From contig NZ_PVWF01000013.1 of the NCBI RefSeq assembly GCF_003003995.1, positions 1 through 61,143 of the forward strand: a stretch of 61,143 nt of DNA. The letters run 5' to 3'. This document shows positions 1-61,143 of the stretch, piece after piece. The stretch comes from Pleurocapsa sp. CCALA 161. GTDB lineage: Bacteria > Cyanobacteriota > Cyanobacteriia > Cyanobacteriales > Xenococcaceae. The translations under genes and the position numbers were made by a program. The notes below the pieces were generated by a model. That model ran no database searches. It was not told the DNA's origin and saw nothing but the letters and a program-made list of their open reading frames with translations. Each line of letters starts with the position of its first letter. Position 1 is the first letter of the stretch.

Positions 1-1
1 C

Positions 2-130
2 CCTGGTCAATGGGAAATACGCAAGATTCCTAACGAGCTACAGTCTGTTCTAATTATGTTGAAACTCCTCCTCAGACCACTGGCGTTTTTAAATTCTAAA
101 AAGGTTAAGCAGATGAAACTAGACTACTAA
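2..130 (+). CDS. 3' end of an unidentified gene (partial)
   Basis: An open frame runs in from the left edge and ends at a TAA at 128-130, giving 42 residues with a basic end (KKVKQMKLDY). A frame of this length can be open by chance, so it is only a candidate C-terminus of a gene cut by the window edge. I recognise no family. About 120 bases of apparently non-coding DNA separate it from the next gene. Confidence 0.3.
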   Translation, partial: PGQWEIRKIPNELQSVLIMLKLLLRPLAFLNSKKVKQMKLDY

Positions 131-252
131 GCCCAGATGGCATTATTAAAACTTAGAGATTAACTACAGGTTGTTCTAACTTACGCGGGAGGTCAATTGC
201 GATCTTTATAAGATAAATTGGTATATTTAATCCTGCTGTCTATACCAAAAAC

Positions 253-1341
253 ATGATCGAAAGAATCTCTAAGTTACCAAAATGGCTTACTATCGGGCTA
301 GTTGTTCCATTGCTGGTATTAAATGGCTGGCTAATCATATTAGCATTTGAATATTTTGAATCTTTGATTACCATATTCATCACTGCCACTTTGCTGTCAT
401 TTATCTTAGATTATCCCGTTCGCTTTATTGAACAGAGGAATATCCCCAGAGCGATCGCTATTTTGATGGTTCTTTTAATTGGAATCTTGCTGCTGGCGAT
501 TATTGGCGTTACGGTAATTCCGATCCTACTCAATCAGCTTAATGGTCTTCTAGAACGTTTACCAAGCTATGTTGCCTCTGGGAGTGAACAAGCAAAAGTC
601 TTTGAAGCTTGGGCAGATGAACGAAATTTACCTGTCAGTATTAGCAGTTTAGTTGCTGATTCCCTGAGTCGAGTTACCTATCAACTACAACAGTTAAGTG
701 GTCAGATTTTAGGTAGCTTTTTTTCAGTAGTAGGCAGCATTTTAGATTTGCTGTTAACTATTGTGCTAACTTTTTATATGCTCCTTCATGGGAATGAACT
801 ATGGGAAGATGTGTTCCAGTTTTTCCCTAACAACTCCAGACAAAACATTCGTGATGCTCTCAAACGAACTTTTAACAACTACTTTGTCGGTCAACTGACA
901 GTAGCGTCTGTGATGGGTGTTTCGATTACCATTGCCTTCTTAATTATTCAAATACCCTTTGCCCTATTGTTTGGATTAGTAGTTGGTTTAATGGCGTTAT
1001 TTCCCTTTGGTGCAGCTTTGAGCATTAGCTTAGTGAGCTTTTTAATGGCGCTTAAAAGCATTTGGTTAGGTCTAAAAGTTTTAGCAGTTTCCTTCGTAAT
1101 TGAGCAAATAGTAGAAAGCGTTATTGCCCCTCGTCTGTTGGGTGAATTTACTGGTTTAAATCCTGTTTTAGTCTTGGTATCGCTTCTGGTTGGCGCACAG
1201 TTAGGAGGGTTTCTAGGCTTAATTTTGGCTGTACCGATCGCTAGTTTTATTAAGGTACTATTTATGTTGTTTGAATTAACACCTGAATACGATGAAATAC
1301 CAGTTGAAGAGGTGAAATTAATTAACCCTAAAATAGTATGA
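253..1341 (+). CDS. AI-2E family transporter (PerM-like membrane protein)
   Basis: A 362-residue membrane protein of the AI-2E/PerM permease family, usual length about 350. Hydrophobic segments lie near residues 12-32, 36-52, 64-92, 155-180, 210-232, 235-268, 270-295 and 305-335, with a soluble, helical stretch around 95-150. This matches the family layout of paired helices, a loop, then a C-terminal helix bundle. Family members export small molecules or act in ion/proton antiport; the substrate cannot be read from sequence. The ATG is followed by a clean hydrophobic start. The stop lies three bases before coaD, so the two are probably cotranscribed. A second, truncated member lies near 58.5-59.1 kb. 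Confidence 0.88.
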   Translation: MIERISKLPKWLTIGLVVPLLVLNGWLIILAFEYFESLITIFITATLLSFILDYPVRFIEQRNIPRAIAILMVLLIGILLLAIIGVTVIPILLNQLNGLLERLPSYVASGSEQAKVFEAWADERNLPVSISSLVADSLSRVTYQLQQLSGQILGSFFSVVGSILDLLLTIVLTFYMLLHGNELWEDVFQFFPNNSRQNIRDALKRTFNNYFVGQLTVASVMGVSITIAFLIIQIPFALLFGLVVGLMALFPFGAALSISLVSFLMALKSIWLGLKVLAVSFVIEQIVESVIAPRLLGEFTGLNPVLVLVSLLVGAQLGGFLGLILAVPIASFIKVLFMLFELTPEYDEIPVEEVKLINPKIV

Positions 1342-1344
1342 GCA

Positions 1345-1830
1345 ATGATTGCAATTTATCCTGGTAGCTTCGATCCAATTACTTTAGGACATATTGATAT
1401 TGTAGAAAGAGGAGCCATGCTTTTTGAAAAAGTTATTGTCGCCGTTCTTTCTAATCCTAGTAAACAGCCTTTATTTACAGTAGAAAAAAGAATTGAACAA
1501 ATTACGCAATGTACTAAGCATATTCATAATGTAGAAGTAGATAGTTTTGTCGGTTTGACTGTCGATTATGCCAAATTACATGATGCTGGAGTATTGCTCA
1601 GAGGCTTGAGAGTTCTATCTGATTTTGAAAAAGAATTACAGATGGCTCACACTAACAAAACTCTTAATCAAGAAATCGAAACCGTCTTCTTAGCTACTAC
1701 TAAAGAATATAGTTTTTTAAGTAGCAGTATTGTCAAAGAAATCGCTCAATTTGGAGGTGCAATTGACCATTTAGTTTCTCAAAACATTGTTGAAGATATG
1801 CAGCAAAAATACCTTGATAATTCAGATTGA
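1345..1830 (+). CDS. coaD: phosphopantetheine adenylyltransferase
   Basis: Catalyses the fourth step of coenzyme A synthesis: ATP plus 4'-phosphopantetheine to dephospho-CoA and pyrophosphate, in the cytosol. The 161-residue length is typical. The start [12 protein letters not shown] carries the nucleotidyltransferase T-x-G-H motif at residues 13-16, and FLSSSIVKE near residues 124-132 corresponds to the second conserved ATP-binding signature. It begins three bases after the AI-2E gene and is followed by a coiled-coil protein after about 125 bases. Identification is secure. Confidence 0.97.
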
Positions 1831-1955
1831 GGGCATTAATGCTTAATTTAAGCTACTAAAATAAATGATATTTAAAAAGTGGTAAATAGGTTGGCAATTA
1901 AGTCTAATTTGAGTTAAAAATAAAGGCAAATAATCAAATATATTTGTTCATATTA

Positions 1956-2543
1956 ATGTTGCCAACTAATTATATTCAGTCCTCTATTCCTGTCGATATA
2001 CCAGAAACCAGTGATAATCAGCCGCTGGGTTTTAATATAGAAATTGAGTTGGATGCGTTAGAAGAACTAATTGTAAATAGTACCCATGTTCCCCTGACTG
2101 AATTTATCGTGATAGATCGGGTTGTTGTTCTCCATCAATTGAATCAAATTAAAGAACATTTGCCTGTAGATTTAGCTACTGCCATTGCCATTGCTAGCCG
2201 AAAACAGCAAATCATTTCCGAGGCAGAAAATTACGCTGCTGCATTAGTAAAGTCGGCACAAGAAAAAGTCAGCCAAATTTTGCATGATTCAAGCATATTG
2301 CGCCAAGCAGAGTTAGATGGGGCAAAGATAAGGCTGAAAACAGAACAAGAATGTGAGCATCTCAAGCAGACAACCCTCAATGAGGTGAGAGAGTTGCACC
2401 AAAATGCGATCGCCGAATCTCAAGCTATCCAACAAGGTGCTGATGACTACGCAGATTATGTTCTGGAGGATATTGAACAAAAGATACAGCAAATATTGCT
2501 GATTATTCAAAATGGTCGTCAACAGTTAGATGGTGTAAATTAA
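1956..2543 (+). CDS. coiled-coil protein, DivIVA / ATP-synthase-b-like, downstream of coaD
   Basis: About 195 residues from the ATG at 1956; an in-frame TTG at 1944 would add four residues but is a weaker start. The first 90 residues are mixed, with an NxPLTEFIVID-type stretch. Residues about 95-195 are a long charged Ala/Gln/Glu-rich helix (AENYAAALVKSAQEK and following), which gives weak resemblance to DivIVA and ATP synthase subunit b. There is no signal peptide or membrane helix, so a cytosolic scaffold or structural role is possible. I believe similar proteins follow coaD in other cyanobacteria, from memory. Function unknown. Confidence 0.7.
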   Translation: MLPTNYIQSSIPVDIPETSDNQPLGFNIEIELDALEELIVNSTHVPLTEFIVIDRVVVLHQLNQIKEHLPVDLATAIAIASRKQQIISEAENYAAALVKSAQEKVSQILHDSSILRQAELDGAKIRLKTEQECEHLKQTTLNEVRELHQNAIAESQAIQQGADDYADYVLEDIEQKIQQILLIIQNGRQQLDGVN

Positions 2544-2650
2544 CCGCAAAATATTATCTTAGATAATAATAGCGAGCATGCAGCCACGAGCTTACTTGTG
2601 GTTCGAAATTAAAAGAACAATATTATTCTTTACTCACTCTCTGACTTAGT

Positions 2651-2682
2651 GCGATCGCGAAGCATGGAGGTCGTCCAATCGC
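2651..2682. repeat. HIP1-flanked short hairpin repeat, copy 1
   Basis: A roughly 32-base element opening with GCGATCGC and closing with AATCGC, with a GAAGC core. It lies in the convergent gap between the coiled-coil gene and the redoxin gene. Related elements occur at 30704, 39378, 39929 and 42815. They share GCGAT at one end, ATCGC at the other and a GAAGC/GCTTC core. Confidence 0.5.
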
Positions 2683-2685
2683 AAA

Positions 2686-3267
2686 TCAGCCAAAATAATC
2701 TGGTTCATTACCAGGTTTCCATTTAATATTGCAGCCGATACTGGGCTTTTGCTCAAAGTCAATTGCTCGATCTTGCAACACAGCATCGATCGCCTGACGC
2801 AGATCCTGCCCTGTTACGGGAATACCATTACTAGGACGACTATCATCTAATTGACCACGATAGACAAGCTTATTTGCAGAATCAAACAAAAAGAAATCTG
2901 GCGTGCAGGCTGCGGTATAGGATTTACTTACTTCTTGGCTTTCGTCATAGCAGACAGGAAAATTAAAGCTCAACTCCTGCGCCATCTGCTTAAGCTTTTG
3001 GGGAGAATCGTCTGGATAGTTTGCCACATCATTAGCGCTGATTGCTACTATACCCAAAGAGCGATCGCGATAATCATGACCGATTTTGGCTAATTCCGCT
3101 TGAACGTGTTTAACAAAAGGACAGTGCTGGCAAAGAAACATCAATAGTAATGCTTTACTACCAGAAAACGTAGCTAAAGAAATAGTTTCCCCAGATACCA
3201 CATCAGGTAGTTGAAACTCAGGGGCAGCAGTGCCTAAAGCCAGCATAGTCGAAGCAGTTTTTACCAT
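2686..3267 (-). CDS. thioredoxin-fold redoxin (AhpC/TSA-like) protein
   Basis: A 193-residue soluble thiol-redox protein. The start is the ATG at 3267, because AAGGAAGG sits eight bases upstream; a longer frame from a TTG at 3288 would place that Shine-Dalgarno inside the gene. Residues 10-60 carry the redoxin fold start (APEFQLPDV) and a CQHC pair at C46 and C49 followed by PFVK. The C-terminal IGCNIKWKPGNEP is conserved in a family I recall as widespread in cyanobacteria. It probably reduces disulfides or peroxides in the cytosol, partner unknown. It converges with the coiled-coil gene. Confidence 0.85.
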   Translation of the reverse strand: MVKTASTMLALGTAAPEFQLPDVVSGETISLATFSGSKALLLMFLCQHCPFVKHVQAELAKIGHDYRDRSLGIVAISANDVANYPDDSPQKLKQMAQELSFNFPVCYDESQEVSKSYTAACTPDFFLFDSANKLVYRGQLDDSRPSNGIPVTGQDLRQAIDAVLQDRAIDFEQKPSIGCNIKWKPGNEPDYFG

Positions 3268-3439
3268 CAGAGTAACCTTCCTTGTCAAACCTCATCAAAA
3301 TTATCTTAAAACAAAAGCAAGAGTAAATGATTGTTAGTCAAGCGATCGCAATCTGATTATTTTAAATATCTTTACCTGAGAGAAAAGATTTAAAACGATA
3401 AAATAAATATAGTAGGCAAGTATTACTCTGTGGTAAATA

Positions 3440-4738
3440 ATGACTCCTGACCCTAAGATTGTTAAGTCGATTGAAAAGCTCGATTACCGCGTTACTGTAG
3501 GTGACGTGGCGGCGCAAGCAGGGTTAGAGCTAAATTTTGCCCAGCAAGGGTTATTAGCCCTAGCTAGCGAAGCTGGAGGGCATTTACAGGTAGCAGAATC
3601 AGGAGACGTAGTTTATTTATTTCCCCAAAACTTTCGCTCTATTCTACGTAATAAATACTGGCAGTTACGCTGGCAACAAACCTGGCAGAAGATTTGGCGA
3701 GTTTTGTTTTATATCATTCGGATTTCTTTTGGAATTATTTTAATTGCCTCTATTTTGCTAATGCTAGTAGCAATCATTGCCATTGTGATTGCCATGAACT
3801 CCACGAACGATGAAAGAGAGGGGGATAATCAAGGCTTTGGTGGGGGTTACGGAGGCGGATTTTTTCTACCTCGCTTTTGGATTGGCGATATCTTTTGGTG
3901 GTTCGATCCTGGTTATAATCGCCGTCGTCTTCAGCGCCGAAGACAAACTAGCAATTATCAAATGAACTTTTTGGAATCCGTCTTTTCCTTCTTATTTGGG
4001 GATGGTAATCCTAATGCCGATTTAGAAGAAGATCGCTGGCAGAGGATTGGTTCCGTAATTCGTAGCAGTAAAGGTGCTGTAATTGCCGAACAAATTGCGC
4101 CTTATGTTGATGAAATAGATCGAGACGAAGACTACATGATTCCTGTGCTGAGTCGCTTTAACGGTTATCCTCAAGTTTCACCCCAAGGAGAGATTATTTA
4201 CTACTTTCCTGAACTCCAGGTAATGGCTAGTCGGCGACAAGAATCTCCCTCTACAACCAGCTATTTACAAGAAAAGCTCTGGCGTTTTAGTCAAGCTAAT
4301 GGGAGTCAAATTACTCTAGCGGCTGGTTTAGGCGCATTGAATATTATTCTGGCATTTGTTCTAGAAACTTTATTACAAGATGGCGCGATCGCAGCACAAT
4401 TAGGGGGAATAGTAGCTTTGGCCAACTCAATTTCCTGGTTTTTACTCGGCTACGGTATTCTCTATTTAGTAATCCCTTTAGTACGCTATTTTTGGATTCA
4501 AGGACGCAATCCTCAGATAATTAAGCGTAATCAAGCTCGTGAGCAAAGAGCGATCGCCCTCAATCAACCCGATCAGTCTCTACATCAGAAATTAACCTAC
4601 GCCAGTCAGTTTGCGCAGCAAAAAGTAATCGGCGATCGTGATATTACCTACACTACACAAGACGATCTCTTAGATCAAAACATTAAAAATGCCGATCAGA
4701 TCGACCAAGATTGGCAACGAAGAATCAATGACCAATGA
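3440..4738 (+). CDS. conserved membrane protein with duplicated ~50-residue module
   Basis: A 432-residue protein with a soluble N-terminal module (about 10-62), a strong membrane helix (87-119), a Gly-rich segment (131-141) and an aromatic/Arg-rich linker. A second soluble module follows (about 203-258), then two membrane helices near 288-310 and 322-350, and a hydrophilic tail. The two modules end alike (SGDVVYLFP and QGEIIYYFP) and look like an internal duplication of a winged-helix-like unit. Similar proteins are conserved in cyanobacteria; I cannot name a verified function. It is followed by leuD after 60 bases on the same strand. Confidence 0.8.
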   Translation: MTPDPKIVKSIEKLDYRVTVGDVAAQAGLELNFAQQGLLALASEAGGHLQVAESGDVVYLFPQNFRSILRNKYWQLRWQQTWQKIWRVLFYIIRISFGIILIASILLMLVAIIAIVIAMNSTNDEREGDNQGFGGGYGGGFFLPRFWIGDIFWWFDPGYNRRRLQRRRQTSNYQMNFLESVFSFLFGDGNPNADLEEDRWQRIGSVIRSSKGAVIAEQIAPYVDEIDRDEDYMIPVLSRFNGYPQVSPQGEIIYYFPELQVMASRRQESPSTTSYLQEKLWRFSQANGSQITLAAGLGALNIILAFVLETLLQDGAIAAQLGGIVALANSISWFLLGYGILYLVIPLVRYFWIQGRNPQIIKRNQAREQRAIALNQPDQSLHQKLTYASQFAQQKVIGDRDITYTTQDDLLDQNIKNADQIDQDWQRRINDQ

Positions 4739-4798
4739 GTAGATGGCTAAAAAGACTCAATTAATACTTACAATACTGACAAATACACTTACAAAAGA

Positions 4799-5395
4799 AT
4801 GAGTAAAATTAAAGAAATATCAGGAAAAGCGATCGCTGTTGAAGGAAATGACATTGATACAGATCGGATTATTCCTGCTCGTTTCCTTCGTTGCGTTACT
4901 TTTGAAGGCTTAGGAGAACACGCATTTGAGGACGATCGTATCCAAAGTAATGGTAATCATCCTTTTGATCGACCTCAACATCAAGGAGCAAGCATTCTCC
5001 TAGTCAACAATAACTTTGGCTGTGGTTCATCTCGTGAACATGCACCTCAAGCTCTATCTAAATGGGGTATTAAGGCAATTGTAGGGCAAAGCTTTGCCGA
5101 GATTTTTTTGGGTAACTGTGTGGCGATTGGTGTTCCCTGTCTAATCGCTGCTCCTGAAGATATACAGCAGCTACAGACATCAATCAAAAAACACCCTGAA
5201 GCTAATGTGATAGTTGATTTAGAAAATATGTCTGTTAAAAGCGACGGTTTGTCTATTCTTGTAAGAATGAATGAAGGTTCAAAACAGATGTTCTTACAAG
5301 GCACTTGGGACAACTGCGGACAGTTGGTTAGTAATGCCGAGAAAATAAAAACAACAGCGACCAAGTTACCTTACCTAAATTGGCAGAATGCTTAG
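4799..5395 (+). CDS. leuD: 3-isopropylmalate dehydratase small subunit
   Basis: The small (swivel) subunit of isopropylmalate isomerase, which with LeuC isomerises 2- to 3-isopropylmalate in leucine synthesis. The 198 residues start with the DIDTDRIIPARFLR substrate-loop motif near residues 18-31 and contain NNFGCGSSREHAPQAL near 65-80, both diagnostic. LeuC is not in this window, so the subunits are unlinked here, as is common in cyanobacteria. It converges with yidD, leaving only 14 bases between the stops. Confidence 0.96.
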   Translation: MSKIKEISGKAIAVEGNDIDTDRIIPARFLRCVTFEGLGEHAFEDDRIQSNGNHPFDRPQHQGASILLVNNNFGCGSSREHAPQALSKWGIKAIVGQSFAEIFLGNCVAIGVPCLIAAPEDIQQLQTSIKKHPEANVIVDLENMSVKSDGLSILVRMNEGSKQMFLQGTWDNCGQLVSNAEKIKTTATKLPYLNWQNA

Positions 5396-5409
5396 AATTT
5401 TGCTTTTAA

Positions 5410-5643
5410 TCAGCGATCTGTATTTTTGTCATCACAAGGTACAGGGTCGTAACCACCTGGATGAAAAGGATGGCAACGTAGAATACGCTGAATTGCCAGC
5501 CAACTACCCTTAATTGTGCCATGGGTGGCGATCGCTTCGAGCGCATATTGAGAGCAAGTAGGCTGAAATCGGCAAGAAGGAGGAAATAAAGGAGAAATGA
5601 ACTGACGATAAGCAGCAATTACACCTAGCAAGATAGTTTTCAC
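5410..5643 (-). CDS. yidD: membrane protein insertion efficiency factor
   Basis: A 77-residue protein of the YidD family, thought to help YidC/Sec insert inner-membrane proteins. It shows the family core: YRQFISP, then [16 protein letters not shown] with its conserved cysteines, and the [12 protein letters not shown] end. It begins with GTG at 5643 and has no clear Shine-Dalgarno. It is usually near rnpA/yidC, but here it stands alone, convergent with leuD. Confidence 0.95.
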
Positions 5644-5695
5644 TTTTTATTTCTGATATTCAATTAAATTTCCCACACCTCAATTTTAATTAATC

Positions 5696-8293
5696 TTAAA
5701 TTATAGAGATAGGATTTTTTCGGCTTTCTAGCACTTCCTGGTATTGATGAAGTATTTCACGGCGTTTTTCCAAATTGCGCCTTTGACCGATTAAAGTTTT
5801 ATCTAGCATGTTTTTCCTTTCCCGTTCTTGATTCAACTGGTTTTCAAGCTGCAATAGTTCATTTTCACTGGCAATACTAGCCTGGCGCTGAAGCTTCCCA
5901 ACTTTTTGTCGTTGTATGGATAATTCATCCTCTTGCTCTTTAACTAATCTGGTTAAATCAGATAGATCTTGCTGTAGATGGAAGACCATTTCTTCTAACT
6001 TATTTAAAGGAGCTTGCTTTAATTCAGTATCATCTAGATCAATAGCTAAAGGAACTTTCTTAGATTCTTTAGCCAAAATAGAAATTGTCTCCCATAGTTC
6101 CCCTTGATCGGAATTCCCTAGCAATTTGCTTAACGGCTGAAAACTTCTTGGCTCTTGCATAGGTGCTAGAGACGAGGAACGTTCAAATTGAGAAGCAACC
6201 CCATTGAACACAATCCCTAGCATATTAAGACCAGACTGATTGAGGATTTCTTTGGTAGATGTAGCTTGAGCGCGATCTACAGAACCTGGCTTAACCACTA
6301 GCAAAACACCGTCAACTATACGACCCATAATTGGTGCATCAGCAGTCAAGTCTAAAGCAGGTGTATCAATAATTACGTAATCGTATGATTCAGACCAGTA
6401 ATCGATTAGCATTCTCATTCTTGAAGAATCAAGCAGAGTAGCTGAAGAAAAGATCATTGTTCCCGAAGTAATTAAGTCAAGATTTGGCAGTACTTCCTCA
6501 ATAACCATTCTTGGATCTAACTGCTCGGCAACAACATTACTCAAACCACAATCATTGTGTGCATCCCAAATGAGGTGCTGCATTGGATGATGTAGATCAG
6601 CATCTACCAGCAAAACTTTATTACCTACCTGAGCCATAGATGCAGCCAGATTAGCAGCCACTGTTGACTTGCCTTCTCCCGCTGTAGAGCTAGTAATTAC
6701 AATACTGTTGATCGCAGATCCTGAGTTTAAAAACTTAATGTTGGACTGTAACATTCGATAGGATTCACCTAAAGGTAGTGAAGGATAATCACGAACCACT
6801 ATTTTAGGAATTGAAGAGTTTTGTTTAGATCCTGGCAAACTTAGTACTTTGGTTTTGTCTGTCCCAGGAATAGTACCCAACCAAGCGTAACCGTACAGTT
6901 GTTTAGCTTCGTCAATGGTTTTAATCGATTTATCGCTAATTTCTAGAAGATAAATGATTCCTGCTGCTGCTAAAAAAGCTAATGAACCAGAAGCTAGATA
7001 GCCGACTGCACGAGAAGAAACTGGTTGAATAGGTACAATAGCATTAGAGATTACCCTAACATTACCAGGATCTTGGCTTTCAGCAATTCTAACTGTTTGA
7101 AGCTGCTGCCATAAAACTTTGTAGGTGGACTCAGAAGAATCTAGCTCTCGATTTAATTGTCGTAGTTTTTGTTCCAGCTCAGGTACTCGTTTAATTCTAT
7201 TGCGACGATCTTGTTCAATCTGTGTCAAACTAGCAATCTGTTTTTTTAGACCAAAGTTACTGGCTTCGAGATTAATCAATTCAGTAGTAAGCTGCTGCTG
7301 AATTTCTCCCGTTTTAATCTTGTCTATAATACCTTTAGCAGCTTCGCCACCAATGGATACAGTCTGTGTTCCCAATAATTTTTTAAAGGAACTTATCTGC
7401 TCTTTGAGCTCAATTACATTAGGACTATTGGGGGTAAAACGAGCTTGAGCAATTGCTAATTCTGATTCTGCGCTTTGTAGCTTTGCTATTGTTTCTCTTA
7501 CTGCCGGTGATTGACTAACAGTAGTTAATACCACCGCTTGCTCGGCTGTCAAACCCAATTTATTTCTAATATAGTCAGCTCGAGAATCAGCACTGGCCAT
7601 TTCTCCCTCAGCTTTCGATATTTCTGCCTGAAGTTCGCGCAGTCCCTCAATCAATGCCCTCGTATCTTCATCTGGAGCAACAAATTCGTTAGATTCCTTG
7701 AGTTGACGTATTTCTGTTTCCGTCTTTTTTAAAGAATCTTGTACTTTGGGCAACTGTCCCTCAAGAAAGTCTTTGGCAGAGACTGCTTCGGCTTTGTTAA
7801 CGACTAAATTGTTTTCCAGATAATTTTTAATTAGAGTATTAACTACTTTAGCTGCCTCTTCTGGATTTTCACTCGTATAGCTAACCTCCAAAATATCGGT
7901 TGAGAGGATCGAATTGACGCTTAAGTTCTTTAAAAAATTATCAACGCTTAATTTCTCGCCATCACTATTTTTTAACTGCAATCCTGGGTCGTCGATAGTT
8001 TTTTTGATTAGTGGAACGGAACGTAACACCTCTGCTTCCGTATTCAGCGGATTTCCCTGAGCAACAATTGGCGTTAATTCACCGATCGCCTTACTAACTT
8101 CAGTTAAAGATGAGGTAACGGTATTTCCCTTAAACTTTAATTTTGCATCTGCTTTGTAAACACTTTGTTTAAGAGTTGTGGCAACAATTCCCAAAGTAAG
8201 TACTGTCAGGAAAACTATCGAACCAGGCAGCCAACGTCTCTTAATAATTTGCCAATATTGATCAGTTCCTAAAGAGGCTGGTGAAGAGTTCAT
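5696..8293 (-). CDS. polysaccharide co-polymerase / BY-kinase-like protein (Wzc type) with coiled-coil C-terminus
   Basis: A 865-residue inner-membrane protein for capsule/exopolysaccharide export, from the ATG at 8293 (the frame extends two codons to a TTG). It has an N-terminal Wzz domain with a first membrane helix near residues 25-47, a long periplasmic coiled-coil region, and a second helix near 430-450. A cytoplasmic P-loop ATPase follows, with Walker A AGEGKST, Walker A' LLVDADLHHP and Walker B VIIDTPA. Typical Wzc kinases end in a tyrosine cluster. Here the last ~130 residues form a Glu/Gln/Leu/Arg coiled coil with a single Tyr, so autophosphorylation may be absent or altered. It heads a minus-strand block with the aminotransferase and glycosyltransferase. 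Confidence 0.88.
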   Translation of the reverse strand: MNSSPASLGTDQYWQIIKRRWLPGSIVFLTVLTLGIVATTLKQSVYKADAKLKFKGNTVTSSLTEVSKAIGELTPIVAQGNPLNTEAEVLRSVPLIKKTIDDPGLQLKNSDGEKLSVDNFLKNLSVNSILSTDILEVSYTSENPEEAAKVVNTLIKNYLENNLVVNKAEAVSAKDFLEGQLPKVQDSLKKTETEIRQLKESNEFVAPDEDTRALIEGLRELQAEISKAEGEMASADSRADYIRNKLGLTAEQAVVLTTVSQSPAVRETIAKLQSAESELAIAQARFTPNSPNVIELKEQISSFKKLLGTQTVSIGGEAAKGIIDKIKTGEIQQQLTTELINLEASNFGLKKQIASLTQIEQDRRNRIKRVPELEQKLRQLNRELDSSESTYKVLWQQLQTVRIAESQDPGNVRVISNAIVPIQPVSSRAVGYLASGSLAFLAAAGIIYLLEISDKSIKTIDEAKQLYGYAWLGTIPGTDKTKVLSLPGSKQNSSIPKIVVRDYPSLPLGESYRMLQSNIKFLNSGSAINSIVITSSTAGEGKSTVAANLAASMAQVGNKVLLVDADLHHPMQHLIWDAHNDCGLSNVVAEQLDPRMVIEEVLPNLDLITSGTMIFSSATLLDSSRMRMLIDYWSESYDYVIIDTPALDLTADAPIMGRIVDGVLLVVKPGSVDRAQATSTKEILNQSGLNMLGIVFNGVASQFERSSSLAPMQEPRSFQPLSKLLGNSDQGELWETISILAKESKKVPLAIDLDDTELKQAPLNKLEEMVFHLQQDLSDLTRLVKEQEDELSIQRQKVGKLQRQASIASENELLQLENQLNQERERKNMLDKTLIGQRRNLEKRREILHQYQEVLESRKNPISII

Positions 8294-8448
8294 AATCAAT
8301 TGTTATATTTATTGACGTTATTAAAAATTATTGAAAATTAATTTAAGAATTTTAAGAGAAAATACATACATAAATCTACTTAAGCTATAATAGCCCAAAT
8401 TTTAAACTTAAATCATAAAGTTTAGTTGACTATACAGCTCAAATAGAG

Positions 8449-9579
8449 TTATTTGTTATATAGCTCTCTAATTTTAGTTGTTACTCGCTCTAGCTCTTCA
8501 TTGGTAAGATTAGAACCAGAGGGTAAACATAAACCTTTTTGAAACAAATCCTCGGCTACTCCATTATTGACACATTCACAACTAGCAAATACTGGCTGTA
8601 AATGCATTGGTTTCCAAACGGGTCTAGTTTCAATTTGTTGCTCCAAGAGCTTAAGACGAACTTGTTCGCGATCTATACCCCCAATATTAGGATCAAAAGT
8701 CAAGCAACTCAACCAGCGAGTACATGTGCCAAAATCTGCCTCTGGCATAAACTCGATTCCTGGTAAATCACCCAACATCTTTTGATAGAAAGCAAAATTA
8801 CGACGACGAGCAGTGACTCTCTCTTTTAATACCATTAGCTGTCCTCGACCAATTCCTGCCAAGATATTGCTCAGTCGATAGTTAAAGCCAATCTGAGTAT
8901 GTTCGTAATGAGGTTGAGGATCTCTAGCTTGGGTAGCTAAAAACTTGGCCTGGCTAATTAATTTGTCATCACCAGAAACTAACATCCCACCACCAGAGGT
9001 AGTAATAATTTTATTCCCGTTGAAAGAAAAGATGCCTGCACGACCCCAAGTACCAGGAGAAGTATTTTTATAAGTTGCCCCTAAAGCTTCAGCAGCATCT
9101 TCAATTAAAGGAATACCGTAGCGATCGCATATCTGCATAATCGGCTCGATATCAGCGCTTTGACCATAAAGATGAACCAGCACGACAGCTTTAGGTAGTT
9201 TGCCGATTCGATCTTTTTGAGCCAAACTGTCTGCTAGTAAGCTTGGATCCATATTCCAAGAAGTGCGATCGCTATCAATAAAGACAGGCGTTGCCCCTAA
9301 ATAAGTAATTGGACTAACACTGGCAATAAAAGTGAAGGTAGAACAAAAAACCTCATCTCCTGGCTTCACTCCTACAAGCTTCAAAGCTAAATGTAAAGCA
9401 GCCGTACCTGATGATAAGGCTGCCGCGTGTTTTGCTCCTACTATCTGAGAAAACTCCTGCTCAAAAGCGTCAATATGTGGGCCGACAGGAGCAACCCAAT
9501 TAGTCTCAAAAGCTTCTTGGACAAACTTTAGTTCTTGCTCACCAATATGAGGTGTTGATAAAAGAATTGGCTGTTTCAC
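8449..9579 (-). CDS. DegT/DnrJ/EryC1/StrS aminotransferase (PglE/EpsN-like)
   Basis: A 376-residue PLP-dependent sugar aminotransferase, probably converting a nucleotide-linked 4-keto-sugar to an amino-sugar for exopolysaccharide. It shows the family's SSGTAALHLAL (56-66), EDAAEALG (160-167, D161 contacts the PLP nitrogen) and SFNGNK with the Schiff-base lysine at K190. It starts with GTG at 9579. It sits 155 bases before the co-polymerase and 58 bases after the glycosyltransferase, so the three are likely one transcription unit. Resemblance to PglE/EpsN is from memory; the exact sugar is not known. Confidence 0.93.
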   Translation of the reverse strand: MKQPILLSTPHIGEQELKFVQEAFETNWVAPVGPHIDAFEQEFSQIVGAKHAAALSSGTAALHLALKLVGVKPGDEVFCSTFTFIASVSPITYLGATPVFIDSDRTSWNMDPSLLADSLAQKDRIGKLPKAVVLVHLYGQSADIEPIMQICDRYGIPLIEDAAEALGATYKNTSPGTWGRAGIFSFNGNKIITTSGGGMLVSGDDKLISQAKFLATQARDPQPHYEHTQIGFNYRLSNILAGIGRGQLMVLKERVTARRRNFAFYQKMLGDLPGIEFMPEADFGTCTRWLSCLTFDPNIGGIDREQVRLKLLEQQIETRPVWKPMHLQPVFASCECVNNGVAEDLFQKGLCLPSGSNLTNEELERVTTKIRELYNK

Positions 9580-9637
9580 TAATTTACTAATTTATATTTA
9601 TAAAAAAAATGGCTAAATTTATTGATTGATTTTATAG

Positions 9638-10759
9638 TTAAGATTTTTGCGCGATTGGACGATCTCCACGCTCCGCAATCGCTGCTTGATAAGTTGATAA
9701 GGTTTTCTTATACATATGCCCAAACGTTAGTTGTGACTCATATTTTTCTCGCCCCATGATCCCCATGCTAATTCGGGCTTGCTTATTATCAATTAGATAA
9801 CTGAGCTTTTGGCGTAAAGTCTGAGCATCTCCGCGAGGAACTAGATAACCCGTTTGTCCATCCAGCACAATTTCACTAACCCCCCCAACATCTGATGCCA
9901 CGACTGGTAAACCTGCTCGCATGGCTTCAATAATGGTGCATGGCAAACCTTCCCAGTTAGAAACCAAGGCATAAATTTGGACCTCTGCTAAAATTTCAGC
10001 TATATCCTCACGAAAGCCGAGAAACGATACCTGATTGTTCATTCCTAGCTGGGCTACTTTTTCTTTAGTCTTGTCTAAGCTGGGTCCATCCCCAATCAAC
10101 ATAAGTTTCGCGGGGAGATCTTGAAAAGCTTCAATTAACATTGCCTGATCTTTTTGGCGGTCAAAACGCGCTACCATGGCTACCTTAATTGGTTCTTCTT
10201 GAGCTGGATTTGCATGGAGGTCTATTGCTATATCTTTCATCCCGTTGTGAATAGTCAATAGTTTTGCTGAATTTATCCCAGCTTTTAAACCAATTTGGCG
10301 GTCATATTCGGAGACACAGATAATCTGGTCTGCTAGAGATGCTGTCAGCTTTTCCAGCCAGCGATAAATAGTCCGATGGGGTTCGGGAATCCCTGTGGTA
10401 AAAGACCAACCATGAGCTGTAAACACACAGGGTACTTTGGTTATTTGGCTGGCTAAACGACCTAAGATTCCTGTTTTACTCGAATGAGCTGCAATCAAAT
10501 CTGGCTTAAATTGATTGATTATATATAAAATGTATCTTAAACTTTTGCCATCTAGGATGGGATTAACTGCTCTTTTCAAAGAGTCACAAGCGATGGATTC
10601 AATACCTGCTTGCTGCAAATCTTCGTTGTAAACACCTGATTCTCCTGTTAAAACCAAAACCTTATAATCATCTTCTTGTAAAGCTACCGCCAAATCTTTG
10701 ACATGCACCTGAGCGCCACCGATAGCGTCTGCTCTAGTGATGATAAAAAGAACATTCAT
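9638..10759 (-). CDS. glycosyltransferase family 4 protein
   Basis: A 373-residue GT-B fold retaining glycosyltransferase. The N-terminal acceptor domain has GGAQVHV at 14-20. The C-terminal donor domain has VARFDRQKD (196-204), LIGDGP (221-226) and the EX7E pair at E270 and E278 (EGLPCTIIE), followed by VVASDVGG. It is first in the minus-strand block with the aminotransferase and co-polymerase, and probably builds the repeat unit of the exported polysaccharide at the cytoplasmic membrane face. Donor and acceptor sugars are unknown. Confidence 0.93.
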   Translation of the reverse strand: MNVLFIITRADAIGGAQVHVKDLAVALQEDDYKVLVLTGESGVYNEDLQQAGIESIACDSLKRAVNPILDGKSLRYILYIINQFKPDLIAAHSSKTGILGRLASQITKVPCVFTAHGWSFTTGIPEPHRTIYRWLEKLTASLADQIICVSEYDRQIGLKAGINSAKLLTIHNGMKDIAIDLHANPAQEEPIKVAMVARFDRQKDQAMLIEAFQDLPAKLMLIGDGPSLDKTKEKVAQLGMNNQVSFLGFREDIAEILAEVQIYALVSNWEGLPCTIIEAMRAGLPVVASDVGGVSEIVLDGQTGYLVPRGDAQTLRQKLSYLIDNKQARISMGIMGREKYESQLTFGHMYKKTLSTYQAAIAERGDRPIAQKS

Positions 10760-10941
10760 GTATTTGATAAAATTGAGATTTAAAATTTGAGTTTGATAAA
10801 TTATATTTACGATAAATGAATTTACTGGTTCATATTGTATTTTTTTGATAAAGTAGTTGGGGCAAAAAATGACGAGTTTAATAAATAATTACTAAAAGGG
10901 AATGATATAAGAAAATATACTTTCATAGGCAAACGTTATTT

Positions 10942-11919
10942 ATGCATTCTGCTGATTTGTCGCTTCCCCTTTACTCTAGTGATTCCTCGCCAGTGGTGCA
11001 GACCTGGAACTTAAGTAAAACCTATCGTACTGGCTTTTGGATGAACCAAAAAATCGAGTCTTTAAAGAGTTGTTCTTTAAATATTTATCGAGGCGAAACT
11101 TTTGGTTTATTAGGTCCTAATGGAGCAGGTAAAACTACTTTGCTCAAAACTTTACTAGGTATTACCCGTCCCACTACAGGAAAAGCCGTTATTTTTGGTC
11201 AACCAATTGGCGATCGCCAGGTGAAACAAAAGATTGGTTATTTGCCAGAAAATGCCTATCTCTATGATTTTTTGACTGCTTGGGAGTTTTTGGAGTTTAT
11301 TGCTGGACTATTTCAAATACCTAAAAGTAAACAACGCCAGCGGATCACCGAACTACTGGATTTAGTCGGTTTAGCTCAATCTACTGCTCGTAATAAGAAG
11401 CTAAAGCAATATTCTAAAGGAATGCTCCAGCGAGTGGGGATGGCGCAGTCACTGATTAACGATCCTGAAATTGTTTTTCTGGATGAGCCAATGTCTGGGC
11501 TTGACCCAATGGGACGTTATCGGATGAAGGAAATTGTCTTGTCTCTTAAGCAACAGGGTAAAACAATTTTTTTTAATTCCCATATCTTATCTGATATTGA
11601 GCAAATTTGCGATCGCATTGCTTTTCTGGCTTTGGGAGAATTAATTTGCCAGGGTTCACTGGATGAGCTGTTGGGAGAGGGCAATGCTTATCGAGCAACA
11701 GTTGTAGGAGCAACTTTAGAAACTTTAACCCCCTGGATGACCAACCTAACTCAAGAAAATCACTATTGGCATGGTCAACTCAAAGTAGAGCCTAATCACT
11801 TTGTGACCCAACTAAATGATACTGATGCTCGATTAGTCAGTATTCAATTAGCCAGACCTTCTCTAGAAGAATTTTTTATGCAGCAATTGCGCGATCGCGG
11901 GATTGAATTTAGCCGATAA
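10942..11919 (+). CDS. ABC transporter ATP-binding protein (orphan)
   Basis: A 325-residue ABC ATPase of the CcmA/DrrA/NatA-like class. Walker A is GPNGAGKTT, the signature is YSKGM, Walker B is IVFLDEP with GLDP in the D-loop, and the switch histidine lies in NSHILSD. About 95 residues after the nucleotide domain form the accessory C-terminal region typical of this class. No permease lies next to it, so the partner must be elsewhere. It is transcribed divergently from the glycosyltransferase; a hairpin at 11948-11977 follows the stop. Substrate cannot be assigned. Confidence 0.9.
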   Translation: MHSADLSLPLYSSDSSPVVQTWNLSKTYRTGFWMNQKIESLKSCSLNIYRGETFGLLGPNGAGKTTLLKTLLGITRPTTGKAVIFGQPIGDRQVKQKIGYLPENAYLYDFLTAWEFLEFIAGLFQIPKSKQRQRITELLDLVGLAQSTARNKKLKQYSKGMLQRVGMAQSLINDPEIVFLDEPMSGLDPMGRYRMKEIVLSLKQQGKTIFFNSHILSDIEQICDRIAFLALGELICQGSLDELLGEGNAYRATVVGATLETLTPWMTNLTQENHYWHGQLKVEPNHFVTQLNDTDARLVSIQLARPSLEEFFMQQLRDRGIEFSR

Positions 11920-11947
11920 CAATATTTAAAAATTAATCAGATAAAAC

Positions 11948-11977
11948 ACCCAGGCTATAGATAGAATTAGCCTGGGT
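11948..11977. terminator. stem-loop between ABC ATPase and DUF1815 genes
   Basis: A perfect 10-base inverted repeat ACCCAGGCTA/TAGCCTGGGT with a 10-base loop lies 28 bases after the ABC gene stop. The following sequence is only modestly T-rich. The position between converging genes fits a bidirectional terminator. Confidence 0.65.
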
Positions 11978-12020
11978 ATTCTTAATTGCCATGTCGCTGA
12001 TTGGATCACAGAAGTTTCTG

Positions 12021-12383
12021 CTAAATGGATCGTAAAACTGAATCAAAATCAGATTTTGAAGTGGCAGATACCGTTGGGTGAGATTGATATTTAATTAAAT
12101 CTGCCAAATCCTGTAACTGATTGATTGCTTCTGCACCTTCCAATTTCATTAATTCGCGATCATCTCTCATTTCAGTCCAGGTAATGCCATAATCTGAGAC
12201 TAAAAAACGAATTAAATGACCATCTCCTAAGCTAACCATAAACGAACCACTGTTCATTTCTCCGCCACAGGTATAGCAGGATGCTAAATAACCTTTATTT
12301 TCTAAAACGATCGCTAATGCCTGAAGAGTCATGACTAAATCTTGGACAAATTGGCGATGTTGTTGTGCAAGTCTTGTGAACAC
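12021..12383 (-). CDS. DUF1815 family protein
   Basis: A small soluble protein of about 120 residues. The start is set at the GTG at 12383, because GGAGG lies seven bases upstream (GGAGGAACTAAAGTG). It matches my memory of the cyanobacterial family DUF1815, including RLAQQHRQFVQDLV near the start, CYTCGG in the middle and ITWTEMRDDRELMKLEGAEA. The two Cys of CYTCGG could bind metal or form a disulfide. The function of the family is not established. Confidence 0.85.
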   Translation of the reverse strand: MFTRLAQQHRQFVQDLVMTLQALAIVLENKGYLASCYTCGGEMNSGSFMVSLGDGHLIRFLVSDYGITWTEMRDDRELMKLEGAEAINQLQDLADLIKYQSHPTVSATSKSDFDSVLRSI

Positions 12384-12506
12384 TTTAGTTCCTCCAAACA
12401 CCTTAAAATTTTATTGTAAACGTTCAAGTACTTTTTTAAGTTTTTCTTAAGATTTGTCATCAAAGCATCATAATATCTATAGTTCAGATTCTCTAGACTA
12501 GTCTAA

Positions 12507-13310
12507 CTAATTTAGAAGAGAACTTTGTGTGTCATTTGATTCAATTAGCTGAGGTTTTAAAACAAAATTACACAAACAAACAGTAGTTCCATCTTTTAAA
12601 CAGGCTTTAAGATTTAATTCAGTTTCGCTTTTGATTCCCGTGACGGCTAGAGAAAACTCAAAACCGCTTTGTCCAGCTAGAGGAATATCAGGATACTGTT
12701 GTGCGATTACGGGACGACGCAGGTCAACTGTCGTCTCTAGTATAGTTTCGCTTAGATATAGAACTTTTACGGTTTGAGCCTGAGCTTTTTTTCCCAATAC
12801 CCAGCCACGCACAAAAATTGCTCCTGTCGTCAGGATAGTTTCAACAGTGGGACTAATAATCCCAAAACCCCATAAAGTTTCAAAATCTTGTTTTGGCAAG
12901 GTCTTGTTAATCTTAATCACTTGAACTGGAGTTCTGATTAAATTTAGCCAAGTATTTTGATCTACTGCCTGCGCCAAAGTTTGCTGAGTTTTTTGATATT
13001 GAGCCTGTACACTGCTCAACTGTTTTTGTTGTTCAAACAGCTCTTTTTTGTACTGCTGCAATTCATCTGTCATTTTTTGCAGTTTAAGCTGAGTTTCTCC
13101 CAGTTCGATTTGAAAACCCTGGTTAATTTGTAACTGTGCTTTAGTTTGAGCGAGTTGTTTGTGAGATTGTTGTAAATCCTGATTTAGTTTCTCAATCGTT
13201 GACTGCATTTTTGTCAATTTAGCATTTGTTTGCTGCAAAGACTGCTCGTCGGGCTTATCTTTTTCAGGATCTTCGTCGGAAAACCAATTGGCAAGTTTTG
13301 TCAGCTTCAA
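12507..13310 (-). CDS. coiled-coil protein of unknown function
   Basis: A 267-residue protein. Residues about 20-120 form a Gln/Leu/Lys-rich coiled coil, and residues 130-255 a mostly beta, globular region with no motif I recognise. The start is TTG at 13310; it is supported by AGGAG eight bases upstream. No signal peptide or membrane helix is seen. It sits divergent from an ABC ATPase gene and ends about 105 bases upstream of the DUF1815 start on the same strand. Confidence 0.65.
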   Translation of the reverse strand: MKLTKLANWFSDEDPEKDKPDEQSLQQTNAKLTKMQSTIEKLNQDLQQSHKQLAQTKAQLQINQGFQIELGETQLKLQKMTDELQQYKKELFEQQKQLSSVQAQYQKTQQTLAQAVDQNTWLNLIRTPVQVIKINKTLPKQDFETLWGFGIISPTVETILTTGAIFVRGWVLGKKAQAQTVKVLYLSETILETTVDLRRPVIAQQYPDIPLAGQSGFEFSLAVTGIKSETELNLKACLKDGTTVCLCNFVLKPQLIESNDTQSSLLN

Positions 13311-13470
13311 AATATTACTCCTCTGGCAATGGTGCTTAAGTTACAGAATATGTGCGCGATCGCAACTTAATCTTCCTTGCTGTTATACACTCCAACCAGA
13401 GAGGTTGCAAGCTTGGCAAGGAACTGAATTACAGAGTAAAACAATCTCAAGGAGGATTACCTCGTTAAAT

Positions 13471-13494
13471 TTTAACTTAAGATTTAACTTAAGA
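13471..13494. repeat. 12-base tandem duplication upstream of ABC ATPase
   Basis: TTTAACTTAAGA occurs twice back to back, followed by TTTAAAC. It lies 50 bases before the ATG of the ABC ATPase gene, in its likely promoter region. It may be a replication-slippage duplication or a paired operator. Confidence 0.6.
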
Positions 13495-13543
13495 TTTAAA
13501 CTATGCTGGACATAATATACTCTCCGTTTATTTGAATCATGAT

Positions 13544-14305
13544 ATGAGGGACAATCGCCACTTAACTTATGTTTTACGCTTAGAGCAAGTTACGCTTCAG
13601 GCTAACATAGGTACTGGGTTGCTGTTACAGGATCTTTCATTTGCGGTTCAACCTGGAGAAATTATTAGCATCGTTGGAGCATCAGGATCAGGCAAAACTT
13701 CTTTACTAAGACTATTAAACGGTTTGGCTTCTCCTACCCAAGGAAAAATTTATTTTGCAGAAATACCAGTTGAGGAATACACCCCAGTAGAATTGCGCCG
13801 TCGGCTAGTTTTAGCACCTCAAGAACCAAAATTATTAGGAATGAAAGTGATCGATGCTTTGAGCTATCCCTTACAGTTACAGCAATTATCAAAGTCTCAA
13901 ATCCGCGCTCAAGTTGAAACCTGGCTCGATTTGCTGCATATTCCCGCCGAATGGCTGGTAAAAACCGAATTACAATTATCTCAAGGGCAAAAACAGCTAG
14001 TAGCGATCGCCCGATCCTTAATGATGAAGCCTCAAGTAATTCTCTTAGATGAGCCTACATCAGCTTTGGATGTCGGAACAGCAACCCATCTATTGAAGGT
14101 GTTAGCCAAGCTAAATCAAGACCAAGATCTCACCATTATGATGGTTAACCATCAATTAGAATTAATTCAAGATTTTGGCGATCGGCTTTTACTGCTTAAT
14201 CAGGGAAACTTGTTAGAAGATCTGCCTGCAACCAGAATTAACTGTCAAAAAGTAAGCCAAAAAATTTTTCAGCTATGCTCAGAAGAAGCGCAGGAGTGGC
14301 ATTGA
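13544..14305 (+). CDS. ABC transporter ATP-binding protein (FetA/YbbL-like, orphan)
   Basis: About 253 residues from the ATG at 13544; the frame extends to a TTG at 13532. Walker A is GASGSGKTS, the signature LSQGQ (an LSGGQ variant), Walker B VILLDEPTSALD, and the switch His lies in MVNHQ. Overall it resembles the E. coli FetA (YbbL) subfamily, whose partner is the FetB (YbbM) permease. No permease lies beside it, so substrate is open. It converges with the response regulator gene, leaving 14 bases between them. Confidence 0.88.
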   Translation: MRDNRHLTYVLRLEQVTLQANIGTGLLLQDLSFAVQPGEIISIVGASGSGKTSLLRLLNGLASPTQGKIYFAEIPVEEYTPVELRRRLVLAPQEPKLLGMKVIDALSYPLQLQQLSKSQIRAQVETWLDLLHIPAEWLVKTELQLSQGQKQLVAIARSLMMKPQVILLDEPTSALDVGTATHLLKVLAKLNQDQDLTIMMVNHQLELIQDFGDRLLLLNQGNLLEDLPATRINCQKVSQKIFQLCSEEAQEWH

Positions 14306-14319
14306 GATTAAACAGAATT

Positions 14320-15099
14320 TTAAACACGGCGGGATACTGGACTCAAATGAGATTGCTGAGCTTGACGACCTAATGCTAAATTAGCGGGTGCTAAAAAATC
14401 ATTATCTACTTTAATCAATTCAGGATTAAAACGATAACCAATATTACGTACCGTTTGGATAATATTAGGCTGTCTTGGATTCAGCTCAATTTTTTTACGT
14501 AAAGATAGAACATGAGTATCTACTGTACGGGGATTGTCGATCGCCTCTGGCCAAGCTCTCTGCAACAACTCTGAGCGACTTAAAGGGTTACCCTCCGCCT
14601 GAGCCAAAACATACAAAAGGCTAAACTCTTGCGGGGTCAATTCAATAAAGTTACCTTTTAACTGCACCCTTCGCTGAGCTAGGTCAATCTTAAGCTCTTT
14701 ACACTCCATTGACAGGGGAACTACACCACCAGAGCGCCTTCTCCGTACTAAAGCCTCAACTCGCGCCAAAAACTCCTGCATCCCAAACGGCTTGGTTAAA
14801 TAATCATCAGCACCAGCTTTCAAACCTTTAACCACATCTTGTTCTCCACTGCGAGCCGAGAGCAGCAAAATCAAAGAATCTTGCTGTTGATACAGCCAAT
14901 GAGACAATTCCAATCCATCCCCATCGGGTAAATCTGAATCGAGAATTACTAATGTTGGTTGATGTCGATGAAAAGCATCCCGACCTTGTTGCAGAGTAGC
15001 AGATTGGCTAACTGTATAATCTGCTTGTTGCAGATGCCAACCCAGTAACGAGCGTAAGTGAGGATTACTTTCAACTATCAAAATATGCCCTAAAACCAC
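14320..15099 (-). CDS. OmpR/PhoB-family response regulator
   Basis: A 259-residue two-component regulator. It has an N-terminal receiver (residues 5-120) with the likely phospho-acceptor at D54 (VILDSDLP) and the conserved Lys in TKPF. The C-terminal winged helix covers about 135-230 (LTPQEFSLLYVLA, SRSELLQRAWP, VDTHVLSLRKKI). The acidic pocket reads E10-S11 (LIVESN), not the usual Asp-Asp, so metal binding and phosphorylation may differ. It starts with GTG at 15099, preceded by TGAGG. No kinase gene is adjacent. I could not decide between known cyanobacterial members such as NblR or RpaA/B relatives. Confidence 0.9.
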   Translation of the reverse strand: MVLGHILIVESNPHLRSLLGWHLQQADYTVSQSATLQQGRDAFHRHQPTLVILDSDLPDGDGLELSHWLYQQQDSLILLLSARSGEQDVVKGLKAGADDYLTKPFGMQEFLARVEALVRRRRSGGVVPLSMECKELKIDLAQRRVQLKGNFIELTPQEFSLLYVLAQAEGNPLSRSELLQRAWPEAIDNPRTVDTHVLSLRKKIELNPRQPNIIQTVRNIGYRFNPELIKVDNDFLAPANLALGRQAQQSHLSPVSRRV

Positions 15100-15434
15100 T
15101 TTTGCCTCATTTAAGCTTAGGAAAATTCTTATAAAGATAAGGCTAACAGAGGCTTTGACGAGATTTTGTAGCGAAGGTTACGGTGCTGCAATACTAATGG
15201 ATTTGTTGGGAAGTTTTCCAGAAATTTTTAAGTGCCTGTTAACATAGACCAGTAAGGGAAGTGTAACCAAGCTAATGATTAAAACTACTAATAGATTTGG
15301 CTTAACTCTATAGACTGATTTTTTTAAAAAATGTGATTGTTAAAACCCAACACGGTAAAATATAAAAAGACAATAAAACTTAACAACAGTTCGATTTCGG
15401 CTGATATTCTGGGCAGGATAGCCTAATTAGATTT
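15100..15434. other. divergent intergenic region, no gene
   Basis: 335 bases between the OmpR-type regulator and the small DUF6761-like gene, which point away from each other. It must hold both promoters. It is AT-rich, with a T7A6 tract near 15320. I see no gene and no clear operator. Confidence 0.5.
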
Positions 15435-15698
15435 ATGATTCTCCAAGATCCACAAACGATTAGACACTATCAAAAAATTACTGACGGCATGGTCGATCTG
15501 TGGCGTAGACGCTATAGCTTTGAGGAGATCAGGCTATATTTAGATGGATATATCTCCTGTCTGCGCAACAGCAATTTTGTAGAACAATATCTTATTCATC
15601 GTTTGGAAGAACAGGCTCTCAGTTTTTTGCGCGACCCTTCAAATTTTGAGTTAGCAAACCCTCAAACTCAAATGGAAGTTGACACTGACTATTATTAG
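15435..15698 (+). CDS. small conserved cyanobacterial protein (DUF6761-like)
   Basis: An 87-residue soluble protein, mainly helical and rich in Arg, Tyr and Leu (RHYQKITDGMVDLWRRR, LYLDGYISCLR, LIHRLEEQA, FLRDPSNFE). It matches a small family that I recall as nearly universal in cyanobacteria and named DUF6761; the name is from memory. No catalytic motif or membrane helix. Transcribed alone, away from the response regulator. Function unknown. Confidence 0.75.
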   Translation: MILQDPQTIRHYQKITDGMVDLWRRRYSFEEIRLYLDGYISCLRNSNFVEQYLIHRLEEQALSFLRDPSNFELANPQTQMEVDTDYY

Positions 15699-15794
15699 TG
15701 GCTTTGCTGACTGAATGTATATCACAAGAGTAAGATGTAAAACTGTCTTGAGCTTTAAAAACATCTTAATATTAGGGTTTTTATATCCCTGAAG

Positions 15795-15820
15795 AAAAAA
15801 AGACGACTAGGTTTAGTCGC
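15795..15820 (-). terminator. terminator of grxD
   Basis: On the minus strand a GCGACTA/TAGTCGT stem with a four-base AACC loop is followed by CTTTTTTTC. It lies 39 bases after the glutaredoxin stop and so is its likely factor-independent terminator. The stem may also stop transcripts of the small gene converging from the plus strand. Confidence 0.75.
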
Positions 15821-15858
15821 CTGGGCTTAATTTTAGGTTTTAGGTTCAATCAAATTAC

Positions 15859-16182
15859 TTAAGAAGCTAATGCAACTTCTACCATTTGTTGTAGTTCCCC
15901 ATTTTGATAAAGTTCGATCGCAATGTCTGAACCCCCAACAAATTCTCCGTTGATGTATATTTGAGGAATTGTCGGCCAGTTTGAATATTCCTTAATTCCC
16001 TGTCTAATTTCAGGCTCGGCTAGAATATCTACGGTTTCATAAGGAACGCCAAGACTGTTGAGGATCTGCACCACATTGTTAGAAAAACCACACTGGGGCA
16101 TTAGTTTTGATCCCTTCATGAAGACCATAATTTTGTTTTGATTGAGCAACTGTTCTATTTTTGTCTTTACTTCGGGTGTCAT
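15859..16182 (-). CDS. grxD: monothiol glutaredoxin, Grx4 family
   Basis: A 107-residue monothiol glutaredoxin that binds a [2Fe-2S] cluster with glutathione and hands it to acceptors. The active-site motif is CGFS (C31 in PQCGFSN). The WPTIPQIYINGEFVGGSDI segment, including the cis-Pro and glutathione-binding residues, is also present. The neighbouring gene upstream on the same strand encodes BolA, its standard partner in Fe-S trafficking and iron sensing, so the pair probably acts as a complex. Confidence 0.95.
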   Translation of the reverse strand: MTPEVKTKIEQLLNQNKIMVFMKGSKLMPQCGFSNNVVQILNSLGVPYETVDILAEPEIRQGIKEYSNWPTIPQIYINGEFVGGSDIAIELYQNGELQQMVEVALAS

Positions 16183-16295
16183 AAGCTTTAATTATCTATT
16201 TGTTAATTGTTTACGCTAACCAAGATTTATCGAAATCGATTTTAATTCTGTTAAATTGCAAAATACTACATCATTAATCTTTATAAAAAAATGCG

Positions 16296-16547
16296 CTACA
16301 CGGTTTGCCCATTTGCTTGCCAAGCTTCAGGAGTGTAGGTTTTGAGCGATAAAGCATGGATTGTTTCTGATGCTAGTTCTGATTGCAATGCTCCATATAC
16401 AATTTGATGTTGTTTAACTCTGGTTTTACCGACAAAATCTGGAGAAATAATAATGGCTTCAAAATGCTGTCCATCGCCAACAACTTTGACTTCGGCATTG
16501 CTCAGCCGCTCTTGAATCATGGTTTGTACTTGTTCTGGACTAATCAT
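16296..16547 (-). CDS. BolA family protein
   Basis: An 83-residue BolA-like protein: MISPEQVQTMIQERL start, HFEAIIISPDFVGKTRVKQHQIVYGAL core, and IHALSLKTYTPEAW end with the conserved His that helps ligate the shared [2Fe-2S] cluster. It lies 113 bases upstream of the Grx4 gene on the same strand. In other organisms BolA and Grx4 form a cluster-bridged heterodimer. That this pair does so here is inference from adjacency and conserved ligands. Confidence 0.93.
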   Translation of the reverse strand: MISPEQVQTMIQERLSNAEVKVVGDGQHFEAIIISPDFVGKTRVKQHQIVYGALQSELASETIHALSLKTYTPEAWQANGQTV

Positions 16548-16703
16548 AATTGTGTGGTTGGTTTGATGGCATTGATAAACATGAAATTATGACGCTTGCG
16601 AAGAGTAATTATAATTGAGAGTAACTATTTTACATTTATTCTAAGCAAAAAGACCTAAGTGTGGCTAAAGTTCTCGACAGGTTAAACAGATTATGTGACA
16701 GAT

Positions 16704-17351
16704 TTAAGGAGTTGGAGCTGCGGGTGCAACTTCGGAAGATGGAGCTTGACCTTCAGCAGGTGGCTGGGGGTTTGGACTTGGGGGTATTTCAGCTGGGGGA
16801 GGTGTTGCTGTTCCTGGTTTGGGCGGAGTATAGGGAGTATCGACAAAACCAATTTCTAGCAATTGTTCATAAGCCTTTTTACCCAATCCGATTCCAGGAG
16901 TTTGAGAAGTAATGATTTGAATCAAGAGGGGAATAGAAAGCTCTGACTTATTTTGTGAGCGATGGACTAAAGCTAATTGATAGGTCGCTTTATCTCTTTC
17001 CAGGCTAGTGTCTAAAGCTTTTTTTCGGTTAGCTTCAGCAGCAGCATTATCTAATCCTGTAAAACTATTAAATAACTGTAGGTAGAAATTAGACAGCTGA
17101 TTATAAACCTGTCGTGCATTTTGTAACTTTTCGACGGCTAGGTCATATTGTTGAGCCTCAATAGCCCGATCTGCCTCCATCATTAGCTTTTTGCCTCCCT
17201 CAATACTTAAGATGCTGACTGACTGACTCTGCGCCTCAGTTTTTGAAGTATCCTCCGTTGACTGCGCCTGTAGCTTGCCAGGTAATCCGAACAGCAGGAG
17301 GATAAATAATAAATAATGCGTACTATGGCGGACAATATTCTGCTTGGACAT
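16704..17351 (-). CDS. secreted protein with helical repeat region and Pro-rich tail
   Basis: A 215-residue protein with a Sec signal peptide (HYLLFILLLFGLPGKLQAQ, likely cleavage after residue 29). Residues 45-160 are a helical region that looks like degenerate TPRs (ADRAIEAQQYDLAVEKLQNA is TPR-like). The last ~40 residues are a Pro/Ala-rich tail. It is probably periplasmic or cell-wall associated. It is divergent from the PLD lipoprotein gene. No family name is justified. Confidence 0.65.
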   Translation of the reverse strand: MSKQNIVRHSTHYLLFILLLFGLPGKLQAQSTEDTSKTEAQSQSVSILSIEGGKKLMMEADRAIEAQQYDLAVEKLQNARQVYNQLSNFYLQLFNSFTGLDNAAAEANRKKALDTSLERDKATYQLALVHRSQNKSELSIPLLIQIITSQTPGIGLGKKAYEQLLEIGFVDTPYTPPKPGTATPPPAEIPPSPNPQPPAEGQAPSSEVAPAAPTP

Positions 17352-17564
17352 ATTAGTTTTGATATTAAATTATCTCTTTGATGTCTTTCTAATACAGGAA
17401 ACTACAAGTTAGATTTGAATTAGACTTCAGGTATCTTATCACCCCAGCAGCTTACTGTCAGGACTATAAATTTAGATGATTTTGCCAATCAAAGAGTAGT
17501 TGATCTAGGTTAGTTGCTTTATGCTGGAGCAGTTTATTTAATGCCAGTGCGCTGATAATTATTT

Positions 17565-18950
17565 ATGTATCGCCTAAGTAGGCTAGTTTATTGTTGTTTG
17601 TTGCTGGCAGCTTGTTCAAAAGATACTGACAAAATTGATAGCTTGCCTCAAGATAAATTTATTCAAGCTTACTTTAATCATCGAGAAACCCAGACGCAAA
17701 CCTATATCGATCCTTATCGTAAAATTGAGCGAACAGGAGATAATTTAGAAGCAATAATTCTTAAGGAAATTGCCACTGCTCAATCTTCAATTGATCTGGC
17801 TATTTATGAGTTAAATTTACCTTTAGTTGCCCAAGCTTTGGCAAAAAAGCAGCTTGAAGGAGTTAAGGTGAGAGTAGTTTTAGATAATGATTACAGTCAT
17901 TCTTTAACTGAGCTTAGTTCTGCTCAAATCAGTAACTTAAATCAGCGCGATCGCCAAAAATACGAACAACTTTTCCAATTAATCGATCTCGATCGAGATC
18001 GTCAATTGAGTTCCACCGAAATTGCTCAACGAGATGCTTTGACTATTATTAAGCAAGCAGGAATTGAAGTAATTGATGACACTGCTGATGGCTCAAAGGG
18101 AAGCGGTTTGATGCATCATAAGTTTATGGTAATCGATCATAAAAGAGTCATTGCTGGTTCGAGTAACTATACCCTGAGTGACATCCACGGAGACTTTGAT
18201 CATCCAGACACAACAGGCAATGTTAATCATCTGTTACGGATTAATAACGCCCAAGTAGCTAATTTGTTTAGTGAAGAATTTAACTATATGTGGGGCGATT
18301 CTGAACTAGGAATTGAGCATAAATTTAGTTTAGCTAAACCTTGGCGATCGCCTCAATCTTTTAGCTGGGAAAATACTCAGATTACCATTCAGTTTTCTCC
18401 CACTTCTCGACAGCAAGACTGGAATTTAACCACTAATGGTTTAATTGCCCAAACTATTGACAGCGCTACTAAATCAGTTGATCTAGCTTTATTTGTTTTT
18501 AGTGAACAAGAATTGGCTGATATCCTGCAACATAAACACGATCAAGGGGTTGAAATCAAAGGAATATTCGATCCTGGTTTTGCCTATCGTTATTACAGCG
18601 AAATGTTAGATATGTTGGGGGTTAGTTTATATTCACGCTGTCAACCTGAAGCAAATAATCATCCTTGGCTTAATCAGGTGGATACCGTTGGGATAGCGCA
18701 GATCGCTGTTGGGGACAAACTTCATCATAAAGTTGCAGTTATAGATGATGCTACAGTAATTTCTGGATCGCAAAATTGGTCAGAAGCAGCTAATTATCAA
18801 AACGATGAGGCTGTAATTATTATTAGCAATCCCACAGTAGCCCAGCATTTTGTTCAAGAATTTCAACGACTTTACAGTTCTGGATTATTAGGACTATCAG
18901 CAAAGCTCAACAACAAGCTTGAGCAACAGCAGCAAAAATGTGGGAGTTAA
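17565..18950 (+). CDS. phospholipase D-family lipoprotein with EF-hand-like loop
   Basis: A 461-residue PLD-superfamily phosphodiesterase, the class that includes Nuc endonucleases. A lipobox LAAC with Cys17 predicts a lipoprotein. Two HKD motifs are visible: H184-x-K186...D191 (HHKFMVID) followed by GSSNYT, and H387-x-K389...D394 (HHKVAVID) followed by GSQNW. Between the first strand block and the first HKD there is an EF-hand-type loop at residues 141-152 (D141, D143, D145, S149, E152), suggesting calcium control. Substrate could be nucleic acid or lipid. Transcribed alone. Confidence 0.85.
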   Translation: MYRLSRLVYCCLLLAACSKDTDKIDSLPQDKFIQAYFNHRETQTQTYIDPYRKIERTGDNLEAIILKEIATAQSSIDLAIYELNLPLVAQALAKKQLEGVKVRVVLDNDYSHSLTELSSAQISNLNQRDRQKYEQLFQLIDLDRDRQLSSTEIAQRDALTIIKQAGIEVIDDTADGSKGSGLMHHKFMVIDHKRVIAGSSNYTLSDIHGDFDHPDTTGNVNHLLRINNAQVANLFSEEFNYMWGDSELGIEHKFSLAKPWRSPQSFSWENTQITIQFSPTSRQQDWNLTTNGLIAQTIDSATKSVDLALFVFSEQELADILQHKHDQGVEIKGIFDPGFAYRYYSEMLDMLGVSLYSRCQPEANNHPWLNQVDTVGIAQIAVGDKLHHKVAVIDDATVISGSQNWSEAANYQNDEAVIIISNPTVAQHFVQEFQRLYSSGLLGLSAKLNNKLEQQQQKCGS

Positions 18951-19087
18951 CCACAACACTAAAGATGTTTAAAATTTATTGATATTTATTATCAATTAAC
19001 AGATATAATCTTTTTTAGCCCAGCTATTGATTAATATTTTCAATAAGCTAATTAATTCAATATTAAAATCTAGAAAGATTTAAGCAG

Positions 19088-19378
19088 ATGAGCGATCGCA
19101 ATTCAGACAAACCCAGTTATATAGCAAGTAAGCAGACAAAAAAAGCAATTGCCGTAAAGTGGGCATATCGTTGGGAGATATTTAGGCGCTTACAGGCTTT
19201 AGATATAGATTGTCAATGTGCAACTAATGAACCTCTGCTGGTAAACTTAAATAGCCCTACGACTTTGGCACAGGTGTGGAGCGTTATCAGACAATCAACT
19301 GCTCAACGTCATCAGCTAGTTGATTGGCTGAACGATTGCTGGGACATAAGGGACATAAACTATGATCGTGACTTATAA
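19088..19378 (+). CDS. Asr1405/Asl0597 family protein
   Basis: A 96-residue protein resembling the small cyanobacterial family named after Anabaena Asr1405/Asl0597. Recognisable stretches are WAYRWEIFRRLQALDI, the CQC pair and a Trp-rich end (VWSVIRQSTAQRHQLVDWL). It probably forms an operon with the [2Fe-2S] protein that follows. Function unknown; the family assignment is from memory. Confidence 0.75.
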   Translation: MSDRNSDKPSYIASKQTKKAIAVKWAYRWEIFRRLQALDIDCQCATNEPLLVNLNSPTTLAQVWSVIRQSTAQRHQLVDWLNDCWDIRDINYDRDL

Positions 19379-19430
19379 AAAGTGATTGAAAGATTTTTCC
19401 ACTAGATTACTAATTAGTAAAAATAGCAGT

Positions 19431-20003
19431 ATGAGTGCAAGCTTCAACTTTAACGGCAAGCTGAGTAAAATTGCCTACCAAAAAAAGCGGATCAAATATC
19501 TCAAGCTCAAAACAGAGCAGGGCAAATATTGGGTCAAAATTCCCAAGCAGTTGAGCAAACAACTGGCTGGTTTATCTCCTGGATGTCAATTGGAAGTTGA
19601 GGGAAAAGTAAAACAACCTCCAAAAACGGGCAAAGCTCAGTACAAAGTCAAAAGGTTAGCAGTTATTGCTTCAGACAAATCAGCTACATCGCCCATCAAG
19701 AGCAAAACGGTATCTTTGCTTCCCGTGTTTGATAGCAAAATCAAGTCCAAGGCAAAAGTGCTAATTTGTCAAAAATCTAATTGCTGGAAAAAAGGTGGTC
19801 AACAAGTTTGTGCTGAAATAGAATCTATTTTAAGCGATCGCGGTTTGACGAAAGAGATTCCAATTCAGAAAACAGGCTGTCTTAAACAGTGCAAAAAAGC
19901 TCCAGCCTTAATTATGATGCCCGATAAAACCTGTTACAACAAAGTTAAACCGCAACAGGTAGCAAAGATGGTAGAGAAACACCTGATTACTAATCAACTT
20001 TAG
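19431..20003 (+). CDS. thioredoxin-like [2Fe-2S] ferredoxin domain protein
   Basis: About 190 residues from the ATG at 19431; the frame reaches back to a TTG at 19386. Residues 1-80 form a basic beta-rich domain. Residues 108-185 are a thioredoxin-like ferredoxin domain with cluster ligands C113, C118, C150 and C154 (CQKSNC and GCLKQC), as in NuoE/HoxE-type domains. It likely carries electrons in the cytosol for an unidentified partner. It follows the Asr1405-like gene by 52 bases. The basic N-terminal domain suggests nucleic-acid or protein docking, which is inference. Confidence 0.82.
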   Translation: MSASFNFNGKLSKIAYQKKRIKYLKLKTEQGKYWVKIPKQLSKQLAGLSPGCQLEVEGKVKQPPKTGKAQYKVKRLAVIASDKSATSPIKSKTVSLLPVFDSKIKSKAKVLICQKSNCWKKGGQQVCAEIESILSDRGLTKEIPIQKTGCLKQCKKAPALIMMPDKTCYNKVKPQQVAKMVEKHLITNQL

Positions 20004-20151
20004 TTGCATTATCTCAATTCACTAGCGATCGCTTTACTTAAAACAACGCAACACAAAAGCTTTGGCGATGGCAATAGCAATAGTAGATAAGCTAGTTCCT
20101 AAACAAAGACTGATTGAACTTTAGGGTCTTGATGAATGGGAGAGTATTAAG

Positions 20152-20231
20152 TGGGCGAAGAGAGACTCGAACTCTCACGATTTCTCGCCACATTTTGAGT
20201 GTGGTGCGTCTACCGATTCCGCCACTCGCCC
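20152..20231 (-). tRNA. trnL: tRNA-Leu (CAA anticodon)
   Basis: The minus strand folds as a class II tRNA. It has a 7-bp acceptor stem GGGCGAG/TTCGCCC with discriminator A, the GGCGGAATCGGTAGACGC D-arm typical of leucine tRNAs, and an anticodon stem CCACA/TGTGG around CTCAAAA (anticodon CAA). A long variable arm and a GTTCGAGTC T-loop complete it. The 3' CCA is not encoded. It reads UUG codons. Confidence 0.95.
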
Positions 20232-20316
20232 CTAATATCCGCGTGACAGAAATAAGTATAGCATGTAATGTTATGACTTCGTTTACGAAGTTTTTGGGTC
20301 AAAAATTGGCAGCAGT

Positions 20317-20619
20317 TTACTGAGGTAGCTTAATTTGTTCACAGCCTAAATATGTTGCACAGTCAGGAATAATCGTATTTAAATAATAATCGGCATCAAA
20401 TATTACTTTGTCATCTACTGTTTTGCCGAGCGCGTGGCGATAATGTTCTGACAAAAATTCTTCTTGAATAAAATTGTTGCCAGCTTCTACTACAACCGTT
20501 CCAGGTTGATCTGATTCAGTCACCAATAAGGCAAAAGCATTTGACTTTAAATCTAGCTTTAGTTCCATGTGGGTGAGTTGTTCATTTTCAAGATAGGGAA
20601 CAATATGCAGAGTACTCAT
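20317..20619 (-). CDS. small conserved hypothetical protein
   Basis: A 100-residue acidic soluble protein with alternating strands (MELKLDLKSNAFALLV, GTVVVEAGNNF) and a helical C-terminal half (EEFLSEHYRHALGK). It has one Cys pair (CATYLGC). There is no signal peptide or membrane segment. It lies alone between tRNA-Leu and a divergent ABC ATPase gene. I do not recognise the family; coding-like composition and a sensible ATG support it as a real gene. Confidence 0.65.
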   Translation of the reverse strand: MSTLHIVPYLENEQLTHMELKLDLKSNAFALLVTESDQPGTVVVEAGNNFIQEEFLSEHYRHALGKTVDDKVIFDADYYLNTIIPDCATYLGCEQIKLPQ

Positions 20620-20782
20620 GATTAATTTTTGATTATTCAGCAGTTATTTATCATTGTGTCTTAATCCGAGCCTTTTTATCCCAATTTATTTTGAGTAAAT
20701 CATTTCTTCGACAACAAGCAGTTTAAAATTGTCACAATATGAATAGAATCTGGTTGCTCAATCTCAGACAATCCTCAACACT

Positions 20783-21529
20783 ATGAATTTATCCGCTCAA
20801 ATTCCTCAATCAAAACCGACAATTATTCGTTTAGAAGAGATAGAAAAAGTATACGGTAGTGGTAATACAGCCGTTCATGCTCTAGATAAAGTTAATCTGA
20901 TCATCCACCAAGGGGAATATTGTTCGATTATGGGTGCATCAGGTTCAGGTAAATCTACTGTTATGAACATTATTGGTTGTTTAGACCGACCAACTGGTGG
21001 TAGATATTATCTGGATAATGTTAGTGTGGCTGGATTGGCAGATGAACAGCTAGCTGAAATTCGTAATCGCAAAATTGGCTTTGTATTTCAACAGTTTCAT
21101 TTATTACCACAAGTTAGCGCCCTAGAGAACGTGATGCTACCCATGGTTTATGCGGGAATACCAGCTCAAGAAAGACGCGATCGCGCTACAGAAGCTCTAA
21201 CTAGAGTTGGTTTGGCAAATCGAATTAATAATCGTCCCAATCAACTATCAGGAGGACAACAGCAACGAGTCGCGATCGCCAGAGCAATTGTGAATAAACC
21301 TCTGCTGTTATTAGCAGATGAGCCGACAGGAGCTTTAGATTCTCACACCACTAAAGAAGTATTAGATATTTTTGGCGAGTTACATAATAGCGGAATCACC
21401 GTAGTCATGGTCACTCATGAACCAGAAGTGGCTAAATTAACTGACAGAATTATTTGGTTCAAAGATGGTCAGATTGTTCATGCTCATCTTACTCCTCAAG
21501 AAATGCTGACGGTGGCGATCCCAAGGTAG
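20783..21529 (+). CDS. ABC transporter ATP-binding protein (LolD/MacB/DevA type)
   Basis: A 248-residue ATPase of the class that works with MacB/FtsX-like permeases: Walker [11 protein letters not shown]-loop FQQFHLLP, signature LSGGQQQR, Walker [13 protein letters not shown], switch His in MVTHEPEV. Relatives include LolD and cyanobacterial DevA, which exports glycolipids or other envelope components. DevB/DevC-like partners normally sit upstream in the same operon; none is found here, so this is an orphan ATPase or its permease is elsewhere. Confidence 0.92.
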
Positions 21530-21718
21530 GCTGTACCCAATCGTTTTTAAAGGAAATTACTAATACATAAGTTAAGCAAAATGTAGTTTTGTATACTAAT
21601 ATAATCATTAGCTACCAAAAAATTAGTGGGTAGTTATGAGCAACCTGATTAAGTTAGTAAACCTACAGTTAAAAGCGAAACGGATTTATCTGCACGCTTC
21701 GGCGTTCAGCAAGCAACA

Positions 21719-23416
21719 ATGAATTATTCTCAGCTAGAACCTGGTCAATCCCTACGTTACGATGCAGAAGCAATCGCGTCTTATTATCGTTTTCGACCCT
21801 GGCAGGTGATCTGGAGGGCGATCGCTGTTGTCTGGCTCTTTGGCAATTTTGCCCTACACCTTTATTGGGATAAAATAACCAATCGAGAATTAATCAATCA
21901 GCCAAAAAGAGCTAGAGAAATACGCAAGATCATTACGACTTTAGGGCCTGCGTATATTAAAGTGGGACAGGCGCTATCTACCAGACCAGACTTGATTCGC
22001 AAAGATTTTTTAGATGAGTTGACTAAGCTACAAGATCAGCTACCACCTTTCCCTAATCAGATTGCCTTCGATATTATCGAATTGAGTTTACAACGATCTA
22101 TTGCCGAAGTCTATCGCGAATTCTCTGCTGATCCCGTGGCTGCTGCCAGTTTGGGGCAAGTATATCAGGCGGTTTTGCATAGCGGAGAAACTGTTGCAGT
22201 CAAAGTTCAGCGTCCCAATCTTCGCCCTCAATTGAGTCTTGACCTTTACTTGATGAGGCTTTTGGCGGGTTGGCTGGGGCCTTGGCTACCCCTCAATCTA
22301 GGACATGATCTAAGCTTAATCGTGGATGAATTTGGCTTAAAGCTATTTGAAGAGATTGATTATCTGAATGAGGCGCACAATGCTGAACAGTTTGCTGCTA
22401 ATTTTGCTGGCGATCCAGAGGTAAAAGTGCCTGTGATCTACCATCAATACTGCAATAACTTTGTGCTAACCCTCGAATGGATTGACGGCATTAAGCTCAC
22501 CGATCTGGAGAAGTTAGAGGCAGCAGGATTAGATGCGGATAATTTGGTTAGAATTGGCGTAACTGCTGGTTTACGTCAGCTTTTAGAATATGGCTTTTTC
22601 CATGCTGACCCTCACCCTGGTAATCTGTTTGCTACCCTGGATGGGCGGATGGCTTATATTGACTTTGGCATGATGGATCAGCTGTCTGAGTCGATGAAAG
22701 AGACGATCGCCAGCGCGGTAGTGCAGTTAATTAATCGTGATTATGAAGGATTAGCACGAGATTTTGTTAACCTAGGTTTTTTAACTCCTGACACGGATAT
22801 TCGACCGATTATTCCTGCTTTGGAAACTGTCCTTGGCAATGCCATCGGCGAAAGCGTCGGCAACTTTAACTTTAAAACTATTACCGATGAATTTTCGGCA
22901 TTAATGTATGACTATCCCTTCCGTCTTCCTGCCAAGTTTGCCCTAATTATTCGCTCTCTAGTCACTCAAGAAGGATTGGCATTGAGTCTTAACCCCGATT
23001 TTAGAATTGTCGAGGTATCTTATCCTTACGTGTCCCAAAGATTGCTAACGGGAGAATCTCCTCAACTGAGAAGGCGCTTATTAGATGTGCTGATTAAAGA
23101 TGGCAAATTCCAATGGGAAAGATTGGAAAACATGATTGAAATTGCTAGCTCTGACGATAGCTTTGATATCCTGCCTACAGCTCGTTTAGGCTTACAGTAT
23201 CTGCTTTCAGAAGAAGGAAGATATTTGCGTCAACAGTTGCTGATCGCTTTAACAGAAGGCGATCGCCTTCATACTGACGAAGTACAAAGACTGTGGAGTC
23301 TGATTCAAGATGATATCAAGCCCCAGAAAATATTAGACTTTGCCTTTAATACGTTTCGCCAAATTTCTGCTGAAAGTGTAGCAGCACTTATTCCCTCTGC
23401 TACCGCTTCAAGGTAG
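21719..23416 (+). CDS. ABC1/UbiB (AarF) family atypical kinase
   Basis: A 565-residue protein of the ABC1K/UbiB family, whose plant and cyanobacterial members regulate plastoquinone, tocopherol and carotenoid metabolism. Diagnostic stretches include the KxGQ motif (IKVGQALSTRPDL), the Ala-rich nucleotide loop (DPVAAASLGQVYQA), VAVKVQRP, the catalytic-loop-like FFHADPHPGNL and metal-binding DFGMMD. One hydrophobic segment near residues 28-46 may attach it to the thylakoid or plasma membrane. A small membrane protein gene follows within 43 bases. Confidence 0.92.
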   Translation: MNYSQLEPGQSLRYDAEAIASYYRFRPWQVIWRAIAVVWLFGNFALHLYWDKITNRELINQPKRAREIRKIITTLGPAYIKVGQALSTRPDLIRKDFLDELTKLQDQLPPFPNQIAFDIIELSLQRSIAEVYREFSADPVAAASLGQVYQAVLHSGETVAVKVQRPNLRPQLSLDLYLMRLLAGWLGPWLPLNLGHDLSLIVDEFGLKLFEEIDYLNEAHNAEQFAANFAGDPEVKVPVIYHQYCNNFVLTLEWIDGIKLTDLEKLEAAGLDADNLVRIGVTAGLRQLLEYGFFHADPHPGNLFATLDGRMAYIDFGMMDQLSESMKETIASAVVQLINRDYEGLARDFVNLGFLTPDTDIRPIIPALETVLGNAIGESVGNFNFKTITDEFSALMYDYPFRLPAKFALIIRSLVTQEGLALSLNPDFRIVEVSYPYVSQRLLTGESPQLRRRLLDVLIKDGKFQWERLENMIEIASSDDSFDILPTARLGLQYLLSEEGRYLRQQLLIALTEGDRLHTDEVQRLWSLIQDDIKPQKILDFAFNTFRQISAESVAALIPSATASR

Positions 23417-23459
23417 AGTAATAAAGCATTTCTCTTGAGATTAAAGCCGATAACTTTAG

Positions 23460-23831
23460 ATGTATTATTTACCCCAACCACCGTTTTTTATTGCCATCAT
23501 CGGCGTATTTATCGCCATCACATCTGGTACAGCGTTTCAAAATCTGTTAGAACAGAAGCTGAAACAATCATATCAGGATAGTAAACAATCAACTTCTTTT
23601 AAAATAGACTCTTTGCAAGATCCAGCGATCGCCGTCACATTTTGGGGCATCTGTCTAGGAGTTTGGGTTTTTCTTGGGGGTGGCTTATTAGTTCTTGGTT
23701 TTGGGTTTATTCCTGCCTCTGGAGTTGCTCTGCTGTTAACTTTGTTTACTGGCGGGTTGGTTTGGGGTCAGATCAACGATGTTTTACGACAACTCAAGGA
23801 AGGCGGGTCAAAAGCCTTGGAACTTGAATAA
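23460..23831 (+). CDS. small membrane protein, two helix regions
   Basis: A 123-residue protein with a hydrophobic start (residues 8-24), a short polar stretch (about 28-50) and a second long hydrophobic region at about 57-108, probably two helices with a Gly-rich turn, then a charged tail. It sits 43 bases after the ABC1 kinase gene and 41 bases before a flippase-like gene on the same strand, so the three are probably one operon. I do not recognise a named family. Confidence 0.65.
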   Translation: MYYLPQPPFFIAIIGVFIAITSGTAFQNLLEQKLKQSYQDSKQSTSFKIDSLQDPAIAVTFWGICLGVWVFLGGGLLVLGFGFIPASGVALLLTLFTGGLVWGQINDVLRQLKEGGSKALELE

Positions 23832-23872
23832 GGAAAGAGAGTATCCTTATTGGTAATCATTTAAAGCTGCTT

Positions 23873-24820
23873 GTGAATTTTAAACGATTTGTTTCCATTG
23901 CAATTAGCGTTGCGATCCTGCTTTATATTTATACCCAGATTGATTTTGTCAATTTGCTTAAAGTATTCCAAAATTGCGATCGCTTGATTTTAATAGTTAG
24001 TTTGACCATGGTAATTCCGATTACCTTAGTTACCTCCTGGCGGCTACAGCAATTAGTACCTCATCACAGTCTGGGTTTTTTAGAAGCCAATCGCCTCATT
24101 TTAGGTGCAAGTGTCCTCAATATGGTTCTACCTTCTAAGATGGGGGATATCGCCAAGTCATATTTTATGTCTGAAAGGTCAAAGATTAGCGGTAGTCTAG
24201 CTCTATCCATCTCTATCTTTGAAAAAGCCTGCGATCTGCTTTCACTCTTATTATGGTGTGTCTTTGGGTTATTACTTTATCCTGCCAAGGATAATTTATT
24301 TTGGATTATGACCACAGTGGTTGGACTTGGCTTAATTATGGGTTTACTGATGTTAGGGTCGCAATCTTTTGCTGATTATTTTTTTGCGATCGCCATTAAA
24401 TTTGCTCCCCAAAAATTTAAGTTAAAACTGCAAAAAATGCAGGCTGCTTGGCAAGAAATGCATTGTTATTTTTGGTCTAATCAACAGCAATTATTAGTGA
24501 TCAGCAGTACATCATTGTTTATTTGGTTTTTACATCTGCTGCAAATTTGGCTGTTTATTGTGGCTTTAAAAGCGATCGCGCCTTTTTTGGTTAGTTTAGC
24601 TTTGTCCCCTTTATCGATCTTAGCAGGATTACTACCGCTAACTTTTGCGGGAATTGGTACGCGGGATGCGGCTATTATTTATTTTTATCAAAATTACTTT
24701 GATGAGGCTACTGGCGCAGCTTTAGGCTTACTCTGTACCTCTCGCTATTTTATCCCAGCGCTGATTGGCTTACCTTTTTTAGGACAAATGCTCGGTGCAG
24801 CTAAAAAGATTGAGGGTTAA
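23873..24820 (+). CDS. lysylphosphatidylglycerol synthase TM-region (UPF0104) flippase-like protein
   Basis: A 315-residue polytopic membrane protein starting at GTG 23873. About eight hydrophobic segments and the family signature regions (LGASVLNMVLPSKMGD near 83-98, SILAGLLPLTFAGIGTRD near 246-263) match the YbhN/AglD/LPG-synthase transmembrane family. Members flip or transfer lipid-linked material or sit fused to MprF synthase domains. No aminoacyl-transferase domain is present here, so a stand-alone flippase-type role is more likely. It is the third gene after the ABC1 kinase. Confidence 0.82.
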   Translation: MNFKRFVSIAISVAILLYIYTQIDFVNLLKVFQNCDRLILIVSLTMVIPITLVTSWRLQQLVPHHSLGFLEANRLILGASVLNMVLPSKMGDIAKSYFMSERSKISGSLALSISIFEKACDLLSLLLWCVFGLLLYPAKDNLFWIMTTVVGLGLIMGLLMLGSQSFADYFFAIAIKFAPQKFKLKLQKMQAAWQEMHCYFWSNQQQLLVISSTSLFIWFLHLLQIWLFIVALKAIAPFLVSLALSPLSILAGLLPLTFAGIGTRDAAIIYFYQNYFDEATGAALGLLCTSRYFIPALIGLPFLGQMLGAAKKIEG

Positions 24821-25379
24821 ACACGAGCTAGTCAATATATTTAGCTAACGGCTAACAGCGAACGCGAAAATATATTGATTATTTGCCTTGAGAAGATACT
24901 GACAACTTTACTTTAATAGCTATATTACTATTACTAAATGTTTATTCTTGTAATTACTAATATTTGTTGTTGGTTGGCAAATTTTAAGACTAGTTTGAAC
25001 AATCTTTTTTATTAATTCCATCGATAGATAAGTAAAAACTTGTTTTTTAGACGATTCAATTATTTTTGTCGCGTAAAAATACTGAAATTAATTGCGTCTA
25101 TTTATTATTGAGTTAAAATTTGAAATGCAACAAGTTGCTAACAGGAGCAAAACAAGGTCAATTGTTTTAAAGGTGATGTCACATCTTTATATTTTGCTGA
25201 CAATTTTTGATTGTGCAATTTTAATAAACCATAGTTTTGGCTATTTTAAATCTGAGTGAAATTATTTAAAAGTGATAGAGGAATTGATTATAATTTTGCC
25301 TCTCAAAATCAGAATTAAGGAGAGCGCCATCAAATCACAGATCAGCAGTTAAAAGCTACAGAGTAACCCAGGCTGTTTT
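24821..25379. other. 559-base intergenic region with inverted repeat
   Basis: AT-rich DNA without a credible gene. It contains a perfect 11-base inverted repeat TCAATATATTT/AAATATATTGA at 24832-24842 and 24868-24878, with a GC-richer loop holding GCTAACGGCTAACAGCG. The stem begins 12 bases after the flippase-like gene and could stop transcription, though it lacks a T-tract. The remainder should hold the mscS promoter. Confidence 0.45.
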
Positions 25380-27011
25380 ATGATTAGCAAAATTTCTAGA
25401 AATTTTTTCTTAATATTAATTGGCACAATTATTTTTCTTAATCTGTTTGCTATTCCTATTTTGGCGCAGATGCCATTATTACCCAAAATAAATAAACTTA
25501 ATTTATCAACTCTGATCAAAAGCGACTTAGCTAATACTAACCTGTCAGCCTGTGTACATTTAGATGGTAATTGTTTATTTGAATTATCTGACCAAAAATC
25601 TAATTTGAATAAACGAATTAAGTATGTGGAAGAACAGTTAGCTGATATTAAAGATACCTATCTTAATACTGATTTTGTTCAACTAAATATTGTTCATCAA
25701 GGAGATCACAATCACCAAAGCCTAAAAGCCTCAGTTGGAACTAAAAAAATTCCTGTTTTAACTCTTAAACCTAAAGATATTAATGTCGATGGGATTGATT
25801 TGGAAACTCAAGCAGAGCAAATTGGCGATCGCATTGAAAGAGGCTTGGAAAAAGCCAAGTTAGAAAGAAAACCAGCTTTTATACTCCAGCAAGCTAAATT
25901 AGCAGCAGTAGGATTATTGTTAATAGTGTTGAGTAACTTTATCTTATGGCGCTGCATTAAACGCTTAACCCAGGCAAAGGTTATTTTCAGTCAAGATGCA
26001 GATCTGCCATCTCAACTCGAACAGAGGAGAACAATGAATCTTAAAGAAGTGCAATACCGCCTTCTACAATTAATTCAGTTAACTGTCTGGATTGGTGGCA
26101 CATTAATCATTTTGGGTTTATTTCCTCAAACTCGTCTAATGCAGCTATGGATTATTACTATCCTGAGAATTCCCCTACGATTAATAGTTATCATCTGGAT
26201 TTGTTATGTTCTCATCCGCTTAAGCTATGCAGCGATCGCTAAAATCAATGCCATGATTACTAACGATGCTTTTACCCATAACTATGTCTTAAATAACGAT
26301 ATAAATCAACGACTTCAGGTTAGGGTAAACACTTTTTCCCGGCTATTTAGAGGGATTATTACCTTTATGTGGGTGGGAATTGCCTTATTTATATCTCTCT
26401 CAATGATTGGTTTAAATGTCACCCCATTAATCGCTGGCGCGGGGGTTTTGGGTTTAGCCTTTTCTTTTGCTTCCCAAAACTTGATTAAAGATATGATTAA
26501 TGGTTTATTAATTATTTTTGAGGATCAGTATGCCGTTGGTGATGTAGTAACTATTGGCGAATTCGGCGGCTTAGTCGAAAACCTAAATTTGCGTATTACT
26601 CAACTGCGAGATGGCGAAGGACGTTTAATTACTATTCCCAATAGCTCGATCAGCGTGGTAGCAAATCATTCTAACGGTTGGTCGAGATCGGACTTAAAAA
26701 TTCCTGTAGCATATTATGCTAATGTCGATGAAGCGATCGCCGTAATTACAGAAGTAGCAGCGCAAATGTACCAAGACTGTGAATGTCGCGCTAAAATACT
26801 CGAACCACCACAGGTATTGGGTGTTGAAGATTTTGCCGAACGCGGTTTTATAATTCGCCTCTGGTTTAAAACCGAACCCCTTAGACAGTGGGAAATCTCT
26901 CGCGAATTTCGCCGTCGTCTCAAAAATGCTTTTGAAGTAGCGGGTATTCCTTTACCTCTGCCTCAACAACAAATTTGGCTGAGTCGATACAATCATACTA
27001 AATCGGCTTGA
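25380..27011 (+). CDS. MscS family mechanosensitive ion channel with signal peptide and extended N-terminus
   Basis: A 543-residue channel protein. A signal peptide ends near residue 29 (PILAQ), a periplasmic region of ~140 residues follows, then membrane segments near 172-192, 230-250, 258-285 and 320-345. The pore helix and MscS beta domain follow (GAGVLGLAFSFASQNLIKD, GDVVTIGEFGG, ITIPNSSI) and a C-terminal alpha/beta domain. It releases solutes on hypo-osmotic shock. Unlike the short MscS at 57-58 kb, it belongs to the long MscK/YnaI-like group. A complex hairpin set overlaps its stop. Confidence 0.93.
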   Translation: MISKISRNFFLILIGTIIFLNLFAIPILAQMPLLPKINKLNLSTLIKSDLANTNLSACVHLDGNCLFELSDQKSNLNKRIKYVEEQLADIKDTYLNTDFVQLNIVHQGDHNHQSLKASVGTKKIPVLTLKPKDINVDGIDLETQAEQIGDRIERGLEKAKLERKPAFILQQAKLAAVGLLLIVLSNFILWRCIKRLTQAKVIFSQDADLPSQLEQRRTMNLKEVQYRLLQLIQLTVWIGGTLIILGLFPQTRLMQLWIITILRIPLRLIVIIWICYVLIRLSYAAIAKINAMITNDAFTHNYVLNNDINQRLQVRVNTFSRLFRGIITFMWVGIALFISLSMIGLNVTPLIAGAGVLGLAFSFASQNLIKDMINGLLIIFEDQYAVGDVVTIGEFGGLVENLNLRITQLRDGEGRLITIPNSSISVVANHSNGWSRSDLKIPVAYYANVDEAIAVITEVAAQMYQDCECRAKILEPPQVLGVEDFAERGFIIRLWFKTEPLRQWEISREFRRRLKNAFEVAGIPLPLPQQQIWLSRYNHTKSA

Positions 27012-27067
27012 CCGCGGAATGCGGTCAGCCGCAAGCCTTGCCTTTTCAAGGCAGGGAACGGCTGACC
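27009..27067. repeat. overlapping alternative hairpins at the mscS stop
   Basis: TGACCGC/GCGGTCA (27009-27015, 27021-27027) starts at the stop codon itself. A second stem GGTCAGCCG/CGGCTGACC (27023-27031, 27059-27067) encloses GCCTTG/CAAGGC (27035-27040, 27047-27052). The first and second stems share 27023-27027, so they cannot both form. There is no T-tract. Confidence 0.6.
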
Positions 27068-27340
27068 AAAGTAATATTTATAATATTTAATTTCTTCGTA
27101 AAAATTTTGCTGCTCCCATCCCGCTATCAAATCACCTAAAGTAGAGTAGTCGCAACAAAGCGATGATTTCAATCTCGCCGAATATATATATTATTTATTA
27201 AAACCAGATCTAATACCTTAGTCGGATACCTTAAGCAAGATATTTATCGAAAATAACTAATGAAATATTGATTATTTCACTATGATCGGCACATTTTCTG
27301 GTGATTAATCAATTTTTGATATTTATACGTTTAACAACTG
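27068..27340. other. intergenic region upstream of the Rieske-FAD gene
   Basis: The gap between mscS and the Rieske-FAD gene is 329 bases including the hairpin cluster. The rest is AT-rich, with an ATATATATTATT run near 27181-27195, and presumably carries the promoter of the redox pair. No gene is seen. Confidence 0.45.
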
Positions 27341-28924
27341 ATGAAAGAGATAGCTGTAGCTAGAATAAACGATCTGCAAAACGGGCAAATGCAGCAGATT
27401 GAAGTAGAAAACTCACAAATATTATTATCTAAAATCAACGATCAATACTACGCTACTAGCGCATTCTGCACCCACTATGGCGCACCTTTAGCCAAAGGGA
27501 TCTTGTGTGGCGAAAGAATAGTCTGTCCTTGGCACAATGCCTGTTTTAATGCGATCGCTGGACAGCAGGAAGAACCTCCTGGCTTAGATTCTCTAACTCA
27601 TTTTGCGGTCAGAGTTGAAGGGGAACAGGTGTTAGTCAATTTACCTGACGAAATACCTCAGCAGCGTACTTTGTCAATGGCAAGACACGAACCGAGTATA
27701 GATTCTCGTACCTTTGTGGTTTTAGGTGCAGGTGCAGCAGGCATGGCAGCAGTAGAAATGCTGCGTCAACAGGGTTTTCAAGGCAAGATCGTCTTCATCA
27801 GTGCTGAACCAAAGTTACCTTACGACCGTACCAAGTTAAGCAAAAACTATCTTCAAGGTAATGGCACAGCAGATAGTTTATCTGTGCGAGACTGTCAATT
27901 TTATGATGACCACGACATTGAATTACGTTTTGGTCAAGCTGTAACTGAAGTTGATGCTGTAAATAAGAAAATTATCTTTACCGATCTTTCTGAACTTGAA
28001 TTTGATTCGCTACTGTTGGCAACTGGCGGTTTAGCACGAAAACTAGACGTTCCTGGCTCTGATTTGGCTCATATTTTTACTGTCCGTCAGCCTGAAGATG
28101 CTGATTCGATTTTAAATACAGTAAAAAATGCTCAAAAAGCTGTGGTAATTGGTTCTAGCTTTATCGGGATGGAAGCAGCCGCCAGCTTGAATCAGCAAGG
28201 ATTAGATGTCACTGTAGTTTCGCCGAGCAAAGTTCCTTTCGAAAAAATTTTAGGTGAACAACTTGGCATGATGTTTCAACAGGTTCATCAATCAAAGGGA
28301 GTTAAGTTTAAGTTTGAGACTAAAGCTGTCGAATTTATTGGCAATAAACAGGTTGAGAAAGTAGTTTTAGATGATGGAACTGAGTTAGCTGCGGATCTGG
28401 TTGTTTTAGGAGTTGGTGTTAAACCAAATACTAGTTATCTCAAAGGAATCAAACTAAACGAAAAAGACCACAGTATTCCTGTTAATAATTATCTACAAAC
28501 CGAAATTAACGATATTTATGCTGCGGGGGATATTGCTCAATTTCCCTACGCACCTATGAATAAATCAACGCGCATTGAACATTGGCGTTTGGCAGCACAG
28601 CAAGGCAGAATTGCAGCAGCCAATATGCTTAAGCATAATCAACGCAAAGTAGAGCAAATCGTACCATTTTTTTGGTCAGGTCAATACGATCTCAAGCTGC
28701 GCTATGTCGGTCATGCAGAGAAGTGGGATGAAATTAAAATAGCAGGAGACTTAGAGTCCGCATTTCTGGCATATTACATCAAGGACGATCAAATTATGGC
28801 AGTGGCAGGAATGAATCGCGATCGCGATTTGGCAGCAATTTCCGAATTAATGCGCCTTCAACAAATGCCCCAGGCAGCAGCAGTCAAAGATGATACTGAA
28901 ATTAATTGGCTTGACATGATTTGA
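27341..28924 (+). CDS. Rieske-domain FAD/NAD(P) oxidoreductase (AIFM3-like)
   Basis: A 527-residue fusion. Residues 1-105 are a Rieske [2Fe-2S] domain with ligands C43, H45, C62 and H65 (CTHYGAPL and CPWHNACF). Residues 120-420 are a two-dinucleotide-fold reductase with FAD motif GAGAAG near 128, PYDRTKLSK near 165, an NAD(P) motif (VVIGSSFIGME) and the FAD-binding YAAGDIAQFP. The C-terminal domain is ferredoxin-reductase like. It likely passes electrons from NAD(P)H through FAD to the Rieske cluster or back. It lies 46 bases upstream of a GMC oxidoreductase, so they are probably co-expressed. Confidence 0.93.
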   Translation: MKEIAVARINDLQNGQMQQIEVENSQILLSKINDQYYATSAFCTHYGAPLAKGILCGERIVCPWHNACFNAIAGQQEEPPGLDSLTHFAVRVEGEQVLVNLPDEIPQQRTLSMARHEPSIDSRTFVVLGAGAAGMAAVEMLRQQGFQGKIVFISAEPKLPYDRTKLSKNYLQGNGTADSLSVRDCQFYDDHDIELRFGQAVTEVDAVNKKIIFTDLSELEFDSLLLATGGLARKLDVPGSDLAHIFTVRQPEDADSILNTVKNAQKAVVIGSSFIGMEAAASLNQQGLDVTVVSPSKVPFEKILGEQLGMMFQQVHQSKGVKFKFETKAVEFIGNKQVEKVVLDDGTELAADLVVLGVGVKPNTSYLKGIKLNEKDHSIPVNNYLQTEINDIYAAGDIAQFPYAPMNKSTRIEHWRLAAQQGRIAAANMLKHNQRKVEQIVPFFWSGQYDLKLRYVGHAEKWDEIKIAGDLESAFLAYYIKDDQIMAVAGMNRDRDLAAISELMRLQQMPQAAAVKDDTEINWLDMI

Positions 28925-28943
28925 ACAAAAAAAGTAATAATAC

Positions 28944-28971
28944 TTAATAATCAGCAATTAATAATCAGCAA
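28944..28971. repeat. 14-base tandem duplication abutting the GMC start
   Basis: TTAATAATCAGCAA is present twice, back to back, in the 46-base gap. The final A of the second copy is the A of the GMC start codon. There is no Shine-Dalgarno in or near it, so the duplication shapes the leader of the second gene in the redox pair. Confidence 0.65.
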
Positions 28972-30488
28972 TGAATCACTACGACATAATAATCATCGGT
29001 GCAGGTGCAGGTGGCGGAACTGCCGCCTATTCCCTTGCCCCTACAGGTAAACGTATTTTAATTATCGAACGCGGTGGATATCTCCCCAAAGAAGACGATA
29101 ATTGGAACCCTGAAGCCATTTTTCAGCGCCGAAAATATCAGGTAGAAGAGCAATGGCTAGACCATGAAAACAACAGTTTTAAACCCCAAGCGTTTTATAA
29201 CGTGGGAGGCAATACCAAAGTCTATGGTGCAGCCTTGCAAAGAATGCGCGAGCAAGATTTTGGCGAAGTTAACCATCTTGCAGGAGTTTCACCAGCTTGG
29301 GAACTAACCTACCAGGATATGGAACCTTATTACACTCGCGCAGAAAGCATTTTTAAAGTTCACGGAACAAAAGGGGAAGATATTACCGAGCCACCAATGT
29401 CGGCGGAATATCCATTTCCTGCTTTGCCCCACGAACCACGAATGCAGGAGGTAGCCGATGAGTTAGGCAAGCTGGGTTTACATCCTCATCATTTAACCCT
29501 AGCAGTCGATCGCAACGTTGATGATCCTGATAATAGTCCCTGTATTCGCTGTGGCACTTGTGACCCCTATCCTTGTAAAATTGATGCTAAATTAGATGCT
29601 CAAATTGCCTGTGTCGATCCTGCTACGGCATACGACAATGTAGAAATTAAGATTAATACCCTAGTGACTAAGTTAATCACTGACGATAGTGGTCAAAAAG
29701 TCACCGCAGTTGAGGTCGAAGTCGAGGGCAATAAAGCACAATATACCGCCGATACTTTCATCGTTTCCTGTGGTTCGATCAACTCCGCAGCTTTATTATT
29801 AAGGTCTAAAAACGAACATCATCCCGATGGCTTAGGCAATTCTTCAGGAATGTTGGGTCGCAACCTGATGTTACATAACCATTCTTCCGTAGTGGCGATC
29901 GCCGAAAAACCAAATCCAGTTAAATTTCAAAAAACTCTCGGCTTTAACGACTTCTATTTTGGTAGTCCCGATCACGACTATCCCCTCGGACAAATTCAGA
30001 TGACGGGTAAGTCTAAATGGAATCGCTTGGCGCTTTTTGCCCCTGGTTCTATACCTCAGCCTACCTTAGAATATATGGCGGATCACGCCGTTGACTGGTG
30101 GCTCACTAGTGAAGATTTGCCCGATCCCAATAACCGCGTGACGGTTACTGAAGAAGGCAAAATCAAAGTAGATTTCACCCGCAATAATCTTAAGGCTCAT
30201 GAAGATTTTGTCGATATGTGGCAAAGTTATCTGCGTAAAATAGATTTTTTTCTCTTCATGGTCAATACAGTGCCTCTATCGGCCGTTTGGCATCAGGTTG
30301 GTACATGTAAATTTGGTTCAGACCCCAAAACTAATGTTCTTGACCTCAATTGCCGTACTCACGACCTCGATAACCTGTATGTGGTTGATGGCAGTTTCTT
30401 TCCTTCTATGGGTGCAGTAAATCCTACCTTGACCATTGTGGCCAATGCTTTACGAGTAGCGGATCATCTCAAAGATAGTTTAGGCTAG
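28971..30488 (+). CDS. GMC-family FAD oxidoreductase with four-Cys cluster
   Basis: A 505-residue glucose-methanol-choline-type enzyme. The FAD fold starts at IIGAGAGGGTAA (8-19), NVGGNTKVYGAAL (77-89) is the flavin-attachment region, and the C-terminal WHQVGTCKFG plus MGAVNPTLT hold the active-site His and Asn. A stretch at C191, C194, C197 and C202 (CIRCGTCDPYPC) has the C-x2-C-x2-C-x4-C spacing that could hold an Fe-S cluster or metal. It follows the Rieske-FAD reductase gene, suggesting electron exchange between the two. The substrate (alcohol, sugar or other) is unknown. Confidence 0.9.
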   Translation: MNHYDIIIIGAGAGGGTAAYSLAPTGKRILIIERGGYLPKEDDNWNPEAIFQRRKYQVEEQWLDHENNSFKPQAFYNVGGNTKVYGAALQRMREQDFGEVNHLAGVSPAWELTYQDMEPYYTRAESIFKVHGTKGEDITEPPMSAEYPFPALPHEPRMQEVADELGKLGLHPHHLTLAVDRNVDDPDNSPCIRCGTCDPYPCKIDAKLDAQIACVDPATAYDNVEIKINTLVTKLITDDSGQKVTAVEVEVEGNKAQYTADTFIVSCGSINSAALLLRSKNEHHPDGLGNSSGMLGRNLMLHNHSSVVAIAEKPNPVKFQKTLGFNDFYFGSPDHDYPLGQIQMTGKSKWNRLALFAPGSIPQPTLEYMADHAVDWWLTSEDLPDPNNRVTVTEEGKIKVDFTRNNLKAHEDFVDMWQSYLRKIDFFLFMVNTVPLSAVWHQVGTCKFGSDPKTNVLDLNCRTHDLDNLYVVDGSFFPSMGAVNPTLTIVANALRVADHLKDSLG

Positions 30489-30520
30489 ACAATTACGGTC
30501 GTTTTCAGATGAATAGACTC

Positions 30521-30585
30521 CGTTTTCTAGAAGCAGTCCTCAAGGACTAGGCAGCTTTTCTGTGGGAAGCTTCCTATAGAAAACG
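30521..30585. repeat. branched inverted-repeat element 1
   Basis: An outer imperfect stem (30521-30534 with 30569-30585, CGTTTTCTAGAAGC against GCTTCC(TA)TAGAAAACG) encloses a perfect hairpin AGTCCT-CA-AGGACT at 30535-30548. A second weak hairpin (AGCTTTTC/GGAAGCT) competes with the outer stem. As RNA or extruded DNA it would be a compact branched fold. It is about 33 bases past the GMC stop. Confidence 0.6.
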
Positions 30586-30703
30586 CGCCGTGTAACTTCG
30601 TGTCGTACCGCTCAGTTAGGTGCTTGTCCTGCTTAGTTTGGGGGTTTTCCCCAAGACCCCTAAAGCGATTGTCTTAGATGTCAAGTTTAATTTGTCTTAA
30701 AGA

Positions 30704-30732
30704 GCGATGCCTTCGGCTAGCTTCGCAATCGC
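30704..30732. repeat. HIP1-type hairpin repeat, copy 2
   Basis: A 29-base element from GCGATGCC to CGCAATCGC containing TTCGGCTAGCTTCG. It shares GCGAT and ATCGC termini with the elements at 2651, 39378, 39929 and 42815. Confidence 0.5.
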
Positions 30733-30814
30733 TAAGAATAAAATTAACCCAGGACAATTTTCAGCTATTAGTTATTAGCTTTTGAGACATTTTTTATGAA
30801 TTTTCACTCCTTCT

Positions 30815-31206
30815 AAAGCGATCGCCCAAATTCGGCAGGAATTTCCCCACGCCCGCATTACTATCCTCACTACCTACGACACCGATGAGGATATTTGCTC
30901 AAAGATAGTAAAATGGCGGAACTAATTGATACGGTACGTAAAGTCAGTGCCAATCAGAAATACATTCCCCCTGCTGTGGGTGCTAAACTAGCCGAACGCA
31001 TCAACCTCCCCCAACTGAGCGATCGCGAACGGGAAGTCTTAAAATTAATGAGTGAAGGCCAAACCAATCAGGGTATTGCCGAGAAACTTTCTCTTAGCGA
31101 GAGTACGGTAGAATTTCACATTAATAATATTTTCAGCAAGTTAGGAGTCAGCGATCGCACCCAGGCAGTTTTGATTGCGATTAGACGGAGTATTGGCAAT
31201 TTATAG
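30815..31206 (+). pseudogene. broken NarL/LuxR-type response regulator
   Basis: The second half of a receiver domain is readable at 30815-30895 (KAIAQIRQEFPHARI, then TTYDTDEDI). The frame then shifts, and the remainder resumes at 30895 with LLKDSKMAELIDTVRKV. It ends in a complete LuxR helix-turn-helix (LSDREREVLKLMSEGQTNQGIAEKL, STVEFHINNIFSKLGV). Intact relatives have about a dozen more residues between DEDI and LLKD, so an out-of-frame deletion occurred there. The first two thirds of the receiver, including the phospho-Asp, are missing. A 103-residue piece from 30895 could still be translated as a bare DNA-binding domain. Confidence 0.82.
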
Positions 31207-31616
31207 TTTTGGTAGTTTAAAAGGCGTAAGGATAAAAGAAGAACTAGATTAGTAGTGTTAATTAAGTTTTGTTTTTCTTGGTTGATTACTATCTTCATGC
31301 TCTGTTATTGAACCTGTCTAAAATAGGTAATTTGTAAAGTTATGAATCACAAGTAAGAGCATCTGTAATTACACACTGGACAGTCAATTGGCAAACTGTT
31401 AGTTTTGAGCGGGTATTTGGGAACTCTTAAAAATAAGGCTAAGGAAGTTCTCGTATTTCAGAATTAATTAACCCTTGGTTGCGGTGCTTACCAAAGTAAG
31501 GCCGCTTTTGGGTAAGATGATTATTACCCAAAACGCACCGTAAAGTAGTTGAAATCAGCTACCAGCCTGAAAACACAACTTCTTTCATAAGTTAACTTAT
31601 ATTGAATTTACATAAA
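31207..31616. other. leader / intergenic region before the acidic repeat protein
   Basis: 410 bases with no credible gene. The 3' part carries the branched inverted repeat at 31482-31540, which ends 76 bases before the ATG of the acidic repeat protein. It could be an RNA element in that gene's 5' leader or the end of the decayed upstream locus. Confidence 0.5.
31482..31540. repeat. branched inverted-repeat element 2 upstream of acidic repeat protein
   Basis: The outer stem CGGTGC/GCACCG (31482-31487, 31535-31540) encloses two hairpins: CTTAC-CAAA-GTAAG (31487-31500) and the perfect 10-base TTTTGGGTAA/TTACCCAAAA (31506-31515, 31524-31533). The result is a near-ideal three-way junction in about 59 bases. 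Its sequence is unrelated to element 1. Confidence 0.65.
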
Positions 31617-34118
31617 ATGAAATCAGCCAAAATTGTTAATAAAATTCTGCTAATTTCTCTTGCTTTTGGTAGCGTAACCGTCGTTGCTGGAATCTTGTTA
31701 GCAAAGGAAAATAAAAAAGCCCTGATCGGCTTAGGTGCGACTGCTTCTGTAGCCAGTATTGCTGGAATGTTAGCAACTAGCAGCCAAAAGAAATTTAATG
31801 AGAATCAAGAAGAAAAACAATCGGATAATCGAGTAACAGAACTCAATAGTCAAGAAAGCATACTAGGTCAATCTGTTGCTAACGAAATCGAAGAAACACA
31901 GATCCCAGAGGCTAGTGTTAGTTCATTTCCCGTCGAACAAAATCAGCTATGGGATGAGCCTGTTAGCGATCTAATGAATGAGCAACTTGAGACAAAACAT
32001 GAACTTGAGCAGCAAAATAGTTTTGCTTTAGAAGATCATGGACAAGATTTAGAAACAAAAAATAATTATTCAAACTCAAAATTAGAAAATTTCTCGGTTG
32101 AAAACGAAGTATTAGAACAAGTTATTTCTCCTATTGAAGAACAATCTTTTCAGGAAACTTCATTAGAGTCAGATATATTTAACAATGAATTAGTGACTGC
32201 TCAAAATTCTATAGAAGAGGAAATTGAAGACATTACAGGAAATACATCAGCAAATCTTAATCCTTTCGCTAATTCAGCAGATTTAACTGAATCCAGTCAA
32301 AGCGAAGAAGTTGCTGATCTGGAAATAGTAAATAAATTAATTGGAACATTCGAGCCAACTGAAATAGATACGAGTGAAGACTTTACTAATGAAGACTCTG
32401 ATGAGCTATTCATGGAAGAATCTGATTTAGAAGAAGCAGAATTTAGTTCAGAATTTAGTTCAGAATTTAGTTTCGACGATGAATCGCCCATGAGTTCAGA
32501 GTCTGAGGACATGGACTTTGAGGCAATGCCCATGGCTGATGCTGAGTCTATCGAAGAGTTAGCTACAGAAGATGAATCTCCTGCCGAATTTAGTTTTGAT
32601 GACTCTCCAGCGATCGCCATAGAAGCAGAATTTAGTTCAGAATTTAGTTTCGACGATGAATCGCCCATGAGTTCAGAGTCTGAGGACATGGACTTTGAAG
32701 CAATGCCCATGGCTGATGCTGAGTCTATCGAAGAGTTAGCTACAGAAGATGAATCTCCTGCCGAATTTAGTTTTGATGACTCTCCAGCGATCGCCATAGA
32801 AGCAGAATTTAGTTCAGAATTTAGTTTCGACGATGAATCGCCCATGAGTTTAGAGTCTGAGGACATGGACTTTGAAGCAATGCCCATGGCTGATGCTGAG
32901 TCTATCGAAGAGTTAGCTACAGAAGATGAATCTCCTGCCGAATTTAGTTTTGATGACTCTCCAGCGATCGCCATAGAAGCAGAATTTAGTTCAGAATTTA
33001 GTTTCGACGATGAATCGCCCATGAGTTCAGAGTCTGAGGACATGGACTTTGAAGCAATGCCCATGGCTGACGCTGAGTCTGATGAGTCCATCGAAGAGTT
33101 GGTCACAGAAGATGAATCTCCTGCCGAATTTAGTTTTGATGACTCTCCAGCGATCGCTACAGAAGCAGAATTTAGTTTCGACGATGAATCGCCCATGAGT
33201 TCAGAGTCTGAGGATATGGACTTTGAGGCGATGCCTGTTGCTGATGCTGATTTTGATGATTTGATGGGCGAGTTGGTAGTGGATGATCAATTCTCTTCAG
33301 AATTTAATTTTGATGATCAATCGGACGATCAATCCGCGATCGCTACTGAATTAGAATCTAATGAACAAGAACCAATGGAAGATGAGCAATCTTCTATGGA
33401 ATTTAGCTTCGACGACGAATCAAATATGAGTTCAGAGTCTAATAATATAGACTTTGAAGCAATGTTAATGGTTGATGATGAGTCTACTGAGTCTTCCGTG
33501 GAATTTAGCTTTGAAGATTCATCGGCGATCGCTTCTAACGCTGAAGAATTTATGGGTCAGTTTGTTGACGAAGACGATTCTTCTGAGGAAATAAATCTGG
33601 ATAATATTTCAGAGATGAATTCAGAATCAGATGAATTTAGTTTGAATCTTTCAGATGGTTCAGAAGCATTAAATGCAGAAGTTTTAAACACTTCTGAACC
33701 AAATGAGTTTATGCAAGAATTAGTTGATGATCATGAATTAGCATTAAATAAATTGACTTTTGAGTCAGAACAGGATTTAGCGATCTCTGAAGAGTCTGAC
33801 TCTGATGAATTTATGGCTGCTTTTAACAATGCAGATGAATCCTTCCAAGAGTTAAGCTTTGAAGAAGCTTCTACTGAAGAGTCTGACTTTGATGAACTTA
33901 TGGGAGCATTTTCTGATGAGAGTCAATCCTCAACTGATCAACTAAATAATGCTGATTCAGATGTATTTGATGTTATTAATGCTATTGACAAAAAGCTAGA
34001 CGAGTTAACCGAAATTTCTGACGATTCTTTAGGAGAATTAAATGATTTATTAGGTTCAATTCAAGATAATTTTTCTCAGAAAGAGGAAGAGCTGAAGGAA
34101 ATTAATCGAGACAAATAA
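31617..34118 (+). CDS. membrane-anchored, highly acidic protein with 59-residue tandem repeats
   Basis: About 833 residues from the ATG at 31617 (a TTG at 31602 is in frame). Two hydrophobic segments at about 9-29 and 34-55 anchor it. Everything after is Glu/Asp/Ser-rich and probably disordered. Residues about 280-540 hold four to five copies of a 59-residue unit (EFSFDDESPMSSESEDMDFE, then AMPMADAESIEELATEDESP). The C-terminal ~45 residues (AIDKKLDELTEISDDSLGEL and on) look like a coiled coil. The extreme charge suggests cation binding, an entropic brush or a scaffold. I recognise no family. The terminator at 34172 ends the transcript. Confidence 0.8.
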   Translation: MKSAKIVNKILLISLAFGSVTVVAGILLAKENKKALIGLGATASVASIAGMLATSSQKKFNENQEEKQSDNRVTELNSQESILGQSVANEIEETQIPEASVSSFPVEQNQLWDEPVSDLMNEQLETKHELEQQNSFALEDHGQDLETKNNYSNSKLENFSVENEVLEQVISPIEEQSFQETSLESDIFNNELVTAQNSIEEEIEDITGNTSANLNPFANSADLTESSQSEEVADLEIVNKLIGTFEPTEIDTSEDFTNEDSDELFMEESDLEEAEFSSEFSSEFSFDDESPMSSESEDMDFEAMPMADAESIEELATEDESPAEFSFDDSPAIAIEAEFSSEFSFDDESPMSSESEDMDFEAMPMADAESIEELATEDESPAEFSFDDSPAIAIEAEFSSEFSFDDESPMSLESEDMDFEAMPMADAESIEELATEDESPAEFSFDDSPAIAIEAEFSSEFSFDDESPMSSESEDMDFEAMPMADAESDESIEELVTEDESPAEFSFDDSPAIATEAEFSFDDESPMSSESEDMDFEAMPVADADFDDLMGELVVDDQFSSEFNFDDQSDDQSAIATELESNEQEPMEDEQSSMEFSFDDESNMSSESNNIDFEAMLMVDDESTESSVEFSFEDSSAIASNAEEFMGQFVDEDDSSEEINLDNISEMNSESDEFSLNLSDGSEALNAEVLNTSEPNEFMQELVDDHELALNKLTFESEQDLAISEESDSDEFMAAFNNADESFQELSFEEASTEESDFDELMGAFSDESQSSTDQLNNADSDVFDVINAIDKKLDELTEISDDSLGELNDLLGSIQDNFSQKEEELKEINRDK
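32449..33230 (+). repeat. 177-bp coding tandem repeat
   Basis: Units begin at 32461, 32638, 32815 and 32992 with exactly 177-base spacing (59 codons), and a shorter fifth begins at 33166. Copies 1-3 differ by only one or two bases from each other. Copy 4 has a 9-base insertion (DES) and lacks a 12-base sub-repeat. The 12-base GAATTTAGTTCA sub-repeat is itself multiplied at the 5' edge. Each full unit carries a GCGATCGC octamer. Confidence 0.95.
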
Positions 34119-34171
34119 GATCGACAGTTGACGGCATTTGTGTTTAATCTGTTTAAGTAAATTTATCCAAG

Positions 34172-34203
34172 ACCTAGATTGATTATTGATCTAGGTTTTT
34201 TTT
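34172..34203 (+). terminator. terminator of the acidic repeat gene
   Basis: ACCTAGAT/ATCTAGGT stem with a nine-base loop followed by eight T, 54 bases after the stop. A standard factor-independent terminator. Confidence 0.85.
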
Positions 34204-34290
34204 ACAAATATTGTTTGATCAAGATTACCAGTTCAAGAATTGATAGACTAGGCAGTATATATAGCAAGAATCAAGTACAGCAAAATAGCA

Positions 34291-35067
34291 ATGGGAACAG
34301 AACAAATCACTTATCTATCCAGTCGGGAAATTGAAAAAATGCGTCGAGCAGGAGCTTTAGCTGCGGAATTATTAGATTTTTTAGAACCCATGGTTAAACC
34401 TGGAGTCAGCACTCTGGAAATCAATGATGCTGCCGAACAATGGACGCAAGAAAAAGGAGCAGTTAGCGCGCCTTTAGGATACGGACCCAAAGAAAATCCG
34501 TTCCCTGGTTCTCTTTGTACCAGCGTTAATGAAGTGATTTGTCACGGCATTCCCAATGCTAAGCAAATCCTTAAAAATGGCGACATCATTAATATTGATG
34601 TAACTCCGATTGTTGATGGTTATCACGGAGATACTTCTAAAACCTTTTTTGTCGGAACTCCTTCAGCAACAGCGAGAAAATTAGTGGAAGTTACCGAGGA
34701 ATGCCTTAGAAGAGGAATTGCTGCGGTCAAACCAGGCGCTAGAATTAATGATATTGGAGCCGCCATCCAAGAGTATGCTGAACAGCAGGGCTTTTCTGTC
34801 GTCAGAGACTTTGTTGGTCATGGAGTAAGCCATATTTTTCATACTGCCCCTCAAATCCCTCATTATTATGATCCTAGGCAAAAGAAAAAGATTAAGCCTG
34901 GTATGGTGTTTACCATTGAGCCAATGATTAATGAAGGAACATGGGAAGCCGTTATGCTTGATGATGGTTGGACTGCTATTACTAAAGACAAGAAGCTCTC
35001 GGCTCAGTTTGAGCATACTATTGCCGTAACTAAGGATGGGGTAGATATTCTAACCCAAGTTAATTGA
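34291..35067 (+). CDS. map: methionine aminopeptidase type I
   Basis: Removes the N-terminal Met from new proteins. The 258-residue length fits a type I enzyme with a short extension. The dimetal ligands are all visible: the Asp pair in NIDVTPIVDGYHGDTSK, His in GHGVSHIFHTAP, Glu in FTIEPMI and Glu in QFEHTI, together with CHGIPN. It is a single gene converging with prmA, with seven bases between stops. Cyanobacteria often have several map paralogues, and which one this is cannot be told. Confidence 0.95.
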   Translation: MGTEQITYLSSREIEKMRRAGALAAELLDFLEPMVKPGVSTLEINDAAEQWTQEKGAVSAPLGYGPKENPFPGSLCTSVNEVICHGIPNAKQILKNGDIINIDVTPIVDGYHGDTSKTFFVGTPSATARKLVEVTEECLRRGIAAVKPGARINDIGAAIQEYAEQQGFSVVRDFVGHGVSHIFHTAPQIPHYYDPRQKKKIKPGMVFTIEPMINEGTWEAVMLDDGWTAITKDKKLSAQFEHTIAVTKDGVDILTQVN

Positions 35068-35074
35068 AGCAAAA

Positions 35075-36007
35075 TTAGTATTCTGAGCGGCGAATATTGA
35101 AACAACACCAATCCTTCCGCTTCCATAATGCTGCTACTGTCCATCCTTGTTGCTCGACAACATCGGCAATTTGATCGGCTTGTGTCAGAAGAATACCACT
35201 CAGAACTGCCCAGCTTTTGTCGTGGGTAATTTGATTAAACTGGGGGAATAATTCCACGATGGTATCAGCCAGAATATTACAAATGATGCCATCAAAAATT
35301 TCATTTTCGGCAATTAGCTTTTCAATGCTACCATCCCGCACAATAATACTATCTCGATTGATTCCATTTAATTGACAATTACTACGACAAGTTTTGGTAG
35401 CCAAGGCATCAGTATCTACGGCATAAACTTTTTTCGCGCCAAGCAAAACAGAGCCCAAAGACAAAATACCTGAACCACAACCGATATCGGCTATAGTTTG
35501 ATGTTTAGTATCTCCAGAGAGTCGCATCTCTAATGATTCTAGACATAGCTGTGTTGTCGGGTGAGTGCCTGTACCAAAGGCTGCTCCTGGATCGAGGCGT
35601 AAGATTAATCTGTCGCATTTTTCTGGAGGAGTTTCCCAAGCAGGATAAATTAAAAAGCGATCGCCAATTTCCATTGGCTGCCAATAGTCTTTCCAACCAC
35701 TTGCCCAATCTTCTTCATCAATTAATTGCCATTGAGCTTCAGGAACAGATACTTCCAATAATTTGGCATCTTGTTCTAACCAGAGAGAGAGCGCAGCCAA
35801 ATCTAACAACTGAGTGTCGATTTCAGGAATATAGCTTTTGATTAGAATCTGTTGATCACTAGACTCTGATTCTAAGCTTTGCTCATCATTTAAAACTTTG
35901 ACTTTGATCGCTGTCCCTGAACAGCCAAATTTTTCGAGTCGCCAAAAGACAGATTCTTCTAAAACTGGCTCGCATTTGACAATGATCTCCCACCAACGAT
36001 TAGACAT
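35075..36007 (-). CDS. prmA: ribosomal protein L11 methyltransferase
   Basis: A 310-residue SAM-dependent methyltransferase that trimethylates ribosomal protein L11. It has an N-terminal substrate-recognition domain beginning [16 protein letters not shown], then [17 protein letters not shown] near 142-158 and the SAM motif [12 protein letters not shown] near 174-185, and NILADTI near 245. These are family signatures. It lies downstream of serA on the same strand, but 525 bases apart, so a shared transcript is not assured. Confidence 0.95.
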
Positions 36008-36532
36008 GAATTTTATAGGTTGTGAGCTATATTAAAAATTATCTTAGTTGAACCGCAAGAACTTAATCTTAATCCACTGTTAAAGAAGATTGCATTACTT
36101 TTATGCCACAAATTTCTATAGTTTCAAGCTAAATGAGTTTATCTTGGAGTTTATTAAGAATAATACTTGAGACTACGATTATGACCAATACCAAATTAAT
36201 TATTTGGTCTAGGTTTGATTGTCTATTAAATAATCTGGGTTTAAAGTATATATCTTCCCTACTGTATGTCAAGATTTTAGCTTTATCTACTATTTGTTTG
36301 GTTCGTTAGTAATAGTTTTCCCAATAAGCTCAAAAAACTTAGCTTTCTAATTTATTTAAACGTTAATATGTTTGAACTTAAAAATTACTTGTAGTACAAA
36401 AACAAAGTTAGTGCAAAAATCCACCAACTTTGAATTTATCAACTAAGCATTTTGGCTTTAGTTCAAAGATATTCTACTTACTATTTGCAAGAAAGCACTA
36501 CCAGCAATATATTAGTTAGCAAACTGAAAGTT
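36008..36532. other. 525-base intergenic region between serA and prmA
   Basis: Very AT-rich, with no credible gene in any frame. It includes a perfect 7-base inverted repeat ACCAAAT/ATTTGGT with a five-base AT loop at 36190-36208. That stem is AT-rich and has no T-tract, so it is more likely an operator-like palindrome than a strong terminator. The region should hold the serA end and the prmA promoter. Confidence 0.45.
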
Positions 36533-38128
36533 TTAAATTGAGAGTTTAACCGTATAAGCATCTCTAATACCGTCAACTTTAATAATCTCTTGTAAGATTC
36601 CTTCTGGCAGAGGGTCATCTAAGCTTAAGACCATCACAGCTTCACCCCGAACAATTTTACGTCCTACCTGCATACTGGCAATATTGACGTTATAGCTACC
36701 TAACAAAGAGCCAATTTTACCGATAATTCCTGGCATATCTCGATGCAAGGTAAACAACATGTTGTCATTTGGGGGAACATTAATGGGAAACTCGTCTAAA
36801 TTAGTAATTCTAATTTCGCCTTCACTCAATAAAGCTCCTGTAACAGAGTGTTTACCGTTAGCTCCTTGAGCCTCAATGTGTAGTGACCCTCCAGAATAAT
36901 CACGGGTTGAAATATCTTTAGTTTCAATTACCCTAATACCTCGTTCTTGGGCTTCAATGGCTGCATTGACGTAATTGACCCGTTCTCTTAAAGCTTGAGA
37001 AAGTAATCCTTTTAAAGCAGCAACAATGATGGGCTGACTATCATTATTAGCTAACTCTCCCTGTAAACGGATATTTAACTCATCAATTCTACCTCCAGCC
37101 AGTTGACCAGCCATTGTACCTAATGTCTCTGCTAGTCTTAGATATGGTCTAAGTTTTTGCATAACATCTGGATTTAAACCAGGAATGTTAACCGCAGAAC
37201 GGGCAGGTAGCCCTAATAAAACATCTCTAATTTGCTCTGCCACGTCAACTGCCACATTTACCTGTGCTTCAGCCGTAGATGCTCCCAAATGGGGAGTTAA
37301 AACTAGATTAGAACCGACAGCTGTTAAAGGTGATTCTCCTAGAGGTTCGCCACTATAAACATCTAGTGCTGCACCACCAATTTTTTCGGCTTGAAGTGCT
37401 TCAGCTAAAGCTGCTTCATCAATAATACCGCCACGAGCGCAGTTAATAATTCTGACGTGGGGCTTCATTTTGGCGAGAGCTTCAGCGTTAATTAAATTAG
37501 CGGTTTCGGGAGTCTTAGGGATGTGTAGCGTAATATAATCTGACTCCCTAAATAATAAGTCTAGGTCTACCAGACTACAGCCTAATCTTTCTGCTCGTTC
37601 TGTAGACACAAAAGGATCGTATGCCAGCAACTTCATTTCCATTGCCCTAGCTACTTTAGCCACATGAGCGCCAATTTTGCCCAGACCAACAACACCCAAA
37701 GTTTTTTTGTATACTTCATTTCCCACAAACTTTTTCCGTTCCCACTTGCCGTTTTTGACGGATTGGTTAGCATCAGGAATCTGACGAGAAAGAGCGAGCA
37801 TCATTGCTAAAGCATGTTCTGCAGCAGCGATCGTGTTTCCCTCTGGAGAGTTGACCACGACAATACCATTGCGAGTAGCAGCCTTAACATCAATGTTATC
37901 TACGCCGACTCCTGCCCGTCCAATAATTTTTAGATTTTTCCCAGCCTCAATTACTTCTGCTGTAACTTGAGTACCCGATCGCAGCATTAAAGCATCATAC
38001 TCGGGAATTATTTTGATTAGCTCTTCTAAAGGCAGTTTGGTTTTTACATCTACCTCTGCTACTTGAGAGATGATATCAATACCAACTTGATCGATAGGAT
38101 CGGAAACGAGAACTTTTGCCATAGTCAT
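36533..38128 (-). CDS. serA: D-3-phosphoglycerate dehydrogenase
   Basis: First enzyme of serine synthesis, oxidising 3-phosphoglycerate with NAD+. At 531 residues it is the long type: substrate domain, NAD fold with VGLGKIGAHVAKVARAM, catalytic Arg in NCARGGI, Glu in DVYSGEP and His in LTPHLGAS, then an intervening domain and an ACT domain (MLFTLHRDMPGIIGKIGSLL) near residues 455-530. The ATG at 38128 and one two codons later (38122) are both possible. The ACT domain suggests serine feedback. Confidence 0.96.
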   Translation of the reverse strand: MTMAKVLVSDPIDQVGIDIISQVAEVDVKTKLPLEELIKIIPEYDALMLRSGTQVTAEVIEAGKNLKIIGRAGVGVDNIDVKAATRNGIVVVNSPEGNTIAAAEHALAMMLALSRQIPDANQSVKNGKWERKKFVGNEVYKKTLGVVGLGKIGAHVAKVARAMEMKLLAYDPFVSTERAERLGCSLVDLDLLFRESDYITLHIPKTPETANLINAEALAKMKPHVRIINCARGGIIDEAALAEALQAEKIGGAALDVYSGEPLGESPLTAVGSNLVLTPHLGASTAEAQVNVAVDVAEQIRDVLLGLPARSAVNIPGLNPDVMQKLRPYLRLAETLGTMAGQLAGGRIDELNIRLQGELANNDSQPIIVAALKGLLSQALRERVNYVNAAIEAQERGIRVIETKDISTRDYSGGSLHIEAQGANGKHSVTGALLSEGEIRITNLDEFPINVPPNDNMLFTLHRDMPGIIGKIGSLLGSYNVNIASMQVGRKIVRGEAVMVLSLDDPLPEGILQEIIKVDGIRDAYTVKLSI

Positions 38129-38407
38129 GAATTGTTGTCTAATTCCCTAGAATCTTGTAGTGGTGTTACCTATAAGCTCAGTCTTTCAACGGTAAACTCA
38201 GCGTATTTGCCAGTTTTCACCATGTTGTTATTTGCTTTAGGTTTAATGTCTGATATTAAGTGCAGTAGATTATTTTAAAGGGAAATGGAACTCTTATTAT
38301 TGATTCGTTAACAAGATTTTTAGTTTGTTAAAACTTGCTAATTTAGTTTACGGAATTTAGAGCAAAAGTTACATTTTTCTGACATTTCTCTTGTTCGTTA
38401 GTTTTAT

Positions 38408-40048
38408 TTAGACTTCATTGGGTAATTGTCTCGCTAATGCTTCAATTGTCTGACGTACCCCAACCAGAATTTTTTTCCACCACAAGAATTTGCCTGAAGT
38501 CGATTTTGGCTCTGATGAATTACCATTATACTGGTTGGTAGGGACAGCGATCGCGACCTTGTCAGGTTCGACAACTTCGACCGACTCCGAGGGAGGAATG
38601 ATAATCTCAACTATTGGTGGGGACTCTTTGGGAGCTGACTCGGTAATTACGATCTTACTGGCGGTAGGCTTTGATTCAAGCTTAATAGCAGCAGTTTTTG
38701 GATCAGCTGGGGAATTGGAAAATGCTAATGAATCGCTGTCAGTTTTATTATTAACGGCAGGATCAATATTTTCTCCATTTTTGTCTGTGGGTTCTATTTT
38801 TACCTCAGATACTTTATTTGCTTTATTTACTTCATTTGAAACTATAGTCTGAGGATTGCTGGGTTGCCTCAAAGCAGATTTTCCTGCTGAAGTTTTTTCT
38901 TTTTGGGGAATAGTAATTGCTAATTTTTCTGACTGATTATCTTGATTAGTAGTTACAGAATCAGCCGAGGGTAATTGTTGAGGAATGGGTTCTAACTCCT
39001 TAAGGGGAGTAATTTTAGGTTTAGTATTCTCTTCAGTCTTTTTTTCATGATCTTCAAAATCAATAATTTCTGGAGTTTCTGACGGCTGGAGGTAATAACT
39101 CTGCTTCACTATCGATTGAGCATCATCAAAAGTTATTTTATTGGTGATTAATTTGGCTAGGTTATCTTGCTGTTGTGGATCATAAGTAAATACCCTGACA
39201 GTATTATTAAAAGTATTTTCGATGGTATTGCCAAACTTATCTATTAGCTCTAGTTGAACCCAATTTTCTCCTGGTTCAAATCCAGTTAAATAGTATGGCT
39301 GCCAATCTTCAATGATAAAACTCGTCCCATTAATGGTTGCTTTAACCAGCAATTTTTGCTCGTCGGGATTATTTTTAGCGATCGCCTTTGGGCTGGCGAA
39401 GCCAATCGCCGAGTCATCTTGATGAAGATAAAAATCCAGTAGCACTGGTTCTGCACCATAAGTTCCTGTCGGACTACTGTAGGTTAACAGTGGCAGGTTA
39501 GAATTAGGACGATTAGTATTAGTCTGAGTTAATACGTTAAACGTAGTTTGAGCATAGGCTTCCTCATTTTTAAAACTCTCTCCCCAAGGACTTACGGCAA
39601 ATACTCTGATGGTGTGAGTTCCTGGAGCAAGATTTTTGATGATTATTGGTTCATCCAAACTATAAATTGACTGAAATGGTTCGTTATCAACGATCAAATT
39701 TAAATGATTCCCCAGATGAAGTCGATCATCTTGAAATATAGGCAGATCTTCTACTGTTAATTTGATGACAACATCCGTTTGGTTTAAGGTTTTGTCTGCT
39801 TGAGGAGCAGCAATTTTTACCTGTGGACTGTATTGTTTAAGTTCTTGATGTAACTCTTGGATGATTTGTGGTGATGCTACTTCAGCTAAATTGCTATTGG
39901 TATTGGCTGAGTCAATAGTTTGAACAGAGCGATCCCGCACCGTGGGCGAAGCCCAATCGCCAATTGCAGAATTGTCCAACTTAAGCTGTGAGCAACTAAG
40001 CAAACAATTAAGCACCAAGATCGAGATGATTGTCCTAACAGTTTTCAT
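38408..40048 (-). CDS. large predicted lipoprotein of unknown function
   Basis: About 546 residues from the ATG at 40048; the frame runs back to a TTG at 40075. A lipoprotein signal ends in LLSC (Cys near residue 19). Residues 60-320 are beta-rich and immunoglobulin-like (NLAPGTHTIRVFAVSPWG, FEPGENWVQLELID), like domains binding other envelope components. Residues 320-520 are a low-complexity Glu/Lys/Ser/Pro stretch. The C-terminal 25 residues are basic/aromatic (FLWWKKILVGVRQTIEALAR). Two HIP1-flanked repeats lie in its frame. It is divergent from psaA. Confidence 0.65.
   Translation of the reverse strand: MKTVRTIISILVLNCLLSCSQLKLDNSAIGDWASPTVRDRSVQTIDSANTNSNLAEVASPQIIQELHQELKQYSPQVKIAAPQADKTLNQTDVVIKLTVEDLPIFQDDRLHLGNHLNLIVDNEPFQSIYSLDEPIIIKNLAPGTHTIRVFAVSPWGESFKNEEAYAQTTFNVLTQTNTNRPNSNLPLLTYSSPTGTYGAEPVLLDFYLHQDDSAIGFASPKAIAKNNPDEQKLLVKATINGTSFIIEDWQPYYLTGFEPGENWVQLELIDKFGNTIENTFNNTVRVFTYDPQQQDNLAKLITNKITFDDAQSIVKQSYYLQPSETPEIIDFEDHEKKTEENTKPKITPLKELEPIPQQLPSADSVTTNQDNQSEKLAITIPQKEKTSAGKSALRQPSNPQTIVSNEVNKANKVSEVKIEPTDKNGENIDPAVNNKTDSDSLAFSNSPADPKTAAIKLESKPTASKIVITESAPKESPPIVEIIIPPSESVEVVEPDKVAIAVPTNQYNGNSSEPKSTSGKFLWWKKILVGVRQTIEALARQLPNEV
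39378..39410. repeat. HIP1-flanked repeat in coding frame, copy 3
   Basis: A 33-base element from GCGATCGCC to CAATCGCC with a GGCGAAGCC core, lying inside the lipoprotein gene and read there as part of IGFASPKAIAKN. The same family as copies at 2651, 30704, 39929 and 42815. Confidence 0.55.
39929..39961. repeat. HIP1-flanked repeat in coding frame, copy 4
   Basis: A 33-base element GCGATCCCGC...CAATCGCC with a GGGCGAAGCCC core hairpin, inside the lipoprotein gene and read there as IGDWASPTVRDRS. It shares the frame and the WASP/FASP peptide idea with copy 3. Confidence 0.55.
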
Positions 40049-40483
40049 GAAAATATCTACCGATAAAATTACCAATAATCAAGCTGGTTGTTTCTGAACT
40101 GAGCCGAATAATCTTTATCCTCTTAATAAATTAAATCAGGATCTAGAGAATTTAGACTCGATGATTCATATTGTCTTTTGTAAAGATAGGTTTTGTTTTG
40201 TATACTTTTACCGAAAAACAGTGGCGGTGGAAACCCTTTTAAACCAATAATCACGCCCATTTAAAATTTTGTTAAGCTTTACTAGGTTTGCTGAGTTCTG
40301 AGTCATATGATCATATACAGTAATGCCTGTAGCTTGAAATAAAAAACCTATTAAGGGAGAGCAAGCTAAGGTTATATAAAAAGCAGTGATTTTTTTGATC
40401 TCTCTTTTTACATAATAAAAAACCTGTTCTTCAGAATAGGAAAATCTAAATCTAAAATCTATTGCCCTGAGAGGAGAATCCTC
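40049..40483. other. psaA upstream region
   Basis: 435 bases between the lipoprotein gene start and psaA, AT-rich and without a credible gene. It must contain the promoters of both divergent units. A long leader for psaA with light-response elements is expected from the family. A strong Shine-Dalgarno (GAGAGGAG) lies 7 bases before the psaA ATG. Confidence 0.5.
40408..40425 (+). promoter_or_regulatory. possible HLR1-like half-site upstream of psaA
   Basis: TTTACATAATAAAAAACC resembles one good half (TTTACA) of the RpaB-binding HLR1 consensus, (G/T)TTACA(T/A)(T/A) as a direct repeat with a two-base gap, but the second half is poor. RpaB-type sites are known upstream of photosystem I genes; here it is a weak sequence match only. 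Confidence 0.25.
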
Positions 40484-42745
40484 ATGACAATTAGTCCTCA
40501 AAAAGACGAGGCGAAAGTCAAGGTAACAGTTGATGTAGATCCAGTCCCAACTTCTTTCGAGAAATGGGGCAAGCCAGGTCACTTTGACCGAACTTTAGCC
40601 AGAGGTCCTAAAACAACCGCTTGGATTTGGAATCTTCACGCTGATGCTCATGATTTTGACAGTCATACCAGTGACTTAGAAGATATTTCGCGAAAAATAT
40701 TCAGCGCTCATTTTGGTCATTTAGCAGTGGTTTTCGTTTGGCTAAGTGGAATGTATTTCCACGGAGCTCGCTTTTCCAACTATGAAGCTTGGTTAACCGA
40801 TCCTACTGTAATCAAACCTAGCGCCCAGGTAGTTTGGCCCATTGTTGGGCAAGATATCCTTAATGCTGATGTTGGTGGTGGTTTCCACGGAATTCAAATC
40901 ACATCAGGTTTCTTTTATCTTTGGAGAGCTTCTGGATTTACTAATAGCTTTCAGTTGTACTGCACAGCTATTGGTGGGTTAGTTATGGCAGCTTTGATGA
41001 TCTTTGCTGGCTGGTTTCACTACCACAAAAGAGCTCCTAAGCTAGAGTGGTTTCAAAATGTGGAATCAATGATGAACCACCATTTAGCTGGTTTATTAGG
41101 CTTAGGCTGTCTTGGCTGGGCTGGTCATCAGATCCACGTATCTCTGCCAATCAACAAAATGTTGGATGCAGGAGTGGCAGCAGCAGATATTCCTCTGCCA
41201 CACGAGTTCATCTTGAATAGAGATTTGATGACGGAATTATACCCAAGTTTTGCAGAAGGGCTTCGACCTTTCTTCACCCTAAACTGGGGCGTATATTCTG
41301 ACTTTTTAACTTTTAAAGGTGGTTTGAACCCCGTAACTGGTGGCTTGTGGTTATCTGATACAGCACATCATCACTTGGCTCTTGCCGTACTGTTTATTAT
41401 TGCTGGTCATATGTACCGTACCAATTTTGGTATTGGTCACAGTATGAAAGAAATTTTAGACGGTCACAAAGGCGATCCTCTGTTGTTTGGTGGAGAAGGT
41501 CACAGAGGTCTATATGAGATCTTGACAACTTCTTGGCATGCTCAATTGGCAGTTAACTTAGCCATGCTTGGTTCTCTGACAATTATCGTGGCACAGCATA
41601 TGTACGCCATGCCTCCATATCCTTACATGGCGATCGACTATGCGACTCAAATATCGCTCTTTACCCATCACATGTGGATTGGTGCCTTCTTAATAGTTGG
41701 TGCAGGAGCGCACGCCGCGATCTATATGGTGCGTGACTATGATCCAGCTAAGAATGTAAATAACGTGGTTGACCGCGTACTTCGTGTTCGCGACGCAATT
41801 ATTTCACACCTTAACTGGGTATGTATCTTCCTCGGCTTCCATAGCTTTGGTTTATACATTCATAACGACACCATGAGAGCTTTGGGTCGTCCCCAAGACA
41901 TGTTCTCGGATACGGCGATTCAACTCCAGCCAATCTTTGCTCAGTGGGTGCAAAACATACATACTTTGGCACCAGGAACTACTGCTCCTACAGCGATCGA
42001 GCCAGTAAGCTATGCTTTTGGCGGTGGTATCGTAGCGGTTGGTGGCAAGGTGGCAATGATGCCTATTGCTCTAGGTACGGCTGACTTTATGGTTCACCAT
42101 ATTCACGCTTTTACTATCCATGTAACGGCTCTAATTCTTTTGAAAGGTGTTCTCTACGCTCGTAGCTCTCGCCTGATTCCAGATAAAGCCAATCTAGGTT
42201 TCCGCTTCCCTTGTGACGGTCCTGGTCGTGGTGGTACTTGCCAAGTATCAGCTTGGGATCATGTGTTCTTAGGCTTATTCTGGATGTACAACTCGATTTC
42301 TGTGGTAATTTTCCACTTTAGTTGGAAAATGCAGTCAGATGTTTGGGGAACGGTATCTCCTGACGGTACGGTATCTCACATTACCGCTGGTAATTTTGCT
42401 CAAAGTGCTATTTGTATCAACGGTTGGCTGCGTGACTTCTTGTGGGCGCAAGCTTCCCAAGTTATTAATAGCTACGGCTCGGCTCTATCTGCTTATGGCA
42501 TCATGTTCCTGGCAGGTCACTTCGTGTTTGCCTTCAGCTTAATGTTCCTCTTTAGTGGACGTGGCTACTGGCAAGAATTGATTGAGTCTATTGTTTGGGC
42601 GCACAACAAACTGAAAGTAGCTCCAGCTATTCAACCTCGCGCTTTGAGTATTACTCAAGGTCGTGCAGTAGGTGTAGCTCACTATTTATTAGGAGGAATT
42701 GTTACTACATGGGCATTCTTCTTAGCTAGAACGCTATCGTTGTAG
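40484..42745 (+). CDS. psaA: photosystem I P700 chlorophyll a apoprotein A1
   Basis: The larger core subunit of photosystem I, binding the P700 pair, the electron-transfer cofactors and many antenna chlorophylls in the thylakoid membrane. The 753 residues begin as typical PsaA and carry the FX cluster loop [15 protein letters not shown], the [15 protein letters not shown] and [12 protein letters not shown] stretches, and the conserved C-terminal half. A loop reading [19 protein letters not shown] is about three residues longer than in the usual KGPFTGEGH form. Shine-Dalgarno GAGAGGAG precedes it. psaB follows after 317 bases. Confidence 0.99.
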
Positions 42746-43062
42746 CTGTTTCCAAAGCAAAGTCAATCTTTCAAGATAGTTCAGTCTGTCTTGTGAGATT
42801 GGCAAAGCTAAATCGCGATCTTACGCTTCGGCTGAGAAATAATCGCAATCAACAAATTCAACGGTAGTTAAACTAAAATTTAAATATTTAAATTTAGATA
42901 TTTAGATTTAAAGCTTCAGCAACCGTGTTTTAACAAAACTACTATCTAGCAATATTTAACAATAATAAATATTGACGGTAGTAACTAAAAGCCAGAAATG
43001 AGTAGCAAATAGTTATATTTAGCTCATTTTCAACCTTTACAGGAGAATTCTACCCATAACTT
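42746..43062. other. psaA-psaB intergenic region
   Basis: 317 bases with no gene. It contains the HIP1-type repeat at 42815, an AT-only 18-base palindrome AATTTAAATATTTAAATT at 42877-42894 followed by related ATTTAGATATTTAGATTT, and an AGGAGA Shine-Dalgarno (43040-43045) placed about 17 bases before the psaB ATG. psaA and psaB may share a transcript, with processing or internal initiation possible here. Confidence 0.5.
42815..42846. repeat. HIP1-type hairpin repeat, copy 5
   Basis: A 32-base element from GCGATC to AATCGC with an ACGCTTCGGC core, located between psaA and psaB, related to the copies at 2651, 30704, 39378 and 39929. Confidence 0.45.
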
Positions 43063-45261
43063 ATGGCAACTAAATTTCCCAAATTTAGCCAGGATCTCGC
43101 CCAAGACCCGACCACTCGTCGGATCTGGTATGGAATTGCCACTGCTCATGACTTTGAGCTGCATGATGGTATGACTGAGGAAAATCTTTACCAAAAGATT
43201 TTTGCCTCCCACTTTGGTCATATTGCCATTATCTTCTTGTGGACTTCCGGTACTCTGTTCCATGTAGCTTGGCAAGGTAACTTTGAACAGTGGATTAAAG
43301 ATCCTTTAAACACAAGTCCCATCGCTCATGCGATTTGGGATCCTCACTTTGGCTCAGGAGCAATCGATGCATTTACTCAAGGTGGAGCTTCTAACCCAGT
43401 AAACATTGCCTACTCTGGGGTTTACCACTGGTTTTACACTATTGGTATGACTAGTAACCAGGAATTATATCAAGGGTCGATCTTCTTATTGCTCTTGTCT
43501 TCTGTTTTCTTGTTTGCTGGTTGGCTACATTTACAGCCAAAATTCCGTCCTAGCTTGGCATGGTTCAAAAATGCTGAGTCTCGCCTCAATCACCACTTAG
43601 CTGGTTTGTTTGGGGTAAGTTCTTTGGCTTGGACTGGACACCTAGTTCACGTTGCTATTCCCGAATCTCGCGGACAGCATGTGGGTTGGGATAACTTCCT
43701 TTCTACTCCTCCTCATCCCGCTGGTTTAGGACCGTTTTTTAGTCTGAACTGGGGTGTATATGCTCAGAACCCTGACACTGCTGGCCATGTGTTTGGAACT
43801 TCTGAAGGAGCAGGAACAGCTATCTTAACTTTCTTAGGTGGTTTTCATCCCCAAACCGAGTCTCTTTGGTTGACAGATATTGCTCATCACCACTTGGCGA
43901 TCGCAGTTATCTTTATCATTGCTGGACATATGTACCGTACTAATTTCGGTATTGGTCATAGCATTAGAGAGATTCTGGACACTCATAAGCCTCCTCAAGG
44001 CGGTTTGGGGGAAGGACACAAAGGAATGTATGACACTTTGAATAACTCCCTTCACTTCCAGTTAGCGTTGGCTCTGGCTAGTTTAGGTACGGTTACTTCC
44101 TTGGTGGCACAACACATGTATTCTTTGCCCTCCTATGCATTTATTGCGAGGGACTATACAACTCAAGCAGCTTTATATACTCACCATCAATATATTGCTG
44201 GATTCTTGATGGTTGGTGCGTTTGCTCACGGTGCGATCTTTTTAGTTAGAGATTACGATCCCGAAGCCAACAAAAACAATGTACTTTCGAGAGTTTTGCA
44301 GCACAAAGAAGCGATTATATCTCACTTAAGTTGGGTATCCCTCTTCCTTGGCTTCCATACTTTGAGTTTGTACGTACACAATGACGTAGTAGTAGCCTTT
44401 GGTACTCCAGAAAAGCAAATTTTGATCGAGCCTGTGTTTGCACAGTTTGTTCAAGCCGCCTCTGGAAAAGCTCTCTATGGCTTTGATGTTTTGCTTTCTA
44501 ACCCTGATAGTATTACCCAAACTGGTGCAGCTTGGCTACCTGGCTGGCTAGATGCGATTAATAGCGGCACAAACTCTTTGTTCCTCACCATTGGACCTGG
44601 AGATTTCTTGGTTCACCATGCGATCGCTTTAGGGTTACACACCACAGTTTTAATCTTGGTCAAAGGTGCTTTAGATGCCCGTGGATCCAAGCTAATGCCA
44701 GACAAGAAAGACTTCGGTTTTGCTTTCCCTTGTGATGGTCCTGGTCGTGGCGGTACTTGTGATATCTCAGCGTGGGATTCCTTCTACCTAGCGATGTTCT
44801 GGATGCTTAATACCTTGGGCTGGTTAACCTTCTACTGGCATTGGAAACACCTTGGTGTTTGGCAGGGTAACGTGGCTCAGTTCAATGAAAACTCTACTTA
44901 CCTAATGGGTTGGTTCCGTGATTATCTCTGGGCAAATTCTGCTCAATTGATTAACGGCTATAACCCTTATGGTGTTAATAACCTTTCTGTTTGGGCTTGG
45001 ATGTTCCTCTTTGGACACCTAGTTTGGGCAACTGGTTTCATGTTCCTCATCTCTTGGCGTGGTTACTGGCAAGAGTTGATCGAAACTATTGTTTGGGCGC
45101 ATGAACGTACTCCTCTAGCTAACCTAGTTCGCTGGAAAGACAAGCCAGTTGCTATGTCCATTGTTCAAGGTCGTGTAGTTGGTCTGGCTCACTTTACAGT
45201 GGGTTACATCCTGACCTATGCCGCCTTCCTAATTGCTTCGACTGCTGGTAAATTTGGTTAA
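43063..45261 (+). CDS. psaB: photosystem I P700 chlorophyll a apoprotein A2
   Basis: The second core subunit of photosystem I, partnering PsaA. The 732-residue protein has the typical start ([21 protein letters not shown]), the FX loop [31 protein letters not shown] near the P700/cofactor region and the C-terminal half [18 protein letters not shown]. It lies 317 bases after psaA on the same strand. A strong terminator follows 37 bases after the stop. Confidence 0.99.
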
Positions 45262-45298
45262 ACATAACTAAGATTTGCTAGTTAAAAAAGTAATCTTT

Positions 45299-45326
45299 CC
45301 CTCATCCTTACGATGAGGGATTTTTT
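45299..45326 (+). terminator. psaAB terminator
   Basis: CCCTCATC/GATGAGGG stem with a five-base loop followed by ATTTTTT. It is a strong factor-independent terminator 37 bases after the psaB stop. Confidence 0.93.
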
Positions 45327-45349
45327 CTGAATATTCAGAAAATCAACAT

Positions 45350-45379
45350 AAAAATTCCTCTGCTAAAATCAGGCAGAGG
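45350..45379 (-). terminator. terminator of the universal stress protein gene
   Basis: On the minus strand CCTCTGC/GCAGAGG with a nine-base loop is followed by AATTTTTAT, 21 bases after the stop of the usp gene that converges on psaB. Confidence 0.85.
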
Positions 45380-45400
45380 ATCAAAAAATAAAGCGCAATC

Positions 45401-46252
45401 CTAAGCTGCTACCTCTTGCCTAGCTAAAAGAACAGGACAAGGTGCTTTGATACGAATATAGTCAGATAAAGAACTACCTAATAAACGCTCAATATCTGGA
45501 AGGCTTTTAGCAATAGAAGGACGACGTTCAGGAGAACCCAAAACTAACAGGTCAATATTTCTAGCTTCAGCTAGACTACAGATCTTCTGTGCTGGTCTAC
45601 CACCTGTTACCAAACAGCGATATTGCAAACCCATACGTTTGACTTTGGCGATCGCTGGCGCTAAAATCGGATTACTTTCCATATCTGCTTGAGATAAGTT
45701 CACATTGGGATCTAAATCTGGATTAACCCTAGTCAAAAAGATCTCTGCATCTTGATAACCCTGTAGTAGAGATAAGGTAATTTCTAAAGCATAGTTTGCC
45801 GCAGGAGATTTATCGAGCGCCACCATAACTCGCTTGAGTTTTTTGATATAAATATCATCTTTTACCAACAACATTGAGCGATCGGTCAATTGAAATACAT
45901 ATTGACTCACAGAATTACTGAGAATCGACTGTAATTTACCTAAACCCCGCGAACCCATGATAATTAGATCGGCATCAACTTCTTGTGCTACCTTCAGCAC
46001 AGTAGTTTTGGGTTCACCTTCCTCAACCTTGCAGCTAGCTTCATCGCAATTTGTCCCTAGTTTCGCCACCAATTCACCAATTTTTGCTTGAGCTTCTTCT
46101 TGGGCTGCCGATTCTTCTTGGGTGGTTTTTGGCGAAATCACCTTCAAAATTGATACTTGAGCATTCTTAGTGGCGGGAAGCTCTAATAGTATTTTGAGCA
46201 TATCTTGAGCATTTTCTGCTCCAGAATCAGCGTATAGAATTTTGTTAATCAT
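45401..46252 (-). CDS. universal stress protein with two UspA domains
   Basis: A 283-residue tandem UspA protein, each domain about 140 residues and with an ATP-binding G-x2-G-x9-G(S/N)-like stretch: GSRGLGKLQSILSNSVS near residue 105 and GSPERRPSIAKSLPDIE near 240-256. Members are cytosolic stress-response proteins, some ATP-binding. The second domain reads GSPE where the motif usually has GSRG, so its nucleotide binding may differ. It is transcribed toward psaB, with a terminator between them. Confidence 0.92.
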   Translation of the reverse strand: MINKILYADSGAENAQDMLKILLELPATKNAQVSILKVISPKTTQEESAAQEEAQAKIGELVAKLGTNCDEASCKVEEGEPKTTVLKVAQEVDADLIIMGSRGLGKLQSILSNSVSQYVFQLTDRSMLLVKDDIYIKKLKRVMVALDKSPAANYALEITLSLLQGYQDAEIFLTRVNPDLDPNVNLSQADMESNPILAPAIAKVKRMGLQYRCLVTGGRPAQKICSLAEARNIDLLVLGSPERRPSIAKSLPDIERLLGSSLSDYIRIKAPCPVLLARQEVAA

Positions 46253-46556
46253 TTGTAAATTTACATTGTGATTTAATACCCGATGTATCTAGGTTACTGC
46301 TAATCATGACCTTCAAGATTATGAAAACTTATAAAACTTAATGACTAAGATGGAGTATTAAAATATTATTAAATGATCCAAGGTCAAAGCTTAGTCGCCC
46401 CTGTGAAACAGCGAAAAATAATTTTTATGACTTATCACTCAGAAATTAGTAGGTATGATTTGGAAGTTATCAAAGTAGAATATGGGATTAACTTTAATCT
46501 ACTGAAATGTTAGGTAGATTTAGATCTGGTGAACCCTAAAATTTGAATAGAGCAAC
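46253..46556. other. divergent region between usp and mazG
   Basis: 304 bases holding the promoters of usp (minus) and mazG (plus). It is AT-rich. A 46-codon open frame at 46373-46513 exists, but I see no reason to call it a gene. No operator stands out. Confidence 0.45.
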
Positions 46557-47402
46557 ATGAATTCTCCCTCAATGACCCAGCAGTCTGTTTTAGATGCCTT
46601 AAAGCGTTTGATTGAAGTAGTTGCTCAACTGAGATCCCCAAATGGGGGATGTCCTTGGGACTTGGCACAAACACCTCAGACTTTAATTCCCTACGTGATT
46701 GAAGAGGCTTACGAGGTGGTAGACGCGCTGCAAGCAGGAAACCAACAAGCGATCGCCGAAGAGTTAGGGGATTTATTGCTACAGGTGGTGTTGCAGACTC
46801 AAATCGCTAGTGAACATCAAAATTTTACTTTGGAGGATGTTGCTCAAGGTATTACGGCTAAGTTGATTCGTCGTCATCCCCATGTCTTTGGCGATGTACA
46901 GGTTAACAGTGCTGCCGAAGTTAATCAAAATTGGGAAGAGATTAAAGCAGCCGAAAAAGGGGAAAGTCCTGAACAAGCAAACTTACTTAGTCGGAAACTC
47001 GATCGCTATGCTCGTAGTCTTCCTCCCTTAACGGCAGGTATGAAAATATCAATTAAGGCAGCAGCAGCAGGTTTTGAATGGTCAGATATTGACGGAGTTT
47101 GGAGCAAATTTACTGAAGAGTTGGGAGAGTTCCAAGAGGCTCTAACGACCAACGATAAAACTCATCAACAGGAAGAATTAGGCGATTTACTCTTCACGAT
47201 TATTAATCTTGCTCGTTGGTACGATTTAGACCCTTTTGCTGCTTTACAGGGAACAAACCGCCGTTTTATTCAACGCCTAGAGCTGATGGAAAAGTTCGCC
47301 CCTCGTCCTTTAACAGAATATGATTTAGAAAAATTAGAATCTTTGTGGCAACAAGCCAAGACACAGTTAAAACATGGCACACAAGAACAGAATTTAACAT
47401 GA
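46557..47402 (+). CDS. mazG: nucleoside triphosphate pyrophosphohydrolase
   Basis: A 281-residue MazG protein that hydrolyses NTPs to NMP and pyrophosphate, clearing non-canonical nucleotides or reducing (p)ppGpp precursors. It has two MazG repeats: the first with GGCPWDLAQTPQTL, EEAYEVVDAL and EELGDLLLQV (about residues 30-75), the second with EELGEFQEAL and EELGDLLFTI (about 187-215). Length and the doubled acidic EExxE/ExxD motif fit the E. coli type. Its stop codon overlaps the next gene's ATG by four bases (ATGA). Confidence 0.95.
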   Translation: MNSPSMTQQSVLDALKRLIEVVAQLRSPNGGCPWDLAQTPQTLIPYVIEEAYEVVDALQAGNQQAIAEELGDLLLQVVLQTQIASEHQNFTLEDVAQGITAKLIRRHPHVFGDVQVNSAAEVNQNWEEIKAAEKGESPEQANLLSRKLDRYARSLPPLTAGMKISIKAAAAGFEWSDIDGVWSKFTEELGEFQEALTTNDKTHQQEELGDLLFTIINLARWYDLDPFAALQGTNRRFIQRLELMEKFAPRPLTEYDLEKLESLWQQAKTQLKHGTQEQNLT

Positions 47403-48568
47403 CCACATACGACTGGATAGTAATTGGGGCAGGAATAACTGGTGCTAGTCTCGCCTATGAATTGAGTCGACAAAACCTGACAGTCTTGCTGTTAGAAAAA
47501 GATCCCCAGCCAGATAATGCCACTCTATATAGTTACGGCGGTTTAGCCTATTGGTCAGGCACGGACGAACTTACTTGTACTCTTGCTCAAGAAGGTATTG
47601 AACTACATCGCGATTTAAGTGTCGAACTAGATGCAGATACGGAATTTAGGGAATTGGATTTAGTTTTAACTATTGATCGCCAAGATGATCCTGAAGCCAT
47701 AGCGCAGAATTATGAGCGCTTTGCGATTACTCCAGAATTACTTAACGTCCAGGATGCTTGTACTCTAGAGCCATTGCTGAATCCTAATGCCATTTCAGGA
47801 GTTCTTAAGCTACCTCATGCTCATATCCAGGCACAAAAGACCACTAATGCCTACATTCAAGCCATGATTCGTCATAGAGGAAAGGTGATCTATGAGCAGG
47901 TGGTAGGGCTGGTGCGCCAAGGCAATAGAATTACTGGCGTTACTACCAAGACAAATATTTATTCTGGGAATAATACTATTGTTTGTGCGGGAGGATTATC
48001 GCAATCGCTATTGCAGCAAGCAGGGATTAAAGTAAATAATTATTTTACTCACGCGCAGCTAATTATGACTCCTCCCGTAGATTTGGAGTTGGCTACCGTA
48101 GTGATGCCTGCCGTTCAGCAGAGATTTAGGCTAGAAGCTCAACCAGCTGCTATAGATCCTGGACATCAATCAACCAGGGTAATCTTAGACCCTGGAGCAG
48201 TTCAGTTTATGGATGGTAGTCTTTGTCTGGGTCAAATTAGCTCCATCACCGAAAACCCCCAGGCTAAATTTGATTTAGCGATCGCTGAAGCTCAAATTCG
48301 CCAACAGGTAGGTAATGTCTTACCTTTACTAGAAGATCTTCCAGGTACTTGTCATAGTTGTTTGGTAGCGTTTAATAATCAAGGAATTGCTTTGGTCGGA
48401 AATTTAGCCGACATTTCAGGACTGTATCTGTTTTCTGGCTTTACTAATACCTTGGTCTATGCGCCTGTTGTGGCTAGACGTTTTGCCCAAGCTCAAACAG
48501 GAGCAGCAGATCAAATTATCGAGCAGCTACAGCTAACTGTAAATAAAGTTGCTTCGCTTCAGCTATAA
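47399..48568 (+). CDS. FAD-dependent oxidoreductase, DAO (glycine/D-amino-acid oxidase-like) family
   Basis: A 389-residue FAD enzyme. The ATG at 47399 is chosen because the first residues after it are the FAD-binding fold (TTYDWIVIGAGITGASLAYELS) and it overlaps the mazG stop as ATGA, indicating translational coupling. A longer frame starts earlier, inside mazG. The family includes glycine oxidase, sarcosine oxidase and ThiO. The C-terminal LYLFSGFTNTLVYAP is the second FAD-contact region. Substrate not assigned. The cell may use it to oxidise amines. Confidence 0.88.
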   Translation: MTTYDWIVIGAGITGASLAYELSRQNLTVLLLEKDPQPDNATLYSYGGLAYWSGTDELTCTLAQEGIELHRDLSVELDADTEFRELDLVLTIDRQDDPEAIAQNYERFAITPELLNVQDACTLEPLLNPNAISGVLKLPHAHIQAQKTTNAYIQAMIRHRGKVIYEQVVGLVRQGNRITGVTTKTNIYSGNNTIVCAGGLSQSLLQQAGIKVNNYFTHAQLIMTPPVDLELATVVMPAVQQRFRLEAQPAAIDPGHQSTRVILDPGAVQFMDGSLCLGQISSITENPQAKFDLAIAEAQIRQQVGNVLPLLEDLPGTCHSCLVAFNNQGIALVGNLADISGLYLFSGFTNTLVYAPVVARRFAQAQTGAADQIIEQLQLTVNKVASLQL

Positions 48569-48616
48569 GCTTTTCCTTGATGGCACAGATCAAGAGAGGC
48601 TAGGTACGAGACTAAA

Positions 48617-49483
48617 TTAATGTTGTAAGTGTTGTAGCCAGCTTCTCGTTCCAAATGATAGACAAGAGCGACTAGCAATCTTTGCTGCCCGCTTTAAAGC
48701 AGTAGTAAAATTATCCTGCAAAATATAATGACAAAATGCACCATGAAAAATATCCCCTGCGCCTAAAGTATCCACAGGCTTGATTGCAGGGACAGGGATA
48801 GTAGAGTTGCGGTCTTGCTCTCGATATCTAATTGCTTGCTCTCCTTGAGTGATGGCAATGTATTTTATGCCACAATCTTGTAAAAAATCAAACACATCTT
48901 CTCTCTGCTGACATGGTGGGGGGTAAAAGTTGGCTGAACAAATAGCGTAGTCTACCCAGAAAAGCAATTCCTCTAGTCCTGGTTTCCAGCTACCACCATC
49001 AAGAATAACAGGAATTTGTCTGGTTTTAGCGATCGCCGCAACTTTCAAACTAACCTCTAGCTGATGTCCATCAAGTAAAACCAGATCGATATTAGTCAGC
49101 AAATCTGGTGCAACTATTTCAGGGTTAGCCTGAGACTTTACTGCATTGAGGGAAATAATTGAACGCTCTCCCGTAGCTGCGGTGACAATAATCGAGGACA
49201 CAGGAGGAGTATCGCTCTTGTCTGGTATTAAATCTACTGTGGCAACACCCTGCTGTGCTAGATCGCTTTTGATTAATTCAGTTAACGGATGTTTTCCTAG
49301 TACAGAAAGTAATTTAGCTTGATTGCCAAAATAGTTAAAAGTAACAGCAGCATTAGTTGCGGGTCCTCCTGCTACCGTAAGATATTCCTGCGCCACTAGT
49401 TTTTGATTTGCTTGCACAGGGCGATCGCTTAAGTAAATAAAATCTAAGGTGGTTAAACCTACAAATAGCCCTCGATATGTCAT
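48617..49483 (-). CDS. PfkB-family carbohydrate/nucleoside kinase
   Basis: A 288-residue ribokinase-like enzyme. It has the first PfkB signature (AGGPATNAAVTFNYFGNQAKLLS) near residues 38-60 and the second, PVDTLGAGDIFHGAF, near 234-248 with the catalytic Asp in GAGD. It phosphorylates a sugar or nucleoside; ribokinase, 2-keto-3-deoxygluconate kinase and fructokinase are in range and cannot be separated here. It converges with the FAD oxidase gene. A 15-base tandem repeat lies in its upstream region. Confidence 0.9.
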   Translation of the reverse strand: MTYRGLFVGLTTLDFIYLSDRPVQANQKLVAQEYLTVAGGPATNAAVTFNYFGNQAKLLSVLGKHPLTELIKSDLAQQGVATVDLIPDKSDTPPVSSIIVTAATGERSIISLNAVKSQANPEIVAPDLLTNIDLVLLDGHQLEVSLKVAAIAKTRQIPVILDGGSWKPGLEELLFWVDYAICSANFYPPPCQQREDVFDFLQDCGIKYIAITQGEQAIRYREQDRNSTIPVPAIKPVDTLGAGDIFHGAFCHYILQDNFTTALKRAAKIASRSCLSFGTRSWLQHLQH

Positions 49484-49511
49484 GAGGCAGTTTTGAAATT
49501 AAGATACCGAT

Positions 49512-49541
49512 ATTTAACCTGTAAATATTTAACCTGCAAAT
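49512..49541. repeat. 15-base tandem repeat upstream of the PfkB gene
   Basis: ATTTAACCTGTAAAT is followed directly by ATTTAACCTGCAAAT (one mismatch), about 30 bases upstream of the PfkB start on the minus strand. It could be a paired binding site or a slippage duplication. Confidence 0.55.
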
Positions 49542-49618
49542 TTGTCAATTTAGTCAGGCAACAAACTTTATTTTACAGCGATCGCCCATTTTAGTGAGCA
49601 TTGAGGTTTTATCGCTGC

Positions 49619-50350
49619 TTAGACAATATCAAACTGCTCACCTGTAACCACATCAGCACTGCTACCGCTAGCAATATCAACATCGTTTAAAGTCACTTGT
49701 TGACCAAAAATATCTGTTACCACCAAATCTTGTGCTTCTGATATAGCAGAGCCAGTATTCAAGACAAAACGATTATCCGACCCTCGTTCCAAAGGAACTA
49801 GACTACCATCCTCTTCCAGTAAATCGACGCTTTCGACTGGATTGCGATGATTATTAAGTCTAATAGCTCCATAATAGGGATTAGATTCGGGGATGCCCTC
49901 AACTACAATACCTTGACCAATACTGTTACCATAAGGAGTCACAAAATTGTCATCGGGACTAATTAATTTATATTCTATATCTACTACCCCGTCTACAGGA
50001 TCGGCAACTTCAAAAAATGCTTCTGCACTAAGGTCTAAGCCATCAGCGCGTTCATATAACAGATCTGAAACTTGAACTATAATAGGTGCAGCGCCATCTG
50101 TTTGTTTAGGACCTGACACCTCCAAAAAAGCTCCACTAGCTTCAGATGCATTCCACTGAACATTATTAATGGCGGTAATACCGGCTAATGCGTCTCCAGA
50201 AAGAACGTCATAACCAGAGTTACCTTTTCCTCCCGCAGGATTAGCTGCATCGTAGAAAGTTGCTCTACCCTGATAGGTCTGACCTGATTCTAGCTCTGGA
50301 CTGATATTAACGTCGATTGGTTGTTGGACGTTGGGTACTACTGCTTGCAT
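49619..50350 (-). CDS. expansin-like protein (two-domain, EXLX type)
   Basis: A 243-residue protein matching the bacterial expansin plan, as I recall it from Bacillus EXLX1. Domain 1 has a GRATFYD start (T31), ITAINNVQWN, SGAFLEVSGPK, VQVSDLLYERADGLDLSAEAF with D96 and D106 at the positions of the functional Asp71 and Asp82. Domain 2 has YYGAIRLNNHRNPVESV with Y159-Y160 where EXLX1 has a Trp pair. The third binding aromatic (Y157) is not visible. Expansins loosen cellulose non-hydrolytically. There is no Sec signal; the FDIV end could be a type I secretion signal, inference only. Confidence 0.85.
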   Translation of the reverse strand: MQAVVPNVQQPIDVNISPELESGQTYQGRATFYDAANPAGGKGNSGYDVLSGDALAGITAINNVQWNASEASGAFLEVSGPKQTDGAAPIIVQVSDLLYERADGLDLSAEAFFEVADPVDGVVDIEYKLISPDDNFVTPYGNSIGQGIVVEGIPESNPYYGAIRLNNHRNPVESVDLLEEDGSLVPLERGSDNRFVLNTGSAISEAQDLVVTDIFGQQVTLNDVDIASGSSADVVTGEQFDIV

Positions 50351-50540
50351 GTCTTTAAATTCTCATAATGAGGTGTAACGATCCATGCCTAAATACCTAA
50401 GAAACTGCCAAGTAACCTTAAGTTGTTTTTTGTGAATCGTTAACCAGTTTATATTTACCAATAGTTCTGGACGTTACCAAAATGATGTAAATTTTTGGTC
50501 AAGACATTTAGATAAAATATTTAATATTAGCGATTGAGTC

Positions 50541-50562
50541 CTAGTAAATTACTAGTTTTTTT
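50541..50562 (+). terminator. plus-oriented terminator-like hairpin
   Basis: CTAGTA-AAT-TACTAG followed by seven T on the plus strand. It faces the opposite way from both flanking genes, directly next to the minus-strand terminator of the phosphohexomutase gene. It may stop antisense transcription from the expansin side. Confidence 0.5.
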
Positions 50563-50566
50563 AAGT

Positions 50567-50602
50567 AAAAAAAGCAAGGGTACTCGTGCTGAGATCCTTG
50601 CT
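50567..50602 (-). terminator. terminator of the phosphohexomutase gene
   Basis: On the minus strand AGCAAGG/CCTTGCT with a 16-base loop is followed by TTTTTTT, 77 bases after the gene stop. It separates the phosphohexomutase from the expansin-like gene, so the latter has its own promoter. Confidence 0.8.
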
Positions 50603-50678
50603 AACGAAGATTTATCACCAAGTTTATAGCTTAGAGCTAGGGCGAAGCTCCTTTGTCGATCGCTTTCTCCTCAAGTAG

Positions 50679-52118
50679 TTATGAATTTGCCCAATCTCTT
50701 GCCCATTCAAGCACTTTTTGCACTTCTGACATAGTAGTAGCCTGACAATAAAGACGTAATACAGGTTCAGTGCCACTAAAGCGAATTAACAACCAAGTGT
50801 TATCATCCATTCTGAATTTGTAACCATCAACGTCAAGACAATCTACGACGGACATTCCAGCAACTTCTTGAGGAGTTTCTTGTTGCAAACGTGCTAATAA
50901 CTTGGCGCGAACTTCCATGTTTGCTAAGGGGAGATCGATGCGATCGTAATGCGCAGTAAAATCGGTCTTTTGCTGTAATCGCCTATAGATTGCGCCCAGC
51001 TCTTCTCCCGACTCAACTACTGCTTCTAGGACGTACAAAGCCGATAAGAGGGCATCACGTTCGGGTATATGGGTGCCATAACCGATACCTCCTGATTCTT
51101 CTCCACCAATCATTACTTCTGCCTGAAGCATCCTATCGCCAATATATTTATAACCAATTGGCGTTTCATATACCGATCGCTCATAGCATTTAGCTAAGCG
51201 AGGAATCAGATCCGAACCACTAACAGTTTTAACAATCTCTCCAGTAAAACCTTTGCGTTCTGCCAAATGCTCAATCAAAATCGGAATTAATACCTGCGAA
51301 CTGAGAAAATTTCCTGCTGCATCAGCCCCTGCAATGCGATCGCTATCGCCATCAAATACTAACCCTACCCGCAGACTATGAGGGTAATCTTTAGCCCCTG
51401 CTTTAATTGCTTTGAAAAAATCAGGTAGATATTTCGGTAGAGGTTCAGGTGCGCCACCGCCAAATAAAGGATCGCGATCGCTATTTATTTCTGATACAGG
51501 ACACCCTAATAGACGTTCCATTCCCGAAGCTGCTGCACCGTGCATTACATCCACATAGACCTTCAGTTTCTCGGCAACAATAGCGCTTTTAATTGCTGCA
51601 ATATCAACTTTTTGCTGCAACCCCTGACAATAACTTGCCCACGGATCAAACATCTCTAGCTTACCTGGCTTTTCGGCGGGAGGTAAAGACTGACCAAGTT
51701 TAGCCTCGATTTGTTCGGTAATTTCTGGTGGCACAGATCCACCAAAAGCACTTTTAACTTTTAATCCCAAATATGTAGCAGGATTATGAGATGCCGTCAT
51801 CACAATTGCACCCAGAGCATGATGAGCTTTCGCTGCCCAACTAAAGGCAGGAGTGGGGGCAAAACACTCAGACAATAAAACATCAAATCCCGCTTCTTGT
51901 ATTACTGTTGCGGTTAACTTAGCAAAATCTTCTGCCATAAAGCGGCGATCGTAACCTACAATCACAGTACGATTATTAGCAATATCTCCGTAGTTATCTG
52001 CCAAAACTTGAGCTGCCAGTGGTGCTAGCATAGCAACACGTTCAAAAGTAAAGTCAGCCGCAATCACTCCACGCCAACCATCCGTACCAAACTTGATGGG
52101 ATTAACAGTAAAAGCCAT
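50679..52118 (-). CDS. phosphoglucomutase/phosphomannomutase family protein
   Basis: A 479-residue alpha-D-phosphohexomutase that interconverts hexose 1- and 6-phosphates, feeding nucleotide-sugar or glycogen metabolism. It has the active-site Ser loop TASHNPATYLG near residue 105, the metal loop DGDSDR near 260, the sugar-specificity loop GEESGGIG near 335 and the phosphate loop RFSGTEPVLRLY near 455. Pgm, ManB and GlmM are hard to separate by eye. Its first domain (KFGTDGWRGVIAADF) is typical of cyanobacterial members annotated as phosphoglucomutase. Confidence 0.92.
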   Translation of the reverse strand: MAFTVNPIKFGTDGWRGVIAADFTFERVAMLAPLAAQVLADNYGDIANNRTVIVGYDRRFMAEDFAKLTATVIQEAGFDVLLSECFAPTPAFSWAAKAHHALGAIVMTASHNPATYLGLKVKSAFGGSVPPEITEQIEAKLGQSLPPAEKPGKLEMFDPWASYCQGLQQKVDIAAIKSAIVAEKLKVYVDVMHGAAASGMERLLGCPVSEINSDRDPLFGGGAPEPLPKYLPDFFKAIKAGAKDYPHSLRVGLVFDGDSDRIAGADAAGNFLSSQVLIPILIEHLAERKGFTGEIVKTVSGSDLIPRLAKCYERSVYETPIGYKYIGDRMLQAEVMIGGEESGGIGYGTHIPERDALLSALYVLEAVVESGEELGAIYRRLQQKTDFTAHYDRIDLPLANMEVRAKLLARLQQETPQEVAGMSVVDCLDVDGYKFRMDDNTWLLIRFSGTEPVLRLYCQATTMSEVQKVLEWARDWANS

Positions 52119-52323
52119 AAAACTAAAAATTTAGTAACTTTAGAAATAACACCTTCCAGATTAACTGTTTCTACGGGGTTTGAAAACTACAAAGTTACAC
52201 TCGTTTGGCGATCGCAATTAGTTATAATTATTACTGCAAGTTTTGTCCAAAATTCATCTGCTTGATTAAGCTATGGATTGAATACTTGACGGTTGATGGT
52301 CTAGATTTAACTAAAGGTATGCT

Positions 52324-52659
52324 TTAAACTTCTTCCGATTCAAGCCGTTGTTCAACATTTTCTTCGCTCAACTCTAAATTTTTTAATAAATCTATTAATC
52401 TCATACGCTCAATATAGGGCCAACCACCTTTTTCCTCTATATCTTTAACAAACTGATATAAATCATGGCGCGTTTGTGGTAATGCTGATTCAAAATAATT
52501 AATTCTAATTTGACGATGAATCTGTTCCAAATCTCGTAACAATGATAGTAAGAAAAGACTGTCGTTTTGGTTTTCTTTTGCCAAGGCACAAAGATCTTGA
52601 GCTGTGTCCGTTAATAAGCTGATTGAATCGATTGCGTTGATGTCTTGATCTTGAGTCAT
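52324..52659 (-). CDS. small helical hypothetical protein
   Basis: About 111 residues, starting at the ATG at 52659 (a TTG nine bases upstream extends it); GGGG lies just before. It is acidic, all-helical, with Leu-rich heptad-like stretches (SLFLLSLLRDLEQIHRQIR, RMRLIDLLKNLEL). No signal peptide or membrane helix. It is convergent with nothing nearby and divergent from psbO. I recognise no family; a protein-protein interaction role is a guess only. Confidence 0.6.
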   Translation of the reverse strand: MTQDQDINAIDSISLLTDTAQDLCALAKENQNDSLFLLSLLRDLEQIHRQIRINYFESALPQTRHDLYQFVKDIEEKGGWPYIERMRLIDLLKNLELSEENVEQRLESEEV

Positions 52660-52917
52660 GTACCCCAAATGAGCTTAAAAATGAACTTTGTCTACTTTAT
52701 ACAAGATGTACACTAATCTTAAACTGATTACAGAACAGTTGTTAACAAATTAGATAGCTTGTTGAATAGAATATTTTTGGGCGATCGGCTTATTATGTAG
52801 TCCTTCTTTGGTAGAGTAGATAGCATCTATAAAAATGGCTAATTTCATATGAACAGCCTATTTGCAGCATCTTTCGCTCTCGATGTTAAATTTAAAATTG
52901 ACAAAATGAAGTTGATT

Positions 52918-53745
52918 ATGAGAAACCGTTCAATTATTGCTTGTTTCCTAGCATTATGTTTAGGAGTACTAACCGCCTGTAGTAATTCTAGTGATGTCAG
53001 CAGAAATGAGCTGACCTATGACGATATTGTCAATACTGGAATTGCCAACACTTGCTTAGAATTACCCGATAGTAGTCGTGGCACTATTGCTATTGAATCA
53101 GGTAAAAAATATGCTATCCGCGATTTGTGTATAGAACCTAGAGAATATTTCGTTAAAGAAGAACCCGTTAGCAAACGTCAAAAAGCTGAATACATCCAAG
53201 GTAAGTTATTGACTAGGTATACTTCTAGTCTCGACCAGATTCAAGGAACTATTGACAGTAATGCTGATGGAACTTTAACCTTTACTGAAATTGATGGGAT
53301 TGATTTTCAACCTGCTACTGTTTTGTTACCTGGTGGAAAAGAAGTTCCCTTCATGTTTACGATCAAGCAATTCCAAGGAACTACTACAGCAAGTGCAGAC
53401 AGCATTAATACCTCAACTGACTTTGAAGGTGAATTTAACGTTCCTTCCTATCGCGGACAAGTTTTCCTCGATCCCAAAGGACGTAGCCTCGCTAGTGGTT
53501 ACGACAATGCTGTAGCGTTGCCTGGACTAGCAGATGACCAAAGATTTTCTAATGCCAACGTTAAAGAATTTGTTTCCCGCAAAGGCAAAATGTCGCTTAA
53601 CGTCACTAAAATTGATGGTGACACAGGAGAAATTGCTGGGGTATTTGAAAGTGAACAGCCTTCTGCCACTGACTTAGGCGCCGAAGAACCAGAAGAAGTT
53701 AAAGTTCGTGGTATTTTCTACGGCAGAGTTGTCTCAAACGCCTAA
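52918..53745 (+). CDS. psbO: photosystem II manganese-stabilizing protein (33 kDa)
   Basis: An extrinsic lumenal subunit that stabilises the Mn4CaO5 cluster of oxygen evolution. The likely start is the ATG at 52918, giving 275 residues as in other cyanobacteria; in-frame ATGs at 52906 and 52849 would lengthen the signal. The N-terminus is a lipoprotein-type signal ending LTAC at Cys21. The mature domain has TYDDIVNTGIANTC, the second Cys in RDLCIEP and REYFVKEE, and GRGIFYGR-like end (VRGIFYGRVV). A strong terminator follows. Confidence 0.96.
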   Translation: MRNRSIIACFLALCLGVLTACSNSSDVSRNELTYDDIVNTGIANTCLELPDSSRGTIAIESGKKYAIRDLCIEPREYFVKEEPVSKRQKAEYIQGKLLTRYTSSLDQIQGTIDSNADGTLTFTEIDGIDFQPATVLLPGGKEVPFMFTIKQFQGTTTASADSINTSTDFEGEFNVPSYRGQVFLDPKGRSLASGYDNAVALPGLADDQRFSNANVKEFVSRKGKMSLNVTKIDGDTGEIAGVFESEQPSATDLGAEEPEEVKVRGIFYGRVVSNA

Positions 53746-53813
53746 AAACAAATCCATTGCCCCAGAAATCTTGAGTAGAGTGGCAATTAACCGCAAGCAA
53801 ATTAGGTCTATTA

Positions 53814-53833
53814 GGGGCAAATGCCCCTTTTTT
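53814..53833 (+). terminator. psbO terminator
   Basis: GGGGC-AAAT-GCCCC followed by TTTTTT, 69 bases after the psbO stop. A compact, GC-rich, factor-independent terminator. Confidence 0.93.
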
Positions 53834-54035
53834 GTGCCTATACTTGCTTTAGAAGAGCAAAAGCTAAAAGCTTTTTTGATAACCATTGATTCCGCATTAG
53901 TAATGTCATCTTTTTGCTCCAGAATCACCAATAAAAACTCGTACCTATGTTTTATTGTTCTGCAAGTCTCTTAATCCCTGCGTAAGATTTTTGAAAAATC
54001 AATTTTTGGGACTGAGTAAAGAGAACAAAGTTTTG

Positions 54036-54200
54036 CTAAACATAAAGGTTGGAAATTAAATCTAATTTATTAGTTTCTACTCGACTAATAGCCAAAACAT
54101 CATCTAGCAATTGCACCATATTTTTGACTAAATTTTGAATTCGTCGAAGACTTTGCGATCGCTTATTAGCATCTTGCCAAACAATAGCCGAATTTTTTAT
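54036..54200 (-). pseudogene. fragment of a sensor histidine kinase (HisKA dimerisation helices)
   Basis: Minus-strand reading gives RSQSLRRIQNLVKNMVQLL, then DDVLAISRVETNKLDL. This is the second half of a HisKA domain as found in cyanobacterial hybrid kinases, where the LLDDVL-x-R-x-E-x-x-K pattern is characteristic. The phospho-His helix upstream and the ATPase domain downstream are missing; the frame closes at a TAG after NLY. It is a clear remnant of a lost kinase gene, about 290 bases past the psbO stop. Confidence 0.75.
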
Positions 54201-54658
54201 TTAACTATTCTTTTTTTTCTTTCAGGATAGTTCTTAAATCTCCATTTTGGACTGAGTATTTTTACGGGTTACGTTTTTGAAATACAGTCAATTATTACTA
54301 AAATTATAGTAGATATTGTCTCTTCAGCACTTAAGTATTTTAATAATATTCAAAGCAAATAATTTAATCTTAATTTGAATTAAACTTGTGAGAAATTTTA
54401 CTTAATTGAGCCAAGTAAACTTAAATTGCTTGAAGTAAAAACACTTATTTTTTTCAAAAATACCTAAAAAACTAAGTATAAATTTGGCATTTTTGAGAAT
54501 TTCATTAAACATTTATTTAACGTAAATAGTATAAATGCTGTTGTTTAATCAGCTTTGAGGATAGTAAGCTGTAATTGTTTCTGAAATAAATTAATTTATA
54601 TATCGTAGATTACTAATTTTTAGATGATATATTACTCTCTATCTAGGAACTAGATTTA

Positions 54659-55435
54659 ATGGCAGCTTGTATTAGCAAAAATATCAAATTAGATAGTTTA
54701 TATCTATTTCAAGAATATCAAAAAGAGCATAGTACTAAAGTAAGAAACCAAATCATGGAGTTAAACTTTGGTTTAGTCAAAAAAGAGTCTTATCATTGGG
54801 TAAATCAATGCAATGAAAGCTTTGAAGACTTATTACAAGTTGGTTCTATTGGTTTAATCAGAGCAATTGAGCGTTTTGACGTTGAAAAAGGCAATGCTTT
54901 TAGTTCTTTTGCTATCCCCTATATTAGAGGAGAAATTCAACATTATCTTCGGGATAAAAGCTCTACTCTAAGAATTCCTCGTCGATGGTTAGAGCTAAAA
55001 CAAAAATCAGTTACGTTTATTCACAGCTTTCGCGAACAGCATCATCGGCAACCAAGTAATTCTGATATTGCTCAGTATTTAGAAGTATCAATTAAAGAAT
55101 GGCAAGATATTAAATTAGCCTATCAAAATCGTAAGCCGTTGAGCTTAGATGTCTCAGTCAATAATGATTTAGATAGTCAGACTAGCCTGTGTGATTTGGT
55201 TGCCGATCCTAAGCATCGTAGCTTCCATTTGGTCTACGAAGATCGAGTGCGTTTGCAACAAGCTTTAGGAGAATTAGAAGAGCGTACCAGAGACGTTTTG
55301 GAGTTTGTTTTTCTACATGATTTAACTCAAAAAGAAACTGCCCAAATGTTGGATATTAGTGTAGTTACAGTATCTCGGCAGCTCAAAAAAGGATTGAATT
55401 TATTGAAAAAATCAATGGCATCAGAAAAAAATTAA
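54659..55435 (+). CDS. sigF: RNA polymerase sigma factor, group 3 (SigF-like)
   Basis: A 258-residue sigma-70 family factor lacking region 1. Region 2 holds FEDLLQVGSIGLIRAIERFD and FSSFAIPYIRGEIQHYLRD (about 60-102). Region 3 lies around 115-180. Region 4 has the helix-turn-helix LTQKETAQMLDISVVTVSRQLKKGL near 220-245. The group resembles cyanobacterial SigF, which in Synechocystis controls pili and motility; that name is from similarity, not proof. It is followed after 104 bases by a lipoprotein gene, which may share its regulation. No anti-sigma factor is adjacent. Confidence 0.85.
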   Translation: MAACISKNIKLDSLYLFQEYQKEHSTKVRNQIMELNFGLVKKESYHWVNQCNESFEDLLQVGSIGLIRAIERFDVEKGNAFSSFAIPYIRGEIQHYLRDKSSTLRIPRRWLELKQKSVTFIHSFREQHHRQPSNSDIAQYLEVSIKEWQDIKLAYQNRKPLSLDVSVNNDLDSQTSLCDLVADPKHRSFHLVYEDRVRLQQALGELEERTRDVLEFVFLHDLTQKETAQMLDISVVTVSRQLKKGLNLLKKSMASEKN

Positions 55436-55539
55436 TGCACAATCTCTGGCTGATCTTCAAGTCAACTGTTATCTTATAGTTTAAATTGTTTGGTTACAGA
55501 TTGAATTAAGTAATCTTAATCGATACTCTTACTATTATT

Positions 55540-56295
55540 ATGAATAAAATTGTATTGTTGACATTAATTGGAATTTTGGTATCAACGGGAGGCTGTTCTT
55601 TTTTCTCTGATTTTGCTGATTCTCGCAAGGACTTAGAAGAAAACACTACTAAATCGATTTCTACAAAAACTGACAATACTCAAGCCCAACTAGATGCAAC
55701 AGAAGATTTTGCTGATTTAGAACTAGAAAAGTCAGCAACCGAATCTATACCAGAAATTGCTGGCTTAATTCCTGCAACAAATCCTGATGCTAGAGTTAGA
55801 AGTAGTATTCGTGGTCGAAATGATCCTTTTGCGGTTGTAGCTCTTAATCCTCGTATTCAAATTAAAGAGGAAGAGAAAAAGATTAAAGAGACAGTAAAAC
55901 AGTCAAAGGCGATCGCCGTATCTCCACAGAATCAAGTAGATCGCAATTATTCTGATTTAGATTTTCCAGAACCGCAACCAATCGAGCCAACTCTGGCAAA
56001 CAATGTGGTGGTATCAGGATTATATAAAGCCAATGGCAGAACCAGATTAATTGTTAAAGCGCCTGAGGAACAGAGCAGTCGCTATGTTGAAGTGGGACAG
56101 TATTTATCTAATGGTCAAGTGCTAGTAAAAAGAGTCACTCAAAATGGTTTTTCAAATCCCACTGTTATCTTAGAGCAATCAGGAAGAGAAGTAGAGAAAT
56201 CCATTGGTGAAGATTCGAATGGTGGCGACAGTATTAGCTCTTTGCCCACAGCAACACCAAGCGACGATTGGGGAACTGCTATCTCTCTAAAATAA
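55540..56295 (+). CDS. predicted lipoprotein with GspC/PilP-like C-terminal region
   Basis: A 251-residue protein. An N-terminal signal and probable lipobox end at the Cys of STGGC (residue 19). A charged, low-complexity linker follows (30-125). The C-terminal region (about 148-215) is beta-rich: VVVSGLYKANGRTRLIVKAP, YVEVGQYLSNGQVLVKRV, then VILEQSGREVEK. That pattern resembles the small beta domains of PilP/GspC-type secretion and pilus proteins, though the match is by eye. It lies directly after sigF, so a role in surface appendage assembly is possible. The terminator at 56351 follows. Confidence 0.65.
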   Translation: MNKIVLLTLIGILVSTGGCSFFSDFADSRKDLEENTTKSISTKTDNTQAQLDATEDFADLELEKSATESIPEIAGLIPATNPDARVRSSIRGRNDPFAVVALNPRIQIKEEEKKIKETVKQSKAIAVSPQNQVDRNYSDLDFPEPQPIEPTLANNVVVSGLYKANGRTRLIVKAPEEQSSRYVEVGQYLSNGQVLVKRVTQNGFSNPTVILEQSGREVEKSIGEDSNGGDSISSLPTATPSDDWGTAISLK

Positions 56296-56350
56296 AGCTA
56301 GTATTAAAAGCAGTCGAAAGTCAATCCATCAGAATAGGTTAAAACAATTA

Positions 56351-56384
56351 AAACGATCGCCAATATAACTGGGATCGTTTTTTT
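56351..56384 (+). terminator. terminator after the sigF-linked lipoprotein gene
   Basis: AAACGATC/GATCGTTT with a 14-base loop continues into a run of seven T. It lies 55 bases after the stop and separates the pair from the fibrillin gene. Confidence 0.82.
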
Positions 56385-56467
56385 ATTCAAAGATCTTCAG
56401 ATGAAGACAAATAAGTCGATAAAATAGAAGTAGCTGGATTAGGATTGTCGATTTAAGTTAAGAGATT

Positions 56468-57064
56468 ATGAGTAAAAAAGCAGAATTATTAGAAGCGATC
56501 GCTGGAAAAAATCGTGGTTTGCTGGCAAGCGAAATTGATAATGCCCGAGTTCTTTCAGCAATTCAACAGCTAGAAGATACTAATCCCACTAACAAGCCTT
56601 TAGAAGCAAAGGATTTACTCAATGGTGATTGGCGTTTGCTTTATACTACCAGCAAAGGAATTCTCGGCTTAGATCGCTTTCCGCTGTTTAAGCTAGGTCA
56701 AATTTATCAATGCATTCGGGTATCAGAAGCTAAAGTATATAATATTGCCGAAATTATCGGCTTGCCGATGTTAGAAGGTTTGGTCAGCGTGGCTGCCAGT
56801 TTTGATCCTATTAGCGATCGCCGAGTTAACGTCATCTTTGAACGCTCGATTATTGGCTTGCAGCGTTTTTTAGGCTATAAAACCCCTGCTAAACTAATTC
56901 AGCAGATTGAGTCGGGTAAGAAATTTTTGCCCATCGATTTCAAAATCGATCGCGGTGACCAACAAGGCTGGCTGGAAACTACCTATTTAGATCAGGATAT
57001 GCGTATTGGTCGAGGCAATGAAGGTAATGTTTTTGTTTTAACTAAAGAAACATTCTTGGTTTAA
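56468..57064 (+). CDS. PAP/fibrillin family protein
   Basis: A 198-residue plastid lipid-associated protein (fibrillin) homologue. It shows LLNGDWRLLYTTSKGILGLDRFPLF near residues 49-73 and the beta-barrel C-terminal WLETTYLDQDMRIGRGNEGNVFVLTKE, which is the conserved end of the family. Fibrillins bind hydrophobic molecules and are linked to thylakoid lipids and photoprotection in plants and cyanobacteria. It is a single gene and converges with the MscS gene. Confidence 0.93.
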   Translation: MSKKAELLEAIAGKNRGLLASEIDNARVLSAIQQLEDTNPTNKPLEAKDLLNGDWRLLYTTSKGILGLDRFPLFKLGQIYQCIRVSEAKVYNIAEIIGLPMLEGLVSVAASFDPISDRRVNVIFERSIIGLQRFLGYKTPAKLIQQIESGKKFLPIDFKIDRGDQQGWLETTYLDQDMRIGRGNEGNVFVLTKETFLV

Positions 57065-57142
57065 GACAATAAGAGACAGGAGGCAGTATTCAAATCAGCT
57101 GTCAATCATTATAATTTGCGGGTTAAGAGTAATGCCATAAGT

Positions 57143-58249
57143 TTAAGCACTTGTTTCTACCATTGACTGTTCTTGTTTGATTGGCATTCCAGAAGCTAGG
57201 GTGTCTAAATAAGCCACCTGCGTAGGATAAGCAAATTCAATACCATATTCAGCAAATTTGTCTTTAACTGCCAGGTTGATTTCCTGTTGAGCATTCATAT
57301 AAATGCTGTAGTCATTAGTGTTAATCAAATAAACCACTTCAAAATTGAGACTATATTCACCATAGCCCGAAAAGTGAGCGCGATCGCAGGTTGCATTTTC
57401 TGTCTGTGTGATAATCTCTTTGATCAAATCGGGAATTTGCGCTAATTGCTCAGTGCTGGTTTCGTACACCACTCCAAAATTAAAAACAACCCGACGTTGA
57501 CGCATTTTTTTGTAGTTGCGAATGCGCGAGCCAACTAAGTCAGTATTAGCCATGACGATTTGCTCCCCATCAATGCTTTTCAGTCTAGTAGTTTTAATCC
57601 CAACATACTCGACTGTGCCAAGATAATCGCCGACAATAATAAAATCTCCTAATTCAAACGGACGATCCAAAAGAATGGAAAAATAGCTAAACAAGTCTTG
57701 TAAGACTCCTTGAGAAGCCAGGGCGATCGCTACTCCGCCAATCCCCAAGCTAGTTACTACGGCTGAGATATTAAATCCTAAATTATCGAGTAAAAAGATA
57801 GTGCCAATTAACCAGATGACTATTCTGATTGCCGGCATTAAAGCATCAATGCTTTGTTCTAAATTAAGGTTATCTCGTTGATAGTTAATCCAGTAAATTT
57901 TAATAATATATTCAATTCCTGCGCAAATAAGCCGAATTGCCAAGATAGTTGAAATGATTACTACCATGACGTTGATAGTGCGATCAAATATGGGATGCAA
58001 AGCTAAATTACTAATTGCTAGATAAATACTGGCAATATAGGCAATAGGAATCAAGTCTCTTTCAAGAATGTTAACAATCGCATCATCATAAATATTTTCG
58101 CTTTGAGCAGCCCACTTGCGCAAACTTTTAAAAGTTGAGCGTCTGAGGGTTTTAATTAAAATAATGGAGCAAAGTAAAATAACTGTCGCTATTAAATAGT
58201 CATTTAGCTTATTACCGCCGAATTCCCAGGATAAAAAGTCGAATGTCAT
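57143..58249 (-). CDS. MscS family mechanosensitive channel (short form)
   Basis: A 368-residue small-conductance-type channel. Membrane segments lie near 19-35, 68-88, 95-115 and 140-175. The pore helix and beta domain follow (TSLGIGGVAIALASQGVLQD, then LDRPFELGDFIIVGDYLGTVE) and DGEQIVMANTDLVGSRIRNY, ending in a cytosolic alpha/beta domain. It differs from the channel at 25.4 kb in having no signal peptide or periplasmic domain. It is divergent from the truncated AI-2E gene. Confidence 0.93.
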   Translation of the reverse strand: MTFDFLSWEFGGNKLNDYLIATVILLCSIILIKTLRRSTFKSLRKWAAQSENIYDDAIVNILERDLIPIAYIASIYLAISNLALHPIFDRTINVMVVIISTILAIRLICAGIEYIIKIYWINYQRDNLNLEQSIDALMPAIRIVIWLIGTIFLLDNLGFNISAVVTSLGIGGVAIALASQGVLQDLFSYFSILLDRPFELGDFIIVGDYLGTVEYVGIKTTRLKSIDGEQIVMANTDLVGSRIRNYKKMRQRRVVFNFGVVYETSTEQLAQIPDLIKEIITQTENATCDRAHFSGYGEYSLNFEVVYLINTNDYSIYMNAQQEINLAVKDKFAEYGIEFAYPTQVAYLDTLASGMPIKQEQSMVETSA

Positions 58250-58472
58250 AAATTTATTAAGCCTAAACTAAAACTACTTGCTGTAGTTAATTGGTCAGAT
58301 GGAAACTATTCTAGCAATTGAGAATTTTTGCTTAATTTAACCAATACAGCGCAGATCGATCAATTGTCTATCCTTGATGAGCAAATGTCCATTGATAAAG
58401 CATTCTTTAGTAAGAGGACAGTAGCGCAAGAAACTACTAAGTTTAAATCATCGGAATTGGAGACAAAAAATT

Positions 58473-59066
58473 GTGCGTTTGGGGACATTAATTGGATTTC
58501 TAGCAATTATTATCGCCCTGTATATTCTGTGGCGAATCAAACAAGTTTTATTATTAACTTTTGCAGCGGTTGTCTTTGCTACGGCAATTAATCAGCTTGT
58601 AAGGTTACTACAGAAAAAATTTCAGTTCAGACGCAAAATAGCGCTCGCGATCGCTGAGACTGGGGTATTAACTTTTATTATTGGTTTTATTGCCTTAATC
58701 GTCCCACCATTTATCGATCAATTTCAACAGTTAGTTAAGCTTGTGCCTCAAGGCTTTGAACAGCTTAGTAGCCTCAATGAACGGCTGCGTAATGTATTAC
58801 CAAATAATTTGTTTCAAGAAGTTAGGGGGTCGGAATCTTTAACACAAAATCTTCAATCTTTTGTAGAGCAATTTATCAGTAGTTTTTTCGATCTATTTTC
58901 TAGCACTTTAGGGATATTTTTAAATTTTTTCTTGGTCATCGTAGTCACAATCATGCTGTTATCTAATCCTACTCCTTACAAGCAGATGTTTCTTGTGATG
59001 TTTCCAGCTTTCTATCGTCAGCGAGTACAAATTATCTTGAAAAAGTGCGAAAAGAATTTAAATTGA
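58473..59066 (+). pseudogene. truncated AI-2E family transporter
   Basis: A 197-residue frame from GTG 58473 that matches the first half of an AI-2E/PerM permease. It has paired N-terminal helices, a loop (FQQLVKLVPQGFEQ) and the segment FLVIVVTIMLLSNPTPYKQMFLVMFPAFYRQRV. The family normally continues another 150 residues with several more membrane helices. Here the frame stops right after ILKKCEKNLN and nothing resembling the rest follows in any frame. It is most likely a broken gene, although a short expressed form cannot be excluded. Confidence 0.7.
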
Positions 59067-59165
59067 ATTTTAATTATTTTACAGCGATCGCCTATTAGTT
59101 GTATTAGTTTTAATTTTACTTTAGGCGATCGGCTTTTAAGAGTTACAAGTTAGGTTGCAAAATGA

Positions 59166-60644
59166 TTACTTCTTGGGAATCCAAACGGAAACCGAACCAG
59201 CTTGACAACGAAAATCTGCCCAACCTTCATCATTAGTAGTAATAGGCTCGTCGATGTGTTCGGTTAAATCGATATAAGTTTGATTTGGCTGACCTACTTC
59301 CATCCACTTAGTACCTTCATCACCGTTACTTAAAACGACGGCTATTCCCCCTGGATGTTCTTCATCCCCTAGTCTTGTCCAACCAATACAGTTGGCATGA
59401 TCGAAGTAATCATACTGCTCACCATAAGCCAAGTCTTGACGTGTCTCTAAAAATTTGTCAATTAGCCATTGATGCGAGTCCATGAAGATCTCATATTCTT
59501 GTCCATCTTTTCCTTGATCCTTATAATGCGCGCCGTAGTAATCAGCATAAAAAACGCAAGGATAACCATCTCTTCTTAATAAGATGAGGGCATAAGCTAA
59601 GGGTTTAAACCAAGCTTCTACTACAGATTCTAGTGACTGTAAAGGTTGGGAATCGTGATTTTCTACTAGTGTTACTGCTAGAGTAGGCTGATCTTTAACC
59701 AATGTCCCATCAAAGATCTGGCGCATATCAAAGTTGTTGCCTGTTTTACTAGCTTCAGTAAAGTTATAGTGCAAGGGTGCATCAAACAAAGCCACATCGC
59801 CACCAGTGACATCAATAAAATGGTGCAAAGCTTCTGGCTCATTAGACCAATATTCGCCGACAGCAAATAAAGGCTTACCTGAATATTTCCGAACGTGGTT
59901 TAACCAATCAGGGAAAAATCCTGCTTCGACGTGCTTAACCGCATCAAAGCGAAAACCATCAACATCTGTAGTATCAATATACCACTCTCCCCAGTGCAGA
60001 AGTTCACCCCGCACTTCAGGATGTTCCATATCAAGGTCACAACCCATCAAGTAAGCAAACGAACCTTTTTCTAAATCTACCTGCTCATCAAATTGCTTGT
60101 CTTTAAACAAATAAATAGCATCAGCATCTCCGTCATAAGCATTGTAGTCAACCGCGTCAAAATGCCACCAGTGCCATTCTAAGCTGGAATATTTACCCTG
60201 GCGACCAGGAAAGGTAAAATGCGTCCAGGTTTTTACTTTTTGCAAATCACCTATAGCTTCATGACGATTATCAGGATTCATTGGCATTGCTTCTGCCTCT
60301 TCTTCGTGGTCTGCACCAAGCATATGATTTAACACCACGTCTGCATAGATGCGAATGCCAGCTGCTTTAGCTACCTTAATTGCATTAATATATTCTTCCT
60401 TTGTACCGTACTTAGTTCTAACCGATCCTTTTTGGTCAAACTCCCCTAGATCGAAAATATCATATACGCCGTAACCGACATCGTAACCGCCACTCGTTCC
60501 TTTATAAGCTGGAGGAAGCCAAACAGAGGTAATCCCTACCTTTGCTAAATGCTCGGCATTTTCTGCTAACTGATTCCATAAGCTACCATCAGGTTCATTG
60601 TACCAATGAAAGTACTGCATCATTACACCATTAAACTCGGACAT
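59166..60644 (-). CDS. cytosolic alpha-amylase (GH13)
   Basis: A 492-residue GH13 alpha-amylase; the start is the ATG at 60644, because AAGGAG lies nine bases before it, and the upstream in-frame codons would bury that site. There is no signal peptide. The (beta/alpha)8 barrel has DVVLNHM (GH13 region I), GFRFDAVKH with the nucleophile Asp, VGEYWSNE with the acid/base Glu and VENHDSQP with the third Asp. It degrades intracellular glycogen/maltodextrins, similar to AmyS/AmyA of the cytoplasmic group. Transcribed alone. Confidence 0.95.
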   Translation of the reverse strand: MSEFNGVMMQYFHWYNEPDGSLWNQLAENAEHLAKVGITSVWLPPAYKGTSGGYDVGYGVYDIFDLGEFDQKGSVRTKYGTKEEYINAIKVAKAAGIRIYADVVLNHMLGADHEEEAEAMPMNPDNRHEAIGDLQKVKTWTHFTFPGRQGKYSSLEWHWWHFDAVDYNAYDGDADAIYLFKDKQFDEQVDLEKGSFAYLMGCDLDMEHPEVRGELLHWGEWYIDTTDVDGFRFDAVKHVEAGFFPDWLNHVRKYSGKPLFAVGEYWSNEPEALHHFIDVTGGDVALFDAPLHYNFTEASKTGNNFDMRQIFDGTLVKDQPTLAVTLVENHDSQPLQSLESVVEAWFKPLAYALILLRRDGYPCVFYADYYGAHYKDQGKDGQEYEIFMDSHQWLIDKFLETRQDLAYGEQYDYFDHANCIGWTRLGDEEHPGGIAVVLSNGDEGTKWMEVGQPNQTYIDLTEHIDEPITTNDEGWADFRCQAGSVSVWIPKK

Positions 60645-60831
60645 ATTTGAATCTCCTTCCAAGGTCAGCTAAATAGTTATAATTAGTAAAATAGATTTTG
60701 TCTTTAACAATCAGGTTACAGACATTTAAGTATCTTCCAGTCTATTGTTGATTATTAAGTAATGTTACGCTTTTAGTAAAATATCTTAATCATTCGCAAG
60801 ATATATTTAATTTGATTACTTATGTGCCTTC

Positions 60832-61023
60832 CTATTTATTTGGTGCCACCAAGCGTTTGAGAGGAATAACTTCTACGTTTAAATAAATATCTTTACCAAT
60901 TTTTTGTGCCAGATCGGTTTGAACTTTTTCAATCTGCGCTTGAGTTATGGAATTAATAGGTGCTGCTACCTGTATATCCACCTTGAGATAACCTTTTTTG
61001 GGGGTAACTACGATAGAATCCAC
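60832..61023 (-). pseudogene. C-terminal fragment of a DUF389-like protein (possibly broken)
   Basis: A 63-residue frame, opening at GTG 61023 with no convincing Shine-Dalgarno. It reads as a beta-alpha-beta domain (GYLKVDIQVAAPINSITQAQ, then QTDLAQKIGKDIYLNVEVIP). This recalls the C-terminal extension of TIGR00341/DUF389 membrane proteins. The upstream frame is closed by a TGA about 87 bases before the GTG, so if the larger protein once existed here it is truncated or frameshifted. The identification is tentative. Confidence 0.35.
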
Positions 61024-61143
61024 ATCTGAATCAATATCACCTTGGGCAAAAGTTTTTGTTTCATATCTGTGGGGGCGACAATAGTAGCTAGAAAGCAGAT
61101 AGAATGAGTGTCATGGCTTTCTGACCTCGTTGATAAAATGGGC

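Follow-up and report, generated by a model that had tools for sequence, protein, structure and literature searches.

A divergent predicted bacterial expansin of Pleurocapsales-type cyanobacteria

Background

What would an expansin do in a photosynthetic bacterium? This question is raised by a 243-residue reading frame from the cyanobacterium Pleurocapsa sp. CCALA 161, located in a stretch of 61,143 nucleotides (contig NZ_PVWF01000013.1, positions 1 to 61,143; hereafter the window), in which the original prediction had recognised the plan of a two-domain bacterial expansin. The window also holds genes that we take, from their sequence, to be psaA and psaB. At positions 31602-34118 of its plus strand lies an 838-aa acidic protein rich in Ser, Glu and Asp, whose N terminus looks hydrophobic by eye and which contains a tandem repeat of 177 bases (59 residues) in 4.5 copies with 93% matches. 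According to the figure legend of a 2024 survey, more than 97% of its microbial expansin sequences belong to bacterial plant pathogens and less than 3% to eukaryotes, and section 5 of that survey names no cyanobacteria (PMC11040781).

Results

Gene, domains and family assignment

The gene and its parts, with domain edges that are approximate, are as follows:

49619..50350, minus strand: expansin gene, 243 aa, ATG to TAA (NF041144, PDB matches, dN/dS)
50297..50350, minus strand: residues 1-18, a short N-terminal extension at the place where longer relatives carry CBM2, with no hydrophobic signal (hydropathy, alignment)
49976..50296, minus strand: domain 1 (D1), double-psi barrel (DPBB), about residues 19-125 (NF041144; DPBB_1 at 16 bits, sub-cut-off; Foldseek; poorly modelled)
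49622..49975, minus strand: domain 2 (D2), CBM63-type beta-sandwich, about residues 126-243 (NF041144; PDB profile search; pLDDT 60-85)

The protein scored 110.4 bits with the NCBIfam model NF041144 (expansin_EXLX1; curated cut-off 100 bits), covering model positions 1-191 of 194. Used as a single query against PDB chains, it matched 9ms5 (1.7e-16), 9ms4 (1.2e-10) and 2bh0 (YoaJ; 2.1e-9) over both domains in phmmer, and a profile made from seven sequences reached 2.9e-42, 1e-28 and 7.1e-28, with 9ms5 best. By these matches, which lie far above chance, the protein is classed as a genuine two-domain bacterial expansin. The plan read from the letters by the original prediction, whose three quoted motifs were all located in the 243-aa frame, is thus borne out, and the profile match to expansins by which it could be checked is significant. 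Pfam alone would miss the assignment, because its sole match is DPBB_1 at 16 bits, under the 28.8 cut-off of that model. The protein is strongly acidic (38 Asp and Glu vs 9 Lys and Arg) and has no Cys.

Structure prediction was in line with this assignment in part. A first AlphaFold2 model, built on an alignment of seven sequences, had a mean pLDDT of 57.8, with D2 mostly at 60-85 and D1 mostly below 50; a second, from a trimmed six-sequence alignment, fell to 49.7. Searched with the first model, Foldseek returned 11 matches at E<=0.001, all of them to bacterial, fungal or plant expansins or to group-1 pollen allergen, at a best TM-score of 0.56 (query length) and an rmsd of 6.9-9.0 A. This ranking agrees with the sequence result and weakly supports the predicted barrel-plus-sandwich fold, and the low confidence of both models tells against taking the fold itself as settled.

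The gene is under purifying selection, as dN/dS (NG86) among it and its orthologues in genome G466 and in Hyellaceae cyanobacterium CSU_1_1 was 0.081, 0.088 and 0.122 for the three pairs. A 95%-identical relative was found in a Hyellaceae cyanobacterium, and gene order is the same in the window and in G466: sugar kinase, expansin and phosphohexomutase on a single strand. In the window, the gene is flanked by a sugar kinase of the ribokinase-like type and by a phosphohexomutase-like protein, each scoring below its equivalog cut-off.

Key residues and the aromatic platform

Residues were compared across 23 aligned rows, comprising 18 of the cyanobacterial clade described below together with G452, a Myxococcales row, 9ms5, 9ms4 and 2bh0. 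EXLX1 numbering was taken from PMC11040781 and from a count along the YoaJ letters. The positions concerned are:

50063..50065, minus strand: Asp96, equivalent to EXLX1 Asp71 (Asp in 23 of 23 rows)
50033..50035, minus strand: Asp106, equivalent to EXLX1 Asp82 (Asp in 23 of 23 rows)
49886..49909, minus strand: insert IVVEGIPE, residues 148-155, directly preceding the aromatic pair (18 of 18 cyanobacterial rows)
49871..49876, minus strand: Tyr159-Tyr160 at the positions of EXLX1 Trp125-Trp126 (PDB match and alignment)
49775..49777, minus strand: Asp192 at the position of EXLX1 Tyr157, the third aromatic being lost (PDB match and alignment)

The claims made beforehand about these positions, namely that both functional Asp residues are kept, that the Trp pair has become Tyr-Tyr and that a third aromatic is missing, all agree with the alignment. 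Like EXLX1/YoaJ of Bacillus subtilis (2bh0, 3d30), the window protein thus has the two-domain plan, Asp71, Asp82 and the D2 core motifs; unlike it, the window protein has Leu for Tyr73, Gly for Lys119 and Tyr-Tyr-Asp for Trp-Trp-Tyr, along with an 8-residue D2 insert and no signal peptide that we could find. Five characterised microbial expansins are said in PMC11040781 to retain D71, Y73, D82, K119, W125, W126 and Y157; of these seven residues the window protein keeps the two Asp only.

These changes are shared unevenly among relatives. In the Tyr73 column the window protein has Leu98, with Tyr99 adjoining, and each of the 18 cyanobacterial rows has either Leu or Met; of the other five rows, 9ms5, G452 and the Myxococcales row show Cys, and Tyr stands in 9ms4 and 2bh0 only. 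Tyr73 of D1 has been called essential in BsEXLX1 (PMC11040781); since three of the other expansins have Cys there, it is no family-wide requirement. The Lys119 column is Gly in all 18 cyanobacterial rows and Lys in the remaining five, and the D2 insert is found in none of G452, the Myxococcales row and the three PDB expansins. The platform itself is intermediate in G789 (Trp-Trp-His) and G488 (Tyr-Trp-His), both of which branch outside the other cyanobacterial rows. In the remaining 16, Asp takes the third position after a pair that is Tyr-Tyr, Trp-Tyr or Asn-Tyr. Streptomyces Ss_EXLX1 (9ms5), the best PDB match, resembles the window protein in its C-terminal Gln-Phe and in its non-Tyr residue at position 73; unlike the window protein, it keeps Trp-Trp, the third-position Tyr and Lys119, and it has no D2 insert. 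As the platform is a feature of function and not of fold, its loss weakens the case for cellulose binding of the EXLX1 kind but not the case for homology.

Distribution and phylogeny

Expansin occurs in 13 of 27 searched genomes of the window's family, and in 13 of the 22 more complete ones. Across the order, 388 genomes were sampled and 16 matched: the 13 of the family, two of family f11 and G014, the last by a weak match to domain 1 only. A single-sequence search of 243 genomes gave 10 matches, and a class-wide sample gave three in 388 (the window's own genome, G789 of family f26, and G014); within f26, 2 of 63 genomes matched, one of them over positions 143-229 only. Scanning of genome contigs found six related loci, two each in Hyellaceae cyanobacterium CSU_1_1 and Waterburya agarophytonicola and one each in Xenococcus sp. 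and a Myxococcales MAG. A wide cyanobacterial occurrence was considered and set aside: at E<=0.001, NF041144 has matches in 37 of 386 genomes, of which the own genome alone passes the cut-off, and the other matches among those listed all fall within model positions 1-108 (domain 1). Judged from these searches, the window expansin is a member of a divergent cyanobacterial clade that is seldom met outside its family.

On a tree of the 23 rows, the 18 cyanobacterial ones form one clade (100/100) on a long stem of 1.93 changes per column. Within it the trio containing the window copy is joined at 97/94 and the 16 pleurocapsalean rows at 99/96, with the CBM2-bearing G789 and G488 outside these 16. 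No gene donor was found on this tree, the clade being united with G452 at 92/83 only, a grouping that is not starred. A recent foreign origin was rejected, as the gene has a GC content of 0.42 vs 0.39 for the window and a GC3 of 0.26, inside the 0.25-0.41 range of eight neighbours; composition thus carries no sign of recent transfer, and an older transfer would be compatible with these data. A phage origin was likewise dismissed, since none of the 77 pattern matches from one search of viral contigs was a relative.

Several further loci were noted in passing. Short fragments of an expansin C terminus, perhaps decayed extra copies, lie at L086 (G406:C1:4743291-4743437) and L051 (G488:C290:8612-8716). 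A second, more canonical cyanobacterial expansin sits within a 1294-aa CBM2/Calx-beta/GH9 protein of another family (L069:5169-9053, G452), and a 1301-aa frame at G813:C57:236849-237463 also matches.

CBM2 and GH9 partners

The genome of the window encodes a second expansin on contig C24, which is 65% identical and carries two CBM2 modules. Pfam was run on ten of the longer cyanobacterial expansin frames and detected CBM_2 in nine (L002, L003, L004, L008, L042, L046, L047, L089 and L091); the tenth, L005, is a GH9 fusion whose linker resembles the end of a CBM2 by eye, and six longer frames outside the scan (L041, L043, L044, L045, L049 and L090) have the same look by eye. Besides L005, GH9 shares the expansin frame in L047/L069 (CBM2, Calx-beta, expansin, Calx-beta, GH9) and in L089 (GH9, CBM2, expansin).

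When L005 is scored as lacking CBM2 and the six unscanned frames as having it by eye, absence of the module takes two changes on the 23-row tree. Because CBM2-bearing G789 and G488 branch outside, and because a tree with the window trio outside all other clade rows is 8.29 log units worse (p-AU 0.029, for a group picked after the tree had been seen), the window copy most likely descended from a CBM2-bearing form and lost the module. Gene truncation is an unlikely artefact here, because G466 and CSU_1_1/G553 have the CBM-free form too and because tblastn with two CBM2 regions detected no remnant of the module at 47000-53000 of the window.

In all, the own genome has two GH9 matches and four CBM2 matches, two of the latter in the second expansin copy. 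A CBM2-GH9 cellulase with no visible signal may be split across two of its contig ends (C180:1-603 and C147:7-462); a whole relative of 820 aa with three CBM_2 stretches is present in G466 (L099:3273-5732). A right-handed beta-helix protein on C128 (L055:442-1887; L096:2912-4378), with no signal from its assumed Met, has a marginal CBM2-like start that reached 25.1 bits (cut-off 24) in one search and gave no CBM_2 at E<=0.01 in another.

Cellulose synthase and GH9 across the family

The own genome encodes a BcsA-like synthase with PilZ, at 436 bits vs an equivalog cut-off of 699. TIGR03030 matched at E<=0.001 in all 27 family genomes, none of them over the cut-off, and in 11 of 14 control genomes. 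BcsA-like matches above 430 bits occur in 24 of the 27 (13/13 expansin carriers and 11/14 non-carriers, G554 having split matches only), and GH9 in 23 of the 27 (13/13 and 10/14). Co-occurrence was therefore set aside as weak evidence of function: both kinds of gene are frequent with or without expansin, so it discriminates little. At the locus, flanked by the two sugar-related genes named above, there is no linkage to cellulose synthesis.

Export

Hydropathy agrees with the earlier remark that no Sec signal is visible: the N terminus of the window protein has no hydrophobic stretch, and no upstream room is left for one, because the frame is closed by a stop five codons upstream of the Met, with four sense codons between. 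To compare relatives, the 45 residues that begin with the first Met were searched for the highest mean hydropathy over 10 residues, values below 1.0 counting as absence of a signal-like stretch. Of 19 distinct cyanobacterial expansin frames, 18 have no such stretch by this measure, those with CBM2 or GH9 included; the exception, L005 (2.22, starting at residue 29), has it within a nucleoside-hydrolase domain. The values for four controls whose signals are visible were 2.4-3.2. When starts upstream of the first Met were allowed, L041 (1.65), L090 (1.72), L003 (1.34) and L091 (1.20) rose, all staying below the controls, and a weak signal from a non-ATG start is conceivable in these four; the start of L046 is uncertain. 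Two more own-genome proteins with a CBM2 match show no signal from their assumed Met, and the own-genome GH9 on C119 has a visible one. That 18 of 19 frames share the lack suggests an unrecognised export route, and not a loss peculiar to the window copy. A Sec signal is usual in bacterial expansins, but its absence alone is not new, since expansin homologues without a predicted signal peptide are mentioned in PMC7729394.

The further proposal that the C-terminal FDIV is a type I secretion signal was not supported. The motif overlaps the conserved end of expansins, Gln-Phe being present in 21 of 21 rows that reach so far (of 23), including the Myxococcales row, Streptomyces and G452, with the last three residues of the window protein as an extra; FDIV thus gives no evidence for type I secretion. 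RTX repeats were not seen by eye across the 243 aa, and a type I signal of a non-RTX kind would be compatible with this.

Discussion

We put at about even the chance that the window protein is a cyanobacterial expansin which, exported without Sec, loosens extracellular beta-1,4-glucan non-hydrolytically. The proposal is made because Asp106 is kept and because a cellulose-binding module serves as a tether in most relatives. The protein would leave the cell by a non-Sec route and loosen the glucan without cutting it; D1 would act through Asp106, and D2 would bind more weakly than, or differently from, that of EXLX1, since the flat Trp-Trp-Tyr platform is now Tyr-Tyr-Asp with an insert alongside. 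The CBM2-bearing copy might stay on crystalline cellulose, and the CBM-free window copy might be a mobile form on less crystalline glucan, easing access for GH9 cellulase. As substrate we would favour a cellulose-like matrix of the own cell or of the biofilm. Counted against the proposal are the loss of five of seven EXLX1 residues, the unrecognised export signal and a locus without linkage to cellulose synthesis.

The same modules would also suit an accessory to attack on foreign cellulose, in which a cyanobacterium living on algae, plant litter or mats would turn CBM2-expansin and GH9 on the walls of its host or of detritus, a reading we hold to be possible if somewhat unlikely. The GH9-expansin fusions look degradative, the genome also has a GH9 with a visible signal, plant pathogens dominate the sequences counted in the survey legend cited above (PMC11040781), and a symbiosis with a seaweed is described for the carrier Waterburya, in a paper that lists endoglucanase and beta-glucosidase (PMC8580901). 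That carrier also makes the free-living habit assumed in the original prediction less than certain. Yet the host is a phototroph, neither flanking gene is for sugar uptake, and GH9 reaches well beyond expansin in the family (23/27 vs 13/27 genomes). It is doubtful, in turn, that loosening has been lost and the scaffold re-used to hold another polysaccharide, as a glycan-binding or matrix protein whose new site is formed by the altered platform together with the 8-residue insert. The loss of Tyr73, Lys119 and the platform, the clade-specific insert that adjoins it, the strongly acidic composition and the long stem of the clade would all fit such re-use; but both Asp residues needed for EXLX1 loosening persist in every aligned row, the CBM2 partners of most relatives point to cellulose, and position 73 has Cys, not Tyr, in 9ms5, the Myxococcales row and G452 as well.

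That the protein stays inside as a cytoplasmic relic, or as an intracellular protein with a new role, seems to us very unlikely: the lack of a Sec signal and of upstream room for one, and the probable loss of CBM2, would be expected of it, but the gene is kept by purifying selection and nearly all cyanobacterial expansin frames are equally devoid of a signal. Returning to loosening of extracellular glucan, a bolder form, which we think unlikely, would be an endogenous wall loosening evolved by phototrophs, in which expansins with a rebuilt D2, exported without Sec in CBM2-anchored and CBM-free forms, remodel the own cellulose-like envelope at growth or daughter-cell release, as plant expansins do on plant walls.

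CelA of Clavibacter michiganensis, also among the closest known systems, combines GH5, CBM2 and a C-terminal expansin according to PMC7729394 and PMC5072189; its order of cellulase, CBM2 and expansin recurs in cyanobacterial G789. In contrast to CelA with its GH5, the cyanobacterial fusions use GH9 and have no visible Sec signal, most of the longer frames are CBM2-expansin alone, and the window copy has neither extra module. Our literature search returned no paper joining expansin with Pleurocapsa and, among the matches listed, no cyanobacterial expansin described in titles or abstract openings; the word "cyanobacteria" occurs only in the reference list in the passages shown of PMC7729394, and "expansin" only in the title of a cited 2020 survey in those of PMC10673042. 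Since NF041144 scores the protein over its cut-off, the label "expansin" is probably already attached to it in databases; within the literature searched, the clade, its GH9 fusions and its changed platform seem undescribed.

Taken as a whole, the protein is best described from its sequence as a divergent bacterial expansin of Pleurocapsales-type cyanobacteria. Its clade offers natural variants in which both Asp residues are kept and the aromatic platform is lost stepwise, and which would directly test the need for the platform. If export without Sec is true, it would point to an unrecognised cyanobacterial secretion route for cellulose-active proteins. Furthermore, the conservation of this clade in cyanobacteria and its association with CBM2 and GH9 imply that a phototroph producing a cellulose-like matrix may make use of expansin action, and suggest that loosening of the wall type may also operate in photosynthetic bacteria.
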